Shown here piece after piece: positions 1 through 64,000 of a stretch of 64,000 nucleotides of DNA. Made by a program: the position numbers and the translations under genes. The stretch lies in NCBI RefSeq assembly GCF_029626155.1, contig NZ_JARUBL010000001.1:992001-1056000 (forward strand), given 5' to 3'. A model generated the notes under the pieces. It searched no databases and was not told the DNA's origin. It worked only from the letters and a program-made list of their open reading frames with translations. Position 1 is the stretch's first letter. Each line of letters opens with the position of its first letter. This DNA comes from Solwaraspora sp. WMMD1047 (GTDB taxonomy: Bacteria > Actinomycetota > Actinomycetes > Mycobacteriales > Micromonosporaceae).

Positions 1-2
1 AC

Positions 3-257
3 TACGTGCACGGTGCGGTGCGCGGTCAGATCGAGGCCGCCCAGGCGGTCGGGCGCACCGGCAAGACCGACGACGAGTGGTGGGCCGAGTGGGCGCCGCT
101 GCTGGAGAAGGTCTTCGACGCCGAGCGCTACCCGATCGCCGCCCGGGTCGGCGCGGCGGCCGGCGCCGAATACAACGCCCCCGCCGACCCCACCCGCGCC
201 TTCGAGTTCGGCCTAGCCCGCCTCCTCGACGGCATAGCCGCCCACCTCCCCACCTGA
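3..257 (+). CDS. TetR/AcrR-family regulator, C-terminal fragment
   Basis: The reading frame is open from the window edge and ends at a TGA at 255-257, so only about 84 C-terminal residues are present and the DNA-binding helix-turn-helix lies outside the window. The visible part is helical and ends in the FEFGLARLLDGIAAHL pattern that closes the ligand-binding and dimerisation domain of many actinobacterial TetR regulators (family knowledge). Such proteins repress nearby transport or metabolic genes until a small ligand binds. The ligand and target cannot be read here. The call rests on this short tail alone. Confidence 0.6.
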   Translation, partial: YVHGAVRGQIEAAQAVGRTGKTDDEWWAEWAPLLEKVFDAERYPIAARVGAAAGAEYNAPADPTRAFEFGLARLLDGIAAHLPT

Positions 258-525
258 CCCCCCACCACGAGCACCGCACCGCACCCGCCTCCCGCTGCGC
301 CCGCCTCCCACAGCCCCAACCGAGCCCGCCGCGCGCCGCCCGCCGCGCCCGCCGCCCGCCTCTCACAGCCCCAACCGAGCCCGCCGCGCGCCGCGCGCCG
401 CCCGCCGCCCGCCGCCCGCCGCGCGCCCCGCCGCGCGCCGCCCGCGGCGCCCGCCGCGCGCCGCCCGCCGCGCGCCGCCCGCGGCGCCGAGCGCGCCGCG
501 CCCGCGGCCAGCCGCGCCCACCAAC
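258..525. repeat. GC-only low-complexity tract with a 55-bp tandem repeat
   Basis: No gene is supportable in this 268-bp stretch. It consists almost entirely of G and C, built from GCCGCC and GCGCGCC units. A partial tandem duplication is visible: 309-339 recurs at 364-394, an offset of 55 bp, beginning CACAGCCCCAACCGAGCC in both copies. Reading frames that cross it are strings of Arg, Ala and Pro and look like compositional artefacts. It lies between the TetR gene and a convergent nuclease-like gene. Confidence 0.7.
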
Positions 526-588
526 TGTTGATCTGAGCGCTACTGCTGTTTCCCGGGTGTTTTAACAGCAGTAGCGCTCAGATCAACA
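526..588. repeat. Perfect 25-bp inverted repeat (stem-loop)
   Basis: Positions 526-550 and 564-588 are exact reverse complements, separated by a 13-nt loop (551-563, TCCCGGGTGTTTT). The arm carries GATCTGAGCGCTACTGCTG and is much less GC-rich than the adjacent tract. The right arm covers the stop and last codons of the reverse-strand gene ending at 583. It could act as a transcription terminator between convergent genes or be a copy of a dispersed palindromic repeat; the sequence does not decide between these. Confidence 0.85.
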
Positions 589-1521
589 AGTGCTGCCGCG
601 GCGTTCGCGGATGGCTGCCGCTACCTGGTGGGTGGTTTGGGATGGAGTGCGTAGGACGTCGGTTGCGGTGAAGCGGAGCACAAGCCATCCGGCGGTGCGG
701 AGAGTGTTCAGGCGGGTGACGTCACGGCGGAATGCGGCGCGTTCGCGGTGGTGGTCGCCCTCGTACTCGATGGCGATTCGCCAGTGCGGGTAGGCGAGGT
801 CGACCCGACCGAGTAGGCGCCCAGACTTGGCCCGCACCTCGTGCTGGGCGACGGGCCGGGGGAGGCCGGCGTCGAGCAGGAGCAGGCGGAGGCGGGTTTC
901 CATCGGAGATTCGCTCAACGGCTCGGCCAGGTCGAGCATGGTGCGCAGCTGCACTATGCCGGGCCATCCCTGGTGCGCCAGCAGGTAGTCGGTGAGGGCG
1001 GCGAGTCGGGTGGCCCGGCGGTGCAGGAGCGCGTCCACGGCAACCAGGGCCTCCGCGCGCGGCAGCTTCCGGCCGAGGTCGAAGGCGGTGCGGGTGCCGG
1101 TGGTGAGCCGCAGCTCACCGAACCGGGTGACGTCGTCGGGCGAGAGAGCGTCGTGACTTGCGCTGATCCGGGGGTGCGGCCGCAGCCGCGCGGCGCCGGG
1201 AAGGATCACGGTGACGGGAGCGTTGCGGGGGAGCAGATTGACCCCGTGCAGGTATGCGGCGCTGAATCCGGCGATCGCGCCGCCGGCGGGGAGCCTGAGG
1301 GCGACCGCGTCGCACCACATCCGGTGGTCGTCGGCGTCGAACGCGTCGGCGTGGACGTAGACGTCGGGCAGCAACCGCCGCCAGGCTGGCCCGCGCAGCA
1401 TCGCGGGGGTGAGCTGGCCGTCGGCGATGGCGCGGCTGCCGGCGAACGGAACAAACGACAGGTCACGCGGAACGTGGGCGGCGCGGGGCATCCGGAAAGC
1501 TTGCCGTAGCCGACCAGTCAC
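583..1521 (-). CDS. DUF559-type protein with AbiEi-like N-terminus and PD-(D/E)XK nuclease-like C-terminus
   Basis: A 312-residue protein. The N-terminal part resembles the winged-helix region of AbiEi-type proteins. The last 110 residues resemble the DUF559/Vsr-like endonuclease fold: a Glu in SPMETRLRLLL, an Asp in GRVDLAYP and an EYEGDHH segment sit in the order expected of PD-(D/E)XK active sites. The GTG start at 1521 has an AGGGG about 7 nt upstream; an ATG at 1491 is the alternative. Many actinomycetes carry such genes singly, and their role (repair, defence or selfish element) is not established. No partner toxin or methylase adjoins it. The 3' end runs into the inverted repeat at 526-588. 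Confidence 0.7.
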   Translation of the reverse strand: MTGRLRQAFRMPRAAHVPRDLSFVPFAGSRAIADGQLTPAMLRGPAWRRLLPDVYVHADAFDADDHRMWCDAVALRLPAGGAIAGFSAAYLHGVNLLPRNAPVTVILPGAARLRPHPRISASHDALSPDDVTRFGELRLTTGTRTAFDLGRKLPRAEALVAVDALLHRRATRLAALTDYLLAHQGWPGIVQLRTMLDLAEPLSESPMETRLRLLLLDAGLPRPVAQHEVRAKSGRLLGRVDLAYPHWRIAIEYEGDHHRERAAFRRDVTRLNTLRTAGWLVLRFTATDVLRTPSQTTHQVAAAIRERRGSTC

Positions 1522-1728
1522 CCGCTGCCCCTACCCGGCTCGCCTGCCCCGGGCTGACGACCCGCTGCCGTCGTTGGGTTGGCGGCGTGCCGCGTGGCGG
1601 AGTGCGGGTGGAGTGGCGGCGTGAAGGTGGGGTGGCGGTGTGCCGCGGGGTGGCGGGTGGGGCCGGGCGGCGGTGATCGCGCCGCCGAACCGGGTGTGCT
1701 GAGCCTGGTCCGGTTCGTCACTGCCTGG

Positions 1729-2811
1729 TCAACCCGAGCGGCGCTCCCGGGCTCGGCGGCGGTTCTTGACGATGGTGGCGGTGAACGTTCCGGCGAGGCC
1801 GAAGGCCACCCAGCCGACCAGTCCGGTCAGTGGGCGGAGGAAGGCGCGGTGGTCGAAGTAGGCGACCGAGCGGATCAGGTCGGTGCCGAGGCCGGGGATG
1901 TTCCAGCGGTGTACGCCGCGCAGTGCCGACGGTAGGAACTCCGGCGCGGTGGCCCCGCCCGACGTCGGTGGGCCGAGCGCCACCAGCAGGAGGATGACCA
2001 GCCCGGTGCCGAGCGGCCCGAGCCAGGACTGCACGGCGGCGGCGAGCAGCGCCGCGGCGAGGGTGACCAGCGCTCCGGCGGCCGCGACGGCGACCAGGTC
2101 GTGGTCCCACACGTGCACGACCGGGCCGGCGATGACGGCGCCGATGACGCCGAGCAGCGCAGAGTAACCGCCGAGCGCGGCGATGCGTATGCCGCTGGCG
2201 CGCGGGTTCGGCGCGGCGGTGCCGCCGGCCTGCGACAGCATGGTGGCCGCCAGGTAGCCGCCGAAGACCAGCCCGGAGGTGAGATAGAACGGCACCAGGC
2301 CGCGCGGGTCGGCGGCGGAGGTCGGGGCCGCGTCGGTGACGTCGAGGGTGACTCCCGCGCGCTTGGCGGCCCCGGCCAGCACCTGCTGGATGAGGTCGGT
2401 TGCGGTCGGCGCGGAGGCGCTGGCGACGGTGAGGGTCAGCGCGGCGCCAGATTCGCTGTCGCCGCCAGGGGAGCTGCCGCCGGGAGGGTTGCTGCCGCCG
2501 GCGGGGGCGCTGGCCAGGATGGCGTAGACGGCGCGTTCGGCGAGGGCCTCGTCGGCGGCGTCGGGGTCGGCGTACCGGATGGGTTGGATCTTGTCGGTTT
2601 CGGCGCGGACGGCGTCGAGCAGCGCGACCGCCCGTTGGTCGGTGCGGGCCACCCCGACCGGGACGTCCTTCGGGGTGGGCTGGTGCAGGGCGCCGACGTG
2701 CGCGGCGAGGAACGCGGTGCCGACCGCCAGGACGCCGAGCAGCATGCCGACGGTGGAGAGTACCCGGGTCTTCGGCTTCTCATCGGTGCGATCCGCAGCG
2801 GTAGCGCCCAT
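1729..2811 (-). CDS. ABC-2-type/DUF3533-like membrane protein
   Basis: A 360-residue integral membrane protein. One transmembrane segment lies near residues 20-40, followed by an extracytoplasmic region of about 130 residues with a Gly/Ser/Pro-rich stretch (near 104-118), then five or six membrane segments to the C-terminus, which ends in a basic KNRRRARERRSG tail. This one-plus-loop-plus-five layout is typical of ABC-2 permeases and YhgE/DUF3533 proteins, which help export substrates. No ATPase gene adjoins it, so transport activity is inferred only. It is transcribed divergently from mfd across a 188-bp gap. Confidence 0.6.
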   Translation of the reverse strand: MGATAADRTDEKPKTRVLSTVGMLLGVLAVGTAFLAAHVGALHQPTPKDVPVGVARTDQRAVALLDAVRAETDKIQPIRYADPDAADEALAERAVYAILASAPAGGSNPPGGSSPGGDSESGAALTLTVASASAPTATDLIQQVLAGAAKRAGVTLDVTDAAPTSAADPRGLVPFYLTSGLVFGGYLAATMLSQAGGTAAPNPRASGIRIAALGGYSALLGVIGAVIAGPVVHVWDHDLVAVAAAGALVTLAAALLAAAVQSWLGPLGTGLVILLLVALGPPTSGGATAPEFLPSALRGVHRWNIPGLGTDLIRSVAYFDHRAFLRPLTGLVGWVAFGLAGTFTATIVKNRRRARERRSG

Positions 2812-2913
2812 ATTGTCAGCTTAAGCGGAGATTGACAGCTACTGAGGCTCTTGTCGCCACGCTCCGGCGGCGGATGGTCAGGGCTTCGGGGGCGCTCCCG
2901 AGCGGGATAGGCT

Positions 2914-2927
2914 GGGGGTACACCCCC
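2914..2927. promoter_or_regulatory. Short palindrome in the divergent promoter region upstream of mfd
   Basis: GGGGGT (2914-2919) and ACCCCC (2922-2927) are perfect 6-bp arms around AC, 73 bp before the mfd start. G-tract/C-tract sites of this form can be operators for CsoR-like regulators, but nothing else ties it to one. It may be chance in a GC-rich region. Confidence 0.2.
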
Positions 2928-2999
2928 GTACCGCCCTCGGCGCGGGGCATCTTCGCGTGCCGACAACGCCGGACGCACCACCACTCAGAGGTTGTGATC

Positions 3000-6647
<3,648 letters not shown>

Positions 6648-6660
6648 GAGAGTGACTGCC

Positions 6661-7413
6661 ATGCAGCGTGTCCGTCGTCTGGCTTCGATCGCCGTCATTG
6701 CCGCGCTCGGTGCCACCGCTCTGTCCGGTTGCCGTTCCGAGCCCGGGGTGGCCGCCTACATCGGCGACACCAAGATCACCGAGGAGCGGGTCACCGCGAT
6801 CATCGACGAGATCCGCGCGGTGCGGGAGGCCGAGGCCGCCGAGGCGCCCGCGGGTGAGCAGTCGCCCGGCGCGGAGCAGCCACCGGTGGATCCGCAGCAG
6901 CCGGCTGGCGAGGTGACCCTGCCGGAGCGGACCGAGGTGGTCACCATGCTGCTGCTCAACGAGCTGTGCGAGCGGCTCGCCGCCGACCGGGGCTGGCAGC
7001 CGCAGCAGCAGATCACCCCAGACCAGGTGGCCGAGCGGTTCGGCATCCCGGCCGACTCCGGCTGGGCCCGCGAGCAGGCCCGCTCGTACACCTGCTTCCC
7101 CAGCCTGCCCACCCCGCAGCCGGTGGTGCCGACCGCCGAGGAGCTCGCCGAGGTGATCGAGCGGGGCCGGGAGGCCGGGTTCGTGCCGCCGGAGGTCTCC
7201 GACGCGGACGCGGCCGCCCGGCTCGACGGCGAGCAGTTGCGCACCGCGCTCGGCCAGCGGGACCTCTTCGCCGAGGCGTTCGCCGCCTACGACGTGACGG
7301 TGAACCCGCGCTACCGGCCGCTGGAGTACCCGGTGCTGAAGTTCCAGGCCAGTACCCTGGTGAGCCTGACGATCGGCGAGGCCGACTCGGACACCGTCGT
7401 GGACGCCCGCTGA
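6661..7413 (+). CDS. SurA_N-like lipoprotein
   Basis: A 250-residue predicted lipoprotein. The signal peptide has a basic start (MQRVRRL), a hydrophobic core and the lipobox LSGC, with Cys24 as the lipidated residue. After it comes a short segment, VAAYIGDTKITEERVTAIIDE, typical of the SurA/PrsA N-terminal chaperone domain. No PpiC-type isomerase domain is visible, so a foldase role on the outer membrane face is inferred from the N-domain only. A Glu/Pro/Gln-rich linker lies near residues 55-82. ATG 6661 is preferred because the signal peptide starts there and GAGAG lies 7-11 nt upstream. It lies between mfd and mazG and is probably co-transcribed with them. Confidence 0.75.
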   Translation: MQRVRRLASIAVIAALGATALSGCRSEPGVAAYIGDTKITEERVTAIIDEIRAVREAEAAEAPAGEQSPGAEQPPVDPQQPAGEVTLPERTEVVTMLLLNELCERLAADRGWQPQQQITPDQVAERFGIPADSGWAREQARSYTCFPSLPTPQPVVPTAEELAEVIERGREAGFVPPEVSDADAAARLDGEQLRTALGQRDLFAEAFAAYDVTVNPRYRPLEYPVLKFQASTLVSLTIGEADSDTVVDAR

Positions 7414-7454
7414 CCAGCCCGGCTGGTCCGCAGCCGCCGGCCGGCGCTGGCCGA

Positions 7455-8522
7455 GTGGTGCTGCTGGTCACCTCGCCGCGGCTGCCGGCCGGGCTGCTGA
7501 CCGCTGCCGGCTGGGACGTCGTACGGGCCCATCCGGTGTTGGCGGGGGCCGAGAGCGAGCAGGTCACGGCGGTCCGCGCCGCCGGTGTCGAGGTCACCGT
7601 CACGGCCACCCCGGTGCCGGATCTGCTGGCCGAGGTGGCCCGCGTCAAAACCGTGGTCTGGCTGGCCGGGCCGGCCGGTGACGAGCCGATCGCCCGGGAG
7701 CTCGGGCTGCGGCTGGCCCGTGAACCGGGCCTGGCCGAGCTGGAGCTGATGTACGGCTCCTGGGACCCGCCCGGCGCCCGGCTGTTGGACGCGGTGGCGG
7801 TGCTGGACCGGCTGTTGGCGCCCGGCGGCGATCCGTGGAAGCGGGCGCAGACCCACGAGACGCTGGCGCACTTCCTGCTGGAGGAGTGCTACGAGGCGTA
7901 CGACGCGATCCGGTCCGGCGACCCGACCGCCCTGCGCGAGGAGCTGGGCGACGTCCTGTTGCAGGTGGTACTGCACGCCCAGTTGGCGCAGCAACGGCCG
8001 GCGGGGGAAGCCTTCACGGTCGACGACGTGGCGGCCGGCCTGGTCGAGAAGATGATCCGGCGCAACCCGCACGTCTTCGCCGACGGGTCGGCCGAGACGA
8101 TCGAGGAGATCACCGCCAACTGGGAGCAGATCAAACGGGCGGAGAAGGCCAGGGACTCGGTGGTGGACGGGGTGGTGCTCGCCCAGCCGGCGCTCTCGCT
8201 CGCCGCCAAGCTGCTGGAACGCGCCGCCCGCGCCGGCATCCACCCGCCGCTGCCCGGCGTCGACCTCCCGCTGCCGGGCGGCGCCCCGCCAGCCGCTAAC
8301 CAGCCACCGCCCGGCGACGAGCGACCGCCCGGTGAGCAGCCATGGACCGGTGCCGGTCTCGGCGCCGAGCTCGCCGAGGTGGCGGACGAGTCGCGACTGG
8401 GCGCCCGGCTCTTCGAGCTGGTGGCCCGGGCGCGGGCAGCCGGGCTCGACCCGGAGGCGGCACTGCGCCGGACCGCGCTCGACTACGCCGCCGCCGTCCG
8501 GGCCGCCGAGCAATCCGATTAG
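7455..8522 (+). CDS. mazG: Nucleoside triphosphate pyrophosphohydrolase MazG
   Basis: A protein of about 355 residues that hydrolyses (d)NTPs to monophosphates plus pyrophosphate, cleaning aberrant nucleotides and influencing ppGpp-linked stress. The MazG metal site is visible as EECYEAYD near residue 143 and EELGDVLLQ near 162. The N-terminal 110 residues form the extra domain common in actinobacterial MazG (VVLLVTSPRLPAGLL at the start). The C-terminal part has a Pro-rich insert (LPGGAPPAANQPPPGDERPP) before a final helix that repeats part of the MazG fold. The start is uncertain: no ATG is available, so GTG 7455 is chosen, with GTG 7458 equally possible. Confidence 0.88.
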   Translation: MVLLVTSPRLPAGLLTAAGWDVVRAHPVLAGAESEQVTAVRAAGVEVTVTATPVPDLLAEVARVKTVVWLAGPAGDEPIARELGLRLAREPGLAELELMYGSWDPPGARLLDAVAVLDRLLAPGGDPWKRAQTHETLAHFLLEECYEAYDAIRSGDPTALREELGDVLLQVVLHAQLAQQRPAGEAFTVDDVAAGLVEKMIRRNPHVFADGSAETIEEITANWEQIKRAEKARDSVVDGVVLAQPALSLAAKLLERAARAGIHPPLPGVDLPLPGGAPPAANQPPPGDERPPGEQPWTGAGLGAELAEVADESRLGARLFELVARARAAGLDPEAALRRTALDYAAAVRAAEQSD

Positions 8523-8532
8523 GTTTGGTGTC

Positions 8533-10146
8533 ATGTCGTCCTTCGTGCCGATCGCCGAGCGGATCGTCGACGCCCTGCTGGCCAGCAGCCCGACGCTCGC
8601 CGCGACCGCCGGCGACCACCGCTTCGACGACCGGCTGCCCGACTTCTCGGCCGGCGCGGTCGCCGCCGACGGGGCGATGCTGCGGGACGCGTCCGGCGCG
8701 CTCGCCCAGGTCGACGCCGACGGGCTCGACCCGCAGGAGCAGGTCGACCACGCGCTGCTCGCCGCCCGGGTGGACCGCGAGTTGTTCGAGCTGACCCAGC
8801 TCCGCACCCACGAGTGGGACCCGTTGCGGCACAACCCCGGTCCGCTGCTGCACCACCTGATCGCCCGGCCGTTCGCGCCGGTGGAGCAGCGGCTGACCAG
8901 CCTCGCCGACCGACTGGCGGCGGTACCGGACGCGCTCGCGACCGCCCGCGCCACGCTGCGGCAGCCGCCCCGGATCCACACCGAGACGGCGGTCGGCCAG
9001 TTCGCCGGCACCGCGGCGCTGATCCGCGACGAGGTGCCGGCGCTGCTCGCCGAGGCGCCCGGCCTCAGGGAAACGGTGGAGCCGGCGGCCCGGGCGGCGA
9101 TGCGGGCCCTCGACGAGTTCGTGACCTGGCTGCGGGACCGGCCGGACGACGACACCGGCCGGGACCCGCGGCTCGGCCGGCGGCTCTGGGAAGCCCGCCT
9201 CTGGCACACCCTGGACACCGAACTGAGCGCCGACCAGGTGCTGCGGCGGGCCGAGGCTCGGCTCGACCTGGTCACCGACGAGATCCGCGCGGCCGCCGCC
9301 GAGCTGGTCGGTGGTCCGGCCACCGACGAAACGGTACGCCGGGCGCTGGACCAGCTCGCCGACGAACACCCCGACGACTCGTCCATCGTGGAGCTGGCGA
9401 ACCGGACGCTCGCCGAGGCAACCGACTTCGTCCGCGCCCACGACCTGGTGTCGCTGCTGGACGATCCGTGTCTGATCAGGGTGATGCCGGAGTTCGCCCG
9501 CGGGGTCTCGGTGGCCTACTGCGACCCGCCCGGCGCGTTGGAGACGGCAGACGTGCCGACCTTCTACTGCATCGCGCCGACCCCGGCCGACTGGTCGGCG
9601 CAGCGGGTGGAGTCGTTCTACCGCGAGTACAACAACCACATGGTCCGCAACCTCTCGGTGCACGAGGCGATGCCCGGCCACTACCTCCAGCTCGCCCACT
9701 CCCGCCGGTTCCGGGGCAGCACCCGGGTGCGCGCGGTCGGCTTCTCCGGGCCGTTCGTGGAGGGCTGGGCGGTCTACGGCGAGGAGCTGATGGCCGGCCT
9801 CGGGTTCGGCGGCCCGGCGGTCCGGCTGCAGCAGCTCAAGATGCAGCTCCGGATGACCCTCAACGCGATCCTCGACCAGCTCACCCACTGCGATGAGCTC
9901 GCCGAGGCCGACGCGATGGCGCTACTGACCGGGCGCGGCTTCCAGGAGGAGGGTGAGGCGGACGGCAAGTGGCGGCGGGCACTGCTCACCTCGACCCAGC
10001 TCTCGACGTACTTCGTCGGCTACACGGAGGTCGCCGAGATCGCCGCCGCCCGCCCGGCCGGGGTTTCGCCGCGGGCCTGGCACGACGCGATGCTCGCGCA
10101 CGGCTCACCGCCGCCGCGCCACCTGCGTACCCTCCTGCTCGGCTAG
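8533..10146 (+). CDS. DUF885 zinc-peptidase-like protein
   Basis: A 537-residue cytoplasmic protein of the DUF885 family, related to metallo-carboxypeptidases. The metal-binding motif HEAMPGHYLQL lies near residue 377, and FVEGWAVYGEEL about 30 residues later supplies the likely third ligand. No signal peptide is present. Peptidase activity is a family-level prediction; the substrate is unknown. ATG 8533 starts 10 nt after mazG, so the two are probably co-transcribed. Its TAG stop overlaps the stop of the convergent nudC through a shared CTAG (10143-10146). Confidence 0.85.
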   Translation: MSSFVPIAERIVDALLASSPTLAATAGDHRFDDRLPDFSAGAVAADGAMLRDASGALAQVDADGLDPQEQVDHALLAARVDRELFELTQLRTHEWDPLRHNPGPLLHHLIARPFAPVEQRLTSLADRLAAVPDALATARATLRQPPRIHTETAVGQFAGTAALIRDEVPALLAEAPGLRETVEPAARAAMRALDEFVTWLRDRPDDDTGRDPRLGRRLWEARLWHTLDTELSADQVLRRAEARLDLVTDEIRAAAAELVGGPATDETVRRALDQLADEHPDDSSIVELANRTLAEATDFVRAHDLVSLLDDPCLIRVMPEFARGVSVAYCDPPGALETADVPTFYCIAPTPADWSAQRVESFYREYNNHMVRNLSVHEAMPGHYLQLAHSRRFRGSTRVRAVGFSGPFVEGWAVYGEELMAGLGFGGPAVRLQQLKMQLRMTLNAILDQLTHCDELAEADAMALLTGRGFQEEGEADGKWRRALLTSTQLSTYFVGYTEVAEIAAARPAGVSPRAWHDAMLAHGSPPPRHLRTLLLG

Positions 10147-11093
10147 CCGGCCACACCCCGCGGCGCCGGCTCGCCGGTGCCATCCGGCGGTGCGGGCTCG
10201 CAGCCGTCGGCCCGCCTGGGCTGAGCGCCAGCCGGCGGCGCGACCGAGTCGATAAGCCAGCGGGAGATCGAGTACGGCGCCGGCAGTTCGGCCGGCAGCG
10301 CGTCCACCGGGAACCAGCGGGCCTGGGTCACCTCCCGGCCGTCGGCGACCGGTTCGGCGTCGGTGTCGGCGCAGGTGGCGGTGAAGCCGGCCAGCACCAC
10401 CCCGGGGCCCGACATCGCCCACGGCTGGCTGCCGAAGTAGGCCAGCTCGGTGACCCGTAGCCCGACCTCCTCGCCGACCTCCCGGTGCACCGCCTGCTCC
10501 AGCGACTCGCCGGCCTCCACGAAGCCGGCCACCAGCGCCCACACCTCGGTCGCCCCGTACGAGTGGCGGACCAGCAGCAGCTCGTCGGGCGCCCCACCGC
10601 GGCCGGGCCGCCGGATGGCCACCAGTACCGCCGGGGAGAGCTGCATCGGGACGTAGAGCGCGCAGGACGGGCAGCGCCGGGCGTGTTCGCCCGGCACGTC
10701 GGCCAGCTCGGCCGTACAGGCGCCGCAGTACCGGTGGCTGCGGCGCCAGGTCATCACCTGCAACGCCCGCCCGGCCAGCGCGGCGACCGGCTCGCCCAGC
10801 TCGGTGGCGAGCGCCGGCCACCCCCACCACTCGCCGAGGCCCGGGTCGGGATCGGGCAGCCCGGCGGCCCACACCCGGCCGCCGTCGAGGGTGCCCAGTG
10901 GGACACAGGCGAGACCGTCGGCCAGCTCGGCGACCCGGGGCAGCTCGCCGCCGGCCCGGACCAGCAGCTTCCGGCCGGCCACCACCAGGCACCGGTCGGC
11001 CGGTGCCGGGGCGGCGGCGGCCGACGCGTCGGGCACGAACCGGTCGGCCGCCCCCCGGTCCCCGGTCGGACGCCGCGACCCGGCCGTGGTCAC
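10143..11093 (-). CDS. nudC: NAD+/NADH diphosphatase NudC (Nudix)
   Basis: A 316-residue Nudix hydrolase that splits NADH/NAD+ into NMN(H) and AMP and, in bacteria where it was tested, removes NAD caps from RNA. A zinc ribbon is given by Cys123/Cys126 and Cys141/Cys144. The Nudix box runs from G190 to L212 with the REVGEEVGL core. The NudC specificity motif appears as SQPWAMS (222-228). The GTG start overlaps the stop of the upstream lipoprotein gene by 4 nt, so the two form an operon. Its own stop overlaps that of the opposing DUF885 gene. Confidence 0.93.
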   Translation of the reverse strand: MTTAGSRRPTGDRGAADRFVPDASAAAAPAPADRCLVVAGRKLLVRAGGELPRVAELADGLACVPLGTLDGGRVWAAGLPDPDPGLGEWWGWPALATELGEPVAALAGRALQVMTWRRSHRYCGACTAELADVPGEHARRCPSCALYVPMQLSPAVLVAIRRPGRGGAPDELLLVRHSYGATEVWALVAGFVEAGESLEQAVHREVGEEVGLRVTELAYFGSQPWAMSGPGVVLAGFTATCADTDAEPVADGREVTQARWFPVDALPAELPAPYSISRWLIDSVAPPAGAQPRRADGCEPAPPDGTGEPAPRGVAG

Positions 11094-11794
11094 TGCGCGG
11101 CGGAGCGCCGGTCGACCACACCAGCGCCGGCCGGCAGGTCGAACGCCGTGCTCTCCGCCTCGGGCCGGAACCGGCTCAGGGCGATGTCCACCTGCCGGCC
11201 GTCCACCACGCCGGTGAAGGAGCCGAGCACCCCCTCGGTGGTGACGCAGGTCTGGAAGCTGGCGGCCGGGGCGTTCGTCACCTGACTCACCGCCAGGCAG
11301 GTGGCGTGCCGGCCGGCGACCGTGGTGTCGTTCTGCTCGATGACGGCGTCCGGGTCGAGGGCGGCGGCGGTGAGCAGGCCGATCACCACCGGCGGGGTGA
11401 TCAGACCGCGCTCGCCGGCCTTGTCGAAGAGGGTCACCGACGGCCGGTCGGTCTGCTGCGGGGGCGGGTCGACCACGCAGTCCTGCCGCTTACCGGCGGC
11501 GACGCATTCGGTGGTCGCGTCCGGGGTGACGGTGAGCCGGCCGCCGGGATACAGGTACGCGGCGCGCAGCGGCTGCTGGGACTGGACGATCGACGCGCTC
11601 TCGCCCGCCGGCAGCTGGTAGTCGGCCGAGTAGGTCAACTCGCCGGACTGGTCCAACCGGCTGGCCAGGTCGTTGATCAGGTCGGAGCGGCCGATCACCT
11701 GGCCGGCGTCGTCGAGGGTCTGGCAGCCGGCCAGCAGGAGCACGGCGACGATCGATCCCGCCAGGGCGCGGAGTGGGGCCGGGACGGCTGGCAT
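11090..11794 (-). CDS. Predicted lipoprotein, unknown function
   Basis: A 234-residue predicted lipoprotein. The signal peptide ends in LLLAGC, with Cys24 as the lipid anchor, so it should sit on the outer face of the cytoplasmic membrane. The mature part resembles LppX/LprG-type or anti-sigma-like beta-rich lipoproteins only loosely, and has four further cysteines (in TTECVAAG, RQDCVVD, HATCLAV and FQTCVTT) that could form two disulfides. The gene begins an operon with nudC through a GTGA overlap. I do not recognise a specific function. Confidence 0.7.
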   Translation of the reverse strand: MPAVPAPLRALAGSIVAVLLLAGCQTLDDAGQVIGRSDLINDLASRLDQSGELTYSADYQLPAGESASIVQSQQPLRAAYLYPGGRLTVTPDATTECVAAGKRQDCVVDPPPQQTDRPSVTLFDKAGERGLITPPVVIGLLTAAALDPDAVIEQNDTTVAGRHATCLAVSQVTNAPAASFQTCVTTEGVLGSFTGVVDGRQVDIALSRFRPEAESTAFDLPAGAGVVDRRSAAQ

Positions 11795-11954
11795 GTCTCA
11801 CAGCCTCGCCGATCGGGTCAACCGCGCGCAAACCGGTTGTCGGCTCCTGCGCCGAGCATCCGGGAATGTCCGTCCCCGGAGGCGACGCCCGAGGGCACGC
11901 CCCGGACCGATACGCTGCTTCTGAAAAGCCACAGCCGTGCGCCTTCGCGGCTGA

Positions 11955-13301
<1,347 letters not shown>

Positions 13302-13331
13302 CGTCGGAAACACTCGGGGAGGGGTGCGACG

Positions 13332-13985
13332 ATGACGCAACGCCGGACACCGGGCGGGCAGGGGCCGGTCCGCCGGCCGGGCCCGCGGGTGTCCGGCGCC
13401 CGTCGCACCGGTACGCCCACCCGCGCCACCGGCGGCCGGTCGGAACCGCGGTCCGGCTCGTCCCGGATCACCGGCTCGACCCGCGCCGCCGGTTCCAGCG
13501 GCCGGCTGGCCGACCGGCCGCGGTCGGCGAACCGGCCGGCGGCGGCCCGCCGGGCGGCCGCCGGGGGAGCGGCGAAGCGCACCAACGCCCCGCGCTCCCG
13601 CCGGTACACCGGCCGGCTCACCGTGCTGTTCGCGGTGCTTATCGCGCTGGCGCTCGGCTACACCTATCCGATCCGGGTCTATCTCAACCAGCAGTCCGAC
13701 ATCGCCGCGATGGAGGCCGCCCAGCGGGCCCAGCGCGAACACATCGGCGAGCTCAGCGAGCAGGCCGCGCTCTGGCAGGACCCCGAGTACATCAAGATCC
13801 AGGCCCGGGAGCGCTTCTACATGGTGCTGCCGGGCGAGGTGCCGCTGGTGGTCCTCACCGACGAGGAGGGCGCCGCCCGCCAGGCCGGCCAGCCGGCCCC
13901 GCCGGCCGACGACTCCGACCGGGGACCCTGGTACGACACGCTCTGGTCGAGCATCCAGGCCGCGAACGAGGAACCGGAAGAGTGA
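13332..13985 (+). CDS. divIC: Septum formation initiator (DivIC/FtsB family)
   Basis: A 217-residue cell-division protein. A long basic, disordered cytoplasmic N-terminus (1-92) leads to one transmembrane helix (about 95-113), a short coiled coil (about 118-147) and the conserved PEYIKIQARERFYMVLPGE segment (151-169). DivIC/FtsB proteins bridge FtsL and FtsQ in the divisome. A strong GGGGAGGGG lies upstream of ATG 13332. The TGA stop overlaps the next GTG by GTGA. The extended Arg/Pro/Gly-rich N-terminus is usual for actinomycete versions. Confidence 0.9.
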   Translation: MTQRRTPGGQGPVRRPGPRVSGARRTGTPTRATGGRSEPRSGSSRITGSTRAAGSSGRLADRPRSANRPAAARRAAAGGAAKRTNAPRSRRYTGRLTVLFAVLIALALGYTYPIRVYLNQQSDIAAMEAAQRAQREHIGELSEQAALWQDPEYIKIQARERFYMVLPGEVPLVVLTDEEGAARQAGQPAPPADDSDRGPWYDTLWSSIQAANEEPEE

Positions 13986-14674
13986 CCGAATCCCAGCCAC
14001 CGACCGAGGCGGTCGGCGGCGTGACCATGCCCCCGCCCGACGGCCCTGACGGGTCCGCGCGCCCGCCGGCCGGGCCGACCGCGGCGGAGCCTGCGCCGGA
14101 CGCGTCGGCGGCTGTGGGCGTACCCGGGCCGGTGCGGGAGCCGGCGACGGAGGGTGACCTGGCGGCGGTGGCCGCGCAGCTCGGCCGGCCGCCGCGTGGG
14201 ACCCGGGCGGTGGCGCACCGGTGTCCGTGTGGGCGGCCGGACGTGGTCGAGACCACCCCCCGGCTGGCCGACGGCACGCCGTTCCCGACCCTGTTCTATC
14301 TGACCTGCCCCCGGGCGGTCGGTGGGTGCAGCCGGTTGGAGTCGGCCGGGGTGATGCGCGAGATGGCCGACCGGTTGGCCGCCGACCCGGAGCTGGCGGT
14401 GGCGTACCGGGCGGCGCACGAGGACTACCTGGCCCGGCGGGACGCGATCGACCCGGTGCCGGAGATCGCCGGGGTGTCGGCGGGTGGGATGCCCGGCCGG
14501 GTCAAGTGCCTGCACGTGCACCTCGGTCATGCGCTGGCCACCGGCCCCGGGGTCAACCCGTTCGGCGACGAGGTCCTGCGGCTGCTGGCGCCCTGGTGGA
14601 CCGGCGGCCCGTGCGTACCGGAGGGCGGCCCCGACCCCTCCGCCCCCGACCTGGCTCCGGAGCCGGCGGCATGA
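13982..14674 (+). CDS. DUF501-family protein
   Basis: A 230-residue protein. The first 50 residues are Pro/Ala-rich and probably disordered. The DUF501 domain follows from about residue 51, with conserved cysteines in HRCPCGRPDVVE, YLTCPRAVGGCSRLES and VKCLHVHLGHALA, suggesting a metal site. The biochemical role is not known; the gene is almost always found between divIC and ppx in actinobacteria. The GTG start overlaps the divIC stop and the TGA overlaps the next ATG, so translational coupling is likely on both sides. Confidence 0.9.
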   Translation: MTESQPPTEAVGGVTMPPPDGPDGSARPPAGPTAAEPAPDASAAVGVPGPVREPATEGDLAAVAAQLGRPPRGTRAVAHRCPCGRPDVVETTPRLADGTPFPTLFYLTCPRAVGGCSRLESAGVMREMADRLAADPELAVAYRAAHEDYLARRDAIDPVPEIAGVSAGGMPGRVKCLHVHLGHALATGPGVNPFGDEVLRLLAPWWTGGPCVPEGGPDPSAPDLAPEPAA

Positions 14675-15216
14675 CGGCGCCCGGAGCCGGCGACGCGACC
14701 GGGCCGGCCGGGGACGAGTTGGTGATCCGGCGCGCGCGGACGGCGGACGTGCGGCGGATCCGGGAGCTGATCGACACCTACAGCCCGGATCGTCGGCTGC
14801 TGAGCAAGGCGACCGTCACCCTCTACGAGGACGTGCAGGAGTTCTGGGTGGCCGACCGGCCGGCCGACGGCGCGGTGGTGGGCTGCGGGGCGCTGCACGT
14901 GATGTGGGAGGACCTGGCCGAGATCCGCACGGTGGCGGTGGACCCGGCCTGCCGGGGCCGCCGGATCGGCCACCGGATCGTCACCGAGCTGTTGGCCGCG
15001 GCCCGGCAGGTCGGGGTCTCCCGGGTCTTCGTGCTCACCTTCGAGACCGGATTCTTCGGCTCGTTCGGATTCACCGAGATCGACGGCGCCCCCGTCCCGG
15101 CACCCGTCTACGAGCAACTGCTGCGCTCGTACGACGAAGGGGTCGCGGAGTTTCTCGGCCTGGAGCGGGTCAAGCCCAACACCCTCGGCAACACCCGGAT
15201 GCTGCTGCGGCTCTGA
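14671..15216 (+). CDS. argA: GNAT acetyltransferase, ArgA/Rv2747-like (glutamate N-acetyltransferase)
   Basis: A 181-residue GNAT-fold enzyme. The motifs RRIRELIDTYSPDRRLLSK, VTLYEDVQEFWVAD and LHVMWEDLAEIRTVAV resemble the short mycobacterial ArgA (Rv2747), which acetylates glutamate at the start of arginine synthesis. The acetyl-CoA loop is RGRRIGHRIV. That homology is from memory, so the substrate is inferred. The ATG start overlaps the DUF501 stop (ATGA), placing it in the divIC-DUF501-ppx operon and away from other arginine genes. Confidence 0.78.
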   Translation: MTAPGAGDATGPAGDELVIRRARTADVRRIRELIDTYSPDRRLLSKATVTLYEDVQEFWVADRPADGAVVGCGALHVMWEDLAEIRTVAVDPACRGRRIGHRIVTELLAAARQVGVSRVFVLTFETGFFGSFGFTEIDGAPVPAPVYEQLLRSYDEGVAEFLGLERVKPNTLGNTRMLLRL

Positions 15217-15249
15217 GCCGGCCGGCCGGGTTCGCGTAGGGTTTCCGCC

Positions 15250-16203
15250 GTGACGACGAGAGTGGCGGCGATCGACTGTGGGACCAATTCGATCAGACTG
15301 CTGGTGGCGGACCTGCCCGATCCGTCGGCCGGCCCGGCGGCGCCGCTTGTCGACGTGACCCGCAAGCTGGAACTGGTCCGGCTCGGGGCGGGCGTGGACC
15401 GCACCGGGCGGTTGGCGCCGGACGCGATCGAACGCACCCGGGTCGCGCTGGCCGACTACGCCGCCGACATCGACGCGCTCGGCGCCGAGCGGGTCCGGAT
15501 GTGCGCCACCTCGGCGTCCCGGGACGCCTCCAACGCCGACGAGTTCCGGGCCATGGTCCGCTCGACGCTCGGGGTCGAACCGGAGGTGGTCACCGGCGAC
15601 GAGGAGGCCCGGCTGTCGTTCACCGGGGCGGTGCGGGGGCTGCCCGCCGAGGTGCCGTCGCCGCTGCTGGTGGTCGACATCGGCGGCGGCTCCACCGAGT
15701 TCGTCGTCGGCCACCGGCCCCCGGCTGGCGCCGCGACGGTGGCGGCGGCGGTGTCGGTGGACATCGGTTGTGTCCGGATGACCGAGCGGCACCTGGTGGC
15801 CGATCCGCCGTCGGTGGCGCAGGTCGCCGCGGCCCAGGCCGACATCGCCGCCGCCGTGGACCGGGCGCTGACAGCGGTCCCGGGCCGGGACGCGGCGACG
15901 CTTGTCGGGCTGGCCGGCTCGGTGACCACGGTGGCCGCCATCGCGCTCGGGCTGACCGGCTACCAGCCGGACCGCATCCACCACGCCCGCATCTCGTACG
16001 ACGAGGTGGCGAAGGTGACGGCGGACCTGCTGACGATGACGGCGGCGCAGCGGCTGGCCATTCCGGTGATGCACCCGGGCCGGGCCGACGTGATCGGCGC
16101 CGGCGCCCTGATCCTGAAGGTCATCATGGAACGCTCCGGCGCCGAAGCGGTGACCGCCTCCGAACACGACATCCTCGACGGCATCGCCTGGTCCCTCGCC
16201 TGA
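15250..16203 (+). CDS. ppx: Ppx/GppA exopolyphosphatase family
   Basis: A 317-residue ASKHA-fold phosphatase that releases phosphate from polyphosphate or hydrolyses pppGpp. The nucleotide-binding motifs AIDCGTNSIRLLVAD (near residue 7) and VVDIGGGSTEFVVG (near 140) are intact. Length fits the short actinobacterial two-domain form that lacks the HD domain of E. coli Ppx. The GTG start lies 33 nt after argA. It is the last gene of the eno-to-ppx plus-strand block. Confidence 0.93.
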   Translation: MTTRVAAIDCGTNSIRLLVADLPDPSAGPAAPLVDVTRKLELVRLGAGVDRTGRLAPDAIERTRVALADYAADIDALGAERVRMCATSASRDASNADEFRAMVRSTLGVEPEVVTGDEEARLSFTGAVRGLPAEVPSPLLVVDIGGGSTEFVVGHRPPAGAATVAAAVSVDIGCVRMTERHLVADPPSVAQVAAAQADIAAAVDRALTAVPGRDAATLVGLAGSVTTVAAIALGLTGYQPDRIHHARISYDEVAKVTADLLTMTAAQRLAIPVMHPGRADVIGAGALILKVIMERSGAEAVTASEHDILDGIAWSLA

Positions 16204-16333
16204 CCGCCCTCGCCAGCGGAGCAGCCCAAGATCGTGGCGCTGTCAGTCGTTGAAAATCGCCAGATTCGACGGCTCCGTGCGCCATGATCAAGAGCCGAGC
16301 GAGTAGCCGGTGGGCCGGCTCACGGTGCTGTCG

Positions 16334-17374
16334 TCAGGCCGGGGTCACCACTACCTGAGTCGAGGCGGGCATGCAGCCGGTGGGTTCCGGGGTGGCGGTG
16401 ATGCGTGCGGTGGCGCCGGCGCTGCCGGGTGCTGCGGTGACGGTGATCCGGTGCTCCCGGGTGCCGGGTGTTGAGAGGTCGGGGACGCTGATGCCGGCGT
16501 CGCCGGTGACGGTCAGGCGCAGGTCTGGGGTGCCCGAGCAGGCCGTCACGAAGACCGCCGTCGCGGTGCCGCCCTCGACGACCTCGACCCGGGGCTGGCA
16601 GGAGATCGCCATCAGTGCCGGCGGATGCACCGCCCGCTGGAAGGTCGTCGTCGGCGAGTCGGCGGTGGCCGAGGAGGTGGTGACCACCCGCGCGAATGCG
16701 GTGTGCAGGTATGGGTTGATGGTGTTGAAGGCGGGGTGGTCGGCCGGCACCTCGATGCCGTACGGGGCGTTGCCGTCGGCGCCGACCAGTTGGCCGTTGA
16801 GGTAGAACTCGACCCGGTCGACCGTGGCGGTGCCGGGCTCGACCGCGGCGGTCATCGGTAGCGCGCACACACTCGGGTTGCCGCTTCGCTCCACCGGGGC
16901 GGTGAGCGTCACCTGGGGGGCGGGCTCCTCGCCGGGTGGCAGTTCGCAGGGGCGGCCGTTGATCCGGCAGATCGGTGGCCGCGGGCTGCCGGTCCAGGTA
17001 CCGATGAAGCCGACGCTCAGCGAGCCGCCGGGCTGCAGGGCGCTGCTCCAGGGCGGCGGGGTGACGGTGACGGCGTTGCCGGCCACCGTCCAGCTGGCGT
17101 TCCAGCCCTGCTGGATGGTGTGTCCCGAGGGGAGGGTCAGGGACAGGGTCCAGCCGGTGATCGCCGTGTCGCAGGTGTTGGTGATGATCAGGGTGACCTG
17201 GTAGCCGCCGGTGCCGGGGCCGGTGGTCCAGTGCGTGATCCGGGTGTCGATGGCCAGACAGTCGGCGTCGGCGTGTGCCGGGCCGCCGGTGGCGGTCAGG
17301 CCGGCGGCGGTGAGGGCGAGGGCGGCGGCGACGGCCGCCGTGGCCCGCCGCCAGCGGCTCGGTGCTGTCGACAC
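16334..17374 (-). CDS. Secreted protein with CBM2 cellulose-binding module and Ig-like domains, no catalytic domain
   Basis: A 346-residue predicted secreted protein. A signal peptide (about 1-36, ending PAHADA) is followed by a family-2 carbohydrate-binding module at about 39-130, with aromatic residues in GWTLSL, GWNASW, PPPWSS and GTWTG positioned as in cellulose/chitin-binding CBM2. An Ig-like domain follows (about 152-250), then a further beta-rich region to the end. No glycoside-hydrolase domain is present, which is unusual for a CBM2 protein. I use GTG 17374, with GGAG 7 nt upstream, because the signal peptide starts there; the frame extends further 5' without protein-like content. It may bind plant or fungal polysaccharide outside the cell. 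Confidence 0.82.
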   Translation of the reverse strand: MSTAPSRWRRATAAVAAALALTAAGLTATGGPAHADADCLAIDTRITHWTTGPGTGGYQVTLIITNTCDTAITGWTLSLTLPSGHTIQQGWNASWTVAGNAVTVTPPPWSSALQPGGSLSVGFIGTWTGSPRPPICRINGRPCELPPGEEPAPQVTLTAPVERSGNPSVCALPMTAAVEPGTATVDRVEFYLNGQLVGADGNAPYGIEVPADHPAFNTINPYLHTAFARVVTTSSATADSPTTTFQRAVHPPALMAISCQPRVEVVEGGTATAVFVTACSGTPDLRLTVTGDAGISVPDLSTPGTREHRITVTAAPGSAGATARITATPEPTGCMPASTQVVVTPA

Positions 17375-17462
17375 GGCTGCTCTCCTTCGGTCCCACCGCT
17401 CCCCGAGTGCGGAGAGGGTGACAGAGAGTATCTCACGTATCGACCACTCTGAATAGCGGCGG

Positions 17463-17894
17463 TCAGCCGGTGCGGTGCAGGTCAGCGCGGGACTGCTCGC
17501 GGGGCTCGGTCTCGTCCCGAGACCACCACCAGGCGTAGCTGATCGCGTCGGGCTGGGGGAGCGCCAGCACGATCCGAGCCACCAGCGGCCCCTCGTACGC
17601 GGTGAACTGGCCGGGGCCGAGTTGCGAGAAGCGCACCACGCCGGGCAGTTCCAGGCTGGCGACGTGCAGTTCGAGCCGGCCGCCGGGGCCGACCACAAGC
17701 AGGGTGTGCTCGACGTGCTGCAGCCCGTTGCGATCGCTGACGGCCTCGTAGTCGAGGGTGACCGCCCGCCCGCCGACGACGGAGGCGACCGCCATCCGGG
17801 CCACGAACGGGCCGCTCTCCGGGCCGTCGCCGCGGCCCCGGTAGACGCCGGTCGCGCTGGCGAGCCGGCGGAGCAGATCGTTCCCGGTGGACAC
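17463..17894 (-). CDS. Small conserved hypothetical protein
   Basis: A 143-residue soluble protein (155 if an upstream GTG at 17930 is used). The alternating hydrophobic pattern (ARMAVASVVGGRAVTLDYEA, RLELHVASLELPGVVRF) suggests a beta-barrel fold of the THAP4/DUF1579 type, but I cannot assign a family with confidence. It is transcribed away from the PadR gene, and the intergenic region between them should hold both promoters. No function is proposed. Confidence 0.6.
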   Translation of the reverse strand: MSTGNDLLRRLASATGVYRGRGDGPESGPFVARMAVASVVGGRAVTLDYEAVSDRNGLQHVEHTLLVVGPGGRLELHVASLELPGVVRFSQLGPGQFTAYEGPLVARIVLALPQPDAISYAWWWSRDETEPREQSRADLHRTG

Positions 17895-17934
17895 GGCGAC
17901 ACGGTAACCGGTTGCCGCCACCACTAGCACGCGA

Positions 17935-17962
17935 TTGACGGTACCCCGTATTGCGTACTAGT
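17935..17962 (+). promoter_or_regulatory. Promoter and possible operator for the PadR operon
   Basis: TTGACG at 17935-17940 matches a -35 box, and TACTAG at 17956-17961 is a candidate -10 at 15-bp spacing, with the GTG start at 17973 only 11 nt on, so the transcript would have a very short leader. The pentamer ACTAG occurs here within the palindrome ACTAGT and again at 17923-17927. PadR proteins usually repress their own operon from such sites; that is inference. Confidence 0.4.
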
Positions 17963-17972
17963 GTGTGGAGTC

Positions 17973-18305
17973 GTGGACACCACCCAGTTGCTCAAAGGCG
18001 TACTGGATCTCGCGGTGCTGGCGGTCCTGCGGGACGAGGACGGCTACGGCTACGACATTATGCGCCGGCTGCGCGCCGCCGGCCTCGACGAGATCGGCGA
18101 CGCCTCCGTTTACGGCACCCTGCGCCGCCTGTTCCAGGCCGGCTTCCTCAACACCTACGTGGTCCCCAGCGAGTCCGGGCCGCACCGCAAGTACTACGCG
18201 CTGAACGCGGCCGGCCGCGACCAACTGCGCCGCTCCGGCAAGACCTGGCGATCCTTCGCCACCACAATGGACACACTGCTCGACGATCGGGGGGTGGCGG
18301 CGTGA
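17973..18305 (+). CDS. PadR-family transcriptional regulator
   Basis: A 110-residue winged-helix repressor of the short PadR-s2 type. LLKGVLDLAVLAVLRDEDGYGYDI and the wing segment GDASVYGTLRRLFQAGF are the family hallmarks; the C-terminal helix serves for dimerisation. GTG 17973 is chosen because the protein matches PadR length from there. The TGA overlaps the next GTG by 4 nt, so it is coupled to a HAAS-domain membrane protein, a pairing in which PadR controls that gene (family knowledge). Confidence 0.92.
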   Translation: MDTTQLLKGVLDLAVLAVLRDEDGYGYDIMRRLRAAGLDEIGDASVYGTLRRLFQAGFLNTYVVPSESGPHRKYYALNAAGRDQLRRSGKTWRSFATTMDTLLDDRGVAA

Positions 18306-19327
18306 CCGTCACGCGGGACGAGGAGATCACGCGCTACGTCGAGCAGGTCCGCCGGGAACTGGCCGACCTGCCGCCGGCCGTCCGCGACGAGCTGCTGGAG
18401 GACCTCCCCGAACACCTGACCGAGGTGGCCGCCGAGTTCGACGGCCCGCTGGCCGACCGGATCGGCACCCCCGAGGCGTACGCCGCCGAGTTGCGCACCG
18501 CCGCCGGCACCGCCCCGGGCCGCCCGGCACCGAACCTCGACCAGCGGATCGCCACCGCCGTGGCCGGCCTCCGCGCCCGACTCCGGACCGTCGACACCAA
18601 GGTCGGACCCACCATCGGGTACGCGAAAGCCAGCGAATTCCTCCGCCTGCTGCGCCCGGCCTGGTGGGTGCTGCGCGGCTACCTGGTGGCGATGCTGCTC
18701 AGCACCATGACCAGCCAGTCGCCGAGCCTGCTGCCCCAGGTCGACGAGAGCTACCTGCTCGGCCTGCTCGTCCTGGCCGGCTGCCTGGTCGGGTCGATCT
18801 GGCTCGGTCGGCGCACCCCGACCCTGCGCCGCTGGCCCCGACTGGGCGTGCACGCGGGCACCCTCGTCGTGGTGCTCTTTGGGCTGTTCGCGGTCATGGA
18901 GCTGCAGAACCATTCCGACTACTACTACGAGCCGACCTACAGCGACCCCTACTCGCACATCCAGGACGTGTACGTCTACGACTCCGAAGGGCGGCTGCTG
19001 GAAGACGTCCGACTGTTCGACCAGAACGGCGTCCCGATCCGGATCGGGTACCCCTGGTGCATGGACGAGTTCGGACAGCGCATGGACGAGTGGGGCAAGC
19101 CCGTGCCGGGTCCGGTGCCGACGGACACCTACCCGTACTGCCCACAGGGGGCGCCGTTCCGGGTGCCGTCCCTGTCCCCGACCGAGTCGGCGTCCACGGA
19201 CGCACCCGTGCCCGCCGCTCCGGCACCGACTCCGTCGGCGGCGGCTCCGACACCGTCGCCGACGGACCCCACCGCCCCAACAGCGGATCCCGAACCGTCG
19301 CCGGTCAGCCCCTCCCCGGGCGACTGA
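18302..19327 (+). CDS. HAAS/DUF1700-like membrane protein with Pro/Thr-rich tail
   Basis: A 341-residue membrane protein coupled to PadR. The N-terminal 75 residues (RYVEQVRRELADLPPAVRDE, then a helix containing EDLPEHLTEV) form the HAAS signalling domain that accompanies PadR regulators. Three hydrophobic helices follow between about 120 and 200. The outer region has a Tyr-rich stretch (SDYYYEPTYSDPYS) and the last 70 residues are Pro/Ser/Thr-rich, resembling a wall-spanning stalk. Its job is unknown; sensing envelope state is a reasonable guess from PadR-HAAS pairs elsewhere. Confidence 0.75.
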   Translation: MTVTRDEEITRYVEQVRRELADLPPAVRDELLEDLPEHLTEVAAEFDGPLADRIGTPEAYAAELRTAAGTAPGRPAPNLDQRIATAVAGLRARLRTVDTKVGPTIGYAKASEFLRLLRPAWWVLRGYLVAMLLSTMTSQSPSLLPQVDESYLLGLLVLAGCLVGSIWLGRRTPTLRRWPRLGVHAGTLVVVLFGLFAVMELQNHSDYYYEPTYSDPYSHIQDVYVYDSEGRLLEDVRLFDQNGVPIRIGYPWCMDEFGQRMDEWGKPVPGPVPTDTYPYCPQGAPFRVPSLSPTESASTDAPVPAAPAPTPSAAAPTPSPTDPTAPTADPEPSPVSPSPGD

Positions 19328-19587
19328 CGCCGACGCTCGGATCCCGCTCCGCGGCGGGCGGCAGGTGGCCCACGGCCACCGCCGCCCGCCGTGCCGTGCA
19401 GGGTGCGATCCGCCACCACACCTTTCCCCGGTCCGGTCGGACATGGCAGGCTACCCGCACAAACAACGCGAGACGACCCCGATCGGCAGGCCCCGGTCGG
19501 GTCGGACGACGACCAGCCGACCCGGCCACCCCGGATCGGAGACTGTGCGACCAGCCAACGATGACTGACCGACAGGAGGCCGGGCCG

Positions 19588-20286
19588 ATGGGCGAGATGG
19601 TGAGCTACCGCAGCAACGGGGGGACCAGCGAGGGCTATCTGGCCTTACCTTCCGATGGCGACTCACCCGCCGGTGGACCCGCCGTCATCGTCATCCAGGA
19701 GTGGTGGGGGCTGGTCCCGCACATCACCGCCGTCGCCGACCGGTTCGCCGAGGCCGGCTTCGTCGCCCTCGCCCCCGACCTCTACCACGGCGCCACCACG
19801 AGCGAACCCGACCAGGCCCGCCGGCTGCTGATGGGGCTGGCCATGGACCAGGCCGCCCGGGACATCGCCGGCGCCGCCGACTACCTCGCCGGCCGGCCGG
19901 AAACGGTCGGCGACAACGTCGCCTGCATGGGATTCTGCGCCGGCGGGAGCCTGGCGCTCTGGTCGGCCACCCTCTCCGACCGGATCGTCGCCACCGCCGG
20001 GTTCTACCCGGTGCTGCCGTGGGAGCGGATGCGCCCCGAGTGGTCCGACTACGACGGCAAATCGGCGATGATCCACTGCTCCGAGGAGGACGGCACGTCG
20101 GCGGCCGAGGGGATCCAGACCGCCCGCCGGGCCATCGAGGCGGCCGGCGGCAAGTGCACCCTGCACGACTACCCGGGCACCCGGCACGCCTTCTTCAACG
20201 ACGACCGGCCCGAGGTGTACGACCAGTCGGCCGCCGCCAGCGCCTGGGCCCGTACCCTCGAATCCTTCCGGTCCCGGCTTGGCTGA
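19588..20286 (+). CDS. Dienelactone hydrolase family protein (contains a TTA codon)
   Basis: A 232-residue alpha/beta hydrolase of the dienelactone hydrolase family, which opens lactone or ester rings using a Cys-Asp-His triad. The nucleophile is Cys117 in GFCAGGS and the His is His200 in GTRHAFF. IVIQEWWGLVPHI is the typical oxyanion-side motif. ATG 19588 has AGGAGG 8 nt upstream; an ATG at 19561 lacks this. Leucine at codon 20 is encoded by TTA (19645-19647), very rare at this GC content and readable by the tRNA-Leu(UAA) at 40641-40721. The natural substrate is unknown. Confidence 0.9.
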   Translation: MGEMVSYRSNGGTSEGYLALPSDGDSPAGGPAVIVIQEWWGLVPHITAVADRFAEAGFVALAPDLYHGATTSEPDQARRLLMGLAMDQAARDIAGAADYLAGRPETVGDNVACMGFCAGGSLALWSATLSDRIVATAGFYPVLPWERMRPEWSDYDGKSAMIHCSEEDGTSAAEGIQTARRAIEAAGGKCTLHDYPGTRHAFFNDDRPEVYDQSAAASAWARTLESFRSRLG

Positions 20287-21019
20287 ACCGCGTACCCCGG
20301 CGCAGGTGACCGCCCGCGCGACGCGGGCGGCCGACCTGACCGACCTCGACGGCGCCTGCGTCGACTGTTTCGCCTGCCCCCGACTGGTGGCCTGGCGCGA
20401 GGAGGTCGCCACGGTCCGGCGGGCGGCGTTCCGGGACCAGCGGTACTGGGGCCGGCCGATCCCCGGCTTCGGCGTCGCCGACCCGACGATCGCCATCCTC
20501 GGGTTGGCGCCGGCCGCGCACGGCGGCAACCGGACCGGCCGGATCTTCACCGGCGACCGCTCCGGCGACGTGCTCTTCGCCGCCCTGCACCGGGCCGGGC
20601 TGGCCAACCAGCCGACGAGCGTGGCCCGCGATGACGGCCTCGCGCTGCGGCACACCCGGATCGTCGCCGCCGTCCGCTGCGCACCCCCGGACAACAAGCC
20701 GACCCCCGCCGAGCGGGACACCTGCGCGCCCTGGCTGCACCGCGAGCTGGAGCTGATCGCCCCGACGCTGCGGGTGGTGGTGGCCCTGGGCGCCTTCGCC
20801 TGGGCCGCCTGGTGGCCGGCGGCCCGCGCCGTCTACGGCGTAGCGCCGCCCAGCCCGCGCCCGGCGTTCGGGCATGGGGCACACTGGACCGGCGAGAAAG
20901 TCCCGGAGTTGCTCGGCTGTTATCACGTCAGCCAGCAGAACACCTTCACCGGACGGCTCACCCCGGCAATGCTGGACGAGGTGTTCGCCCGGGCCAAGCA
21001 GCGGGCCGGAGTGGATTGA
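20279..21019 (+). CDS. udgB: Uracil-DNA glycosylase family 5 (UdgB-like)
   Basis: A 246-residue DNA repair enzyme that removes uracil and other deaminated bases. Cysteines in VDCFACPRL (30, 33) and at 134 and 149 are spaced to hold the [4Fe-4S] cluster of family 4/5 enzymes. Motif 1 is GLAPAAHGGNRTGRIFTGD (75-93), with Ala in place of the catalytic acid of family 1, as in UdgB. Motif 3 is YHVSQQNTFTGR. The TTG start at 20279 overlaps the hydrolase gene by 8 nt; GTG 20306 is an alternative but would remove part of the N-terminal helix. Confidence 0.9.
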   Translation: MAEPRTPAQVTARATRAADLTDLDGACVDCFACPRLVAWREEVATVRRAAFRDQRYWGRPIPGFGVADPTIAILGLAPAAHGGNRTGRIFTGDRSGDVLFAALHRAGLANQPTSVARDDGLALRHTRIVAAVRCAPPDNKPTPAERDTCAPWLHRELELIAPTLRVVVALGAFAWAAWWPAARAVYGVAPPSPRPAFGHGAHWTGEKVPELLGCYHVSQQNTFTGRLTPAMLDEVFARAKQRAGVD

Positions 21020-21781
21020 ATGCGGCAGGGCGGGACGGGCACGGTGATCGGCGCGCTGGCGCGCCGGTGGTGGCCACTCGCCGCGGTGGCCGCGCTGCTC
21101 GCCCTCGCCTCGCTCGCCGCCGCCCACTCCTCCCTCCAGATCAACCGGACCGAGGCGCCGCCGGTCGAGCGGGCGCCGCTGCCCGAATATGAGGCGCCCG
21201 AAGCGCCGCCGACCTTCCCGCCCACCCCGCAGGAGCTGGTGCCGGCCGAGCCGAGCGAGATCCCCGGCTGGCTGACCAACGCCGCGCTGGGGATCTGCCT
21301 GCTGATCACGCTGGTGGCGATCGCGGTGCCGCTCTGGCAGCTGCTGCGGGGCCTGCTGCGCCGCCGGACCGGCCGGACCCCGATGCCGCGGGTCCCGTCC
21401 TCCGAGCAGACCGCCCAGGAGGTGGTCGCGGCGCTCGACGCCGGCCTGGTCGACCTCTCCGACAGCGACGCCGATCCGCGCCGCGCGGTGATCGCCTGCT
21501 GGGTACGCCTGGAACAGGCCGCGGCCGCCGCCGGGCTGCCGCGCCAGGTCGGCGACACCCCGACCGACCTGGTCGGCCGGCTGCTCGGCGCCCGCGCCGA
21601 GGTCAGCGCCGACGTGCTCGCCGCGTTCGCGCACGTCTACCGGGAGGCCCGCTACGCCACCCACACGGTGGACGAGTCGATGCGCAGCCAGGCCCGCGCC
21701 GCGCTGCAACGGCTGCGCGGCGAACTGACCGCCGGGGGCGGCGTGCCCGGCCCGGCCCCGGTCGCCGGGAGCGGCGGATGA
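21020..21781 (+). CDS. DUF4129 membrane protein
   Basis: A 253-residue protein with two membrane helices (about 12-35 and 92-114) around a Pro/Glu-rich external loop (45-90). The C-terminal cytoplasmic segment ACWVRLEQAAAAAGLPRQVG followed by DTPTDLVGRLL is the DUF4129 signature, usually found at the end of TgpA-type transglutaminase proteins but here standing alone. ATG 21020 directly follows the udgB stop. It opens a five-gene operon with moxR and DUF58. Confidence 0.85.
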   Translation: MRQGGTGTVIGALARRWWPLAAVAALLALASLAAAHSSLQINRTEAPPVERAPLPEYEAPEAPPTFPPTPQELVPAEPSEIPGWLTNAALGICLLITLVAIAVPLWQLLRGLLRRRTGRTPMPRVPSSEQTAQEVVAALDAGLVDLSDSDADPRRAVIACWVRLEQAAAAAGLPRQVGDTPTDLVGRLLGARAEVSADVLAAFAHVYREARYATHTVDESMRSQARAALQRLRGELTAGGGVPGPAPVAGSGG

Positions 21782-22358
21782 CCAGCACCAGCATCGACGA
21801 CCTGCTCGGCCACGACGAGGAGTCCACCCCGGGCCGGACCCGGCGCGGGCGGTCCCGGTACGGGTGGCTGTTCGGGGCGCTGCTGGTCGCCGCCGGCTTC
21901 ACCGCCGTGGTGGTCTTCGGGCTCCGGCTCTTCTCCCTCCAGGTGGCCGCCCCGGCCGTCTTCGCCGGCCTGCTGGCGCTGCTGCTGCTCCGCCGGGTGA
22001 CCGCCACGGTGGCGGCACCCCCGCCCCGCCCCGCGTATACTCCGCCCGATCCGGCCCGGGACGACGGCTCCTACAACTGGACCACCGAGGATGCGCTGCG
22101 CGGTGCCGTGCACCGCTGGGAGACCAAACTCGCCTGGTCGAAGGGGGAATCGGGCCGGTTCGCCAAGGGCGTCCTGCCGGCCCTCGGTGAGCTGACCGAC
22201 GAGCGGCTGCGGTTGCGGCACGGGCTGACCAGGGAATCCGACCCGGTCCGTGCCCGGGCGCTGCTCGGCGAGGAGCTCTGGACGTTCCTGTCCACCCCCG
22301 TCAAGCGCACGCCGGCACCCCGCGAGCTCGCGGCCATCGTCGAGAAATTGGAGAAGCT

Positions 22359-22362
<4 letters not shown>
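21778..22362 (+). CDS. Membrane protein of the MoxR/DUF58 operon
   Basis: A 194-residue protein. The cytoplasmic N-terminus (1-29) is followed by two hydrophobic helices at about 31-50 and 58-76; the rest is soluble and helical (VHRWETKLAWSKGESGRFAK, EELWTFLSTPVKRTPAPREL). It is coupled on both sides by ATGA overlaps. Family unknown to me beyond its recurring position beside MoxR genes in actinobacteria. Confidence 0.78.
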
Positions 22363-23359
<997 letters not shown>

Positions 23360-23363
<4 letters not shown>

Positions 23364-24814
23364 CCGCCGGCACCGCCGCCCCGACCACCCTGCGCGCGGC
23401 CGTGCCGGGCGCGGCCGGGCACGCCCCGTCCCGCCCGGACGAGCCGACCTGGGCACCCACCCGGGCCCTCGGCCGGGCGGTGCTGATCACCGGTGTACTG
23501 CTGGTCGCCGGGGTGCTGCTGGGCCGGGTCGACCTGATCGTGCTGGCCGTCCCGTTCGCGCTCGGCACCGCGTACGCGCTGCACCGCCGGCCGGTCGAGG
23601 CGCCCCGGATCGGGCTGGCCGCCGAGGACGGCAGCCTCGTCGAGGGCGGCGACGTGACCGCCTCGGTGGCCGTCGGCAACCCCGACCGGACCGGTTACGA
23701 CCTGGTCCTGGTCCGCACCGTGGTCTCGCCGTGGCTGCGGCTGGACCGGTCCGGCTTCGCCGCCGACGGCGGCGCACCCGGCCCGAAGGCCGACGGGGCG
23801 CCGGAGGGGGCGGGCGGTAAGGGCGCGGACCGGCCGTTCGCGCTCGGCGTGCCGGCCGGCACCGCCGAGGCCGTCGAACTGGCCGGCGAGGCGCTGCGCT
23901 GGGGCCGGCACCAGTTCGGGCCGGCCGCCACCCGGGCCGCCGCCTGCGACGGCCTGGTCACCAGCCGGCTCGTGGTCAGCGACTCGCTGCCGGTGCGGGT
24001 CTACCCGGTCACCGAGCCGTTCGACGCCGACGAGGCGATGCCCCGGGCGGCCGGCCTGGTCGGCGGGCACCGCTCCCGCCGCCCCGGCGAGGGCGGCGAG
24101 CTGGCCGGCGTACGGATCTTCGGACCGGGGGACCGGCTGCGCCGGATCGACTGGCGGGTGTCCCTGCGGGCCCGGCAACTGCACGTCGCGGCCACCCTCT
24201 CGGACCGGGACGCCGAGGTGGTGCTGCTGCTCGACGTGCTCGCCGAGGCGGGCACCTCGGGTGGGATCGGCGGCACCGCCTCGGTGCTGGACACCACCGT
24301 CCGGGCCGCCGCCGCGATCGGCGAACACTATCTGCACCGGGGCGACCGGGTCTCGATGCTGGAGTACGGTCCGGCCGCCCGCCGGCTGCGCCCGGCCACC
24401 GGCCGCCGGCAGTACCTGATCCTGCTGGAGTGGCTGCTCGACGTGCGCGCCACGCCGTCGCCGTACGAGCCGTACGACCAGGTCTTCGGCCCGCACCTGC
24501 TCTCCTCGAACGCGCTGGTGGTGGTGCTCACCCCGCTGGTGGACCCGCGGTCGGCGGCGATGCTGGCCCGGCTGGCCCGGTCCGGCCGGATCGTGGTGGC
24601 CGTCGACACCCTGCCGGCCGCCGCCGCGCCGCCGCAGCGCGGCCCGTTCACCGACGTCGCCCACCGGCTCTGGCGGCTGGACCGGGACAACACCATCGGC
24701 CAGCTGCGCGAGCACGGCGTACCGGTGGTGGGTTGGGCCGGCGCCGGCAGCCTGGACCTGGTGCTGCGGGACGTGGCCCGCCTCGCCTCGGCGCCGAAGG
24801 CGATGCTGCGGTGA
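23360..24814 (+). CDS. DUF58-domain protein
   Basis: A 484-residue protein. Two membrane helices lie near residues 38-75, then a beta-rich region, then the DUF58 signature IFGPGDRLRRIDWRVSLRAR near residue 253, leading into a VWA-like fold (VVLLLDVLAEAG, with a partial MIDAS-like pattern). DUF58 proteins are the usual partners of MoxR ATPases. The ATG overlaps the moxR stop. A Gly/Ala/Pro-rich insert near 135-160 (GAPGPKADGAPEGAGGKGA) is probably an exposed loop. Confidence 0.92.
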
Positions 24815-24827
24815 CGGGCGGCGGAGC

Positions 24828-25391
24828 GTGATCGGCGGTCTGGTGGACCGGGTCCGGGCGGCCCGGACCGCCGTCACCCGGGTCACCCTGGCGCCACTGC
24901 TGGTGCGCGGTGGGATCTTCCTCAGCACCCTGATCGCGCTGGCGGTGGCGGTACCGGCGGAGGTGCTCGCCACCCGGCTGGTCGGGTTGCTGGTGATGGC
25001 CGCCGCGGCCCCGGCACTCGCCCCGAAGGGCAGCTGGCCGACCATCGTCACGCTGGCCGCGGTCGCCGGCTGGGTGCTGGCCACCAGCCGGTACGACGAA
25101 CCGGTCGAGCTGTGGCGGCTGCTCGCCCTGGCCAGCTTCCTGTACCTGACCCACAGCCTCTGCGCGCTGGCCGCCCTGCTGCCGTACGACGTGGTGCTCG
25201 CCCCCGACCTGCTGGCCCGGTGGCTGGCCCGGGCGGCCGGGGTGGTGCTGGCGGCGGCGGTGTTGTCGGTGCTGCTGCTGTCGGTGGCCGACCGGTCCGG
25301 CGACCAGACGTTCCTGGTCGCCGCGCTCGGCGGTCTGGCCGTCGCCGTGCTGGTCGCCGCCCTGCTGAGCTGGCTGCTGCGCCGCCGCTGA
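24828..25391 (+). CDS. Polytopic membrane protein closing the moxR operon
   Basis: A 187-residue protein made almost wholly of hydrophobic helices; five or six membrane segments are visible between residues 20 and 183, ending in a basic LLRRR tail. GTG 24828 lies 14 nt after the DUF58 stop with a weak GGCGGAG. Position suggests it works with the MoxR/DUF58 proteins in the membrane. No family is recognised. Confidence 0.75.
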   Translation: MIGGLVDRVRAARTAVTRVTLAPLLVRGGIFLSTLIALAVAVPAEVLATRLVGLLVMAAAAPALAPKGSWPTIVTLAAVAGWVLATSRYDEPVELWRLLALASFLYLTHSLCALAALLPYDVVLAPDLLARWLARAAGVVLAAAVLSVLLLSVADRSGDQTFLVAALGGLAVAVLVAALLSWLLRRR

Positions 25392-25455
25392 GCCGGGCCG
25401 GCCGGTGACGTAGGCCAGCTCACACCCGCGTCCTCCATCACAGAAGGGCCGTTCC

Positions 25456-26811
25456 GTGCCGTCTGATCGGCCCGGCGGGGGAAAGATGGTAGCCGTGAAC
25501 CCGCAGCGGATCCTTGTCGTAGGCGCCGGCCACGTCGGTTTGTACGCGGCCCTGCGCCTGTCCAAGAAGCTCCGGTCGCGTGAGGCCGAGGTGATCGTCG
25601 TCGATCCCCAGCCGCACATGACGTACCAGCCGTTCCTGCCCGAGGCGGCGGCCGGCAACATCTCCCCCCGGCACTCCGTGGTCCCGCTGCGCCGGGAGCT
25701 GCGCCGCTGCCACATCGTCTCCGGCGCGGTGACCCGGATCGAGCACGCCCGCAAGACCGCCACCGTGCAGCCGATCATCGGACCGCCCCGCGAGATCGGC
25801 TACGACCACATCATCGTGGCGCCCGGTTCGGTGTCCCGGACCCTGCCGATCCCCGGCCTGCGCGAGCAGGGGATCGGGTTCAAGACCATCGGTGAGGCGA
25901 TCTACCTGCGCAACCACGTCCTGGACCGGCTCGACGTGGCGGCGGCCACCAGCGACCCGGAGACCCGGCGGTGCGCGCTCACCTTCGTCTTCGTCGGCGG
26001 CGGTTACGCCGGCATCGAGGCGGTCGCCGAGATGGAGGACATGGCCCGCGACGCGCTGCGCTACTACCCGGAGCTGTCGCCCGAGGACATGCGCTGGGTG
26101 CTGGTCGAGGCCACCCAGCGGGTGCTGCCCGAGGTGGACCGGGACATGGGCGCGTACACGGTCCAGCAGCTGCTCAAGCGCAAGATGGACATCCGGCTGG
26201 ACACCCGGTTGGAGTCCTGCGTCGACGGGCTGGTGGTGCTCTCCGACGGCGACACCTTCCGGGCCGACACGATCGTCTGGACCGCCGGCGTGAAGCCGTC
26301 GCCGATGCTCGACGAGACCGACCTGCCGCGGGACGGCCGTGGCCGGATCACCTGCCTGCCGACCCTCCAGGTGGCCGACGGCGATCGGGTGGTCGAGGGC
26401 GCCTGGAGCGCGGGGGACTGCGCGGCGGTGCCGGACCTGACCGGGCCGCCCGGCGCGTACTGCTCGCCCAGCGCGCAGCACGCGGTGCGGCAGGCCGCCC
26501 GGATGGCGGACAACATCCGGGCGGTGATCCGGGGCCAGGCGCCGGTGGACTACCGGCACAAGCACGCCGGCAGTGTGGCGAGCCTGGGCCTGCACAAGGG
26601 CGTGGCGCAGGTGTACGGCATCAAGCTGACCGGCCTGCCGGCCTGGTTCATGCACCGGACCTACCACATGAGCCGGATCCCGTCGTTCAACCGCAAGGTG
26701 CGGGTGATCGTGGACTGGACGCTCGCCTTCTTCCTCAAGCGCGAGGTGGTGGCGCTCGGCCAGCTGCACGACCCGCGGGAGGAGTTCGTCGAGGCCACCC
26801 CCCGGCTGTAG
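25456..26811 (+). CDS. ndh: Type II NADH dehydrogenase-like flavoprotein
   Basis: A 451-residue FAD/NAD(P) oxidoreductase of the NDH-2 family, which passes electrons from NADH to quinone without pumping protons. The FAD motif is VVGAGHVGLYAALRLSK near residue 20 and the NAD motif VFVGGGYAGIEAVAEMEDMA near 180. TIVWTAGVKPSP and WSAGDCAAVPD are the FAD-contacting C-terminal motifs. The end carries an amphipathic segment (KVRVIVDWTLAFFLKREVV) suited to membrane-surface attachment. GTG 25456 has AGAAGGG 7 nt upstream; GTG 25495 would give a protein starting right at the FAD motif as in some relatives. Confidence 0.9.
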   Translation: MPSDRPGGGKMVAVNPQRILVVGAGHVGLYAALRLSKKLRSREAEVIVVDPQPHMTYQPFLPEAAAGNISPRHSVVPLRRELRRCHIVSGAVTRIEHARKTATVQPIIGPPREIGYDHIIVAPGSVSRTLPIPGLREQGIGFKTIGEAIYLRNHVLDRLDVAAATSDPETRRCALTFVFVGGGYAGIEAVAEMEDMARDALRYYPELSPEDMRWVLVEATQRVLPEVDRDMGAYTVQQLLKRKMDIRLDTRLESCVDGLVVLSDGDTFRADTIVWTAGVKPSPMLDETDLPRDGRGRITCLPTLQVADGDRVVEGAWSAGDCAAVPDLTGPPGAYCSPSAQHAVRQAARMADNIRAVIRGQAPVDYRHKHAGSVASLGLHKGVAQVYGIKLTGLPAWFMHRTYHMSRIPSFNRKVRVIVDWTLAFFLKREVVALGQLHDPREEFVEATPRL

Positions 26812-26833
26812 GGCCGCCGTCGGCCGGCGGGCG

Positions 26834-28738
26834 TCAGGGTCGGCCGACCCGCCAGGTCCAGACGTCCGCCGACCGGGTGGCCGGCCCGAACAGCTGTTCC
26901 AGGGCGTCCAGCAGGGCGGCGGCGTTCGGGGCGTCGTCGCCCAGCGCCACGCAGGAGGCGTCCCAGAAGGCGACGTCGCGCTGGGCGGCCTGCCGGGTCC
27001 GGTCGGTGATCGCCGGCAGCCGGCCGGTCTTCGCCACGTCGGCGAGCAGCTTCGAGGTGGGCCGCTTGTAGGTGCCCATCGAGGCCCGGCCGCCGGCCGC
27101 GTACGGGCCGATGAAGAAGCCCTCCGGCAGGCTGAAACCGGCGTCCGCCCCGGTGGCCCAGCGCATCGGCCACGGCTCCTGCGGGGTGGGCAGCGGCACC
27201 GGCACCAGCACGCCGCCCGGCCGCACACAGTCGCGCCAGTGCCCGGCGGTGATGAACTCCGGCAGCGGGGGCCGGTCGGTGGTCGGCAGCGGCTCCGGGA
27301 AGATCGGCAGGAAGGCGGCGACGCAGGCCGCCGGCACCAGGAGTTGGACCGGCCGGCGCACGTCGCGCACCGCCCGGTCGACGGCCAGCGCCAGCACCGT
27401 CGCGATCACCGGGATCAGGGCCAGCGCGAACCGCATCGGCAGCGCGCCGTCCACCACCGGCACCTCCAACAGCATCGAGTACGGGCCGGTCAGCTCGGTC
27501 GGCTCGCGGTTGACCACGATCACCGGCCCGAGCGAGAGGGCGGCCATCGCCAGGCCGGCGGCCACGCAGCCGATCACCAGTGGGCGCCGGATCAGGGCGG
27601 CGGCGCAGACCAGCGTCACGATGATCAACGGCCAGCCGAGGAAGGTGTTGTACTCGGCCGGCCCGGTGGTCAGCGCCTCCCCGGCGGCGGAGCCGGCGAC
27701 CGACAGCGGGGAGAACGCCGGCCAGCTCGCCAGGTCGGCGGAGAAGTAGTGCGGGCTGAACATGCCGTTCGGCACGCTCTGCGGCCCGGCGAACTGGAAC
27801 CACAGCGGGTACGCCAGCGCGACCAGCGCCAGCCCGACGGCGAGCAGCATGCCGGCCAGGAAGCCCGGCAGCACCCGCCAGGTGAACCGGGGCCGGGCCA
27901 CCGCGTACACCACGGCCAGCACGACGAGCGCGACGGCGCTCAGGAAGAGCACCTCCTCGCCGACGAAGACCTGCACCGTGACGGTGAGCGCGATCAGGGC
28001 GCCGTTGCGGGCGATGCCCCGCGGGTCCCGGCGCCCGTCCGGCCGGGCCGCCGGGTCGGCGGCCCGGATCAGCCGGACCACCAACCAGATGATCACCGGA
28101 ACCAGCCACTGGGCGGTCATGTGCAGGTGCGCGTTGGACTGGGAGATCATCCCGGGCGCGAAGCCGCAGAATCCGCCGGCCAGCCCGGCGGCCAGCCGCC
28201 CCAGGCCCAGGGTGTGTCGGTAGAGCCAGTACCAGGCGATCGCGGTTCCGGCCAGGTTGGCGGCGGCGAGCAGCGCGAAGGTGACCGGGGCGCCGGCCAG
28301 CAGGGTCACCGGCGCGAACAGGAAGCCGAGCGCGATGACCGTGGTGTTGGCCATCAGGTTGACCCCGTCCGGGGCGTTGAGTCGGTCGCTGAGCAGGCTG
28401 AAGTCGCCGTACAGCAGCCGGGCGTCCATGGCCAGGAACCACTCGTAGAGGGTCTGGTCGGCCGGGTTCAACGCCAGCACCCGCGCCCCCGGGTCCGGCC
28501 ACAGACCCTGGGTCAGCCAGCCGGCCAGCAGCACGAAGAGCAGGCAGGTACCAAAATCGACGCGGTACGGCCGGAGCGTGGTCACCCATCGCCGCCAGCG
28601 CGGCACCCGGCTGCCCGGTCCGGCGGCTGGACCGGTGGTCTCCCGGACGGTGTCGGCGGGCTGGTCCGGCGCGTCGGTGGGTCCGCTCGCCCGGTCGGCC
28701 GGTTCGGCGTCGGGTTCCACGCGCGCTGTGCTCGTCAC
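26834..28738 (-). CDS. Polytopic GT-C-like membrane protein
   Basis: A 634-residue protein with a disordered N-terminus (1-45), then about 11-12 membrane helices, then a C-terminal extracytoplasmic domain of some 150 residues (from about 480). The first external loop, LNPADQTLYEWFLAMDARLL, with acidic residues after helix 1, and the overall layout resemble GT-C lipid-linked sugar transferases of actinobacteria. Sugar donor and acceptor are unknown. GTG 28738 is chosen; the frame extends 90 nt further with poor coding character. Confidence 0.72.
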   Translation of the reverse strand: MTSTARVEPDAEPADRASGPTDAPDQPADTVRETTGPAAGPGSRVPRWRRWVTTLRPYRVDFGTCLLFVLLAGWLTQGLWPDPGARVLALNPADQTLYEWFLAMDARLLYGDFSLLSDRLNAPDGVNLMANTTVIALGFLFAPVTLLAGAPVTFALLAAANLAGTAIAWYWLYRHTLGLGRLAAGLAGGFCGFAPGMISQSNAHLHMTAQWLVPVIIWLVVRLIRAADPAARPDGRRDPRGIARNGALIALTVTVQVFVGEEVLFLSAVALVVLAVVYAVARPRFTWRVLPGFLAGMLLAVGLALVALAYPLWFQFAGPQSVPNGMFSPHYFSADLASWPAFSPLSVAGSAAGEALTTGPAEYNTFLGWPLIIVTLVCAAALIRRPLVIGCVAAGLAMAALSLGPVIVVNREPTELTGPYSMLLEVPVVDGALPMRFALALIPVIATVLALAVDRAVRDVRRPVQLLVPAACVAAFLPIFPEPLPTTDRPPLPEFITAGHWRDCVRPGGVLVPVPLPTPQEPWPMRWATGADAGFSLPEGFFIGPYAAGGRASMGTYKRPTSKLLADVAKTGRLPAITDRTRQAAQRDVAFWDASCVALGDDAPNAAALLDALEQLFGPATRSADVWTWRVGRP

Positions 28739-28854
28739 GCCGACGACCCTAGTGTCACCGTGGCGGTCGGGTCCGGCCGGTGGCCGAGGCCGGCCTCCGC
28801 CCGCCGTCTCCCGCGTGGCGCAGCTCACAGCCGTACCGCCGCCCGGGTAGCTGC

Positions 28855-29478
28855 TCAGCCCTCCTCGTCAGCTCTTCGCCGCCGGCCGAGGGCGAGTCCG
28901 AGCCCGGCGGCGAACACGGTCGCCGCCGCGATGCCGATCCCCACCTGCCCGGCGCCGGCACCGCCCGACCCCGATTCCGGACCGGACCGGGCTGCCGGTG
29001 CCGGGGCGGGCGCGAGGACCGCGCCGGTGGTGATCAGCGACGGCGCCGGCTCCTCGGCGCCCGGTTCGGTGCCGGTCCACTGGTAGGACCCGCCGCCGTC
29101 ACACCGCTGCTCGGTCGGGAACCACAGGGTCTGCCCGACCACCCCGGAGATCCGCGCGACGAGCGAGAACTCCGCCTCCTCGGCCGCGTCGATCCCCGGC
29201 CCGGACCAGCGCACCCGGCTGGGCGCCACCTCCGCCGACCAGCCGTCGGGCGCGGTGGCGCTGCCTGCGATCACCCCGTCCGCCATCGTGACGGTCAGTT
29301 CGGTGGTCGGCGCGGTCCCGCAGCCGTGGTCGAAGGTGAAGGTCAGGGTGGTGGTGCCGTCGCCGTTCGGTTGCGCCTTGGCGAGCAGGACGTGCGCCGA
29401 GGCCGGCGCGGCCGGCCAGAGCCCGGTCAGGATCGCGACGACGAGCAGCAGCGCCGGAAGCGCGGTCCGGACTCTCAT
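28855..29478 (-). CDS. YcnI-like (DUF1775) copper-binding membrane-anchored protein, second copy
   Basis: A 207-residue exported protein. The signal peptide ends PAAPASA, so the mature protein should begin at His29 (HVLLAKAQ), the position that binds copper in the YcnI mono-histidine brace. The DUF1775 beta domain follows, with one disulfide-like Cys pair (HGCGTA, EQRCDG) and the conserved Trp in YQWTG. After a Pro/Ala/Gly linker a C-terminal helix (about 177-197) and RRRR anchor it in the membrane. The ATG overlaps the CopCD stop. The core is more divergent than the first copy upstream. Confidence 0.8.
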   Translation of the reverse strand: MRVRTALPALLLVVAILTGLWPAAPASAHVLLAKAQPNGDGTTTLTFTFDHGCGTAPTTELTVTMADGVIAGSATAPDGWSAEVAPSRVRWSGPGIDAAEEAEFSLVARISGVVGQTLWFPTEQRCDGGGSYQWTGTEPGAEEPAPSLITTGAVLAPAPAPAARSGPESGSGGAGAGQVGIGIAAATVFAAGLGLALGRRRRADEEG

Positions 29479-31154
29479 CGGATCACCACCGGAATCTCGA
29501 CGATCGGGTTCTCGAACTTGCTGGTCCGCACGCTCACCGTCAGCACCCACTCGCCGGCCAGCGGGAAGTCGGCCACCGCCTCGTACCGACCCGGTGCGAT
29601 CACGGCGAGCGGCCGGTCCAGCGGGCCGATGTCGTACTCCGGTTGGGTGGCGGTGACCTTCGGCGGTTCGACCGGTTCGACCGGGCGGCCGGCCGCGTCG
29701 AGGACCGACAGCTCCAGGGAGTTGATGCCGACCGCGCCGGGGGTGATCCGGGCGGTGACCCGGCCGGTGCCGAGCGCGGCCTCCAACACCACCGCCTCCG
29801 GCCCGGCGGGCGCGGCCGCGGCGGTGGACTCCTTGATCGGACTCTGGGTCACCAGCAATCCGGTGGCGGCGAGCACGCCCACCAGCAGCAGTGCCTCCGC
29901 CCGGACGGTCCGGCGCAGCCCGGTGCGGGCCGCGGCGTCGTCGGGCCGGCCGGCGACCCGGGGCACCAGCCGGAACCGGTTCCAGCCCGCCACCGCGAGC
30001 ACGACGAGCACCAGCCCCGTCTTGGCCAGCAGGGTCCACCCGTACCCGGTGTCGAACAGGGCCGACCAGGAGCGCAGGATCCGCCACCCGAGCAGCACCC
30101 CGGCGACCCCGAGCAGGCCCACCAGCAGCGCCGCGAGCCGGGAGAAGGCGCCCACCGTCCGGGCGGCGGCGGGCGCCGCGACGTCCGCGCCGCGGGACAG
30201 TGTGACGGCCAGCCCGAGTATCCCGCCGAGCCAGACCGCCGCGGTGGCCAGGTGCAGCAGGTCCACGCCGACCACCAGCCAGGCCGGGCCGAAGGTACGG
30301 GTGTGCCCGACCAGGGCCAGCGCGCCCAACGCCAGCGCGGCCCCGCCGAACGCGACGGCGGTCAGCGCCGGCCGGTGCCGTGACCGGCCCGCATACCAGC
30401 CCGCGGTCAGCGTCACCGCCAGGCCGGCGAGGGCCAGCAGTGAGCTCAGGGCGGGATCGGAGCGCAGGCCGGTCGCCCAGGTCTCCCCGTCGAACACGGC
30501 GGCCAGGTCGCTGCCGTCCTGCCAGGCGACGGTGACCGGGATCAGCAGGAGCAGGGCGAGCGCGGCGGCGGCGCCGAGGCCACCGGCGATCCGGTCCCGA
30601 CGGACCCGGGCGGACCGGCCAACCGGGGCGAGCGTCAGACCGAAGATCATCAAGCCGGTGCCGCCCAGCACCCCCAGGTAGGCGACCGTCTCGGTGACCG
30701 GGCGCAGCACCCGCAGTCCGGACCCCGGCTCGGTCTCCGGAATCGCGACCGTGCCGGCGCTGGGGGCGCCGACCGAGAAGCTGAACCCGCCCGCGACCGG
30801 GTGACTGTCGGCGGAGACCACCCGCCAGCTCACCAGGTACGTGCCGTCGGCCAGGTTGTCGGGCGGGGTCAGCACCACCGTGCTGTCGACCGCCCTGGCT
30901 TCCGCGTCGAGCTCCGTCCCGCTCGCGTCGAGCAGCCGGACCCCGCCGTCGCGTACCTCGACGGCCTCGTTGAAGTACAGCGTCACCGTCTCCGGGGTCG
31001 CCGGCAGCACCGCGCCGTCGGCCGGGTCGGTGCGCAGCAGGGTGGCGTGCGCGGCGGCGGGGGCCGCGCCGAGCAGGCTCAGCGCGGCCCCCACCAACCC
31101 GGCGAGCAGGGCGGTGCCGAGGCGCCGGGCCCGCCGGGTCGCGAATTGTCGCAT
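29475..31154 (-). CDS. CopC-CopD copper protein with C-terminal YtkA/FixH-like domain
   Basis: A 559-residue fusion. The signal peptide ends APAAA; the mature CopC domain (36-133) begins with His36 (HATLLRTDPADGAVL) and contains SADSHPVAGGFSFSVG, both part of the CopC Cu(II) site. Eight membrane helices of CopD follow (about 160-440), with histidines in LVGHTRTFGP and VDLLHLATAAVWLGG. The last 100 residues form a beta-rich YtkA/FixH-like domain outside the membrane. CopCD proteins import or deliver copper. The gene lies between two YcnI genes, with 2 nt and 4-nt-overlap spacing, so all three are one transcript. Confidence 0.92.
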   Translation of the reverse strand: MRQFATRRARRLGTALLAGLVGAALSLLGAAPAAAHATLLRTDPADGAVLPATPETVTLYFNEAVEVRDGGVRLLDASGTELDAEARAVDSTVVLTPPDNLADGTYLVSWRVVSADSHPVAGGFSFSVGAPSAGTVAIPETEPGSGLRVLRPVTETVAYLGVLGGTGLMIFGLTLAPVGRSARVRRDRIAGGLGAAAALALLLLIPVTVAWQDGSDLAAVFDGETWATGLRSDPALSSLLALAGLAVTLTAGWYAGRSRHRPALTAVAFGGAALALGALALVGHTRTFGPAWLVVGVDLLHLATAAVWLGGILGLAVTLSRGADVAAPAAARTVGAFSRLAALLVGLLGVAGVLLGWRILRSWSALFDTGYGWTLLAKTGLVLVVLAVAGWNRFRLVPRVAGRPDDAAARTGLRRTVRAEALLLVGVLAATGLLVTQSPIKESTAAAAPAGPEAVVLEAALGTGRVTARITPGAVGINSLELSVLDAAGRPVEPVEPPKVTATQPEYDIGPLDRPLAVIAPGRYEAVADFPLAGEWVLTVSVRTSKFENPIVEIPVVIR

Positions 31155-31156
31155 TC

Positions 31157-31891
31157 CTAGGCGGTCTTGCGGGTGCGGATGAACGCCAGGCCGCCCAGCA
31201 CGAAGCCGAGGGCGCCGAGCACCAGCCCGGTCCAGCCGGCCGCCGATCCGGCCGCACCCGGGTCGTCGGTGCTCGACTCCTGCGCGACCCGCTCCGGAGC
31301 GGCCTCGACGTCGGCCTCGGCCGCGGCGCCACCGTGCCCGTCCCCGGCGGCCTCGGTGACCACGAACGTCGGCGCGGGCGCCTCCAACTCGTCGCGGTCC
31401 TGACCGGCCGCCGGCAGCTGCACCCAGGCGGTCTCGCCCTGCTCGCAGGTCTGCACGGACGGGAAGGCCAACGTCTCGCCCGGCGTCTCCGGCAACTTCA
31501 GCGACAGCTCGAACGCGTCGCGGTGGCCCTCCGGCAGCGGGGTCTTCGCGGTGTAGACGATCTCCGACACCCGCTCGGTCAGCTCGTTGCCGTGGCTGTC
31601 CTTCACCGGTGGGTCCAGCGGGGCCTTCACCTTCTCGACGGTCCAGCCCTGGTTGATGGTGGGGGTCACGGAGTTGATCTGCTCCGGGATCTGGATGGCG
31701 ACCTTCGTGGTGCCCGAGCCGTCGCACCCGTGCGGCACCGAGAAGGTCAGCACCGTGTACGCCCCGGCGGCGGTGACCGTCGGGGTGACGGTCACGTGGG
31801 CGCCCGCCGGCAGCGCGGCGAGGGCGACCAGACCCCCGGCGGCGCCCGTCACGACACCGGCGCGGAGCACATTGCGGAGGGTGGTGTTCAT
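31157..31891 (-). CDS. YcnI (DUF1775) copper-binding protein, first copy
   Basis: A 244-residue exported protein with signal peptide ending LPAGA, predicted mature N-terminus His32 (HVTVTPTVTAAG), and a DUF1775 domain carrying IPEQINSVTPTINQGWTVEK and CEQGETAWVQLP; His1, an acidic residue and Trp form the copper site in characterised YcnI. A disordered Ala/Glu-rich stalk and a C-terminal helix (about 217-237) ending in IRTRKTA anchor it. It is the first gene of the YcnI-CopCD-YcnI operon, divergent from an ECF sigma factor. Confidence 0.92.
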   Translation of the reverse strand: MNTTLRNVLRAGVVTGAAGGLVALAALPAGAHVTVTPTVTAAGAYTVLTFSVPHGCDGSGTTKVAIQIPEQINSVTPTINQGWTVEKVKAPLDPPVKDSHGNELTERVSEIVYTAKTPLPEGHRDAFELSLKLPETPGETLAFPSVQTCEQGETAWVQLPAAGQDRDELEAPAPTFVVTEAAGDGHGGAAAEADVEAAPERVAQESSTDDPGAAGSAAGWTGLVLGALGFVLGGLAFIRTRKTA

Positions 31892-32011
31892 TCGATCGGT
31901 GCCTTTCGTCAGGATGCGCAGGCATCAGGCATGCACGGGCGTCAGGGACGCGCGGGACAACAGTGAGCGGGCCGGTTGGATGGTCGGGCCGGGTCATCGA
32001 TCAGTTCCCGT

Positions 32012-32028
32012 GAAGTTCCGGGAACTTC
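32012..32028. promoter_or_regulatory. 17-nt palindrome between the copper operon and the ECF sigma gene
   Basis: GAAGTTCC (32012-32019) and GGAACTTC (32021-32028) are exact inverted arms around a single G. The site is 71 nt before the sigma-factor GTG and 121 nt before the ycnI ATG. It may be an operator for both genes; GGGAAC inside it also resembles -35 elements used by some ECF factors, so self-regulation is possible. Both readings are inference. Confidence 0.45.
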
Positions 32029-32098
32029 GCGGCCCCGGGCACCGACCAACCTGGGTGTCGGTGCAGCGCGTCAGTCAGTTCACACAGCGGGGTGCCCG

Positions 32099-32662
32099 GT
32101 GACCGGCCCGGATGACCGGGTCACCCGGTTGGCGCTGGCCGCCGGGCAGGGCGACCGGGAGGCGGCGGCGGCGTTCGTCCGCCTCACCCAGTACCAGGTC
32201 TGGCGGTTCGTGGCCCACCTGGCCGGGCCGGCGGAGGCCGACGACCTGTGTCAGGAGACCTTCCTGCGGGCGCTGCGCAGCCTGCCGGGCTTCGCCGGCC
32301 GGTCGTCGGCGCGGACCTGGCTGTTCACCATCGCCCGCCGGGTCGCGGTCGACCACGTCCGGGCCGCGATGACCCGGCCCCGGACCACCGTCGTGGAGTC
32401 CTGGGAACTCGTCGACTCCGCCGACGGCCCCCGGTTCGAGGAGGAGTCGGCGCTGCGTGGGCTCCTGGACGACCTGGCACCGGACCGGCGGGAGGCGTTC
32501 GTCGCCACCCAGGTCCTCGGCCTGTCGTACGCGGAGGCCGCCGCCGTCTGCGACTGCCCGGTCGGCACCATCCGGTCCCGGGTGGCCCGCGCCCGGGAGG
32601 ACCTGGCGGCCGCGATCGACCCACGCGAGCACCGCCGCCCGACGGCCCGGGCGGGTGCATGA
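32099..32662 (+). CDS. ECF-type RNA polymerase sigma factor
   Basis: A 187-residue sigma-70 family protein with only regions 2 and 4. Region 2 contains AGPAEADDLCQETFLRALRS and RTWLFTIARRVAVDHVRA; region 4 contains LGLSYAEAAAVCDCPVGTIR followed by SRVARAREDL. No anti-sigma gene or C-terminal extension is visible. It faces the copper operon across 207 bp, so control of copper genes is a plausible inference and recalls SigC of mycobacteria. I start at GTG 32099; the frame is open further upstream through the palindrome but without sigma-like residues. Confidence 0.92.
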   Translation: MTGPDDRVTRLALAAGQGDREAAAAFVRLTQYQVWRFVAHLAGPAEADDLCQETFLRALRSLPGFAGRSSARTWLFTIARRVAVDHVRAAMTRPRTTVVESWELVDSADGPRFEEESALRGLLDDLAPDRREAFVATQVLGLSYAEAAAVCDCPVGTIRSRVARAREDLAAAIDPREHRRPTARAGA

Positions 32663-32669
32663 TGGGGTG

Positions 32670-33554
32670 ATGCGTCTGGTGTCGCTGCTGCCGTCCGCGA
32701 CGGAGATCGTCTACGCCCTGGGGCTCGGCGACGACCTCGTCGGGGTGACCTTCGAGTGCGACGAGCCGCCGCAGGCCCGGGCCGACAAGACGGTGGTGGT
32801 CGGCGGCCGGGACACCCGGGGGATGAGCCCGGCCGAGATCGACGACTACGTCAAGTCCCGGCTGGCGGCCGGGGAGGACCTCTACACCCTGCACGCCGGG
32901 GCGATGTCCGAGCTGGCGCCGGAGCTGATCCTGACCCAGGACCTGTGCCGGGTCTGCGCGCTGCCGTCCGACCACGTCTCCGACGCGCTCGACCACCTCG
33001 GCTGCCGGTCCGACGTGCTCTCGCTCGATCCGTACACGTTGGACGAGGTGCTCGACACCATCGTCGAGGTGGGGGCGCGTACCGGCGTACCCGATCGGGC
33101 GGCGGCGCTGGTCGGCGGTCTGCGGGACCGGTTGTCGGCGGTGGCGGCGGCGGTCCGGGGCCGGCCCCGGCCCCGGGTGGCGGTCGTCGAGTGGGTCGAT
33201 CCGCCGTTCACGGCCGGGCACTGGGTGCCGGACCTGGTCCGGGCGGCCGGCGGCGAGCCGGTGGCCGGCCGGCCGGGCGCCCGGTCGGTGCAGACCACCT
33301 GGCAGGAGTTCCACGACGCGGCGCCGGAGGTGATCATCGTCTCGCCGTGCGGGTTCCACCTCGACGGGGCGGTCCGGCAGGCCGAGACGGTCGCACCCCG
33401 GTTCCCGGGGGTGCCGGTCTGGGCGATCGACGCCGACGGCCTGGTGGTCCGCCCCGGCCCCCGCCTGGTCGACGGGGTCGAGGCGATGGCGGCGATCCTG
33501 CACCCGGACGCGGTCGCCACCCCGGCCGGCCCGGTGATCGCCCGGGTGGCCTGA
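32670..33554 (+). CDS. BtuF-like cobalamin-binding protein without signal peptide
   Basis: A 294-residue periplasmic-binding-fold protein (Peripla_BP_2). RLVSLLPSATEIVYALGLGD and the segment TQDLCRVCALP are typical of cobalamin/metal-chelate binding proteins related to BtuF. There is no signal peptide or lipobox: the protein starts straight into the domain, so it should be cytoplasmic, unlike transport BtuF. It starts 7 nt after the sigma gene and lies immediately upstream of a cobalamin riboswitch, which supports a B12 connection. The ligand is unproven. Confidence 0.8.
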   Translation: MRLVSLLPSATEIVYALGLGDDLVGVTFECDEPPQARADKTVVVGGRDTRGMSPAEIDDYVKSRLAAGEDLYTLHAGAMSELAPELILTQDLCRVCALPSDHVSDALDHLGCRSDVLSLDPYTLDEVLDTIVEVGARTGVPDRAAALVGGLRDRLSAVAAAVRGRPRPRVAVVEWVDPPFTAGHWVPDLVRAAGGEPVAGRPGARSVQTTWQEFHDAAPEVIIVSPCGFHLDGAVRQAETVAPRFPGVPVWAIDADGLVVRPGPRLVDGVEAMAAILHPDAVATPAGPVIARVA

Positions 33555-33610
33555 CCCGCGCGACACGCCCGACACGACATCTGGGTGGACGCGAGGCTCT
33601 CGCTACTAGA

Positions 33611-33616
33611 TATAGT
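33611..33616 (+). promoter_or_regulatory. Probable -10 box of the nrdAB riboswitch transcript
   Basis: TATAGT lies about 14 nt before the first riboswitch helix in an otherwise GC-rich region, within CTACTAGATATAGTG. TGGACG at 33586-33591 could serve as a -35, although the 19-bp spacing is long. Confidence 0.4.
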
Positions 33617-33629
33617 GACCGCGCAGTTT

Positions 33630-33803
33630 GGTTCGGCCGGGCACCCAGCCCGGTCGGGGTAACAGGGAACCCGGTGTGAATCCGGGACTGCCCCGCAGCG
33701 GTGAGTGGGAACGACCGCCGTCATGACGCACTGGGCGCAAGCCTGGGAAGCGACGGCCAGTAGGCAGCGACACGCACGCCCACGAGTCCGAAGACCTGCC
33801 ACT
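33630..33803 (+). ncRNA. Cobalamin riboswitch upstream of nrdAB
   Basis: The leader shows the conserved cobalamin-riboswitch core: GGGAACCCGGTGTGAATCCG, then GGGACTGCCCCGCAGCGG, later GGGAAGCGACGGCCAGTAGG, and the B12 box CGAGTCCGAAGACCTGCC at 33783-33800. Adenosylcobalamin binding would be expected to lower expression of the downstream nrdAB genes, as reported for class Ia reductases in Streptomyces. The ATG of nrdA is 130 nt after the B12 box, leaving room for an expression platform rich in GC hairpins. Exact ends are approximate. Confidence 0.93.
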
Positions 33804-33932
33804 GTGCCGCGTGCCCGCGACGGGTGCGCGGGAGTCCGAGGCCGCGCGGGACGGCCGACGGCGGTGACGCTGCGCGTCCACGCCTGTCCGCCCGCGCGCC
33901 CTCCACCCGGAGGCGACAGCGAGGAGCGACAG

Positions 33933-36251
33933 ATGCGGGTCCGCAAACGCAGCGGGGCCACCGAACCGGTGGACGTGAACAAGATCGTCCGGGCGGTCGA
34001 GCGGTGGGCCGACGACCTGACCGACGTGGACCCGCTACGGGTGGCCACCAGGACGATAAGCGGCCTCTACGACGGCGCCACCACCGCCGAGCTGGACCGG
34101 CTGTCGATCCAGACCGCCGCCGACATGATCGGCGAGGAGCCGCAGTACTCCAAGCTCGCGGCCCGGCTGCTCGCCGGCTACCTCGACAAGGAGGTACGCG
34201 GGCAGCAGATCGCCTCGTTCAGCCAGGCCATCCGGCTCGGCCACGCCGAGGGCCTGATCAGCGACGAGACCGCCCGGTTCGTCGCCACCAACGCCCGCAA
34301 GCTGGACGACGCCATCGACCCGGCCGGTGACCTGCGGTTCGAGTACTTCGGCCTGCGCACCGTCTACGACCGCTACCTGCTGCGCCACCCCAGCAGCCGG
34401 CAGGTCATCGAGACCCCGCAGTACTGGCTGCTGCGGGTCGCCTGTGGGCTGTCCGAGCACCCGGCCGAGGCGATCGACTTCTACCGGCTGATGTCGAGCC
34501 TGGCCTACCTGCCCAGCTCGCCGACGCTGTTCAACTCCGGCACCCGGCACACCCAGCTGTCGTCGTGTTTCCTGGTCGACTCGCCCCGCGACGAGCTGGA
34601 CTCCATCTACGACCGGTACGCCCAGGTCGCCAAGCTGTCCAAGTTCGCCGGCGGGATCGGCATCTCCTGGTCCCGGGTCCGGTCCCGGGGCGCCCTGATC
34701 CGGGGCACCAACGGGCTCTCCAACGGCATCGTGCCGTGGCTGCGCACCCTGGACGCCTCGGTGGCGGCGGTCAACCAGGGCGGCCGGCGCAAGGGCGCGG
34801 CCTGCGTCTACCTGGAACCCTGGCACCCCGACATCGAGGAGTTCCTCGAACTGCGCGACAACACCGGCGAGGACGCCCGGCGCACCCACAACCTGAACCT
34901 GGCGAACTGGATCCCGGACGAGTTCATGCGCCGGGTCGAGGCCGACGAGCTGTGGTCGCTGTTCGACCCGGCGCAGGTGCCGGAGCTGCCCGACCTGTGG
35001 GGCGACGAGTTCGACGCCGTCTACCGGGCCGCCGAGGCCGAGGGGCGCTACGTGCGCCAGGTCAGGGCCCGGGACCTGTACGGCCGGATGATGCGCACCC
35101 TGGCCCAGACCGGCAACGGCTGGATGACCTTCAAGGACCGCTCGAACAAGCTCTCCAACCAGACCGGCGCGCCCGGCAACGTGGTCCACCTCTCCAACCT
35201 CTGCACCGAGATCGTCGAGGTCTCCTCCGACGACGAGACCGCGGTCTGCAACCTCGGCTCGGTGAACCTCGGCGCGCACCTGGCCGGCGGGGACGTCGAC
35301 TGGGACCGGCTGCGCCGCACGGTCCGGACGGCGGTGACCTTCCTGGACCGGGTGATCGACATCAACTACTACCCGAGCGAGCAGGCGGCGGCGTCCAACC
35401 CGCGCTGGCGCCCGATCGGGCTCGGCGTGATGGGGCTGCAGGACGTCTTCTTCGCGCTGCGGCTGCCGTTCGATGGGGAGCCGGCCCGGGAGCTGTCCAC
35501 CCGGATCGCCGAGGAGATCTACCTGACCGCCCTGGAGACCTCGGTCGAGCTGGCCAAGCGGTTCGGCCCGCACCCGGCGTACGACCAGACCCGGGCCGCC
35601 GCCGGGCAGCTGCAGCCCGACCTGTGGGGGGTCACGCCCACCCAGACCGACCGGTGGGCCGCGCTGCGGGAGCGGCTGGCCGTGCACGGGCTGCGCAACT
35701 CGCTGCTGGTGGCGATCGCCCCGACCGCCACCATCGCCTCCATCGCCGGCTGCTACGAGTGCATCGAGCCGCAGGTCTCCAACCTGTTCAAGCGGGAGAC
35801 CCTCTCCGGCGAGTTCATGCAGATCAACACCGCGCTGGTCGGGGAGCTGAAGGCGCACGGGCTGTGGACCGAGCAGATCCGGGCCGAGATCAAGCGGGCC
35901 GAGGGGTCCGTGCAGGGCATCACGGCGCTGCCGGTCGACCTGCGCGAGCTGTTCCGCACCGCCTGGGAGCTGCCCCAGCGGGCGCTGATCGACCTGGCCG
36001 CCGCCCGCGCCCCCTACATCGACCAGAGCCAGTCGCTGAACCTGTTCCTGAGCGCACCCACCATCGGCAAGCTCTCCTCGATGTACCGGTACGCCTGGCA
36101 GGCCGGCCTGAAGACCACCTACTACCTGCGGTCCCGCCCGGCGACCCGGATCCAGCAGGCCACCGTCGCCCTCACCCCGACCGTGGCCGCCGACGCCGAG
36201 GCGCTGGCCTGCTCGTTGGAGAACCCCGAGAGCTGCGACGCCTGCCAGTGA
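33933..36251 (+). CDS. nrdA: Class Ia ribonucleoside-diphosphate reductase, alpha subunit
   Basis: A 772-residue enzyme that reduces ribonucleotides to deoxyribonucleotides in aerobic growth using a radical supplied by NrdB. An ATP-cone starts the protein (RVRKRSGATEPVDVNKIV). The catalytic set is visible: the Cys in LSSCFLVDSP, the NLCTEIVE triad (Asn, Cys, Glu) and the second redox Cys in AVCNLGSVNLG; the C-terminal shuttle pair is CDAC. ATG 33933 has GAGGAG 6 nt upstream. Control by the cobalamin riboswitch implies that a B12-dependent reductase exists elsewhere in the genome. Confidence 0.95.
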   Translation: MRVRKRSGATEPVDVNKIVRAVERWADDLTDVDPLRVATRTISGLYDGATTAELDRLSIQTAADMIGEEPQYSKLAARLLAGYLDKEVRGQQIASFSQAIRLGHAEGLISDETARFVATNARKLDDAIDPAGDLRFEYFGLRTVYDRYLLRHPSSRQVIETPQYWLLRVACGLSEHPAEAIDFYRLMSSLAYLPSSPTLFNSGTRHTQLSSCFLVDSPRDELDSIYDRYAQVAKLSKFAGGIGISWSRVRSRGALIRGTNGLSNGIVPWLRTLDASVAAVNQGGRRKGAACVYLEPWHPDIEEFLELRDNTGEDARRTHNLNLANWIPDEFMRRVEADELWSLFDPAQVPELPDLWGDEFDAVYRAAEAEGRYVRQVRARDLYGRMMRTLAQTGNGWMTFKDRSNKLSNQTGAPGNVVHLSNLCTEIVEVSSDDETAVCNLGSVNLGAHLAGGDVDWDRLRRTVRTAVTFLDRVIDINYYPSEQAAASNPRWRPIGLGVMGLQDVFFALRLPFDGEPARELSTRIAEEIYLTALETSVELAKRFGPHPAYDQTRAAAGQLQPDLWGVTPTQTDRWAALRERLAVHGLRNSLLVAIAPTATIASIAGCYECIEPQVSNLFKRETLSGEFMQINTALVGELKAHGLWTEQIRAEIKRAEGSVQGITALPVDLRELFRTAWELPQRALIDLAAARAPYIDQSQSLNLFLSAPTIGKLSSMYRYAWQAGLKTTYYLRSRPATRIQQATVALTPTVAADAEALACSLENPESCDACQ

Positions 36252-36279
36252 ACCACCCCAGATGATTGAAGGACACCCG

Positions 36280-37275
36280 ATGCTGCTCGACCCCGGCATG
36301 GACCTGACCCTGCGACCGATGCGCTACCCGCACTTCTTCGACCGGTACCGCGACGCGATCAAGAACACCTGGACCGTCGAGGAGGTGGACCTGCACACCG
36401 ACCTGGCCGACCTGCCCAAGCTCGGCCCGGCCGAACGGCACCTGATCAGCCGGCTGGTGGCGTTCTTCGCCACCGGCGACACGATCGTCGCCAACAACCT
36501 GGTACTCAACCTCTACCAGCACGTCAACTCCCCGGAGGGGCGGCTCTACCTGTCCCGGCAGCTGTTCGAGGAGGCGGTGCACGTCCAGTTCTACCTGAAC
36601 CTGCTGGACACCTACGTGCCCGACGAGACCGAACGGTTCGAGGCGTTCACCGCGATCGAGAACATCCCGTCGCTCAAGCGCAAGGCCGACTTCTGCTTCC
36701 GCTGGATCGACTCGATCTTCGAGCTGCGGGAGCTGCGTACCCGCGACGACCGGCGGGCCTTCCTGCTGAACCTGATCTGCTTCGCCGCCTGCATCGAGGG
36801 CCTGTTCTTCTACGGCGCCTTCGCGTACGTGTACTTCCTGCGTTCCCGGGGCCTGCTGCACGGGCTGGCCTCCGGCACCAACTGGGTGTTCCGCGACGAG
36901 TCGATGCACATGGCCTTCGCCTTCGACGTCGTCGACACGGTCCGCCGCGAGGAGCCGGACCTGTTCGACGACGAGATGGCCGCCCAGGTCGGCGAGATGC
37001 TCGCCGAGGCGGTCGACTGCGAGGTGCAGTTCGCCGAGGACCTGCTCGGCCAGGGCGTACCCGGAATGTCGCTTGTCGACATGCGCGAGTATCTGCAGCA
37101 CGTGGCCGACCGGCGGCTGGCCCAACTCGGCCTTCCGCCCCGGTACGGCGCGAAGAACCCGTTCGCGTTCATGGAGTTGCAGGACGTCCAGGAACTGTCC
37201 AACTTCTTCGAACGGCGGGTGTCGGCTTACCAGGTGGGGGTCGCCGGCACGGTCAGCTTCGACGACGACTTCTGA
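36280..37275 (+). CDS. nrdB: Class Ia ribonucleoside-diphosphate reductase, beta subunit
   Basis: A 331-residue ferritin-fold protein that houses the metal centre and tyrosyl radical. EAVHVQFY contains the Glu, the His three later and the Tyr seven later that match the E115/H118/Y122 pattern of E. coli NrdB, so the radical tyrosine is present. Further ligands lie in AACIEGLFFYG and DESMHMAF. ATG 36280 with AAGGA upstream is chosen over an in-frame ATG at 36262. It follows nrdA by 28 nt on the same transcript. Confidence 0.94.
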   Translation: MLLDPGMDLTLRPMRYPHFFDRYRDAIKNTWTVEEVDLHTDLADLPKLGPAERHLISRLVAFFATGDTIVANNLVLNLYQHVNSPEGRLYLSRQLFEEAVHVQFYLNLLDTYVPDETERFEAFTAIENIPSLKRKADFCFRWIDSIFELRELRTRDDRRAFLLNLICFAACIEGLFFYGAFAYVYFLRSRGLLHGLASGTNWVFRDESMHMAFAFDVVDTVRREEPDLFDDEMAAQVGEMLAEAVDCEVQFAEDLLGQGVPGMSLVDMREYLQHVADRRLAQLGLPPRYGAKNPFAFMELQDVQELSNFFERRVSAYQVGVAGTVSFDDDF

Positions 37276-37301
37276 CCGTCCGTCGCCTAGGATGGAGCGC
37301 G

Positions 37302-37480
37302 GTGCTGGTTCGCCCCGGTCGCGAGGTCGGGGCGTCGTAAGAGGGAACCCGGTGCGAAACCGGGACTGCCCCGCAGCGGTGAGTGGGAACGACCGCCGTC
37401 ATACGCACTGGGCGCGTCAGCGCCTGGGAAGCGACGGCCAGTAGGCAGAAACACGCGCCCACGAGTCCGAAGACCTGCCC
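37302..37480 (+). ncRNA. Cobalamin riboswitch upstream of metE
   Basis: A second cobalamin riboswitch, nearly identical in its core to the one before nrdA: GGGAACCCGGTGCGAAACCG, GGGACTGCCCCGCAGCGG, the shared GTGAGTGGGAACGACCGCCG, GGGAAGCGACGGCCAGTAGG and the B12 box at 37462-37479. Cobalamin binding should lower expression of the B12-independent methionine synthase downstream, a well-known arrangement. TAGGAT at 37285-37290 may be the -10 box. Confidence 0.94.
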
Positions 37481-37485
37481 GCACC

Positions 37486-37557
37486 GCGCACACCACCGGT
37501 GTGCGCCGCCGACGGCCCCTCGGGAGGGCCCGGGCGGAAGCCGGCGGCCTGCCGCCG
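37486..37557 (+). promoter_or_regulatory. Hairpin series in the metE leader (expression platform)
   Basis: Directly after the B12 box lies a perfect 9-bp hairpin (GCGCACACC at 37486-37494, GGTGTGCGC at 37498-37506), and at 37542-37557 a second one, CGGCGGC-CT-GCCGCCG. No U-run follows either, so intrinsic termination in the classical form is not evident. They may be the switching or sequestering element, or Rho-independent stops of the U-less actinobacterial type. Confidence 0.45.
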
Positions 37558-37618
37558 TGTGTTTCCCCCTGCCCTCCCGCCGCGACCGTCGGGCACTTCG
37601 AGGGAAGGTCAACCATCC

Positions 37619-39865
37619 GTGAGTACGCCATTCGGCCAGAGCACCGTGCTCGGCTATCCGCGCATCGGCGCGAACCGTGAACTCAAGCGGGCCGTGGAGG
37701 CCTACTGGGCCGGCGGCATCGCCGCCGCCCTGGACCGCACCGCCTCGACGCTACGGGCGCAGGTGTGGCAGGAGCTGCGCAACGCCCGCCTGGACGCCAT
37801 CCCGTCCAACACCTTCTCCTACTACGACCAGATGCTCGACACCGCCGTCGCGGTCGGCGCGGTGCCGGACCGGTTCCGCCGGCTCGGACTGTCCGACCTG
37901 GACACCTACTTCGCGATGGCGCGCGGGGTCGACGCCGAGCCGGCGATGGAGCTGACCAAGTGGTTCGACACCAACTACCACTACCTGGTCCCGGAGATCG
38001 GCCCGGACACCGCCTTCGCCGCCGACCCGGGCAAGGCCCTGGCCGAGTACGCCGAGGCCGCCGCCCTCGGCGTGACCACCCGCCCGGTGCTGGTCGGCCC
38101 GGCCACCTTCCTGCTGCTGGCCAAGCCGACCGGGCCGGGGCACGACCCGTTCGACCGGCTGGACGACCTGGTGCGGACCTACGCCGACCTGCTGCGGGCG
38201 CTGGCCGACGCCGGGGTCGAGTGGGTGCAGCTCGACGAGCCGGCGTACGCCGCCGACCGCACGCCCGCCCAGATCGACGCGCTGCGGTCGGCGTACACGA
38301 AGCTCGGTGAGCTGGACCGGCGTCCGAAGATCTTCGTGGCGACCTACTTCGGCGACCTCGGCGACGCGCTGCCGGCCCTGCTCGGCACCCCGGTCGAGGC
38401 GCTCGGGCTGGACCTGGTCGCCGGGCCGGACAATCTGCGCCGGCTGGCAGGCGCCGGGCCGCTGGGCGGCCGGACGATCGTGGCCGGCCTGGTCGACGGG
38501 CGCAACGTCTGGCGCACCGACCTGCGGACCGCCATCGCCACCGGGGCCGTGGTCGCCGGCCTGGCCGACCACGTCGCAGTGTCCACCTCCTGCTCGCTGC
38601 TGCACGTACCTGTCGACCTGGCCGCCGAGACCCGCCTCGACCCGGCCCTGCACGAACGGCTCGCGTTCGCCCGGCAGAAGGTCGAGGAGGTGGTGCTGCT
38701 CGGCCGGGCGCTGCGCGACGGGTCCACCCGGTTGCCGCAGCCGCTGCCGCCGCCCCCGGCGTGCTGGCGCGACGAATCGGTCCGGTCCCGGCTCGCCGCG
38801 CTGACCCCGGCCGACCGGCAGCGCGGCAGCTACCCGGACCGGGCCGCCGCCCAGCAGGCCCGGCTGAACCTGCCGCCGCTGCCGACCACCACCATCGGGT
38901 CGTTCCCGCAGACCGCCGAGCTGCGCCACGCCCGCGCCGAACACCGCGCCGGCCGGCTCGACGACGCCGGCTATGCGGCCCGGATGCGCGCCGAGGTCGA
39001 GCACGTCATCCGGCTGCAGGAACGGCTCGGGCTGGACGTGCTGGTGCACGGCGAGCCGGAACGCAACGACATGGTGCAGTACTTCGGGGAGCAGTTGGCC
39101 GGGTTCGCCGCCACCGAACACGGCTGGGTCCAGTCGTACGGCTCGCGCTGCGTGCGGCCGCCGATCATCCACGGCGACGTGGCCCGGAAGGCGCCGATGA
39201 CGGTGGACTGGGCGCGCTACGCCCAGTCGCTCACCAGCCGGCCGGTCAAGGGCATGCTCACCGGCCCGGTGACGATCCTGGCCTGGTCGTTCGTCCGCGC
39301 CGACCAGCCGCTCGCCGACACCGCCGACCAGGTCGCCCTCGCGCTGCGCGACGAGTGCCGCGACCTGGAAGCGGCCGGCATCACGGTGATCCAGGTGGAC
39401 GAGCCGGCGCTGCGGGAGACGCTGCCGCTGCGCGCGGCCGACCAGAAGGCGTACCTGGAGTGGTCGGTCGGGGCGTTCCGGCTCGCCACCGGCGGAGTCG
39501 CCGACAGCACCCAGATCCACACCCACCTCTGCTACTCGGAGTTCGGCGAGGTGATCACCGCGATCGACGCCCTCGACGCCGACGTGACAAGCATCGAGGC
39601 GTCTCGATCGAGGATGGAGGTCCTCGACGACCTGAAGACCATCGGGTACGCCCGGGGCGTCGGACCGGGGATCTGGGACATCCACTCGCCCCGGGTGCCG
39701 GGCCGCGACGAGATCGGCGCCGCGCTGCGCCGGGCCGTCGCGGTGGTGCCAACGGACCGGCTCTGGGTGAACCCCGACTGCGGCCTGAAGACCCGCGGCT
39801 ACCCGGAGGTCGAGGCGTCCCTGAGCAACCTGATCGCCGCCGCCACCAAACTCCGGACCGGCTGA
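37619..39865 (+). CDS. metE: Cobalamin-independent methionine synthase
   Basis: A 748-residue enzyme transferring a methyl group from methyltetrahydrofolate polyglutamate to homocysteine. The two-barrel layout is complete: N-terminal [20 protein letters not shown], and in the C-terminal barrel [10 protein letters not shown], the zinc-binding [11 protein letters not shown] and [11 protein letters not shown]. The GTG start at 37619 follows AGGGAAGG. The cobalamin riboswitch upstream implies a B12-dependent MetH elsewhere in the genome. Confidence 0.96.
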
Positions 39866-39959
39866 GTTCGTGCCCGGGTGGGGGTCGACCCGCGGCCCTC
39901 ACCCGGGCCTCGCGCTAGCATTGCTATCAGATCCGTGAGTTCTGACAGGAGGCGAGACG

Positions 39960-40205
39960 ATGGCGGCCCTGAGCATTCGAGACCTGGACGACGCGGTCAA
40001 GGACAAGCTGCGCCTGCGTGCCGCCCGACACGGCCGATCCATGGAGGCCGAGATCCGGGCCATCCTGACCGCAGCGGTCACCGATGAGGCGCCAAGGTCC
40101 GACCTGTTCAGCGCACTCACCGAACGGTTCGCCGGGCTCGGTGGAGTGGACCTCGACCTTCCGGCCCGGGCACAGCCACCTCGCGCGGCGGACCTGCCCG
40201 AATGA
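39960..40205 (+). CDS. FitA-type ribbon-helix-helix antitoxin
   Basis: An 81-residue protein with an N-terminal ribbon-helix-helix (ALSIRDLDDAVKDKLRLRA followed by ARHGRSMEAEIRAIL), as in FitA/VapB antitoxins, and a C-terminal acidic/aromatic tail that would wrap the toxin. AGGAGG precedes the ATG. The stop overlaps the toxin ATG (ATGA). It is expected to repress its own promoter; TATCAGATC and TTCTGACAG just upstream form an imperfect inverted element that could be the operator. Confidence 0.9.
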   Translation: MAALSIRDLDDAVKDKLRLRAARHGRSMEAEIRAILTAAVTDEAPRSDLFSALTERFAGLGGVDLDLPARAQPPRAADLPE

Positions 40206-40627
40206 TCGTCCTCGACACCAACGTCGTCTCCGAGTTCATGCGCGCTACTCCCGCACCCGCGGTCATGGCCTGGCTCCGGGCCAACTCCGGCGACAGCCTC
40301 TACACCACGACCGTCACGGTCGCCGAGATCCGGTACGGCATCGCGCGACTGCCCGAGGGGCATCGCCGCGAGTCGCTGCACCAGGCCGCGAACGAGATCT
40401 TCGCCGCCTTTCCGCGCCAGGTCCTGCCGTTCGATCTCGCCGCGGCGAACGCCTACGCCGACGTCGTCGCGTCCCGGGACCGCGTGGGCACTCCGATCGA
40501 CGGCTTCGACGCGCAGATCGCCGCGATCTGCCGTACCCAGGCGGCCAGCCTGGCCACCCGCAACGTCAAGGACTTCGCCGACCTCGGGATCGTCGTGATC
40601 GATCCGTGGCAGGAGTCGGCCGGCTGA
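40202..40627 (+). CDS. FitB/VapC-type PIN-domain toxin
   Basis: A 141-residue PIN-domain ribonuclease. The acidic metal-binding residues are Asp in VLDTNVVSE (residue 5), Glu in TVAEIRYGI, Asp in DGFDAQIAAI and Asp in NVKDFADLG. Such toxins cleave tRNA or rRNA until the antitoxin binds. The gene is translationally coupled to FitA-like antitoxin. It lies 13 bp from the 3' end of a tRNA-Leu gene transcribed in the opposite direction. Confidence 0.92.
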   Translation: MIVLDTNVVSEFMRATPAPAVMAWLRANSGDSLYTTTVTVAEIRYGIARLPEGHRRESLHQAANEIFAAFPRQVLPFDLAAANAYADVVASRDRVGTPIDGFDAQIAAICRTQAASLATRNVKDFADLGIVVIDPWQESAG

Positions 40628-40640
40628 GCTCGGTGCTGGG

Positions 40641-40721
40641 TGCCCGGGGCGGGGATCGAACCCGCACGCCTTGCGGCAGCCGCTTTTAAGGCGGCCGTGT
40701 CTGCCATTCCACCACCCGGGC
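40641..40721 (-). tRNA. bldA: tRNA-Leu(UAA), bldA-type
   Basis: The reverse strand folds as a class II tRNA: acceptor stem GCCCGGG/CCCGGGC, D-arm with GGTGGAATGGCAGAC, anticodon stem GCCGC/GCGGC around loop CTTAAAA (anticodon TAA at 40688-40686), a variable arm GCC-GCAA-GGC, and a T-arm GCGGG-TTCGATC-CCCGC. The UAA anticodon reads UUA, the rare leucine codon that in Streptomyces is served by bldA and gates development and secondary metabolism. CCA is not encoded. The bldA equivalence is by anticodon and overall resemblance. Confidence 0.93.
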
Positions 40722-40918
40722 GGGCGGCGCCGGAGCGACCGGCGCTCCGCTGGGTGTCACGGTAGCGGCCCGGCCGCCCCGCCCGCACGCCCCACGTCGA
40801 CCGCCGGCCCCACGGCGCGCATTGTGACGGACGGGTACGGAATCTGCACAACTTAGCCGGAGCCCATTACCCTTGACTCGCACACTGCGTGCACTGACCC
40901 CCCAAGGGAGGCCTGAAA

Positions 40919-41734
40919 GTGAAGACTTCGAACCCGGTACTGGCCCGGCTCGGCCAGGCGGCCGAGCGCGAGCGGGCCGCCGGGTACGCCCCAGCCGGTG
41001 GCTATGGGCAGCCCATCCCAGGGCAGCCGTATCCGACGGCGGACGGCTACCCGGCCGCCCCACCCACCGTGCAGCCGATGAGCATCGACGACGTCGTGGT
41101 CAAGACCGTGACGCTGCTGGGCATCACCGGCATCACCGCGGTGGCGGCCTGGGTGCTGGTCCCCGACGCGCTGCTGGGACCGGCCTGGATCGGCGCGGCG
41201 ATCGTCGGACTGATCCTCGGCCTGGTGATCTCGTTCTCCCGGATGGCGAACCCGGCGCTGGTGGTGACGTACGCCGTCGTCGAGGGCGTCTTCGTCGGCG
41301 TGATCAGCAAGTTCTTCGAGTCCCTTTACGACGGCATCGTGCTGCAGGCGGTGGTCGCCACCTTCGGCGTCTTCTTCCTGATGGCCGTGCTCTACAAGAT
41401 GAAGGCGATCCGGGCCACCCCGAAGTTCACCCGGGGCCTGATCGCGGCGATGGTCGGCGTCTTCGCCGTCATGATGATCAACCTGGTGCTGGCGCTGTTC
41501 GGCTTCGACACCGGGCTGCGCAGCGGTGGCCCGCTGGCGATCGGCTTCAGCCTGATCTGCATCGTGGTCGCCTCGCTGAGCTTCATCCTCAGCTTCCACG
41601 AGGTGGAGGAGGGGGTCCGGATGGGGCTTCCGCAGCGCTACTCCTGGACCGCCGCCTTCGGCATCCTGGTGAGCCTGATCTGGCTCTACATCGAGATCCT
41701 CCGCCTGCTCAGCTACTTCCAGGGCGACGACTGA
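40919..41734 (+). CDS. Bax inhibitor-1/YccA-family membrane protein
   Basis: A 271-residue protein with a Gly/Pro/Tyr-rich cytoplasmic N-terminus (22-54) and seven membrane helices from about residue 60. The BI-1/YccA features LVISFSRMANPALVVTYAVVEG... and the final pair of helices ending LSYFQGDD match this family of putative Ca2+-leak or protease-modulating membrane proteins; in bacteria the role is mostly unknown. GTG 40919 has GGGAGG 8 nt upstream. The end of the gene has been tandemly duplicated (see the repeat at 41722-41772). Confidence 0.9.
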   Translation: MKTSNPVLARLGQAAERERAAGYAPAGGYGQPIPGQPYPTADGYPAAPPTVQPMSIDDVVVKTVTLLGITGITAVAAWVLVPDALLGPAWIGAAIVGLILGLVISFSRMANPALVVTYAVVEGVFVGVISKFFESLYDGIVLQAVVATFGVFFLMAVLYKMKAIRATPKFTRGLIAAMVGVFAVMMINLVLALFGFDTGLRSGGPLAIGFSLICIVVASLSFILSFHEVEEGVRMGLPQRYSWTAAFGILVSLIWLYIEILRLLSYFQGDD

Positions 41735-41772
41735 CGTCGACGGAGTTCCTGGGCGACGACTGACGTCGACGG
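41722..41772. repeat. 29-bp-offset direct duplication of the gene end
   Basis: Positions 41722-41743 and 41751-41772 are identical over 22 bp, starting GGGCGACGACTGACGTC, and four further bases (TTCC) match just upstream with one mismatch between. The unit contains the last codons (GDD) and TGA of the YccA-family gene, so a second, silent copy of the gene end lies downstream. Confidence 0.9.
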
Positions 41773-41872
41773 CCCCGGCGCGGTCGGCAGAACGAACCGC
41801 TGGACGCCCGTCCCCCTCGTGGGGCGGGCGTCCCGCCGTCTGCGGGATGCCCATGGGTGAGAATGTGCGCCG

Positions 41873-42196
41873 ATGAGTGCCGACGAACTGAGCCGAGCGG
41901 TGGAGCTCTTCGCCCGCCAGGTCGGTCACTGGGGACCGGCCCGCTGGGCGGCGTCGGCCGCCGGCGACGGCGCCGCGTCCCGGGCCGACCTGGTGTACGG
42001 GCTGGTGCAGCGGATCGCCGACCGGGCGGCCGAGGCGGAGGGCATCCCGGCCCGGCCGGTGCCCCGGCTCGACAACGACCTCGCCCTACCCGACCAGCTC
42101 CGGGTGGTCGTCACCGACCTGCTGCTGGCCGGGGCCGAACCACCTACGCTGGCCGCCGTCGCGGCCGAGATCGCCGCCGTGCGCGACCGCCTCTAG
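41873..42196 (+). CDS. Small helical hypothetical protein
   Basis: A 107-residue soluble, Ala-rich helical protein; I do not recognise a family. ATG 41873 with a GAATG-GCGCCG context has no strong ribosome-binding site. The TAG stop lies in CTAG (42193-42196), which is also the left target duplication of the insertion element, so the insertion begins on the base after the stop codon and leaves the gene intact. Confidence 0.7.
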   Translation: MSADELSRAVELFARQVGHWGPARWAASAAGDGAASRADLVYGLVQRIADRAAEAEGIPARPVPRLDNDLALPDQLRVVVTDLLLAGAEPPTLAAVAAEIAAVRDRL

Positions 42197-42217
42197 TACT
42201 CCAACGTCATTTGGCTT
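42197..42217 (+). repeat. Left terminal inverted repeat of the IS
   Basis: It matches the reverse complement of 43590-43610 at 20 of 21 positions (T/C difference at base 14). The transposase stop codon (42207-42209) lies inside it. Confidence 0.93.
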
Positions 42218-43532
42218 GTCTGCGCTGGTAGTGGGCTCGTCGGGCGCGGGCTTGGGATGTTCGTCGCCAGATTGACCAGTGCAGGGTGTGCGCTGATGGT
42301 GGCGATGTGGCGAGGAGGAAGGCGTTGAGGAGTCGGCGGATCTCGGCGACGGTCAACGCGATGATCTTCGGATCGGGGTCAGGGTCGGGGTCGGGCTGTT
42401 GTGCGGCGAGGATGGTCAGGATGGCCAAGGCGAGCATGGCCAGGGTGACGTGGCGGTGCCAGCCCGTCCAACCGCGGACCTGGTAGTGGTCGAGGCCGAC
42501 CTGGCCTTTGCCGGTCTGGAACAGCTCTTCGATGCTCCATCGGGAGCCGGCCACTCGCACAAGTGTGTGCAGCGGGACGGGGCGGGGTGACCAGCACAGG
42601 TAGAAGGCCAGCTCACCGGTGGTGCGGTTGCGGCGGATCAGCAGCCACCGGTACTCGTCTGGCCTGGTGGCGGTGGTGATCCAGGCCCACAGGTACTCGC
42701 GTGGTCCTTTGGCCCCGGGGCCGCAGCTGTGCGGCTGCCACTCGCGGGTGGGGACCCGGTCGGCGAGGTCGTCGACGCGGATCAGGGTGCGGCCGTCGTT
42801 GACGGCCACGCGTCGGTCGCAGCCGACCGCCAGGACGTAGCCGATCTCGCGTTGTTCCAGCTCAGCGCGCAGGCCCGGGTCGGCGCCGTAGACCTCGTCG
42901 CCGGTCACCCACCCGCATGGGACACCAGCGGCGATCGCGGCGACGATCATCTGCCGGGCCAGGGCAGGCTTCGTGGCGAACCCGACCTGGTCGGGGACGC
43001 CGGCGAGGGCCAGGCGGTCGGGACGGTCGCACCAGGTCGTCTCCGGCAGGTAGAGCCGACGGTCGATCATCGCCCGCCCGCGCGGGGTGACGTAGGCCAG
43101 GAACACCCCGACCTGACTGTTCTCGACACGGCCGGCGGTGCCGGTGTACTGCCGCTGCACCCCGACCGAGCACACCCCTTTCTTCAGGAACCCGGTCTCA
43201 TCGGCGACCAGCACCGCGTCGGGGTGGCCGAGCTGTTCGATCAACCAGGAACGCACATCGTCGCGGACGGCGTCGGCGTCCCACACCGCTGTGCGCAGTA
43301 GCCGCTGCATCGCCTGCGGATCAGCGTTACCCGCCCGTTCCGCAAGCGACCAGCACGTCTTCCGTTCGGTGTCTGACAGCAGCCCTTCCACGAACTGCCC
43401 GGCCGTCGCCCGCGGCTCGGCCCGCACGAACCGATCAGCAACACGCGTCACCGCCTCATCCAGGATGACCCGCCACCGGGCGGGGTCTACGCTGTGGCCC
43501 ACGGCCATCGCGCGATCTTCGGTTGTCCTCAC
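42207..43532 (-). CDS. IS701-family DDE transposase
   Basis: A 441-residue transposase. The RNase-H-like catalytic acids are Asp111 (VLVADETGFLKKG), Asp212 (WVTGDEVYG) and Glu335 or 336 (SRWSIEELFQTGKG), the last within the DDE-family third-motif context. A PDP repeat (near 376-385) precedes the final helix-rich part. GTG 43532 is used; the ATG at 43508 is an alternative. The frame is intact and its stop lies within the left terminal repeat, so the enzyme is probably functional. Confidence 0.94.
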   Translation of the reverse strand: MRTTEDRAMAVGHSVDPARWRVILDEAVTRVADRFVRAEPRATAGQFVEGLLSDTERKTCWSLAERAGNADPQAMQRLLRTAVWDADAVRDDVRSWLIEQLGHPDAVLVADETGFLKKGVCSVGVQRQYTGTAGRVENSQVGVFLAYVTPRGRAMIDRRLYLPETTWCDRPDRLALAGVPDQVGFATKPALARQMIVAAIAAGVPCGWVTGDEVYGADPGLRAELEQREIGYVLAVGCDRRVAVNDGRTLIRVDDLADRVPTREWQPHSCGPGAKGPREYLWAWITTATRPDEYRWLLIRRNRTTGELAFYLCWSPRPVPLHTLVRVAGSRWSIEELFQTGKGQVGLDHYQVRGWTGWHRHVTLAMLALAILTILAAQQPDPDPDPDPKIIALTVAEIRRLLNAFLLATSPPSAHTLHWSIWRRTSQARARRAHYQRRQAK

Positions 43533-43589
43533 AAACCATCGATGATCAACGCGGTGGCCGCCCTCATCCCCACGCCACGCCCAACGCCG

Positions 43590-43610
43590 AAGCCAAGTGA
43601 CGTTGGAGTA
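43590..43610 (-). repeat. Right terminal inverted repeat of the IS
   Basis: It pairs with 42197-42217 and abuts the second CTAG. It also contains the region upstream of the transposase start, so it may hold part of the element's promoter. Confidence 0.93.
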
Positions 43611-44873
43611 CTAGGAGAGGCGTTCGAGGATCATGGCCATGCCCTGGCCGCCGCCGACGCACATGGTCTCCAGACCGATGCTCTTGTCGTGCCAGTCCAG
43701 GGCGTTGAGCAGGGTGCCGGTGATGCGGGCGCCGGTCATCCCGAACGGGTGGCCAACGGCGATCGCGCCGCCCATCACGTTCAACTTCTCCAGCGGAATG
43801 CCGAGCTCCCGGTACGAGGGGATCACCTGGGCGGCGAACGCCTCGTTGATCTCCACCAGGTCGACGTCGCCGATCGTCATGCCGGCCCGGCGCAGCGCCT
43901 GCCGGGACGCCTCGACCGGGCCGAGCCCCATGATCTCCGGCGATAGCCCGGTCACCCCGGTCGAGACGATCCGGGCCAACGGCGTGATGCCGAGGTCCCG
44001 GGCCCGGCCCTCGCTCATGATCACCACCGCCGCCGCCCCGTCGTTGAGCGGGCAGCAGTTGCCGGCGGTGACCCGCCCGTCCGGCCGGAACACCGGCTTC
44101 AGCCCGGCCACCCCCGCCAGCGTCACGCCCGGCCGGGGGCCGTCGTCGGCGCTGACCACCGCGCCGGACGGCACGGTGACGGGAGTGATCTCCCGCGCCC
44201 AGAAGCCGTCCGCGATCGCCTTCTCGGCCAGGTTCTGGCTGCGTACGCCGAACTCGTCCATGTCGGCGCGGCTCACGTCGTACACCTGGGCCAGGTTTTC
44301 GGCGGTCTGCCCCATGGCGATGTAGATGTCGGGCAGCTCGCCGCCGGAACGGGGATCGGTCCAGACCTCGGCGCCGGCCTCGGCCCGGCTCGCGGTCCGG
44401 GCCCGCGCGGCGTCGAACCGGGGGTTCTCCCAGCCGCCGCCGACCGCCTCCCGCGCCTGGAGCGGCAGCGAGTCGGAGCTGCCCCGGGCGAACCGGGACA
44501 CGCACTCCACCCCGGCCGAGACGAAGACGTCCCCCTCGCCGGCCCGGATGGCGTGCAGCGCCATCCGGGTCGACTGCAGCGAGGAGGCGCAGTAGCGGGT
44601 CACCGTGGCGCCGGGCACAGTGTCCAGACCGAGCAGGGTGGTCACCACCCGGGCCTGGTTGAAGCCCTGCTCACCGCCGGGCAGGCCGCAGCCCAGGTAG
44701 AGGTCGTCGATCTCGGTCGGGTCGAGCTGGGGCACCTTGTCGAGCGCGGCCGCGACGATGGTGGCGGCCAGGTCGTCCGGCCGGACCTCCGTGAGCGAAC
44801 CCTTGCCGGCTCGGCCGATGGGGGAACGGGCGGTGGCGACGATGACGGCGTTACGAGAGGTCTCTGGCGACAT
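43611..44873 (-). CDS. Acetyl-CoA C-acyltransferase (thiolase)
   Basis: A 420-residue thiolase of the FadA/AtoB group that forms or cleaves 3-ketoacyl-CoA. The nucleophilic Cys lies in TRYCASSLQST, the His in AVGHPFGMTGAR and the second Cys in MCVGGGQGMAM. IVATARSPIG is the N-terminal signature. Degradative versus biosynthetic use cannot be told; no hydratase/dehydrogenase gene adjoins it. Its TAG stop is provided by the right-hand CTAG of the insertion element's target duplication. Confidence 0.94.
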   Translation of the reverse strand: MSPETSRNAVIVATARSPIGRAGKGSLTEVRPDDLAATIVAAALDKVPQLDPTEIDDLYLGCGLPGGEQGFNQARVVTTLLGLDTVPGATVTRYCASSLQSTRMALHAIRAGEGDVFVSAGVECVSRFARGSSDSLPLQAREAVGGGWENPRFDAARARTASRAEAGAEVWTDPRSGGELPDIYIAMGQTAENLAQVYDVSRADMDEFGVRSQNLAEKAIADGFWAREITPVTVPSGAVVSADDGPRPGVTLAGVAGLKPVFRPDGRVTAGNCCPLNDGAAAVVIMSEGRARDLGITPLARIVSTGVTGLSPEIMGLGPVEASRQALRRAGMTIGDVDLVEINEAFAAQVIPSYRELGIPLEKLNVMGGAIAVGHPFGMTGARITGTLLNALDWHDKSIGLETMCVGGGQGMAMILERLS

Positions 44874-44907
44874 GAACGAACATTAACCCAGCTCAGGCTG
44901 CGCCTGC

Positions 44908-45741
44908 TCAGAGCCGTGGGTCGGCCAGCCGGGCGGCGGCCCGCACGGCCGGCAGGAGCGCGTACGCCCAGACCCGGTAACCGTCCGCGGAGGGGTGGAA
45001 GCCGTCGTGGCAGAGCGTGCCGGCGTCGGCCCGGAACACCGGCCCGGTATCGGTGGCCAGGTCGACCACGGTCCCACCGGCGTCCCGGACCGCGACCGCC
45101 TGGGCCCGCGCGGTACGCCGGCCCAGCCAGCCGGCCACCTGCCGCAGCGGCGGCGCGATCGCCCGGACCGCCCCCAGATCGGGGCAGGTGCCCACCACCA
45201 CCTCGACCCCGGCGTCGCGCAACCGGCGGACCGCCATGCCGAGGTGGGCGGCGATCTCCGCCGGCCGGCGGGCGGCGGTCGCGTCGTTGGCGCCGATCAG
45301 GATCACCGCCACGTCCGGGCGGTCGCCGAGCAGCGCCCGCGCCACCTGGGTGGCCAGGTCGGTGGAGCGGGACCCGGAGACGGCGACGCTGGAGAGCCAG
45401 ACCTCCCGCTCGCCGGCTCCCGGCCGCCCGCCGACCCCCTCGGCGAGCAGCCGGGAGAGCTGTCCCCCGACGGTGTCGGCGACCCGGTCCACCCCGACGC
45501 CGAGGGCGGACGAGTCGCCGAGCAGCACCAGCCGCAGCCGAGCGGCGCCGGGCCGGCCGACCTTCGAGCGCAGCGCCAGCCCGAGCTGGGGTTGGGCGTA
45601 CCGGCGGTGGCGGGCCGCGACCACCTCGCCGGCCAGCACCGCGACCCCGCTGAGGGTGCCGGCGAGCAACGTGTACGCGGCGGCCCGGCCGAGTCGGGCC
45701 CGCACGCCGGGCGACCCGGGCTGGCTGATCGGCGGGTTCAC
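44908..45741 (-). CDS. SGNH-fold hydrolase, membrane-anchored
   Basis: A 277-residue GDSL/SGNH esterase. One hydrophobic helix (about 22-42) should anchor it with the catalytic domain outside. Block I is LLGDSSALGVG (Ser nucleophile), block III GANDATAA and block V DGFHPSADGY with the Asp/His pair. Natural substrates of this family include acetylated sugars and lipids; none can be inferred here. The GTG overlaps the stop of a second SGNH gene by 4 nt, so both are in one operon. Confidence 0.9.
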   Translation of the reverse strand: MNPPISQPGSPGVRARLGRAAAYTLLAGTLSGVAVLAGEVVAARHRRYAQPQLGLALRSKVGRPGAARLRLVLLGDSSALGVGVDRVADTVGGQLSRLLAEGVGGRPGAGEREVWLSSVAVSGSRSTDLATQVARALLGDRPDVAVILIGANDATAARRPAEIAAHLGMAVRRLRDAGVEVVVGTCPDLGAVRAIAPPLRQVAGWLGRRTARAQAVAVRDAGGTVVDLATDTGPVFRADAGTLCHDGFHPSADGYRVWAYALLPAVRAAARLADPRL

Positions 45742-46907
45742 GCTCGCTCCTCGACGCTGGCTGGGGTGGCCGCCCGCGTTGCCGGACGGCCACCGGCGGC
45801 CGGTCCCGTCACCGGCGGATCGGCCGGTTGAGCGGCGCTTGTGGGTTCGGCGGCGCTTGTCGGTTCGGCGGTGCCGGCTGGTTCGGTGGCGCTCGGCTGC
45901 CGGGGCTGCTGCTGGCCGAACCAGGGTCGGCGGCGGCGCAGCCGGGCCCAGCGGCCGGCCGGTCCCCGGTCCTGCCCGGCGACCCGGACGGCGGTGACCT
46001 CGGTACCGGCGTGCCGGACCGCCTCCTGCGCGGCCTGCGGCAGCGTGCGCAGCCCTTCGCCGGTGGTGGCCGCGGTGGGCCGCTGGTCGGCCGAGGCGAG
46101 CGCGGACAGCACGGTGGGCAGCAGCGCGGCGGCGGCGACCGCATAGCCCTCGGCGGACGGGTGGAACCGGTCCCAGGAGAACATCCGGTGCGGCTCGGCG
46201 GCGAACCTCGGGCCGATCAGGTCGCCGAGCGAGACCGTCCAGCCGCCGGCCTCGACCACCGCGACGGTCTGCGCGGCGGCCAGTTGGCGGCTCCACCGCC
46301 GGGCCAGCCAGCGCAGCGGCGGCTTGATCGGCTGGATGGCACCGAGGTCGGGGCAGGTGCCGACCACCACCTGGGCGCCGGCCGCCCGCAGCGCGCGGAC
46401 CGCTTCGACCAGATGCCGGACCGCCGTCGGCAGTGGTGTGCGATTGGTCACATCGTTCCCGCCGACCAGAATCACCGCGATGTCCGGCTGCCGCTCAAGT
46501 GCGGCCTCGACCTGCGGCACCAGCCCTCGGGACAGGCTGCCGACCACCGCGTACCGGTAGAGCCGGACCGGCCGGCGCAGCCGCCGCGAGGTGCCGGTGG
46601 CCAGCAGCGCCCCGGGCGTCTCCCGCGGCCGGTGTACGCCGTAGCCGGCGGCCGACGAGTCGCCCAGCACCACCATGGTGATCGGCCGGCCCGGGAAGCG
46701 GGCGCCGTAGACACCGTCGCCGCGCGGCGGCGGGGCCTGCGCCTGCGGGATGGTGCGTCGGGCCTGCCGGGCCTGCCCGACCAGCACGCCGGTCGCCAGC
46801 GCGGTGGTCAGGGCACTCAGCCCGGCACCGACCAGCGCCGCCGTGGCCACCCGGCGGGCCACACGCCACGGGTGCGCCAAGCGCTCTGTCGAACCGGCCA
46901 GACTCAT
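45738..46907 (-). CDS. SGNH-fold hydrolase with Pro/Thr-rich C-terminal tail
   Basis: A 389-residue paralogue of the SGNH hydrolase downstream. A signal/anchor helix lies near 20-45; VLGDSSAAGYG, GGNDVTNR and DRFHPSAEGY carry the catalytic blocks. After the domain (about 300) comes a basic linker and a repetitive tail (AEPTSAAEPTSAAQPADPP). ATG 46907 has GGGGAAG about 8 nt upstream. The two proteins share block sequences and operon, so tandem duplication is likely; the tail distinguishes this copy. Confidence 0.9.
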   Translation of the reverse strand: MSLAGSTERLAHPWRVARRVATAALVGAGLSALTTALATGVLVGQARQARRTIPQAQAPPPRGDGVYGARFPGRPITMVVLGDSSAAGYGVHRPRETPGALLATGTSRRLRRPVRLYRYAVVGSLSRGLVPQVEAALERQPDIAVILVGGNDVTNRTPLPTAVRHLVEAVRALRAAGAQVVVGTCPDLGAIQPIKPPLRWLARRWSRQLAAAQTVAVVEAGGWTVSLGDLIGPRFAAEPHRMFSWDRFHPSAEGYAVAAAALLPTVLSALASADQRPTAATTGEGLRTLPQAAQEAVRHAGTEVTAVRVAGQDRGPAGRWARLRRRRPWFGQQQPRQPSATEPAGTAEPTSAAEPTSAAQPADPPVTGPAAGGRPATRAATPASVEERA

Positions 46908-47081
46908 CGACAACTTCCCCCGCCTGCCGTCCTTGCCGCGGGTTTCGAGGCTATCTCGATCCGGCCCGACGCGCTGTCGGGGTTGCGGCCGGTGCCGGCT
47001 GGGTACCTTCATCAGACCTGTCGATGGCCGCCGGCGCGGCTTGCCGGACGGGTGCATCATGGGCGAGAGGAGGGTGCGGAG

Positions 47082-47438
47082 ATGGCCAAGACACTCAAGC
47101 GGACCGCGGCGTTCACGGCGCTGGCCAGGGCGCTGACCTCCGGCGTACGGGGTGGGCCGTCGCTGGGGACCCGGCTCGCGGCGCTGCCGCGGATGATCCG
47201 GGCCACCGCCCGCGGCGAGTACGACGGCGGCCTGCGGATCGCGATGATGACCGCCGCCGCCGTCTACGTGGCGTCCCCGGTCGACCTGGTGCCCGAGCTG
47301 TTCCTGACCGTCTTCGGGCTGGCCGACGACATGCTGATGGTGACCTGGCTGGCCGGCTCCGTGCTCGCCGAGACGGAGCGGTTCCTGGCCTGGGAGGCCA
47401 AGCGCGCAACCGTCATCCCCGGTCACGCCGTGCCCTGA
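47082..47438 (+). CDS. YkvA-like DUF1232 protein
   Basis: A 118-residue protein with the DUF1232 helix-turn-helix pair: MMTAAAVYVASPVDLVPELF, then GLADDMLMVTWLAGS. The SPVDLVPE core is the family signature. These small membrane-associated proteins are widespread and of unknown function. GGAGG lies about 10 nt before ATG 47082. It starts 174 bp after the divergent SGNH operon; no clear promoter elements stand out in that gap. Confidence 0.9.
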   Translation: MAKTLKRTAAFTALARALTSGVRGGPSLGTRLAALPRMIRATARGEYDGGLRIAMMTAAAVYVASPVDLVPELFLTVFGLADDMLMVTWLAGSVLAETERFLAWEAKRATVIPGHAVP

Positions 47439-47509
47439 CGGCACGTAGTCTGGGCTGCGCCGGTCCCACCTGGTGGACCGGTGCCGCCGGACGAGAAGGG
47501 CACGATGAG

Positions 47510-48880
<1,371 letters not shown>

Positions 48881-48888
48881 CGGGCCGG

Positions 48889-49866
48889 TCAGCGGGCGGC
48901 CAGTTCGGTCGGGACCGTCACCACGTCGACGAGGGCGCCGCGGCGCAGCACGGTGATCGGCAGGCGGGTGCCGATCGCCGGGCCGAGCATCAGCTTGAGC
49001 AGCGCCTGGACGCTCTGCACCGGTCGGCCGCCGGCCGAGATGATCACGTCGCCGAGGTAGATCCCGGCGGCGCCGGCCGGGCTGCCCGGCACCACCTCCG
49101 CCACCCGCAGGCCGAGTCGCTGGCCGGTCCGCTCGGCGACCTGCGGCGGCAGCGGGACCGGTGAGCCGGCCACCCCGAGCCAGGCCCGGCGGACCCGCCC
49201 GTTGGTGACGAGTTCGCTGATGATCTGGCGGGTGGTGGCGTTGATCGGCACCGCGAGCCCGAGCCCGTAGCCGGCGACGGCGGTGTTGATGCCGACCACC
49301 CGGCCGGCGGAGTCGGCGAGCGCGCCACCGGAGTTGCCCGGGTTGAGGGCGGCGTCGGTCTGGATCACGTCGTCGATCAGCCGGACGTGCCGGCCGTCGC
49401 GGGCCGGCAGCGACCGGCGTAGGCCGGAGACGACGCCGGCGCTGACCGAGCCGGCCAGCCCCATCGGGTTGCCGACGGCGACCACGAGCTGCCCGACCTG
49501 GAGCCCGTCCGCGTCGCCGAGTTCGGCCCGCTGGGCGGTGTCGGTGACCTGGCCGCCGGTGGTGCGGGCGCGCAGCACCGCCAGGTCGGAGAGGGGGTCG
49601 GCGCCGACCACGTCGAACCGCGCCTCGGCGCCGTCGCCGAAGGTGGCCAGGCCACCCTGCGCGCCGGTCACCACGTGGGCGCTGGTGAGCAGGAATCCGT
49701 CGTCGGTGAAGGTGACCGCGGAACCGGCACCGGCCCCCCGGGCCGTCTGCACCGACAGCGCGGCGACGCTGGGCAGCACCCGCCCGGCCACGGCGGTCAC
49801 CACCTGGGAGTACGCGTCGAGCGCCGCGCTCTCGACGCGTTCCGGTTCGATCTGTCCGGTGTTCAT
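48889..49866 (-). CDS. HtrA/DegP-like S1C serine protease, apparently cytoplasmic
   Basis: A 325-residue trypsin-fold protease. The triad is His64 (LTSAHVVTG), Asp94 (DPLSDLAVL) and Ser179 (NPGNSGGAL); a PDZ domain occupies about 215-318 (VAEVVPGSPAGAAGIYLGD). In contrast to most HtrA proteins there is no signal peptide or membrane helix before the protease domain, since the protein begins MNTGQIEPERVESAALDAYS. Either it acts in the cytoplasm or an upstream exon-like segment was lost. ATG 49866. Convergent with cbs. Confidence 0.9.
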   Translation of the reverse strand: MNTGQIEPERVESAALDAYSQVVTAVAGRVLPSVAALSVQTARGAGAGSAVTFTDDGFLLTSAHVVTGAQGGLATFGDGAEARFDVVGADPLSDLAVLRARTTGGQVTDTAQRAELGDADGLQVGQLVVAVGNPMGLAGSVSAGVVSGLRRSLPARDGRHVRLIDDVIQTDAALNPGNSGGALADSAGRVVGINTAVAGYGLGLAVPINATTRQIISELVTNGRVRRAWLGVAGSPVPLPPQVAERTGQRLGLRVAEVVPGSPAGAAGIYLGDVIISAGGRPVQSVQALLKLMLGPAIGTRLPITVLRRGALVDVVTVPTELAAR

Positions 49867-49943
49867 GACGCTGTCAACGTCGAGCGGGCGCCGTCGATGC
49901 CCGTCCGGGGTCCGCTCACAGCGAACACCGACCGGACCGCCCG

Positions 49944-50456
49944 TCAGGGCAGGTCGCGGACGTAGCGCAGCTGGCGGGTGGTGGCGGTGCCGATGTCGTC
50001 GTCGCGTTCGACGCCGTCCGGCGTCCAGCCGCAGCGGGCGTAGAAGTCGCGGGCGTGGCTGTTGCCGGCCAGCACCCAGAGCACGGCCCGCCGCCAGCCG
50101 CGCCGGTGCAGGGTGGCCAACGCGTCGGTCATCAACGCCCGGCCCACCCCCCGGCCCTGCTCGGCCGGGTGGACGTGGATCGCGGAGAGCTCGCCGACGT
50201 CCGGTTCGGCGTGGGCGTGCGGGCCGACGTAGCTGAACCCGATCAGCCGGCCGGCCCGCTCGGCCACCGTCATCAGGTGGCTGTCCCGCTCGTACTGCCA
50301 GCGCTCGGTCCAGTAACGGCCCATCTGGTCGGCGGTGACGGCGGCGAGCGCCTCGGCGGGCACGATGTCCCGGTAGGTGGTGGCCCGGGACAGGTGGTGC
50401 AGCGCGCCGACCGGCATCAGGTCGTCAGCGGTGGCCGGCCGCAGCTCGATCGTCAC
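49944..50456 (-). CDS. GNAT-family N-acetyltransferase
   Basis: A 170-residue GNAT acetyltransferase with the acetyl-CoA pyrophosphate loop EQGRGVGRALMTDAL and the preceding beta strand LSAIHVHPA. The C-terminal NSHARDFYARCGWTPDGVE is typical. The substrate is unknown. GTG 50456. It is transcribed away from the AbfB-domain gene. Confidence 0.92.
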   Translation of the reverse strand: MTIELRPATADDLMPVGALHHLSRATTYRDIVPAEALAAVTADQMGRYWTERWQYERDSHLMTVAERAGRLIGFSYVGPHAHAEPDVGELSAIHVHPAEQGRGVGRALMTDALATLHRRGWRRAVLWVLAGNSHARDFYARCGWTPDGVERDDDIGTATTRQLRYVRDLP

Positions 50457-50806
50457 CCGGCAAACATAGGCGACCCCCGGGGCTTGCGCCTGTCGGCGCT
50501 GACCGGCTGGACTTGGCCGGCACCCCGGGGGTCGGATGGCTGTCGTGGTTTACGCCGCACCGCTGCCACACGGTCTCGGCGCCCGCCCGGTGGGCGGGAA
50601 CTGTCGAGGACAGCGGCTAGCGGACAGCCACCTCACGAGTCCGATTGCTATACAAAGCTGGACCACCTCCCTTCCCGTGTACCGCCACGCTATCCAGCCA
50701 AGGTCAGCGGCGGCAACGATTTTTGCGGGCGGGGGCGAACACCCGGACCCGGTGGCCGGTACTCTGCACGCCACATCGTTGTTATGGATCTCCAGTGGGG
50801 GGAGAC
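50457..50806. other. Intergenic region between divergent GNAT and AbfB genes
   Basis: No gene is supportable in these 350 bp. The middle is less GC-rich than its surroundings, containing GATTGCTATACAAAGC (50642-50657) and CGATTTTTGCGG (near 50720), which may hold promoters for one or both genes, and TTGTTATGG lies 20-30 nt before the AbfB-protein start. No clear hairpin or repeat was seen. Confidence 0.5.
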
Positions 50807-51766
50807 GTGACACATCCAGAGGACGCCGAGCCGGGCCTGGTCCGGGGCGGCGGTTGGACCGCGACCCCGGACCCCGGGGTGGCGGCGGGCACCGGGCCGG
50901 CCGGCTCGGCGGCCGCACCGCCGACCGGGCTGGCCGGCATGGCGACCCGCTTTCTCTTCGGCGAACAGCCCGGACCGGACGGCGAGGTGGTCGCCATCCG
51001 CCGCCAGGTGGCCCGGATCACCCTGGTCGGCGGCGCGCTGCTGGCGGTGATCGTGCTGGCCGCGGCCCTGGTGGTGCGGGCCGCCTCGCCGGATCGGGAC
51101 TCGGCCATCACCGGCGAGGCCAACCGGGTACCGGCCTGGGTGTGGGCACCCGGCGACGGCGCACCGAGCGACGCCCCCGAGCCGTCCGACAGCCCGACCG
51201 GGACCCCGACCCCGACCCCGACTCCGGCGCCGGATCCGCCCGGTGGCTCGGGCGGGAACCCGGCACCGGAGCCGCCCCCGGCCACGTCGGCGGCGGCCGC
51301 CGCGCCGACCCCGACCCCGGCCGGTCTGCGCTCGAACGTCCAGCGGTCGCTGCGGCTGGCCGCCAGCCCGGACCGGTACGTGCGGCACCGCAGCGGCCTG
51401 GGCTTCGTCGACCAGGTGACCGGCAGCAGCCCGGCGGCAACCCGCGAGCAGGCCAGCTTCACGGTGGTGACCGGGCTGGCCGACCGGGACTGCTACTCGT
51501 TCCGGGGCGCGGACGGCCGCTACCTGCGACACTTCGCGTTCCGGATCCGGTACGACGCCGACGACCGCTCGGACGTCTTCGAACGGGACGCCACGTTCTG
51601 CCCGCGCTCGTTCGGCCGGGGCGGCGGGTCGATCGTGCTGGAGTCGGAGAACTTCCGCGGCCGGTTCATCCGCAACCGCAACGGAGAGCTCTTCCTCGAC
51701 CCGATCGAATACTCGTCGTCCTTCGCCGAAAGCGTCACGTTCCAGGCCACCACCGCCTGGTCCTGA
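50807..51766 (+). CDS. Membrane-anchored protein with AbfB (CBM42-like) domain
   Basis: A 319-residue protein. A cytoplasmic N-terminus (1-68) leads to one membrane helix (about 70-92), a long Pro/Thr stalk (near 110-175, including GTPTPTPTPAPDPPGGSGG) and a C-terminal beta-trefoil of the AbfB type (about 180-315; SLRLAASPDRYVRHR, DCYSFRGADGRYLRHF, FIRNRNGELFLDP). AbfB domains bind arabinose side chains of xylan. There is no catalytic domain. GTG 50807 has GGGGGGAGA upstream. Sugar binding at the cell surface is inferred. Confidence 0.85.
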   Translation: MTHPEDAEPGLVRGGGWTATPDPGVAAGTGPAGSAAAPPTGLAGMATRFLFGEQPGPDGEVVAIRRQVARITLVGGALLAVIVLAAALVVRAASPDRDSAITGEANRVPAWVWAPGDGAPSDAPEPSDSPTGTPTPTPTPAPDPPGGSGGNPAPEPPPATSAAAAAPTPTPAGLRSNVQRSLRLAASPDRYVRHRSGLGFVDQVTGSSPAATREQASFTVVTGLADRDCYSFRGADGRYLRHFAFRIRYDADDRSDVFERDATFCPRSFGRGGGSIVLESENFRGRFIRNRNGELFLDPIEYSSSFAESVTFQATTAWS

Positions 51767-51793
51767 CCCCGCACCGCACCCGGCTCCCTTGAA

Positions 51794-52084
51794 TCAACGC
51801 GACCGGTAGGCGTCGGCGCGGTGTTCGATGGCCGTCACGGTCACGACGCGGTCGTCCTCGTCGATCTCGTAGAGGACACGGTACGTGCCGCGCCTGGCCG
51901 ACCAGGTGCCTTCGTACGGCGGCAGGAGAAGTCGTTTGCCGACGCGATGCGGGTTGTCGAGGAGGGCGGTGGTGATGAACTCGTAGACGGCGGCGGAGAT
52001 CTTCTCTGGTAGCCGTCCGGCCAAGGCGCGTGCGGCCGGGCCGGTGACCTGAAGTCGGTAGCGGCCGGGGTCCGGACGGGTCAC
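51794..52084 (-). CDS. RelE/ParE-family toxin
   Basis: A 96-residue protein with the RelE fold pattern: RYRLQVTGPAARALAGRLPE, then KRLLLPPYEGTWSARRGTY, then YRVLYEIDEDDRVVTVTAIE. Arg residues in WSARRGTYRVLYEI are those that act on ribosome-bound mRNA in RelE. It is translationally coupled to its antitoxin (GTGA overlap). Expected activity is mRNA cleavage or gyrase inhibition. Confidence 0.93.
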   Translation of the reverse strand: MTRPDPGRYRLQVTGPAARALAGRLPEKISAAVYEFITTALLDNPHRVGKRLLLPPYEGTWSARRGTYRVLYEIDEDDRVVTVTAIEHRADAYRSR

Positions 52085-52365
52085 CTTGCCTGCTTCGATC
52101 GCTTTGCCATCAGCGCTGCGAGTTCGTCGGCGTCGAGGACGTCACCGGCTTCGACGGCGGCCTTGGACTCGCCAAGTTGCCGCATGGCCTCGGCGCTGGA
52201 GAGAACCTCCAGGGTCTCTTCCAACGCGGCGAGGTCGTCGGCGGAAATGAGCACGGCGGCGGCGTGGCCGTGCCTGGTGATCTCTATCCGCTCATGGGTC
52301 GAGGCCACCTCGTCGATGAGTTCCGAAAGGCGGTTGCGGGCCTCAGTGAACGGCACGGCAGTCAT
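52081..52365 (-). CDS. Phd/YefM-family antitoxin
   Basis: A 94-residue antitoxin. VPFTEARNRLSELIDEV and EITRHGHAAAVLISADDL are typical of Phd/YefM DNA-binding dimers; the C-terminal half is an acidic helix that would block the toxin. It is the first gene of the pair. A palindrome with the YefM core TGTACA lies 32-41 nt upstream of the ATG. Confidence 0.93.
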   Translation of the reverse strand: MTAVPFTEARNRLSELIDEVASTHERIEITRHGHAAAVLISADDLAALEETLEVLSSAEAMRQLGESKAAVEAGDVLDADELAALMAKRSKQAR

Positions 52366-52396
52366 GCTCGAAGTGTAGCCAGATTCTGGCGCGAAG

Positions 52397-52406
52397 TCTG
52401 TACAGA
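52397..52406 (-). promoter_or_regulatory. YefM-type operator palindrome
   Basis: TCTGTACAGA is a perfect 10-bp palindrome centred 36 nt upstream of the antitoxin start. Its TGTACA core is the hexamer recognised by YefM-YoeB in E. coli (established for that system). Binding here is inferred. Confidence 0.55.
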
Positions 52407-52455
52407 ATTCCGGCCAAGGCCACCGGGCACTAAGCCGCCCGGTGGCCTGTGACGG

Positions 52456-53115
52456 CTAGGCGGTCTTCGCGACACCTATGGGGCAGGTCATGCCGTTCGG
52501 GCCGTGGTTGCAGTAACCGTTCGGGTTCTTGGTCGGGGCCAGGTACTGCTGGTGGTAGCTCTCGGCGAAGTAGTACTCCCGCAGCGGCTCGATCTCGGTG
52601 GTGATCTCACCGAGGCCGGCCTTCGCCACCACCGGCGCGAACGCCTCCCGGGACGCCTGCGCCACCGCCAACTGCTCGTCCTCGGTGGTGTAGATCGTCG
52701 ACCGGTACTGCGTACCGATGTCGTTGCCCTGTCGCATGCCCTGGGTGGGGTCGTGGTTCTCCCAGAACACCTTCAGCAGCTGCTCGTAGCTGATCTGAGC
52801 CGGGTCGTAGACCACCTCGACCACCTCGGCGTGCCCGGTGTAACCGGAGCAGACCTCCTCATACGTGGGATTCGGGGTGATACCGCCCGCGTATCCCACC
52901 GAGGTCGTGATCACCCCGGGCAGGGTCCAGAACAGTCGCTCGGCGCCCCAGAAACATCCCATCCCGAACACGGCGACCTTCGCCCCGTCCGGCCACGGAC
53001 CCTGCAACGGGGTGCCCAGCACCTCGTGCGTGCCGACGACCGGGATCGGTGTCTCCCGACCGGGTAGCGCCTGGTCGGGGTTGGGCAGGTTGCCCTTCAT
53101 CCGGCGTAGGAACAC
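52456..53115 (-). CDS. msrA: Peptide-methionine (S)-S-oxide reductase MsrA
   Basis: A 219-residue enzyme that repairs oxidised methionine. The catalytic Cys54 lies in [10 protein letters not shown], and the resolving Cys is likely in [10 protein letters not shown] or MTCPIGV near the C-terminus. [15 protein letters not shown] and YLAPTKNP are family motifs. GTG 53115 has GGAGAGGAG about 7 nt upstream and gives the standard length; the frame continues 23 codons upstream without support. The gene stands alone. Confidence 0.95.
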
Positions 53116-53224
53116 GGTCGACTCCTCTCCCGCGGCTGCCTCTACGCAGCCGTCTAGAGCGTGTAACAACGCGAGCCTTCCCATCCTTACCCGGCCCCGC
53201 GCCGACCTATCAGCCGGCCTGCGG

Positions 53225-55003
53225 TCAGCGGTAGCTGCGGGCCTGGATCGCGTAGAGCCGGGCGTAGTGGCCGCCGGCGGCCATCAGCTCGGTGTGCGTA
53301 CCGGATTCGGCGATCTTCCCGTCGGCCAGCACGATGATCAGGTCGGCCATCCCGACCGTGGAGAACCGGTGCGAGATGAGCAGCGTGATGGTGCCGTGTG
53401 CGCCGGCCGCCGACCGGGCCGCCCCGACGAACCTCTCGAACAGGTCGTGTTCGGCCTGTGGGTCCAGCGCGGCCGTCGGCTCGTCCAGGACCAGCAACAA
53501 CGGATCGGTACGCATCAGCCCGCGGGCCAGCGCCAGCTTCTGCCACTGCCCCTGGGACAGCTCGGCCCCGCCGAACTCCCGGCCGAGCGGGGTGTCCAGG
53601 CCGGCGGGGAGGTCGGCGACCACCGGGTCGGCGCCGGCCTCGGCCACCGCCCGGCCGATCACCGCGTCGTCGTCGCGGCGGCCCAGGTCACCGACCCCGA
53701 CCGCGTGCCTGGCACTGAACTGGAACTTCACGAAGTCCTGGAACGCCCCGCTGGTCCGCTCCCGCCACCGCACCGGGTCCAGCTCGGTCAGCGGTACGCC
53801 GTCCACGGTCACCCGCCCGACGTCCGGCCGGTAGAGCCCGGTCAGCAGCTTGACCAGGGTGGTCTTGCCGGCTCCGTTCACCCCGACCAGGGCGACCGTG
53901 GCGCCGGCCGGCAACCGCACCGACACGTCCCGCAGCACCTCCTCGCCGGTGCCCGGATAGCGGAAGGTGACGTTCTCCAGGGCGATGCCGGTGCGCAACC
54001 GGTCCGGCGGCACCGCCCGGCCGGCCGCGGCGGCGGTGCGCTCGTACTCGACCAGCCAGCGGTAGTCGTCGATCGCGTGTCCGGTCTGGGCCACCCCGCC
54101 GATGCCGGCGGCCGTGATCATGACCTGCGCCCGGAGCAGGCTGCCGAGGGTGATGACCAGCACCAGGTCGCCGGTGCTGGCGCGGCCGTCGGCGGCGAGC
54201 CGGGCCACGAAACCGATCGCCGCGACGAAGCCGGCCGCGTACAGCGCCCAGCCGAACAGCTGCCACCCGGCGCTGCGGACCTGCGCCCGGCGCCGGGCGT
54301 CGAGGACCTGCTCCCAGAGCTGGTCGGCGCGCCGGTCCAGCACGTCGGTCGCCTGCGCGATCCGGGTCTCCTTCGCCGGCTCGGCGGTGATGCAGAGCTC
54401 GTGCAGCTCGTGTTCGGTACGGGTCAGCTCGGCCGTCGCCTGGTGCGCCCGCCGGACCAGGGTGCTGCCCCGGTGGGCAAACCAGAGCGGCGGCACCGCG
54501 AGCACCGCGAGCCCGGCCAGCACCGGGTGTACGGCGCCCAGCAGCGACATGCTCAGCCCGACGCTGAGCAGCGCCGCCCCGGTCTCGCTCAGCGTCCATG
54601 CCGACGCGGCCAGCCCGTACGTGTTGTTGCGCAGCAGCTTGAGTCGGTCCTGGTAGTCCGGCCGTTCCAGGTGCTCGATGGTGGCGATCCGCGCCGCCCG
54701 CCCGAGAATCTCCTGGTTGAGCGCGACGCTCACCGCCGCCGACAGGTCCGTACGCAGGCTGCCCTGCACCCGCGACCCGGCGGTGACCATCATGAACCCC
54801 GCCGCACCGAGCGCCGCCGCACCCAGCACTCCCGCCGCCGACCCGAGCCCGGCGGAGTCGACGAGCCAACGCTGCGCCCAGCCGGTGGCCGCCGCGGCGA
54901 CCGCCACCAGGTTCACCAGCAGGATCGCCCCGACCACCTGGAGCTTGTTGTCCCGGAAGGCGATCGCCAGCACATGCCGGACCACCCGCAGCCGCCCGGT
55001 CAC
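53225..55003 (-). CDS. ABC exporter half-transporter B
   Basis: A 592-residue fusion of a six-helix membrane domain (about 20-320) and an ATPase domain. Walker [12 protein letters not shown] has its Lys at residue 380; the signature is [12 protein letters not shown], Walker [14 protein letters not shown], and the H-loop LLISHRFS. The signature deviates from LSGGQ at the third residue (Q for G), suggesting one degenerate ATP site in a heterodimer. GTG 55003 overlaps the partner gene's stop by 4 nt. Substrate unknown. Confidence 0.93.
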
Positions 55004-56946
55004 CGGTCACCCCCACGGTCGGCGCCGACGAACCGCGCCGCCTGCAGGCGGAACAGCCGGCCGTACTCGCTGCCGGTGGCGACCAGCTCGTCGTGGTTGC
55101 CGGCGGCGACGATCCGGCCGCCGTCGAGCAGCACGATCCGGTCCGCGTTGCGGATCGTGGAGAGCCGGTGCGAGATCAGCAGCACGGTCGCGCCGTCGAC
55201 CGCCTGGACCACCCGGTCGAAGAACTCCGCTTCGGCGGCGACGTCGAGGTGGGCGGTCGGCTCGTCCAGGACCACGAGCTGCCGGCCGGCGCGCACCGCG
55301 TACAGGGCGCGGGCCAGCGCGATGCGTTGCCACTGCCCGCCGGAGAGGTCGACCCCGCCGGACCTGGTCCGGGTCAGCGGGGTGTCCAGGCCGGCGGGCA
55401 GCCCGGCCAGCAGCCCGTCGGCCCCGGCCGCCTCGGCGGCCCGCCAGATCTCGGCGTCGTCGCCCGGGTGTTCGCCCGCGCCGAGGGCGATGTTGTCGCG
55501 GGCGGAGAGCGGATAGCGGACGAAGTCCTGGAACACCACGGTCAGCCGCCGCTGCCACTGCCGTGGGTCCAGCTCGGCCAGGTCGACGCCGTCGACGACG
55601 ATCCGCCCGGCGGTCGGCTGGTACAGCCCGCCGAGCAGCTTCATCATCGTCGTCTTCCCGGCGCCGTTGACCCCGACGACGGCCACCACCTCGCCGGCCC
55701 GGACGGTCAGGTCCAGCCCGTACAGGGTGTCCCGCTCCGCCCCCGGATACCGGAACCGCACCCCCTCGAACACGACACCCACCCCGCGCGCACTCGGCCC
55801 CGCACCGGGCCGACCTGCCACCGCGCCGGGCGGGTCGGCTAGCGCGCCGGGCCGGCCTGTTGCCGGGGCGGGGTGGCCGGCGCCGAGCCGGTCGAGTGCG
55901 GCGACGGCGCCCAGGCCGTACTCGATGTCGAAGGCTTCCAGGCCCATGCCGGTGATCCGGAAGATGCCGGCGGCCGCTCCGATGCAGACGGTCAGCTCGG
56001 CCACGCTCATCGTGCCGCGGGCGGCGGCCAGGCCGGGCACCGCGTAGACGGCGGCGGCGATGGCGAACGAGAGCGCCAGCACCCACCCCTGCCGGCGGAC
56101 GATCGAGGCGTTCAACGCCCGGACGGTGCCGAGCCGTTCGGTCTCGTTGGCCAGCCGGCGGGCCATCAGCCACCCGCCGAGCCCGAACATCCGCAGCTCC
56201 TTGCCGGCCTCGGTGCCGGCGGCCAGCTCCGACAGGTAGTTCGTCCGGCGCTCCTGCGGGACCAGCTGCTCCCAGATCCCGGCCGCCGCCGTCCACTGTT
56301 GCCGGATCACCGCCCGCAGGAACAGCGCCGCGCCGAGCAACCCCACCGCCAGGGGTACGGAGTACGCCGCCAGCAGCCCCGCCGAGACCACCGCGGTGGC
56401 GATCCGGAACAGCAGCTTGGCCTGCCCGGTGGCGGCGGTGCCGGCCGACCGGATCCGCCAGCCGTTGTTACCCAGGTCGGAGGCGCGCAGCGCGTCGTCG
56501 GCGAACGCCGTTTCCGCCAGGTGCGCGATGCCGGCCGGCGCGGTGGCGATCCGCCGCAGCCGTTGCCGCAGCCGGCGGTCGATCTGCTGGGCGGCGAGCT
56601 GGTCGAGGGTGTCCCGGGCCAGCTCACCGAACTGTTCAATCACGAGTACGACGGCGAACGCGACGAGCGGCCAGAGCAGTCCCGCGGTCCGCCCCTCGCC
56701 GGCCGCCTCGATGAGCGAGCCGACCAGCCAGCCGGTGGCCACGGCGAGCGCACCCGGGGCGAAGACGGTGACGGTGTGCGCGGTGAGCAGGGCGCTGGCG
56801 TACCCTCGGCCGGCCAGCGGCAGGAGCCGGACCAGCCGGATCCGCTCGGCGGCGATCTCGCTGGCGGGCCGGGGCTCCGGCGCCATCCCGGAGACCGCCC
56901 GCACCAGCCGGTGCGCCGCACCCCCGGCCAGGTCGAACCACCGCAT
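55000..56946 (-). CDS. ABC exporter half-transporter A
   Basis: A 648-residue partner of the half-transporter downstream. Membrane helices lie at about 48-330, an Ala/Pro/Gly linker near 365-395, then Walker A with Lys431 ([11 protein letters not shown]), a canonical signature DLSGGQWQRIAL, Walker B LVVLDEPTAHLD and the H-loop LLISHRLS. Canonical and degenerate signatures in the pair fit a heterodimeric exporter. ATG 56946 is chosen; an upstream ATG at 57027 would add 27 residues lacking conserved character. The AraC-type regulator lies 99 bp upstream in the same direction. Confidence 0.92.
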   Translation of the reverse strand: MRWFDLAGGAAHRLVRAVSGMAPEPRPASEIAAERIRLVRLLPLAGRGYASALLTAHTVTVFAPGALAVATGWLVGSLIEAAGEGRTAGLLWPLVAFAVVLVIEQFGELARDTLDQLAAQQIDRRLRQRLRRIATAPAGIAHLAETAFADDALRASDLGNNGWRIRSAGTAATGQAKLLFRIATAVVSAGLLAAYSVPLAVGLLGAALFLRAVIRQQWTAAAGIWEQLVPQERRTNYLSELAAGTEAGKELRMFGLGGWLMARRLANETERLGTVRALNASIVRRQGWVLALSFAIAAAVYAVPGLAAARGTMSVAELTVCIGAAAGIFRITGMGLEAFDIEYGLGAVAALDRLGAGHPAPATGRPGALADPPGAVAGRPGAGPSARGVGVVFEGVRFRYPGAERDTLYGLDLTVRAGEVVAVVGVNGAGKTTMMKLLGGLYQPTAGRIVVDGVDLAELDPRQWQRRLTVVFQDFVRYPLSARDNIALGAGEHPGDDAEIWRAAEAAGADGLLAGLPAGLDTPLTRTRSGGVDLSGGQWQRIALARALYAVRAGRQLVVLDEPTAHLDVAAEAEFFDRVVQAVDGATVLLISHRLSTIRNADRIVLLDGGRIVAAGNHDELVATGSEYGRLFRLQAARFVGADRGGDR

Positions 56947-57045
56947 GCCGCCCCCAGCCCCCGCGCCGACGCAACGACTGTCCTTGATACCTCCCACTGT
57001 CCATCCAGGCCATGCATTTATCACCAATCGGACCAGCGGCGACGG

Positions 57046-58026
57046 TCAGTCCGGCCGGCCGCCCGGGTCGCCCGTCGCCGAGCGGTACCGCGACGGTGGG
57101 ACTCCGTACCGCTGGAGAAACGCCACGCGGAGGGTTTCGGCGGACCCGAACCCGCACCGCGCCGCGATGCGGGGCAGCGGCAGCGGCGTGGAGGTGAGCA
57201 GGTGCGCGGCGGCCGCCACCCGCAGGTGCCGGACTGCCCGGCCGGGCGTCTGGCCGAGGTGGGTGCGGAACAGTCGGGTCAGGTGGCGGACGCTGACCCC
57301 GGCGATCTCGGCCAGCGCGGCGGTGTCCAGGTCGCTGGCGAGGTTCGCGTTGATGTGCGCGGTCACCCGGCGTACCACGTCGTTGTCGGACGGCGGCGCG
57401 GCCGTGAAGATGCTCATCTGGGCCTGGTTGCCCGGCCGCTGCAGGTAGGTGACCAGGTCGCGGGAGACGAGCCGGGCCAGCTCGGCGCCGTGGTCCTCCT
57501 GCACGAACGCCAGCGCCAGGTCCAGGGCGCTGGTGACCCCCGCCGCGGTGGAGACCTTTCCGTCCCGGATGTAGATCGGGTCGGGATCGACGGTGATCCG
57601 GGGGTGCCGGGCGGCGAGTCCGGCGGCGAACCGCCAGTGGGTGGTGGCCCGCCGGCCGTCGAGCAGCCCGGCGGCGGCCAGGATGCTGGCGCCGGTGCAG
57701 ACCGACGCGACCCGCCGGCTGATCTGGGCCAGCCGCTGGACGTGGGCGACGATCCGGGGGTTGGCGGCGGCACGCGCATGCCCGAGCCCACCGGAGACGA
57801 TGAGCGTGTCGAGCGGGCTGGTGAGCCGTTCGAGCGCGTACCCGCTCTGCAGGACCACCCCCGGCCCGCAGGTGATCGGCCGCCGTCCGGGGCTGACCAC
57901 CAGAACCTGGTACGGCGTGCCGACGTTGCCGGTCACGTTGGCCATGCCGAGGGTGGTGGTGACGCAGGCGATGTCGAGCAGTTCGGCGTCGTCGTAGCCG
58001 ACCACCGCCACCGGGCGCGTCTCCAC
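57046..58026 (-). CDS. GlxA-family AraC transcriptional regulator
   Basis: A 326-residue regulator: a DJ-1/PfpI-like N-terminal domain (AVVGYDDAELLDIACVTTTL, and the nucleophile-elbow region VASVCTGASILAAAGLLDG) followed by an AraC DNA-binding domain in the last 100 residues (TAALAEIAGVSVRHLTRLF, GFGSAETLRVAFLQRYG). GlxA-type regulators usually activate a neighbouring gene in response to an unknown metabolite. Candidates are the ABC exporter downstream and the divergent membrane-protein gene. GTG 58026. Confidence 0.92.
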   Translation of the reverse strand: METRPVAVVGYDDAELLDIACVTTTLGMANVTGNVGTPYQVLVVSPGRRPITCGPGVVLQSGYALERLTSPLDTLIVSGGLGHARAAANPRIVAHVQRLAQISRRVASVCTGASILAAAGLLDGRRATTHWRFAAGLAARHPRITVDPDPIYIRDGKVSTAAGVTSALDLALAFVQEDHGAELARLVSRDLVTYLQRPGNQAQMSIFTAAPPSDNDVVRRVTAHINANLASDLDTAALAEIAGVSVRHLTRLFRTHLGQTPGRAVRHLRVAAAAHLLTSTPLPLPRIAARCGFGSAETLRVAFLQRYGVPPSRYRSATGDPGGRPD

Positions 58027-58138
58027 CCGCCGAGCGTAGACCCGCCGGGCCGGCCGAACAGACCGGTGTCCCACGGTTTCGGACCTGTCGCGTCGGGCGG
58101 GTGGCCGCCCCCGGGCGGCGTCCGCGACGGTGTTGGCC

Positions 58139-58756
58139 ATGGCACCTACCGCACCCGCACCGGCCCGGCTCGAGAACCGGCCCGCTGCCACCCCTGCCAC
58201 CGGCGGAAGCGGCTGGCGGGCCGCCGTCTCGGCGGTCGGCCGGCGCTGGCCGACCTGGTTCGCGGTGGCCTTGGCGACGGTGAGCCTCTGGGATGTCGAT
58301 GACGGCCGGGAGTACGCGTTCCTGCTGGTGCTGGCCGCCACCGGATACCTGTTCGTCGCGGTCGTCGACCGGCCCCGCACCACCTGGCCGGGGCTGTTCG
58401 CGTTCACCGGCGCGGTGGTGGTTTTCCGGGTGGCCGACCTCGACCCGATGCCCGCGATGGCGCTGGTGGCGGTCGCGCTCGTCGCGGTGGGGCTGCTCGC
58501 CGGGCAACTGCGCCGGCCCGGCCTGCCCGCGCTGCAGTCGCCGGCTGCGTTCGGCTTCATCGCGCTCGCCGTGGTGGCGTTGTCGGTGCCCGCCGAGGTG
58601 GGCGGTTTCCTGGTCGCCGCCGGGCTGCTCGGCCACGCCGCCTGGGACTTCCTGCACTGGCGGGCCAACCGGATCGTCGTACGCTCATTCGCCGAGTGGT
58701 GCGGCGTGCTGGACGCCATCCTCGGCGCCGGAATCCTGCTGCTCCTGCTGCGCTGA
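58139..58756 (+). CDS. Hypothetical polytopic membrane protein, divergent from GlxA
   Basis: A 205-residue protein with about six membrane helices (from residue 36), the last ending ILLLLLR. A short Ala/Pro-rich N-terminus precedes them. ATG 58139 is used; GTG 58130 would add three residues. It faces the GlxA-type regulator across 112 bp, an arrangement in which AraC-type regulators often control the divergent gene. No family is recognised. Its last 200 bp overlap an antisense frame described at 58557-58952. Confidence 0.78.
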   Translation: MAPTAPAPARLENRPAATPATGGSGWRAAVSAVGRRWPTWFAVALATVSLWDVDDGREYAFLLVLAATGYLFVAVVDRPRTTWPGLFAFTGAVVVFRVADLDPMPAMALVAVALVAVGLLAGQLRRPGLPALQSPAAFGFIALAVVALSVPAEVGGFLVAAGLLGHAAWDFLHWRANRIVVRSFAEWCGVLDAILGAGILLLLLR

Positions 58757-58952
58757 CGTCCTGCAGCATCGAGCAGCCGTACACGCTCAGCCCGATCCGG
58801 TCGTCGGCGAAGTCGTGCAGCAGCACCAGCTTCGCCGGTTGGCACGGCCACTGTGCCGCGCAGGCCCGGCAGAGCCAGGTGGGCCGCAACGGCCGGTGCC
58901 GCCGCAGCTCGTCCAGCCCCGCGACCGGTCCGCCGATCGGCCCGCCAGCCAC
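58557..58952 (-). CDS. Small Cys-containing protein with WPC motif (possibly frameshifted)
   Basis: A frame of 131 residues that reads RPTWLCRACAAQWPCQPAKL, then VLLHDFADDRIGLSVYGCSML, resembling a recurrent small actinomycete protein found beside XRE/DUF397 pairs, often labelled flavin reductase without evidence. That resemblance covers only residues 1-70. Beyond it the frame runs for 200 bp antisense to the membrane-protein gene and becomes Arg-rich and unconvincing, so the true gene may end near 58757 through a frameshift. GTG 58952 begins 5 nt after the stop of the upstream small gene. Confidence 0.4.
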   Translation of the reverse strand: MAGGPIGGPVAGLDELRRHRPLRPTWLCRACAAQWPCQPAKLVLLHDFADDRIGLSVYGCSMLQDVSAAGAAGFRRRGWRPARRTTRRMSVRRSGWPASAGSPRRRGRAARRRPGNRPPRRAPTTPPRRAR

Positions 58953-58956
58953 GCCG

Positions 58957-59232
58957 TCACCCGCGCCCCGGCCGCCCGGCGACCGGCGCCGCGTTCGCCC
59001 CGATGGACCGCCGCCGCCAGCCGGGTCCGCGGTTGAGGTCCCGCTCCCGAGGGGGTACGGGCGGCAGATCGGGGTCCACCTCGCGGGGTGGTGGGTCGGT
59101 TGGTGCCCCCGGTCGGGGTGCTCCGAGCGCGGGTTCTTCGGTATCTGGCGTGGTGGCTTCGGCCGCGTCCGTTCCGGGTGGCTCGGTCGGCGCGGCGGTG
59201 GTGTGCTCATCCCGGTCGTGGTTCGTAGGCAT
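58957..59232 (-). CDS. Small disordered hypothetical protein
   Basis: A 91-residue protein, acidic and Thr/Glu/Pro-rich at the N-terminus (TTPDTEEPALGAPRPGAPTD) and basic at the C-terminus; likely unstructured. Support for it is the AAGGGAG ribosome-binding site (59239-59245) 6 nt before ATG 59232. It begins a reverse-strand pair with the WPC-motif frame and is divergent from the XRE regulator. A 12-bp hairpin lies in its leader. Function unknown. Confidence 0.55.
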   Translation of the reverse strand: MPTNHDRDEHTTAAPTEPPGTDAAEATTPDTEEPALGAPRPGAPTDPPPREVDPDLPPVPPRERDLNRGPGWRRRSIGANAAPVAGRPGRG

Positions 59233-59266
59233 GGCGTTCTCCCTTGTCTTCTCGTCGGCCGGTGGT

Positions 59267-59305
59267 GGGCCGCCGCCCTCGCGGGCACGGGCGGGGCGGC
59301 GGCCC
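59267..59305. promoter_or_regulatory. 12-bp perfect stem-loop between small gene and XRE regulator
   Basis: GGGCCGCCGCCC (59267-59278) and GGGCGGCGGCCC (59294-59305) are exact inverted arms around a 15-nt loop. It lies 35 nt upstream of the reverse-strand ATG and 134 nt before the XRE start. It could be an operator for the XRE protein or an RNA hairpin in the leader of the small gene. Confidence 0.5.
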
Positions 59306-59438
59306 GGCGGTCACGGGCCGGCGGTTTTGCCGGGGGAGAGGTTGCCGTGCGTGACCGCGTACCCACAGTCTGGTCGTGTTTGCACTATCGTCGGCAGGGT
59401 CGACGCGTGGACCACCCTGTTGTCCAGAGGAGCCGCCA

Positions 59439-60242
59439 GTGAGCCGTCCGACCACACTCGAACTGTTCGGGAGCGAGTTGCGCCGCGCCCGTACCGCCGC
59501 CGGTTTCTCCCTGGAGGGGTTGAGCCCGCTGGTGCAGTACTCGCCCTCCACCATCGCCAAGGTCGAGACCGCCGCCCGCCGCCCGAGGTTGGACTTCGTC
59601 CGACGCTGCGAGAAGGTGCTCCACACCGACGGCCTACTGCTGCGCATCCACGCCACCATCGGCCCCGACGCCGGCCTCCCCTGGTACCGCGAATGGTTCG
59701 CCATCGAAAGCACCGCCCTCGCCCTGCGGTGGTTTGAACTGTCGATCGTCCCCGGCCTGCTCCAGACCGAGGAATACGCTCGCACGCTGCTCCGCGCTGG
59801 CGGGCTGCTCGACAAGACCCAGATCGAGGAGCAGGTGACCACCCGGCTGGACCGGCAAGCAGTACTGACGCGGGATCAACCACCGCACTTCGCGGTCGTC
59901 ATCGACGAGCGGGTCATCCGGCAGCCGGTCGGCGGACCACGGGTGATGGCCGAGCAGTTGCGGCACCTGTTGGCGGTTTGCGATGCCCAGCCCCGGGTGC
60001 GAATCCAGGTGGTTCCGATCGCCACCGGTGCGTACGCTGGCCTCAATGGACCCTTCGTGATTGCCATTCCGGCAGAGGGCGATGAGGTCGCCTTCCGCGA
60101 CAACCAGGGCAAGGGTGAACTGGTCGAGGAGCCGGGCGAGGTGGCCGCGATGCGCCAGCTCTGGGAGTCGGTCAAGGGTGAGGCGCTGTCCTACCAGCAG
60201 TCGATCGAGCTGATCGGAGAGGTCGCGGAGTCATGGAGCTGA
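59439..60242 (+). CDS. XRE-family regulator with DUF5753 domain
   Basis: A 267-residue protein. The N-terminal helix-turn-helix (ELRRARTAAGFSLEGLSPLV, then QYSPSTIAKVETAARRPRLD) is followed by the DUF5753 domain (YREWFAIESTALALRWFELS, PGLLQTEEYARTLL, RIQVVPIATGAYAGLNGPF). In Streptomyces such regulators pair with a small DUF397 protein and influence development or antibiotic production. GTG 59439 has GAGGAG 7 nt upstream. The DUF397 gene overlaps its end by 10 nt. Confidence 0.93.
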   Translation: MSRPTTLELFGSELRRARTAAGFSLEGLSPLVQYSPSTIAKVETAARRPRLDFVRRCEKVLHTDGLLLRIHATIGPDAGLPWYREWFAIESTALALRWFELSIVPGLLQTEEYARTLLRAGGLLDKTQIEEQVTTRLDRQAVLTRDQPPHFAVVIDERVIRQPVGGPRVMAEQLRHLLAVCDAQPRVRIQVVPIATGAYAGLNGPFVIAIPAEGDEVAFRDNQGKGELVEEPGEVAAMRQLWESVKGEALSYQQSIELIGEVAESWS

Positions 60243-60436
60243 CTGGCGCAATCTGGCGCAAGAGCACCCGCAGCAACGGTCACGGCGGAGCGTGTGTGGA
60301 GGTGGCGGACAACCTGCCCGAGGTGGTCGGTGTCCGGGACAGCAAGGACCCGATCGGCCCCGCGCTCGCTTTCACCCCGCCCGCCTGGCGCGCCTTCGTC
60401 GCTGGCTTGCCGCCGCTTCACGCCGACCGTCGCTGA
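60233..60436 (+). CDS. DUF397 protein
   Basis: A 67-residue protein with the DUF397 pattern WRKSTRSNGHGGACVEVAD, GVRDSKDP, then FTPPAWRAFVAGL. DUF397 proteins act with XRE/DUF5753 regulators, proposed as antitoxin-like or co-regulatory partners. The ATG lies inside the regulator gene (10-nt overlap), so translation is coupled. Confidence 0.95.
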   Translation: MELTGAIWRKSTRSNGHGGACVEVADNLPEVVGVRDSKDPIGPALAFTPPAWRAFVAGLPPLHADRR

Positions 60437-60500
60437 CCCGGAGCTGAGGCAGAGCAGAGGGCTTGACCTCAAGCTTGGTTGAGGTCGGAGCCTGGTTGGC

Positions 60501-61604
60501 GTGGCGGATGGCATTCTCGACGAGGCGTTGGAGCGGATCCAGCGGACCGGGCCGGAGCGTGACGGTTGGCTGTCCAACCATGCCCCGATGGCCGCTGAGG
60601 CGCTCGCCCATCATGGGCTGGCCGAGCGCGTACACCGGTGGCTGGACGACTATGCCGACCGGCTGGAGCCCCGGCCCCGGGGCATCGATCCCATCGCCGT
60701 CGACGAGTGGCGGGATCCGCTCGGCGACCCGGTCCGTACCGGCGACTGGCTCGACTACTTCGATCGGGAACTGGCCGGCGCGCCGTGGCGGGAGGTGCTG
60801 GTCCGCTGGTGGCCGCGGCTGCTGCCGGGTATCGCGGCCGGCGCCACGCACGGGGTGATCCGGGTCGGGCACGCCGTCCGCGCCCTGCTCGACACCGAAA
60901 CCGACCCTCGGGTGGCGGAACTCGGCCAGGGCCTCGCCTACTGGGCCGCCCGCTGGCAGCCGATTTGCGTACCCGGCTCGGGTCCGTACCGGCCGACCGA
61001 CCCCCGCTCCGCGCTCGACGCCGTACCGAGAGTTCCCGACCAGCGGTTCGGCATCCGCGCCCGACTCGCCCAACTCGCGGACCTACCCGACTGGCCAGCC
61101 ATCGCCGGCAACGTCCCCAGCTCGGCCGAGTGGACGCCGGCTGGCCGGCAGGGACCGGTTGACGAGCGGACGGCGGTCGACGAGAGGGTGCCGTTGGACG
61201 GGCAGATTCCGGCGCGGTTGGCGGGCATTGTCGCGGCGGCGACCGCCCGGCACGCGGCCCATGGGTACGCCGCGCCGGTCATGCTCGTCCACGCGGCGAC
61301 GGCCCCGAACGCGGTCCTGCGCACCCTGCCCGCGCTACCTGAGTCGCTGTGGGTGGCGAGCCTGGCAGCCGCGTGGGCAGCCACGGCAGCCGTCACCGCC
61401 GCATACACAGCGGCTGAAGCCCGCCCGCCGGCTGAGGTGCGCCGGGCGATGCCGGTGGCGGAGCTGATCGCCGCCGCCGCAGCCACTGCCGACCCGCACG
61501 CCATCAAGCTGGCCGACACCGCGATCGACGTGTACGCACACACCAACAATCCGGCCACGATCACCGCGGCAATGCACTCGGTCCAGCTGATTGCGAAAGA
61601 CTGA
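60501..61604 (+). CDS. Questin oxidase-like protein (DUF4243)
   Basis: A 367-residue protein resembling the fungal questin oxidase family, which performs Baeyer-Villiger-like ring opening of anthraquinones. SNHAPMAAEALAHHGLAERV near residue 25 and THGVIRVGHAVRALLDTE near 113 carry the conserved histidines. Bacterial members occur widely without known substrates and the assignment is from motif memory. GTG 60501 follows GAGGTCGGAG. No other aromatic-pathway genes are beside it. Confidence 0.72.
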   Translation: MADGILDEALERIQRTGPERDGWLSNHAPMAAEALAHHGLAERVHRWLDDYADRLEPRPRGIDPIAVDEWRDPLGDPVRTGDWLDYFDRELAGAPWREVLVRWWPRLLPGIAAGATHGVIRVGHAVRALLDTETDPRVAELGQGLAYWAARWQPICVPGSGPYRPTDPRSALDAVPRVPDQRFGIRARLAQLADLPDWPAIAGNVPSSAEWTPAGRQGPVDERTAVDERVPLDGQIPARLAGIVAAATARHAAHGYAAPVMLVHAATAPNAVLRTLPALPESLWVASLAAAWAATAAVTAAYTAAEARPPAEVRRAMPVAELIAAAAATADPHAIKLADTAIDVYAHTNNPATITAAMHSVQLIAKD

Positions 61605-61756
61605 GCATTACCGAGGCCGGCGGAACCGCAGTCGAACTCGCCCCGGAACAAGTCGTCGAGACCAGGCTTCGGGCCGGTCAGAAATAGCGCACATAAATTG
61701 GGGTCGAACGCCCGTTCGGGACAGCGTGGCGCGCTTGGGTCGGGGATAATTGTCCA

Positions 61757-62170
61757 ATGCGGCAGCTACAGTTGTTCACCACGGCTGAGTTGGCCAGAAT
61801 GCGGGACCGGACCGCATCTCGCAATTACTCTCCCAGCCGCGACGAATTCCGCCAGGTCCACGAACGACACCGCGTGTGGGGCCTGCGACGCCGCCACGCC
61901 GAGCGGCTACGCCGGGTCCGGACCGGATCCGACGCCCAGGTCGTGCCGGTCGGAGCCGCGTGGACCGAGCTCTGGCCCGGCCGTGACGACGACCCACAAG
62001 CCCGCGCACGGTGGCCGCAGCGCCCGAACCTCCCGGCATCGCCGTCGGTCGAACCGCGGGCGATTGTCTACTCCACGAGCCAGAACCTGTCCACGACCGG
62101 GTCCGCGACCCGGAGCCTGCCCACGACCGGGTTCGGCGCGAGGGACAGCACCCTGGGTCAGCGGACGTAG
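61757..62170 (+). CDS. Basic hypothetical protein
   Basis: A 137-residue protein. The first 60 residues are convincing: MRQLQLFTTAELARMRDRTA, then RNYSPSRDEFRQVHERHRVW, rich in Arg and His, as in recurrent small Micromonospora proteins I remember but cannot name. The rest becomes Ser/Thr/Pro-rich and may be read-through of a degraded end. No ribosome-binding site is obvious. Function unknown; nucleic-acid binding is possible from charge only. Confidence 0.5.
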   Translation: MRQLQLFTTAELARMRDRTASRNYSPSRDEFRQVHERHRVWGLRRRHAERLRRVRTGSDAQVVPVGAAWTELWPGRDDDPQARARWPQRPNLPASPSVEPRAIVYSTSQNLSTTGSATRSLPTTGFGARDSTLGQRT

Positions 62171-62552
62171 CGGCATCGGAGGCTCCGTTTGGGCTGCGGC
62201 CCAAGGCAGCGCGAAACGCCAGTCACTCGGGCCGACGAAGCATCCGCGAAGCACCATCCGGGTCACGTCCGTCCAATCTCACCGGCGCGGGCAGCCCGGT
62301 ACGGCAACGGGATCACGGATGCCGGCCGCAATCATCTCACCCCGTTGGCCGCTCTCCGCCGACAACAATTCTGTGCAGGGAAGCTGCCGAGCGCTCCTGT
62401 CGGACACGGGGCACGCCGAAATCTTCCGTCCGCGCCTTGGACTCGGGCGGCCGTCACCGTCGCATGGACAAATCGCGGCGCGAGGTCCGGCACGGGTGTG
62501 GTTTGATCTGGCTGGCAAACCACCGGGGCAGCCGATATCGAGGATCGAGGTT
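62171..62552. other. Stretch without a convincing gene
   Basis: No frame in these 382 bp has protein-like composition in both codon use and residue content, and no tRNA, repeat or hairpin was seen. Codon-position GC bias is weaker than in neighbouring genes, which fits decayed coding sequence. Confidence 0.4.
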
Positions 62553-62912
62553 GTGGACGAGTTCGAATGGGCGGGTCAGAGCGCGCCGCGTGGTTCGCGT
62601 TACGGGGACCAGCGTCCGTACGTGGTCAGCGACGACCTCGACGGTCTGGGCGGACCGGTCAGCGGGCACATCACGCTGAGTCGGCGCCTCGACTGGTCCG
62701 GGCATGCGCGGTACGACCTGGGCAATCCCCGCCAGCTTGCCAGCATGTACGAGGTCGTGCTCCGCGAGGCGACCACTGTTGACGATCTCGTGCAGTGGCT
62801 GGACGGCCCGGTCCTCGTGCGGCTCTGGGCCGAGCTTGTACTGCCTCCGCAGGTGCGCAACCTGTGGGAGTCTCGCCACCCGGTGCTCGCGAACACGCAT
62901 CAGGGAGCGTAG
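62553..62912 (+). CDS. Conserved-looking hypothetical protein
   Basis: A 119-residue soluble protein beginning VDEFEWAGQSAPRGSRYGDQ and including LSRRLDWSGHARYDLGNPRQ and MYEVVLREATTVDDLVQWLD. GTG 62553 has GAGG 9 nt upstream; the frame is open further 5' (GTG 62496 would add 19 residues). The protein looks real by composition but I recognise no family. No operon partner is close: the next gene starts 158 bp on. Confidence 0.65.
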   Translation: MDEFEWAGQSAPRGSRYGDQRPYVVSDDLDGLGGPVSGHITLSRRLDWSGHARYDLGNPRQLASMYEVVLREATTVDDLVQWLDGPVLVRLWAELVLPPQVRNLWESRHPVLANTHQGA

Positions 62913-63070
62913 TGCCGCACGGATCCACGCCCCGCTGGGCCGGGCAGTGTGTGGGAGCGGAACCGCTTCCGGTCGTAGTCCGGCCAATTGTCAACCAGTA
63001 CGTCTAGTGGAAGCTGGCCGCCTGACGGTGGCGTACCCGTTCTGTCGGTCGGTGGTGCGAGGATCGGCGG

Positions 63071-63526
63071 ATGACTGCGTGGCGGGATGTTGAGGCGGCG
63101 GCGCCGGAGTTCGCGGGGCGGGTGCGGGCGCTGTTCGACGCGCACCGGCACAAGACGATCGCGACCCTGCGGGCCGACGGGGGGCCGCGGATCTCCGGGA
63201 TCGAGGTGGTCTTCGAGGAGGGCGAGTTGACCTTCGGGTCGATGGCGAACGCCCGCAAGGGCACCGACCTACGGCGGGATCCGAGGTTCGCCCTGCACAG
63301 CGCCACCGTCGACCCGGTCGAAGGCGCGGAGGCCCAGTGGCCCGGCGAGGCGAAGATCAGCGGTCGCGCGGTTCTGGCCGGGCCGATCGAGGACGGGCCG
63401 CCGGGCGACCGGTTCCACGCTGACATCACCGAGGTCGTGCACACCCACCTCAACGAGAAGGCGACCCTGCTCGTCATCGAATGGTGGACCCCCACGCACG
63501 GGCTGCGGAAAGTCGAGCGCGAGTAG
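63071..63526 (+). CDS. Pyridoxamine 5'-phosphate oxidase-fold protein
   Basis: A 151-residue split-barrel flavin- or F420-binding protein. HKTIATLRADGGPRISGIEV and KGTDLRRDPRFALHSAT are the typical strands of PPOX/FDOR enzymes; Lys in KTIATL and NARKGTDL often contact the cofactor phosphate. In actinobacteria the cofactor may be F420 or FMN. Substrate unknown. ATG 63071. Confidence 0.88.
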   Translation: MTAWRDVEAAAPEFAGRVRALFDAHRHKTIATLRADGGPRISGIEVVFEEGELTFGSMANARKGTDLRRDPRFALHSATVDPVEGAEAQWPGEAKISGRAVLAGPIEDGPPGDRFHADITEVVHTHLNEKATLLVIEWWTPTHGLRKVERE

Positions 63527-63592
63527 CCCTCGATCGGGTGCGCGGGATCTAAATGGGTTGCCGTGCGGCGGGCGGGGCGGCAGGCTCGCCCG

Positions 63593-64000
63593 GTGCCTGA
63601 CCTACCGCAAGCTGCGCCCGGACGTCGGATGTCGTTCAATGCCGCCGCGAGCACCTATCACCGGGGGCGGCCGCCCTACCCGAAAGCGGTGTTCGACCTG
63701 CTTGCCGACCGGTGTGGGTTGCGGACCGGCGCGCGGGTGCTCGAAATCGGTGCCGGCAACGGACTGGCGACCGGGCCGCTGTTGGCCGCCGGGGCACACG
63801 TGGTCGCGGTCGAGCCGGGCGAAAGCCTCGCCGCGATCCTGGCCGCCGACCACGGCAGCGACCGGCTCGGCGTTGTCGTGGCCGACTTCGAGAGTGCCGA
63901 GCTGCCGGGCGGGTTCGACCTGGCGGTCGCGGCCACCTCACTGCACTGGCTCGATCCGGACACCGCCATCGGGAAGATCGCCGGCCAGGTACGGGCCGGC
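63593..64000 (+). CDS. Class I SAM-dependent methyltransferase, truncated at window edge
   Basis: The frame from GTG 63593 (or ATG 63629) stays open to the end of the window, giving 136 residues. FNAAASTYHRGRPPYPKAVF followed by the SAM-binding motif VLEIGAGNGLATGPLLAAGA and VVAVEPGESLA is the usual Methyltransf_11/25 beginning. SLHWLDPD is motif post-II. The C-terminal part lies outside the window. Substrate unknown. Confidence 0.88.
   Translation, partial: MPDLPQAAPGRRMSFNAAASTYHRGRPPYPKAVFDLLADRCGLRTGARVLEIGAGNGLATGPLLAAGAHVVAVEPGESLAAILAADHGSDRLGVVVADFESAELPGGFDLAVAATSLHWLDPDTAIGKIAGQVRAG

Follow-up and report, generated by a model that had tools for sequence, protein, structure and literature searches.

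Paired YcnI proteins around a CopC-CopD-YtkA protein in a predicted SigC-linked copper-acquisition operon of Solwaraspora

The locus

The window, a 64,000-nucleotide stretch of the Solwaraspora sp. WMMD1047 genome (8.16 Mb, ~73% G+C), contains three consecutive minus-strand genes in the order YcnI-1, CopC-CopD-YtkA (hereafter CopCD) and YcnI-2, together with a divergent sigma factor gene and two short promoter-like elements:

31157-31891, minus strand: YcnI-1 (DUF1775), 244 aa; signal peptide residues 1-31
29475-31154, minus strand: CopC-CopD-YtkA fusion of YcnJ architecture, 559 aa; signal peptide residues 1-35
28855-29478, minus strand: YcnI-2 (divergent DUF1775), 207 aa; signal peptide residues 1-28
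29475-29478, minus strand: 4-nt start/stop overlap (ATGA) of CopCD and YcnI-2
32099-32662, plus strand: SigC-like ECF sigma factor by its best NCBIfam matches, divergent to the trio, GTG start
31981-32009, minus strand: promoter element GGGAAC-N17-CGACCA facing the trio, exact match; its GGAAC starts 117 bp before the ycnI-1 ATG
32020-32048, plus strand: promoter element GGGAAC-N17-CGACCA facing the sigC-like gene, exact match; divergent to the trio element

Pfam domains and gene order support the first-pass annotation of the trio as a YcnI-CopCD-YcnI copper operon. The tight coupling proposed there is borne out by the 2-nt gap between YcnI-1 and CopCD and by the ATGA overlap between CopCD and YcnI-2, an overlap kept in 10 of the 11 trio loci examined. 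Three adjoining genes, encoding a BtuF-like protein (32670-33554), an FAD oxidoreductase (25489-26811) and a membrane protein (26834-28741), were considered as members of the unit and rejected, the trios of relatives lacking them alongside.

N-terminal histidines

Each of the three products carries a signal peptide that ends in A-x-A, with His as the next residue:

31796-31798, minus strand: codon of His32, predicted mature start of YcnI-1; cleavage context PAGA|H32
31047-31049, minus strand: codon of His36, predicted mature start of CopC-CopD-YtkA; cleavage context PAAA|H36
29392-29394, minus strand: codon of His29, predicted mature start of YcnI-2; cleavage context PASA|H29

Cleavage before the His is a prediction that rests on the A-x-A rule and on homologous CopC and YcnI proteins of solved structure, whose mature chains begin at His. 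The proposal of three successive exported proteins with His as first residue holds up across orthologous trio loci, where Ala directly precedes the His in 34/34 YcnI-1, 34/34 CopCD and 35/35 YcnI-2 sequences, counts in which three genomes are represented twice and a record that is probably contaminated is included. Across the 34-35 orthologous loci, a single orthologue has a residue other than Ala at position -3. Second-copy orthologues without the His were looked for specifically, and all 35 retain it. An N-terminal His is to be expected in the trio because the DUF1775 and CopC families carry His there, the residue being present in 10,393 of 10,647 DUF1775 sequences (PMC8424229). The occurrence of Ala-His in all three products is above chance as a trait of two families and is no additional coincidence.

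YcnI domains and their copper sites

YcnI-1 and YcnI-2 match Pfam PF07987 (DUF1775; cut-off 25) with 160.6 bits (4.2e-47) and 62.7 bits (6.4e-17), respectively, and the profile is matched by all 20 YcnI-2 orthologues. The AF2 models of both domains (pLDDT 90.6 for YcnI-1 and 94.2 for YcnI-2) match a Nocardia DUF1775 structure and BsYcnI, the best PDB matches of each being 3esm and BsYcnI; the YcnI-2 fold gives TM values of 0.69-0.78 to 3esm/7me6/8um6. The residues and segments relevant to copper binding and anchoring are as follows:

31724-31732, minus strand: YcnI-1 His54-Gly55-Cys56 (mature 23-25); HGC in 34/34 YcnI-1 orthologues
29320-29328, minus strand: YcnI-2 His51-Gly52-Cys53 (mature 23-25); HGC in 34/35 orthologues, HSC in one
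31424-31426, minus strand: YcnI-1 Trp156, equivalent of BsYcnI Trp137; invariant in alignments A2 and A3
29077-29079, minus strand: YcnI-2 Trp134, equivalent of BsYcnI Trp137; invariant in alignments A1 and A4
31178-31237, minus strand: YcnI-1 C-terminal hydrophobic anchor, residues 219-238, read from sequence
28885-28950, minus strand: YcnI-2 C-terminal hydrophobic anchor, residues 177-198, then an Arg-rich tail, read from sequence

Along with its DUF1775 match, YcnI-1 thus has the N-terminal His, the Trp137 equivalent and the C-terminal anchor of the YcnI family, and YcnI-2 has the fold, His1 and the Trp. The second copy had been described as divergent, and it is: identity to YcnI-1 is 25-30%, the two fall in separate clades, and a DSHGNE-containing loop of YcnI-1 is absent from YcnI-2 in the alignments.

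In BsYcnI the Cu(II) ligands are the N-terminal amine and imidazole of His1 and Glu50 (mature 24), with Trp137 nearby in a copper-cushioning role (PMC8424229). The Glu ligand is absent from both trio copies. His23-Gly24-Cys25 is found where BsYcnI has Ser-Glu-Lys, and position 24, the Glu of the monohistidine brace, is Gly in each. Near the Trp, both copies have a further invariant Cys, the second of the pair, and across 20 YcnI-2 sequences His1, His23, Cys25, both Trp residues and the second Cys are all invariant. This pattern suggests an altered Cu(II) site in both YcnI copies, in which His23 would be the replacement ligand and Cys25 may form a disulfide with the other Cys. With His at 23 and not Glu at 24, the BsYcnI copper site is not simply transferable to these proteins. 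Glu-less DUF1775 proteins are known, mostly from proteobacteria, and an alternative ligand set has been suggested for them (PMC8424229). The trio proteins resemble these in keeping His1 and the Trp in the absence of Glu, but differ in their Actinomycetota host, their invariant mature His23 and their Cys pair. A profile search found no solved structure of an HGC-type DUF1775 protein.

The CopC-CopD-YtkA protein

The middle protein has the three domains of YcnJ in the same order. CopC (4e-24) and CopD (3e-23) are both above the Pfam cut-off, and YtkA (3e-5, 24.9-25.1 bits) is just under its cut-off of 25.9, although 12 of the 13 members of the CopCD orthologue alignment match it at E<=0.01. The CopC ligands His1, Asp81 and His83 are invariant in these 13 orthologues, as are the GH(T)R...D..H residues of CopD.

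Distribution and ancestry of YcnI-2

True YcnI-2 (E < 1e-38) was found in 11 of 151 sampled Micromonosporaceae genomes, and in all 11 a YcnI-1 gene lies ~2.4 kb away. Among 84,980 named species genomes scanned, 25 YcnI-2 loci came to light, 23 of them with all three genes arranged as here; of the remaining two, one (L095) is cut by a contig end and the other (L117) is a weak hit, probably from a misbinned MAG. All 23 complete named loci fall in two orders. The hosts are Micromonosporaceae, Promicromonosporaceae, Cellulomonadaceae (Oerskovia) and one Nocardioidaceae MAG; a Sphaerisporangium record is probably contaminated. The co-occurrence of paired YcnI copies around CopCD that the first-pass annotation had put forward as a check is therefore found throughout (11/11 genomes, 23/23 complete named loci). 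Its suggestion that the second YcnI may have another partner is not upheld, since YcnI-2 occurs only beside YcnI-1 and CopCD, and neither the 151 Micromonosporaceae genomes nor the 84,980 named species genomes hold an intact YcnI-2 locus outside the trio. The reverse arrangement, YcnI-1 and CopCD without YcnI-2, is common.

In the tree, all 31 YcnI-2 sequences form one clade (SH-aLRT 99) apart from YcnI-1, which rules out a recent duplication of YcnI-1. More distant relatives on the YcnI-2 side stand alone downstream of CopCD in other Actinomycetota (placement only 88%, with long branches). Because the YcnI-2 clade is separate and these distant YcnI-2-like genes lie downstream of CopCD, the trio seems, from its sequences, to bring together two old YcnI lineages, the first encoded ahead of the importer and the second behind it.

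Promoter element and SigC-like gene

The sigma factor gene scores 192 bits against the NCBIfam SigC model NF007231, below the equivalog cut-off of 219, and 204 bits against NF009187; the next ECF family reaches 90. It shares its promoter region with the trio, one exact copy of the element pointing toward each. The element pairs GGGAAC with CGACCA across a constant 17-nt spacer ahead of the genes and, as a sequence, matches the published C. glutamicum sigma-C consensus (-35 GGGAACT, -10 CGACTA), a verified target of which encodes an iron-regulated membrane protein (PMC5483222).

In Micromonosporaceae, 15/15 trio loci, from 12 distinct genomes, have the element 78-117 bp ahead of ycnI-1, as against 0/19 of the remaining trio loci; at any spacer of 13-21 other than 17, no trio upstream region contains it. 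None of 16 single YcnI-1/CopCD loci in the same family has it upstream. A SigC homologue (E<=7e-44) is present in all 10 other Micromonosporaceae trio genomes, and seven sampled Promicromonosporaceae/Cellulomonadaceae trio genomes contain none better than 4e-16, a correlation of presence and absence that reflects few evolutionary events. Since the trio loci outside Micromonosporaceae lack the element, control by sigma-C is not a general property of the trio. Across the phylum, 5 of 14 SigC homologues (including that of the window) have a DUF1775 or CopCD gene no more than 1.5 kb away, and in these five cases the element is found between or in front of the SigC homologue and the adjoining DUF1775/CopCD genes.

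Genome-wide, the element has 61 sites, many of which are due to chance, because a reversed control gives 38. Seven other genes or operons of the genome, related to copper or linked to a sigC, also have it upstream: a second CopCD-YcnI operon, a PCuAC-DyP-CopC operon, single genes for a further YcnI, a CopC, a PepSY_TM protein and a DJ-1-like protein, and a zf-HC2 gene next to a second sigC. By a rough count, made post hoc and indicative only, it lies within 200 bp of 5 of 10 CopC/CopD/DUF1775/PCuAC operons, as against 0.0007 expected per operon. At five other copper loci of the genome (2.46, 3.39, 4.09, 5.54 and 7.37 Mb) it was not found, even in relaxed form.

Discussion

With a probability of roughly 70%, we read the trio as an operon for copper acquisition that works like YcnJ-YcnI of B. 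subtilis, with a second YcnI added and a SigC-type ECF sigma factor in control. The sigma-C-type element and the divergent SigC-like gene make a copper-starvation import operon the most likely assignment. The C. glutamicum sigma-C regulon is activated by copper deprivation (PMC7337898), and SigC of M. tuberculosis, a member of ECF36 (PMC8999054), serves copper acquisition (PMC7924339). Under copper shortage the divergently encoded and probably autoregulated sigma-C would become active and transcribe YcnI-1, CopC-CopD-YtkA and YcnI-2 from the GGGAAC-N17-CGACCA promoter. The three His1 domains at the outer face would then capture Cu(II), the two tail-anchored YcnI domains acting as Cu(II) stores or as exchange partners for CopC; CopC would load the CopD importer, CopD would import copper, and the YtkA domain may contribute to the copper supply or assembly of cytochrome oxidase. 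What the sequences themselves show are the genes and their coupling, the conserved His1 and predicted ligand positions, the obligate trio, the promoter element, and the sigma factor both beside the trio and in the Micromonosporaceae genomes with the element. Beyond that we infer cleavage, copper binding, the direction of transfer, sigma-C dependence in this organism and a separate job for YcnI-2; for this job our best guesses are that YcnI-2 exchanges copper with CopC as a second partner or delivers it on the YtkA/oxidase side.

The idea, raised at first reading, that copper is relayed between His1 sites is plausible, and for its YcnI-CopC step there is published evidence from B. subtilis, where the YcnI-YcnJ system aids copper import and Cu(II) passes between YcnI and CopC (PMC12154828, PMC13344008), which also means that a relay is not a new proposal. 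Counting against the acquisition model, a YcnI His27Ala mutant of B. subtilis has only a small defect (PMC12154828). A more elaborate version, which we consider less likely than not, would have three stations for Cu(II), the importer being flanked by two YcnI lineages that are ancient and not interchangeable, both with a new bis-histidine-like His1/His23 site and a nearby Cys pair. One would load CopC, the other would take copper from CopC or deliver it to the YtkA end, and the whole would be SigC-switched in Micromonosporaceae.

A related division of labour, in which YcnI-1 serves CopC and YcnI-2 passes copper on to YtkA or to CuA assembly of cytochrome c oxidase, is conceivable, if doubtful. 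The translational coupling of YcnI-2 is with the YtkA end of CopCD, YcnI-2 lacks the DSHGNE-containing loop, its distant relatives stand alone downstream of CopCD, and B. subtilis YtkA has been linked to CuA assembly (PMC13344008); gene position, however, is weak evidence.

That the operon instead serves copper resistance, its His1 proteins binding excess copper outside the membrane in response to copper stress, appears unlikely. CopC and CopD bear the name of copper resistance proteins, and high-affinity binding at the outer face could protect as well as supply, but the element matches a consensus associated, in Corynebacterium and Mycobacterium, with a shortage of copper or with respiratory starvation (PMC5483222, PMC7337898, PMC7924339), the sigC-like gene is divergent to the trio, and the corresponding B. 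subtilis gene set supports growth under copper limitation (PMC13344008). Least probable is a YcnI-2 without a role of its own, a copy of YcnI-1 that is redundant or in decay. The lower Pfam score of YcnI-2 and its low identity to YcnI-1 might suggest this, but it has its own strongly supported clade and, in the genomes searched, no intact locus outside the trio, and a decaying copy would lose the residues that are invariant in YcnI-2.

The core of the acquisition operon is an ordinary YcnI/YcnJ copper-import operon, and a YcnI-CopC relay has already been published for Bacillus; new here are the YcnI pairing, the Glu-less HGC site and, chiefly, the sigma-C link. Neither the Glu-less HGC type of both YcnI copies nor the sigma-C-type element figured in the first-pass annotation. 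A literature search found no paper on two DUF1775 genes around CopCD or on SigC control of YcnI/CopCD, an absence that counts as weak evidence. The locus shares with B. subtilis ycnKJI the importer architecture (YcnJ = CopC-CopD-YtkA), a tail-anchored DUF1775 partner (YcnI) and N-terminal His ligands. Unlike in ycnKJI, the importer is flanked by two DUF1775 proteins, both are Glu-less with His23-Gly-Cys25, and the SigC-like sigma gene and promoter element take the place of a YcnK-type repressor gene, none being recognised beside the trio.

Little is understood of how bacteria import copper, and studies of YcnI concern one Bacillus protein. The locus offers a naturally occurring, conserved variant in which there are two YcnI lineages and the predicted copper site is a different one, and it ties YcnI/CopCD importers to SigC, whose mycobacterial copper-acquisition targets are only partly known. 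With the promoter element, the copper-starvation regulon can also be read from the genomes of other actinomycetes. The system resembles the C. glutamicum sigma-C regulon and M. tuberculosis SigC in its GGGAAC / CGAC(C/T)A element, its SigC-like sigma factor and the context of copper or respiratory starvation, and the PepSY-type membrane gene and PCuAC-DyP-CopC operon that carry the element add to this likeness. It differs from both in that the predicted targets include YcnI/CopCD operons and in that some of the SigC homologues have a divergent zf-HC2 membrane gene.

Candidate anti-sigma factor for SigC

At four loci (L179, L055, L142 and L145) a gene for a zf-HC2 membrane protein is divergent to a SigC homologue, with a sigma-C element in front, the assignment being to Pfam PF13490 in L179 and by similarity judged by eye in the other three. 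The L179 pair belongs to the window genome.

L179 5522-6460, minus strand: zf-HC2 membrane protein gene (PF13490), adjoining the second sigC
G000:C1:7192047-7192589, in L179: second sigC of the window genome

The zf-HC2 protein is a candidate anti-sigma factor for SigC; no anti-sigma factor is known for M. tuberculosis SigC (PMC7924339).

Other DUF1775 genes and trio loci

Six DUF1775 genes are found on contig C1 of the window genome, at 0.50, 1.02 (two), 1.71, 4.09 and 7.37 Mb. In the product of the gene at 4.09 Mb the signal peptide is followed by Asp rather than His (ADVTV). Locus L019 has a separate sigma-C-type element for each of its three genes.

L019 4115-7250 (G000:C1 about 500.6-503.8 kb): genes for an exported protein of the DJ-1/PfpI-like kind, a Glu-type YcnI and a PepSY_TM protein

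The sigma-C element is absent from the trio operons of Promicromonosporaceae and Oerskovia (L094, L096-L110, L113, L114 and L116), and a SigC homologue is absent from those of their genomes that were tested. In several of these loci a further gene of CopC-like type lies some 1 kb upstream. Two records are probably contaminated or misbinned: L108, labeled Sphaerisporangium cinnabarinum, closely resembles Cellulosimicrobium loci, and L117, a Bifidobacterium breve MAG, has a DUF1775 of actinomycete-like kind.

In L047 (genome G104) a 20-bp tandem repeat around 5964-6030 creates several copies of the CopCD stop/YcnI-2 start overlap, and the coupling of the two genes would shift with a change in repeat number.
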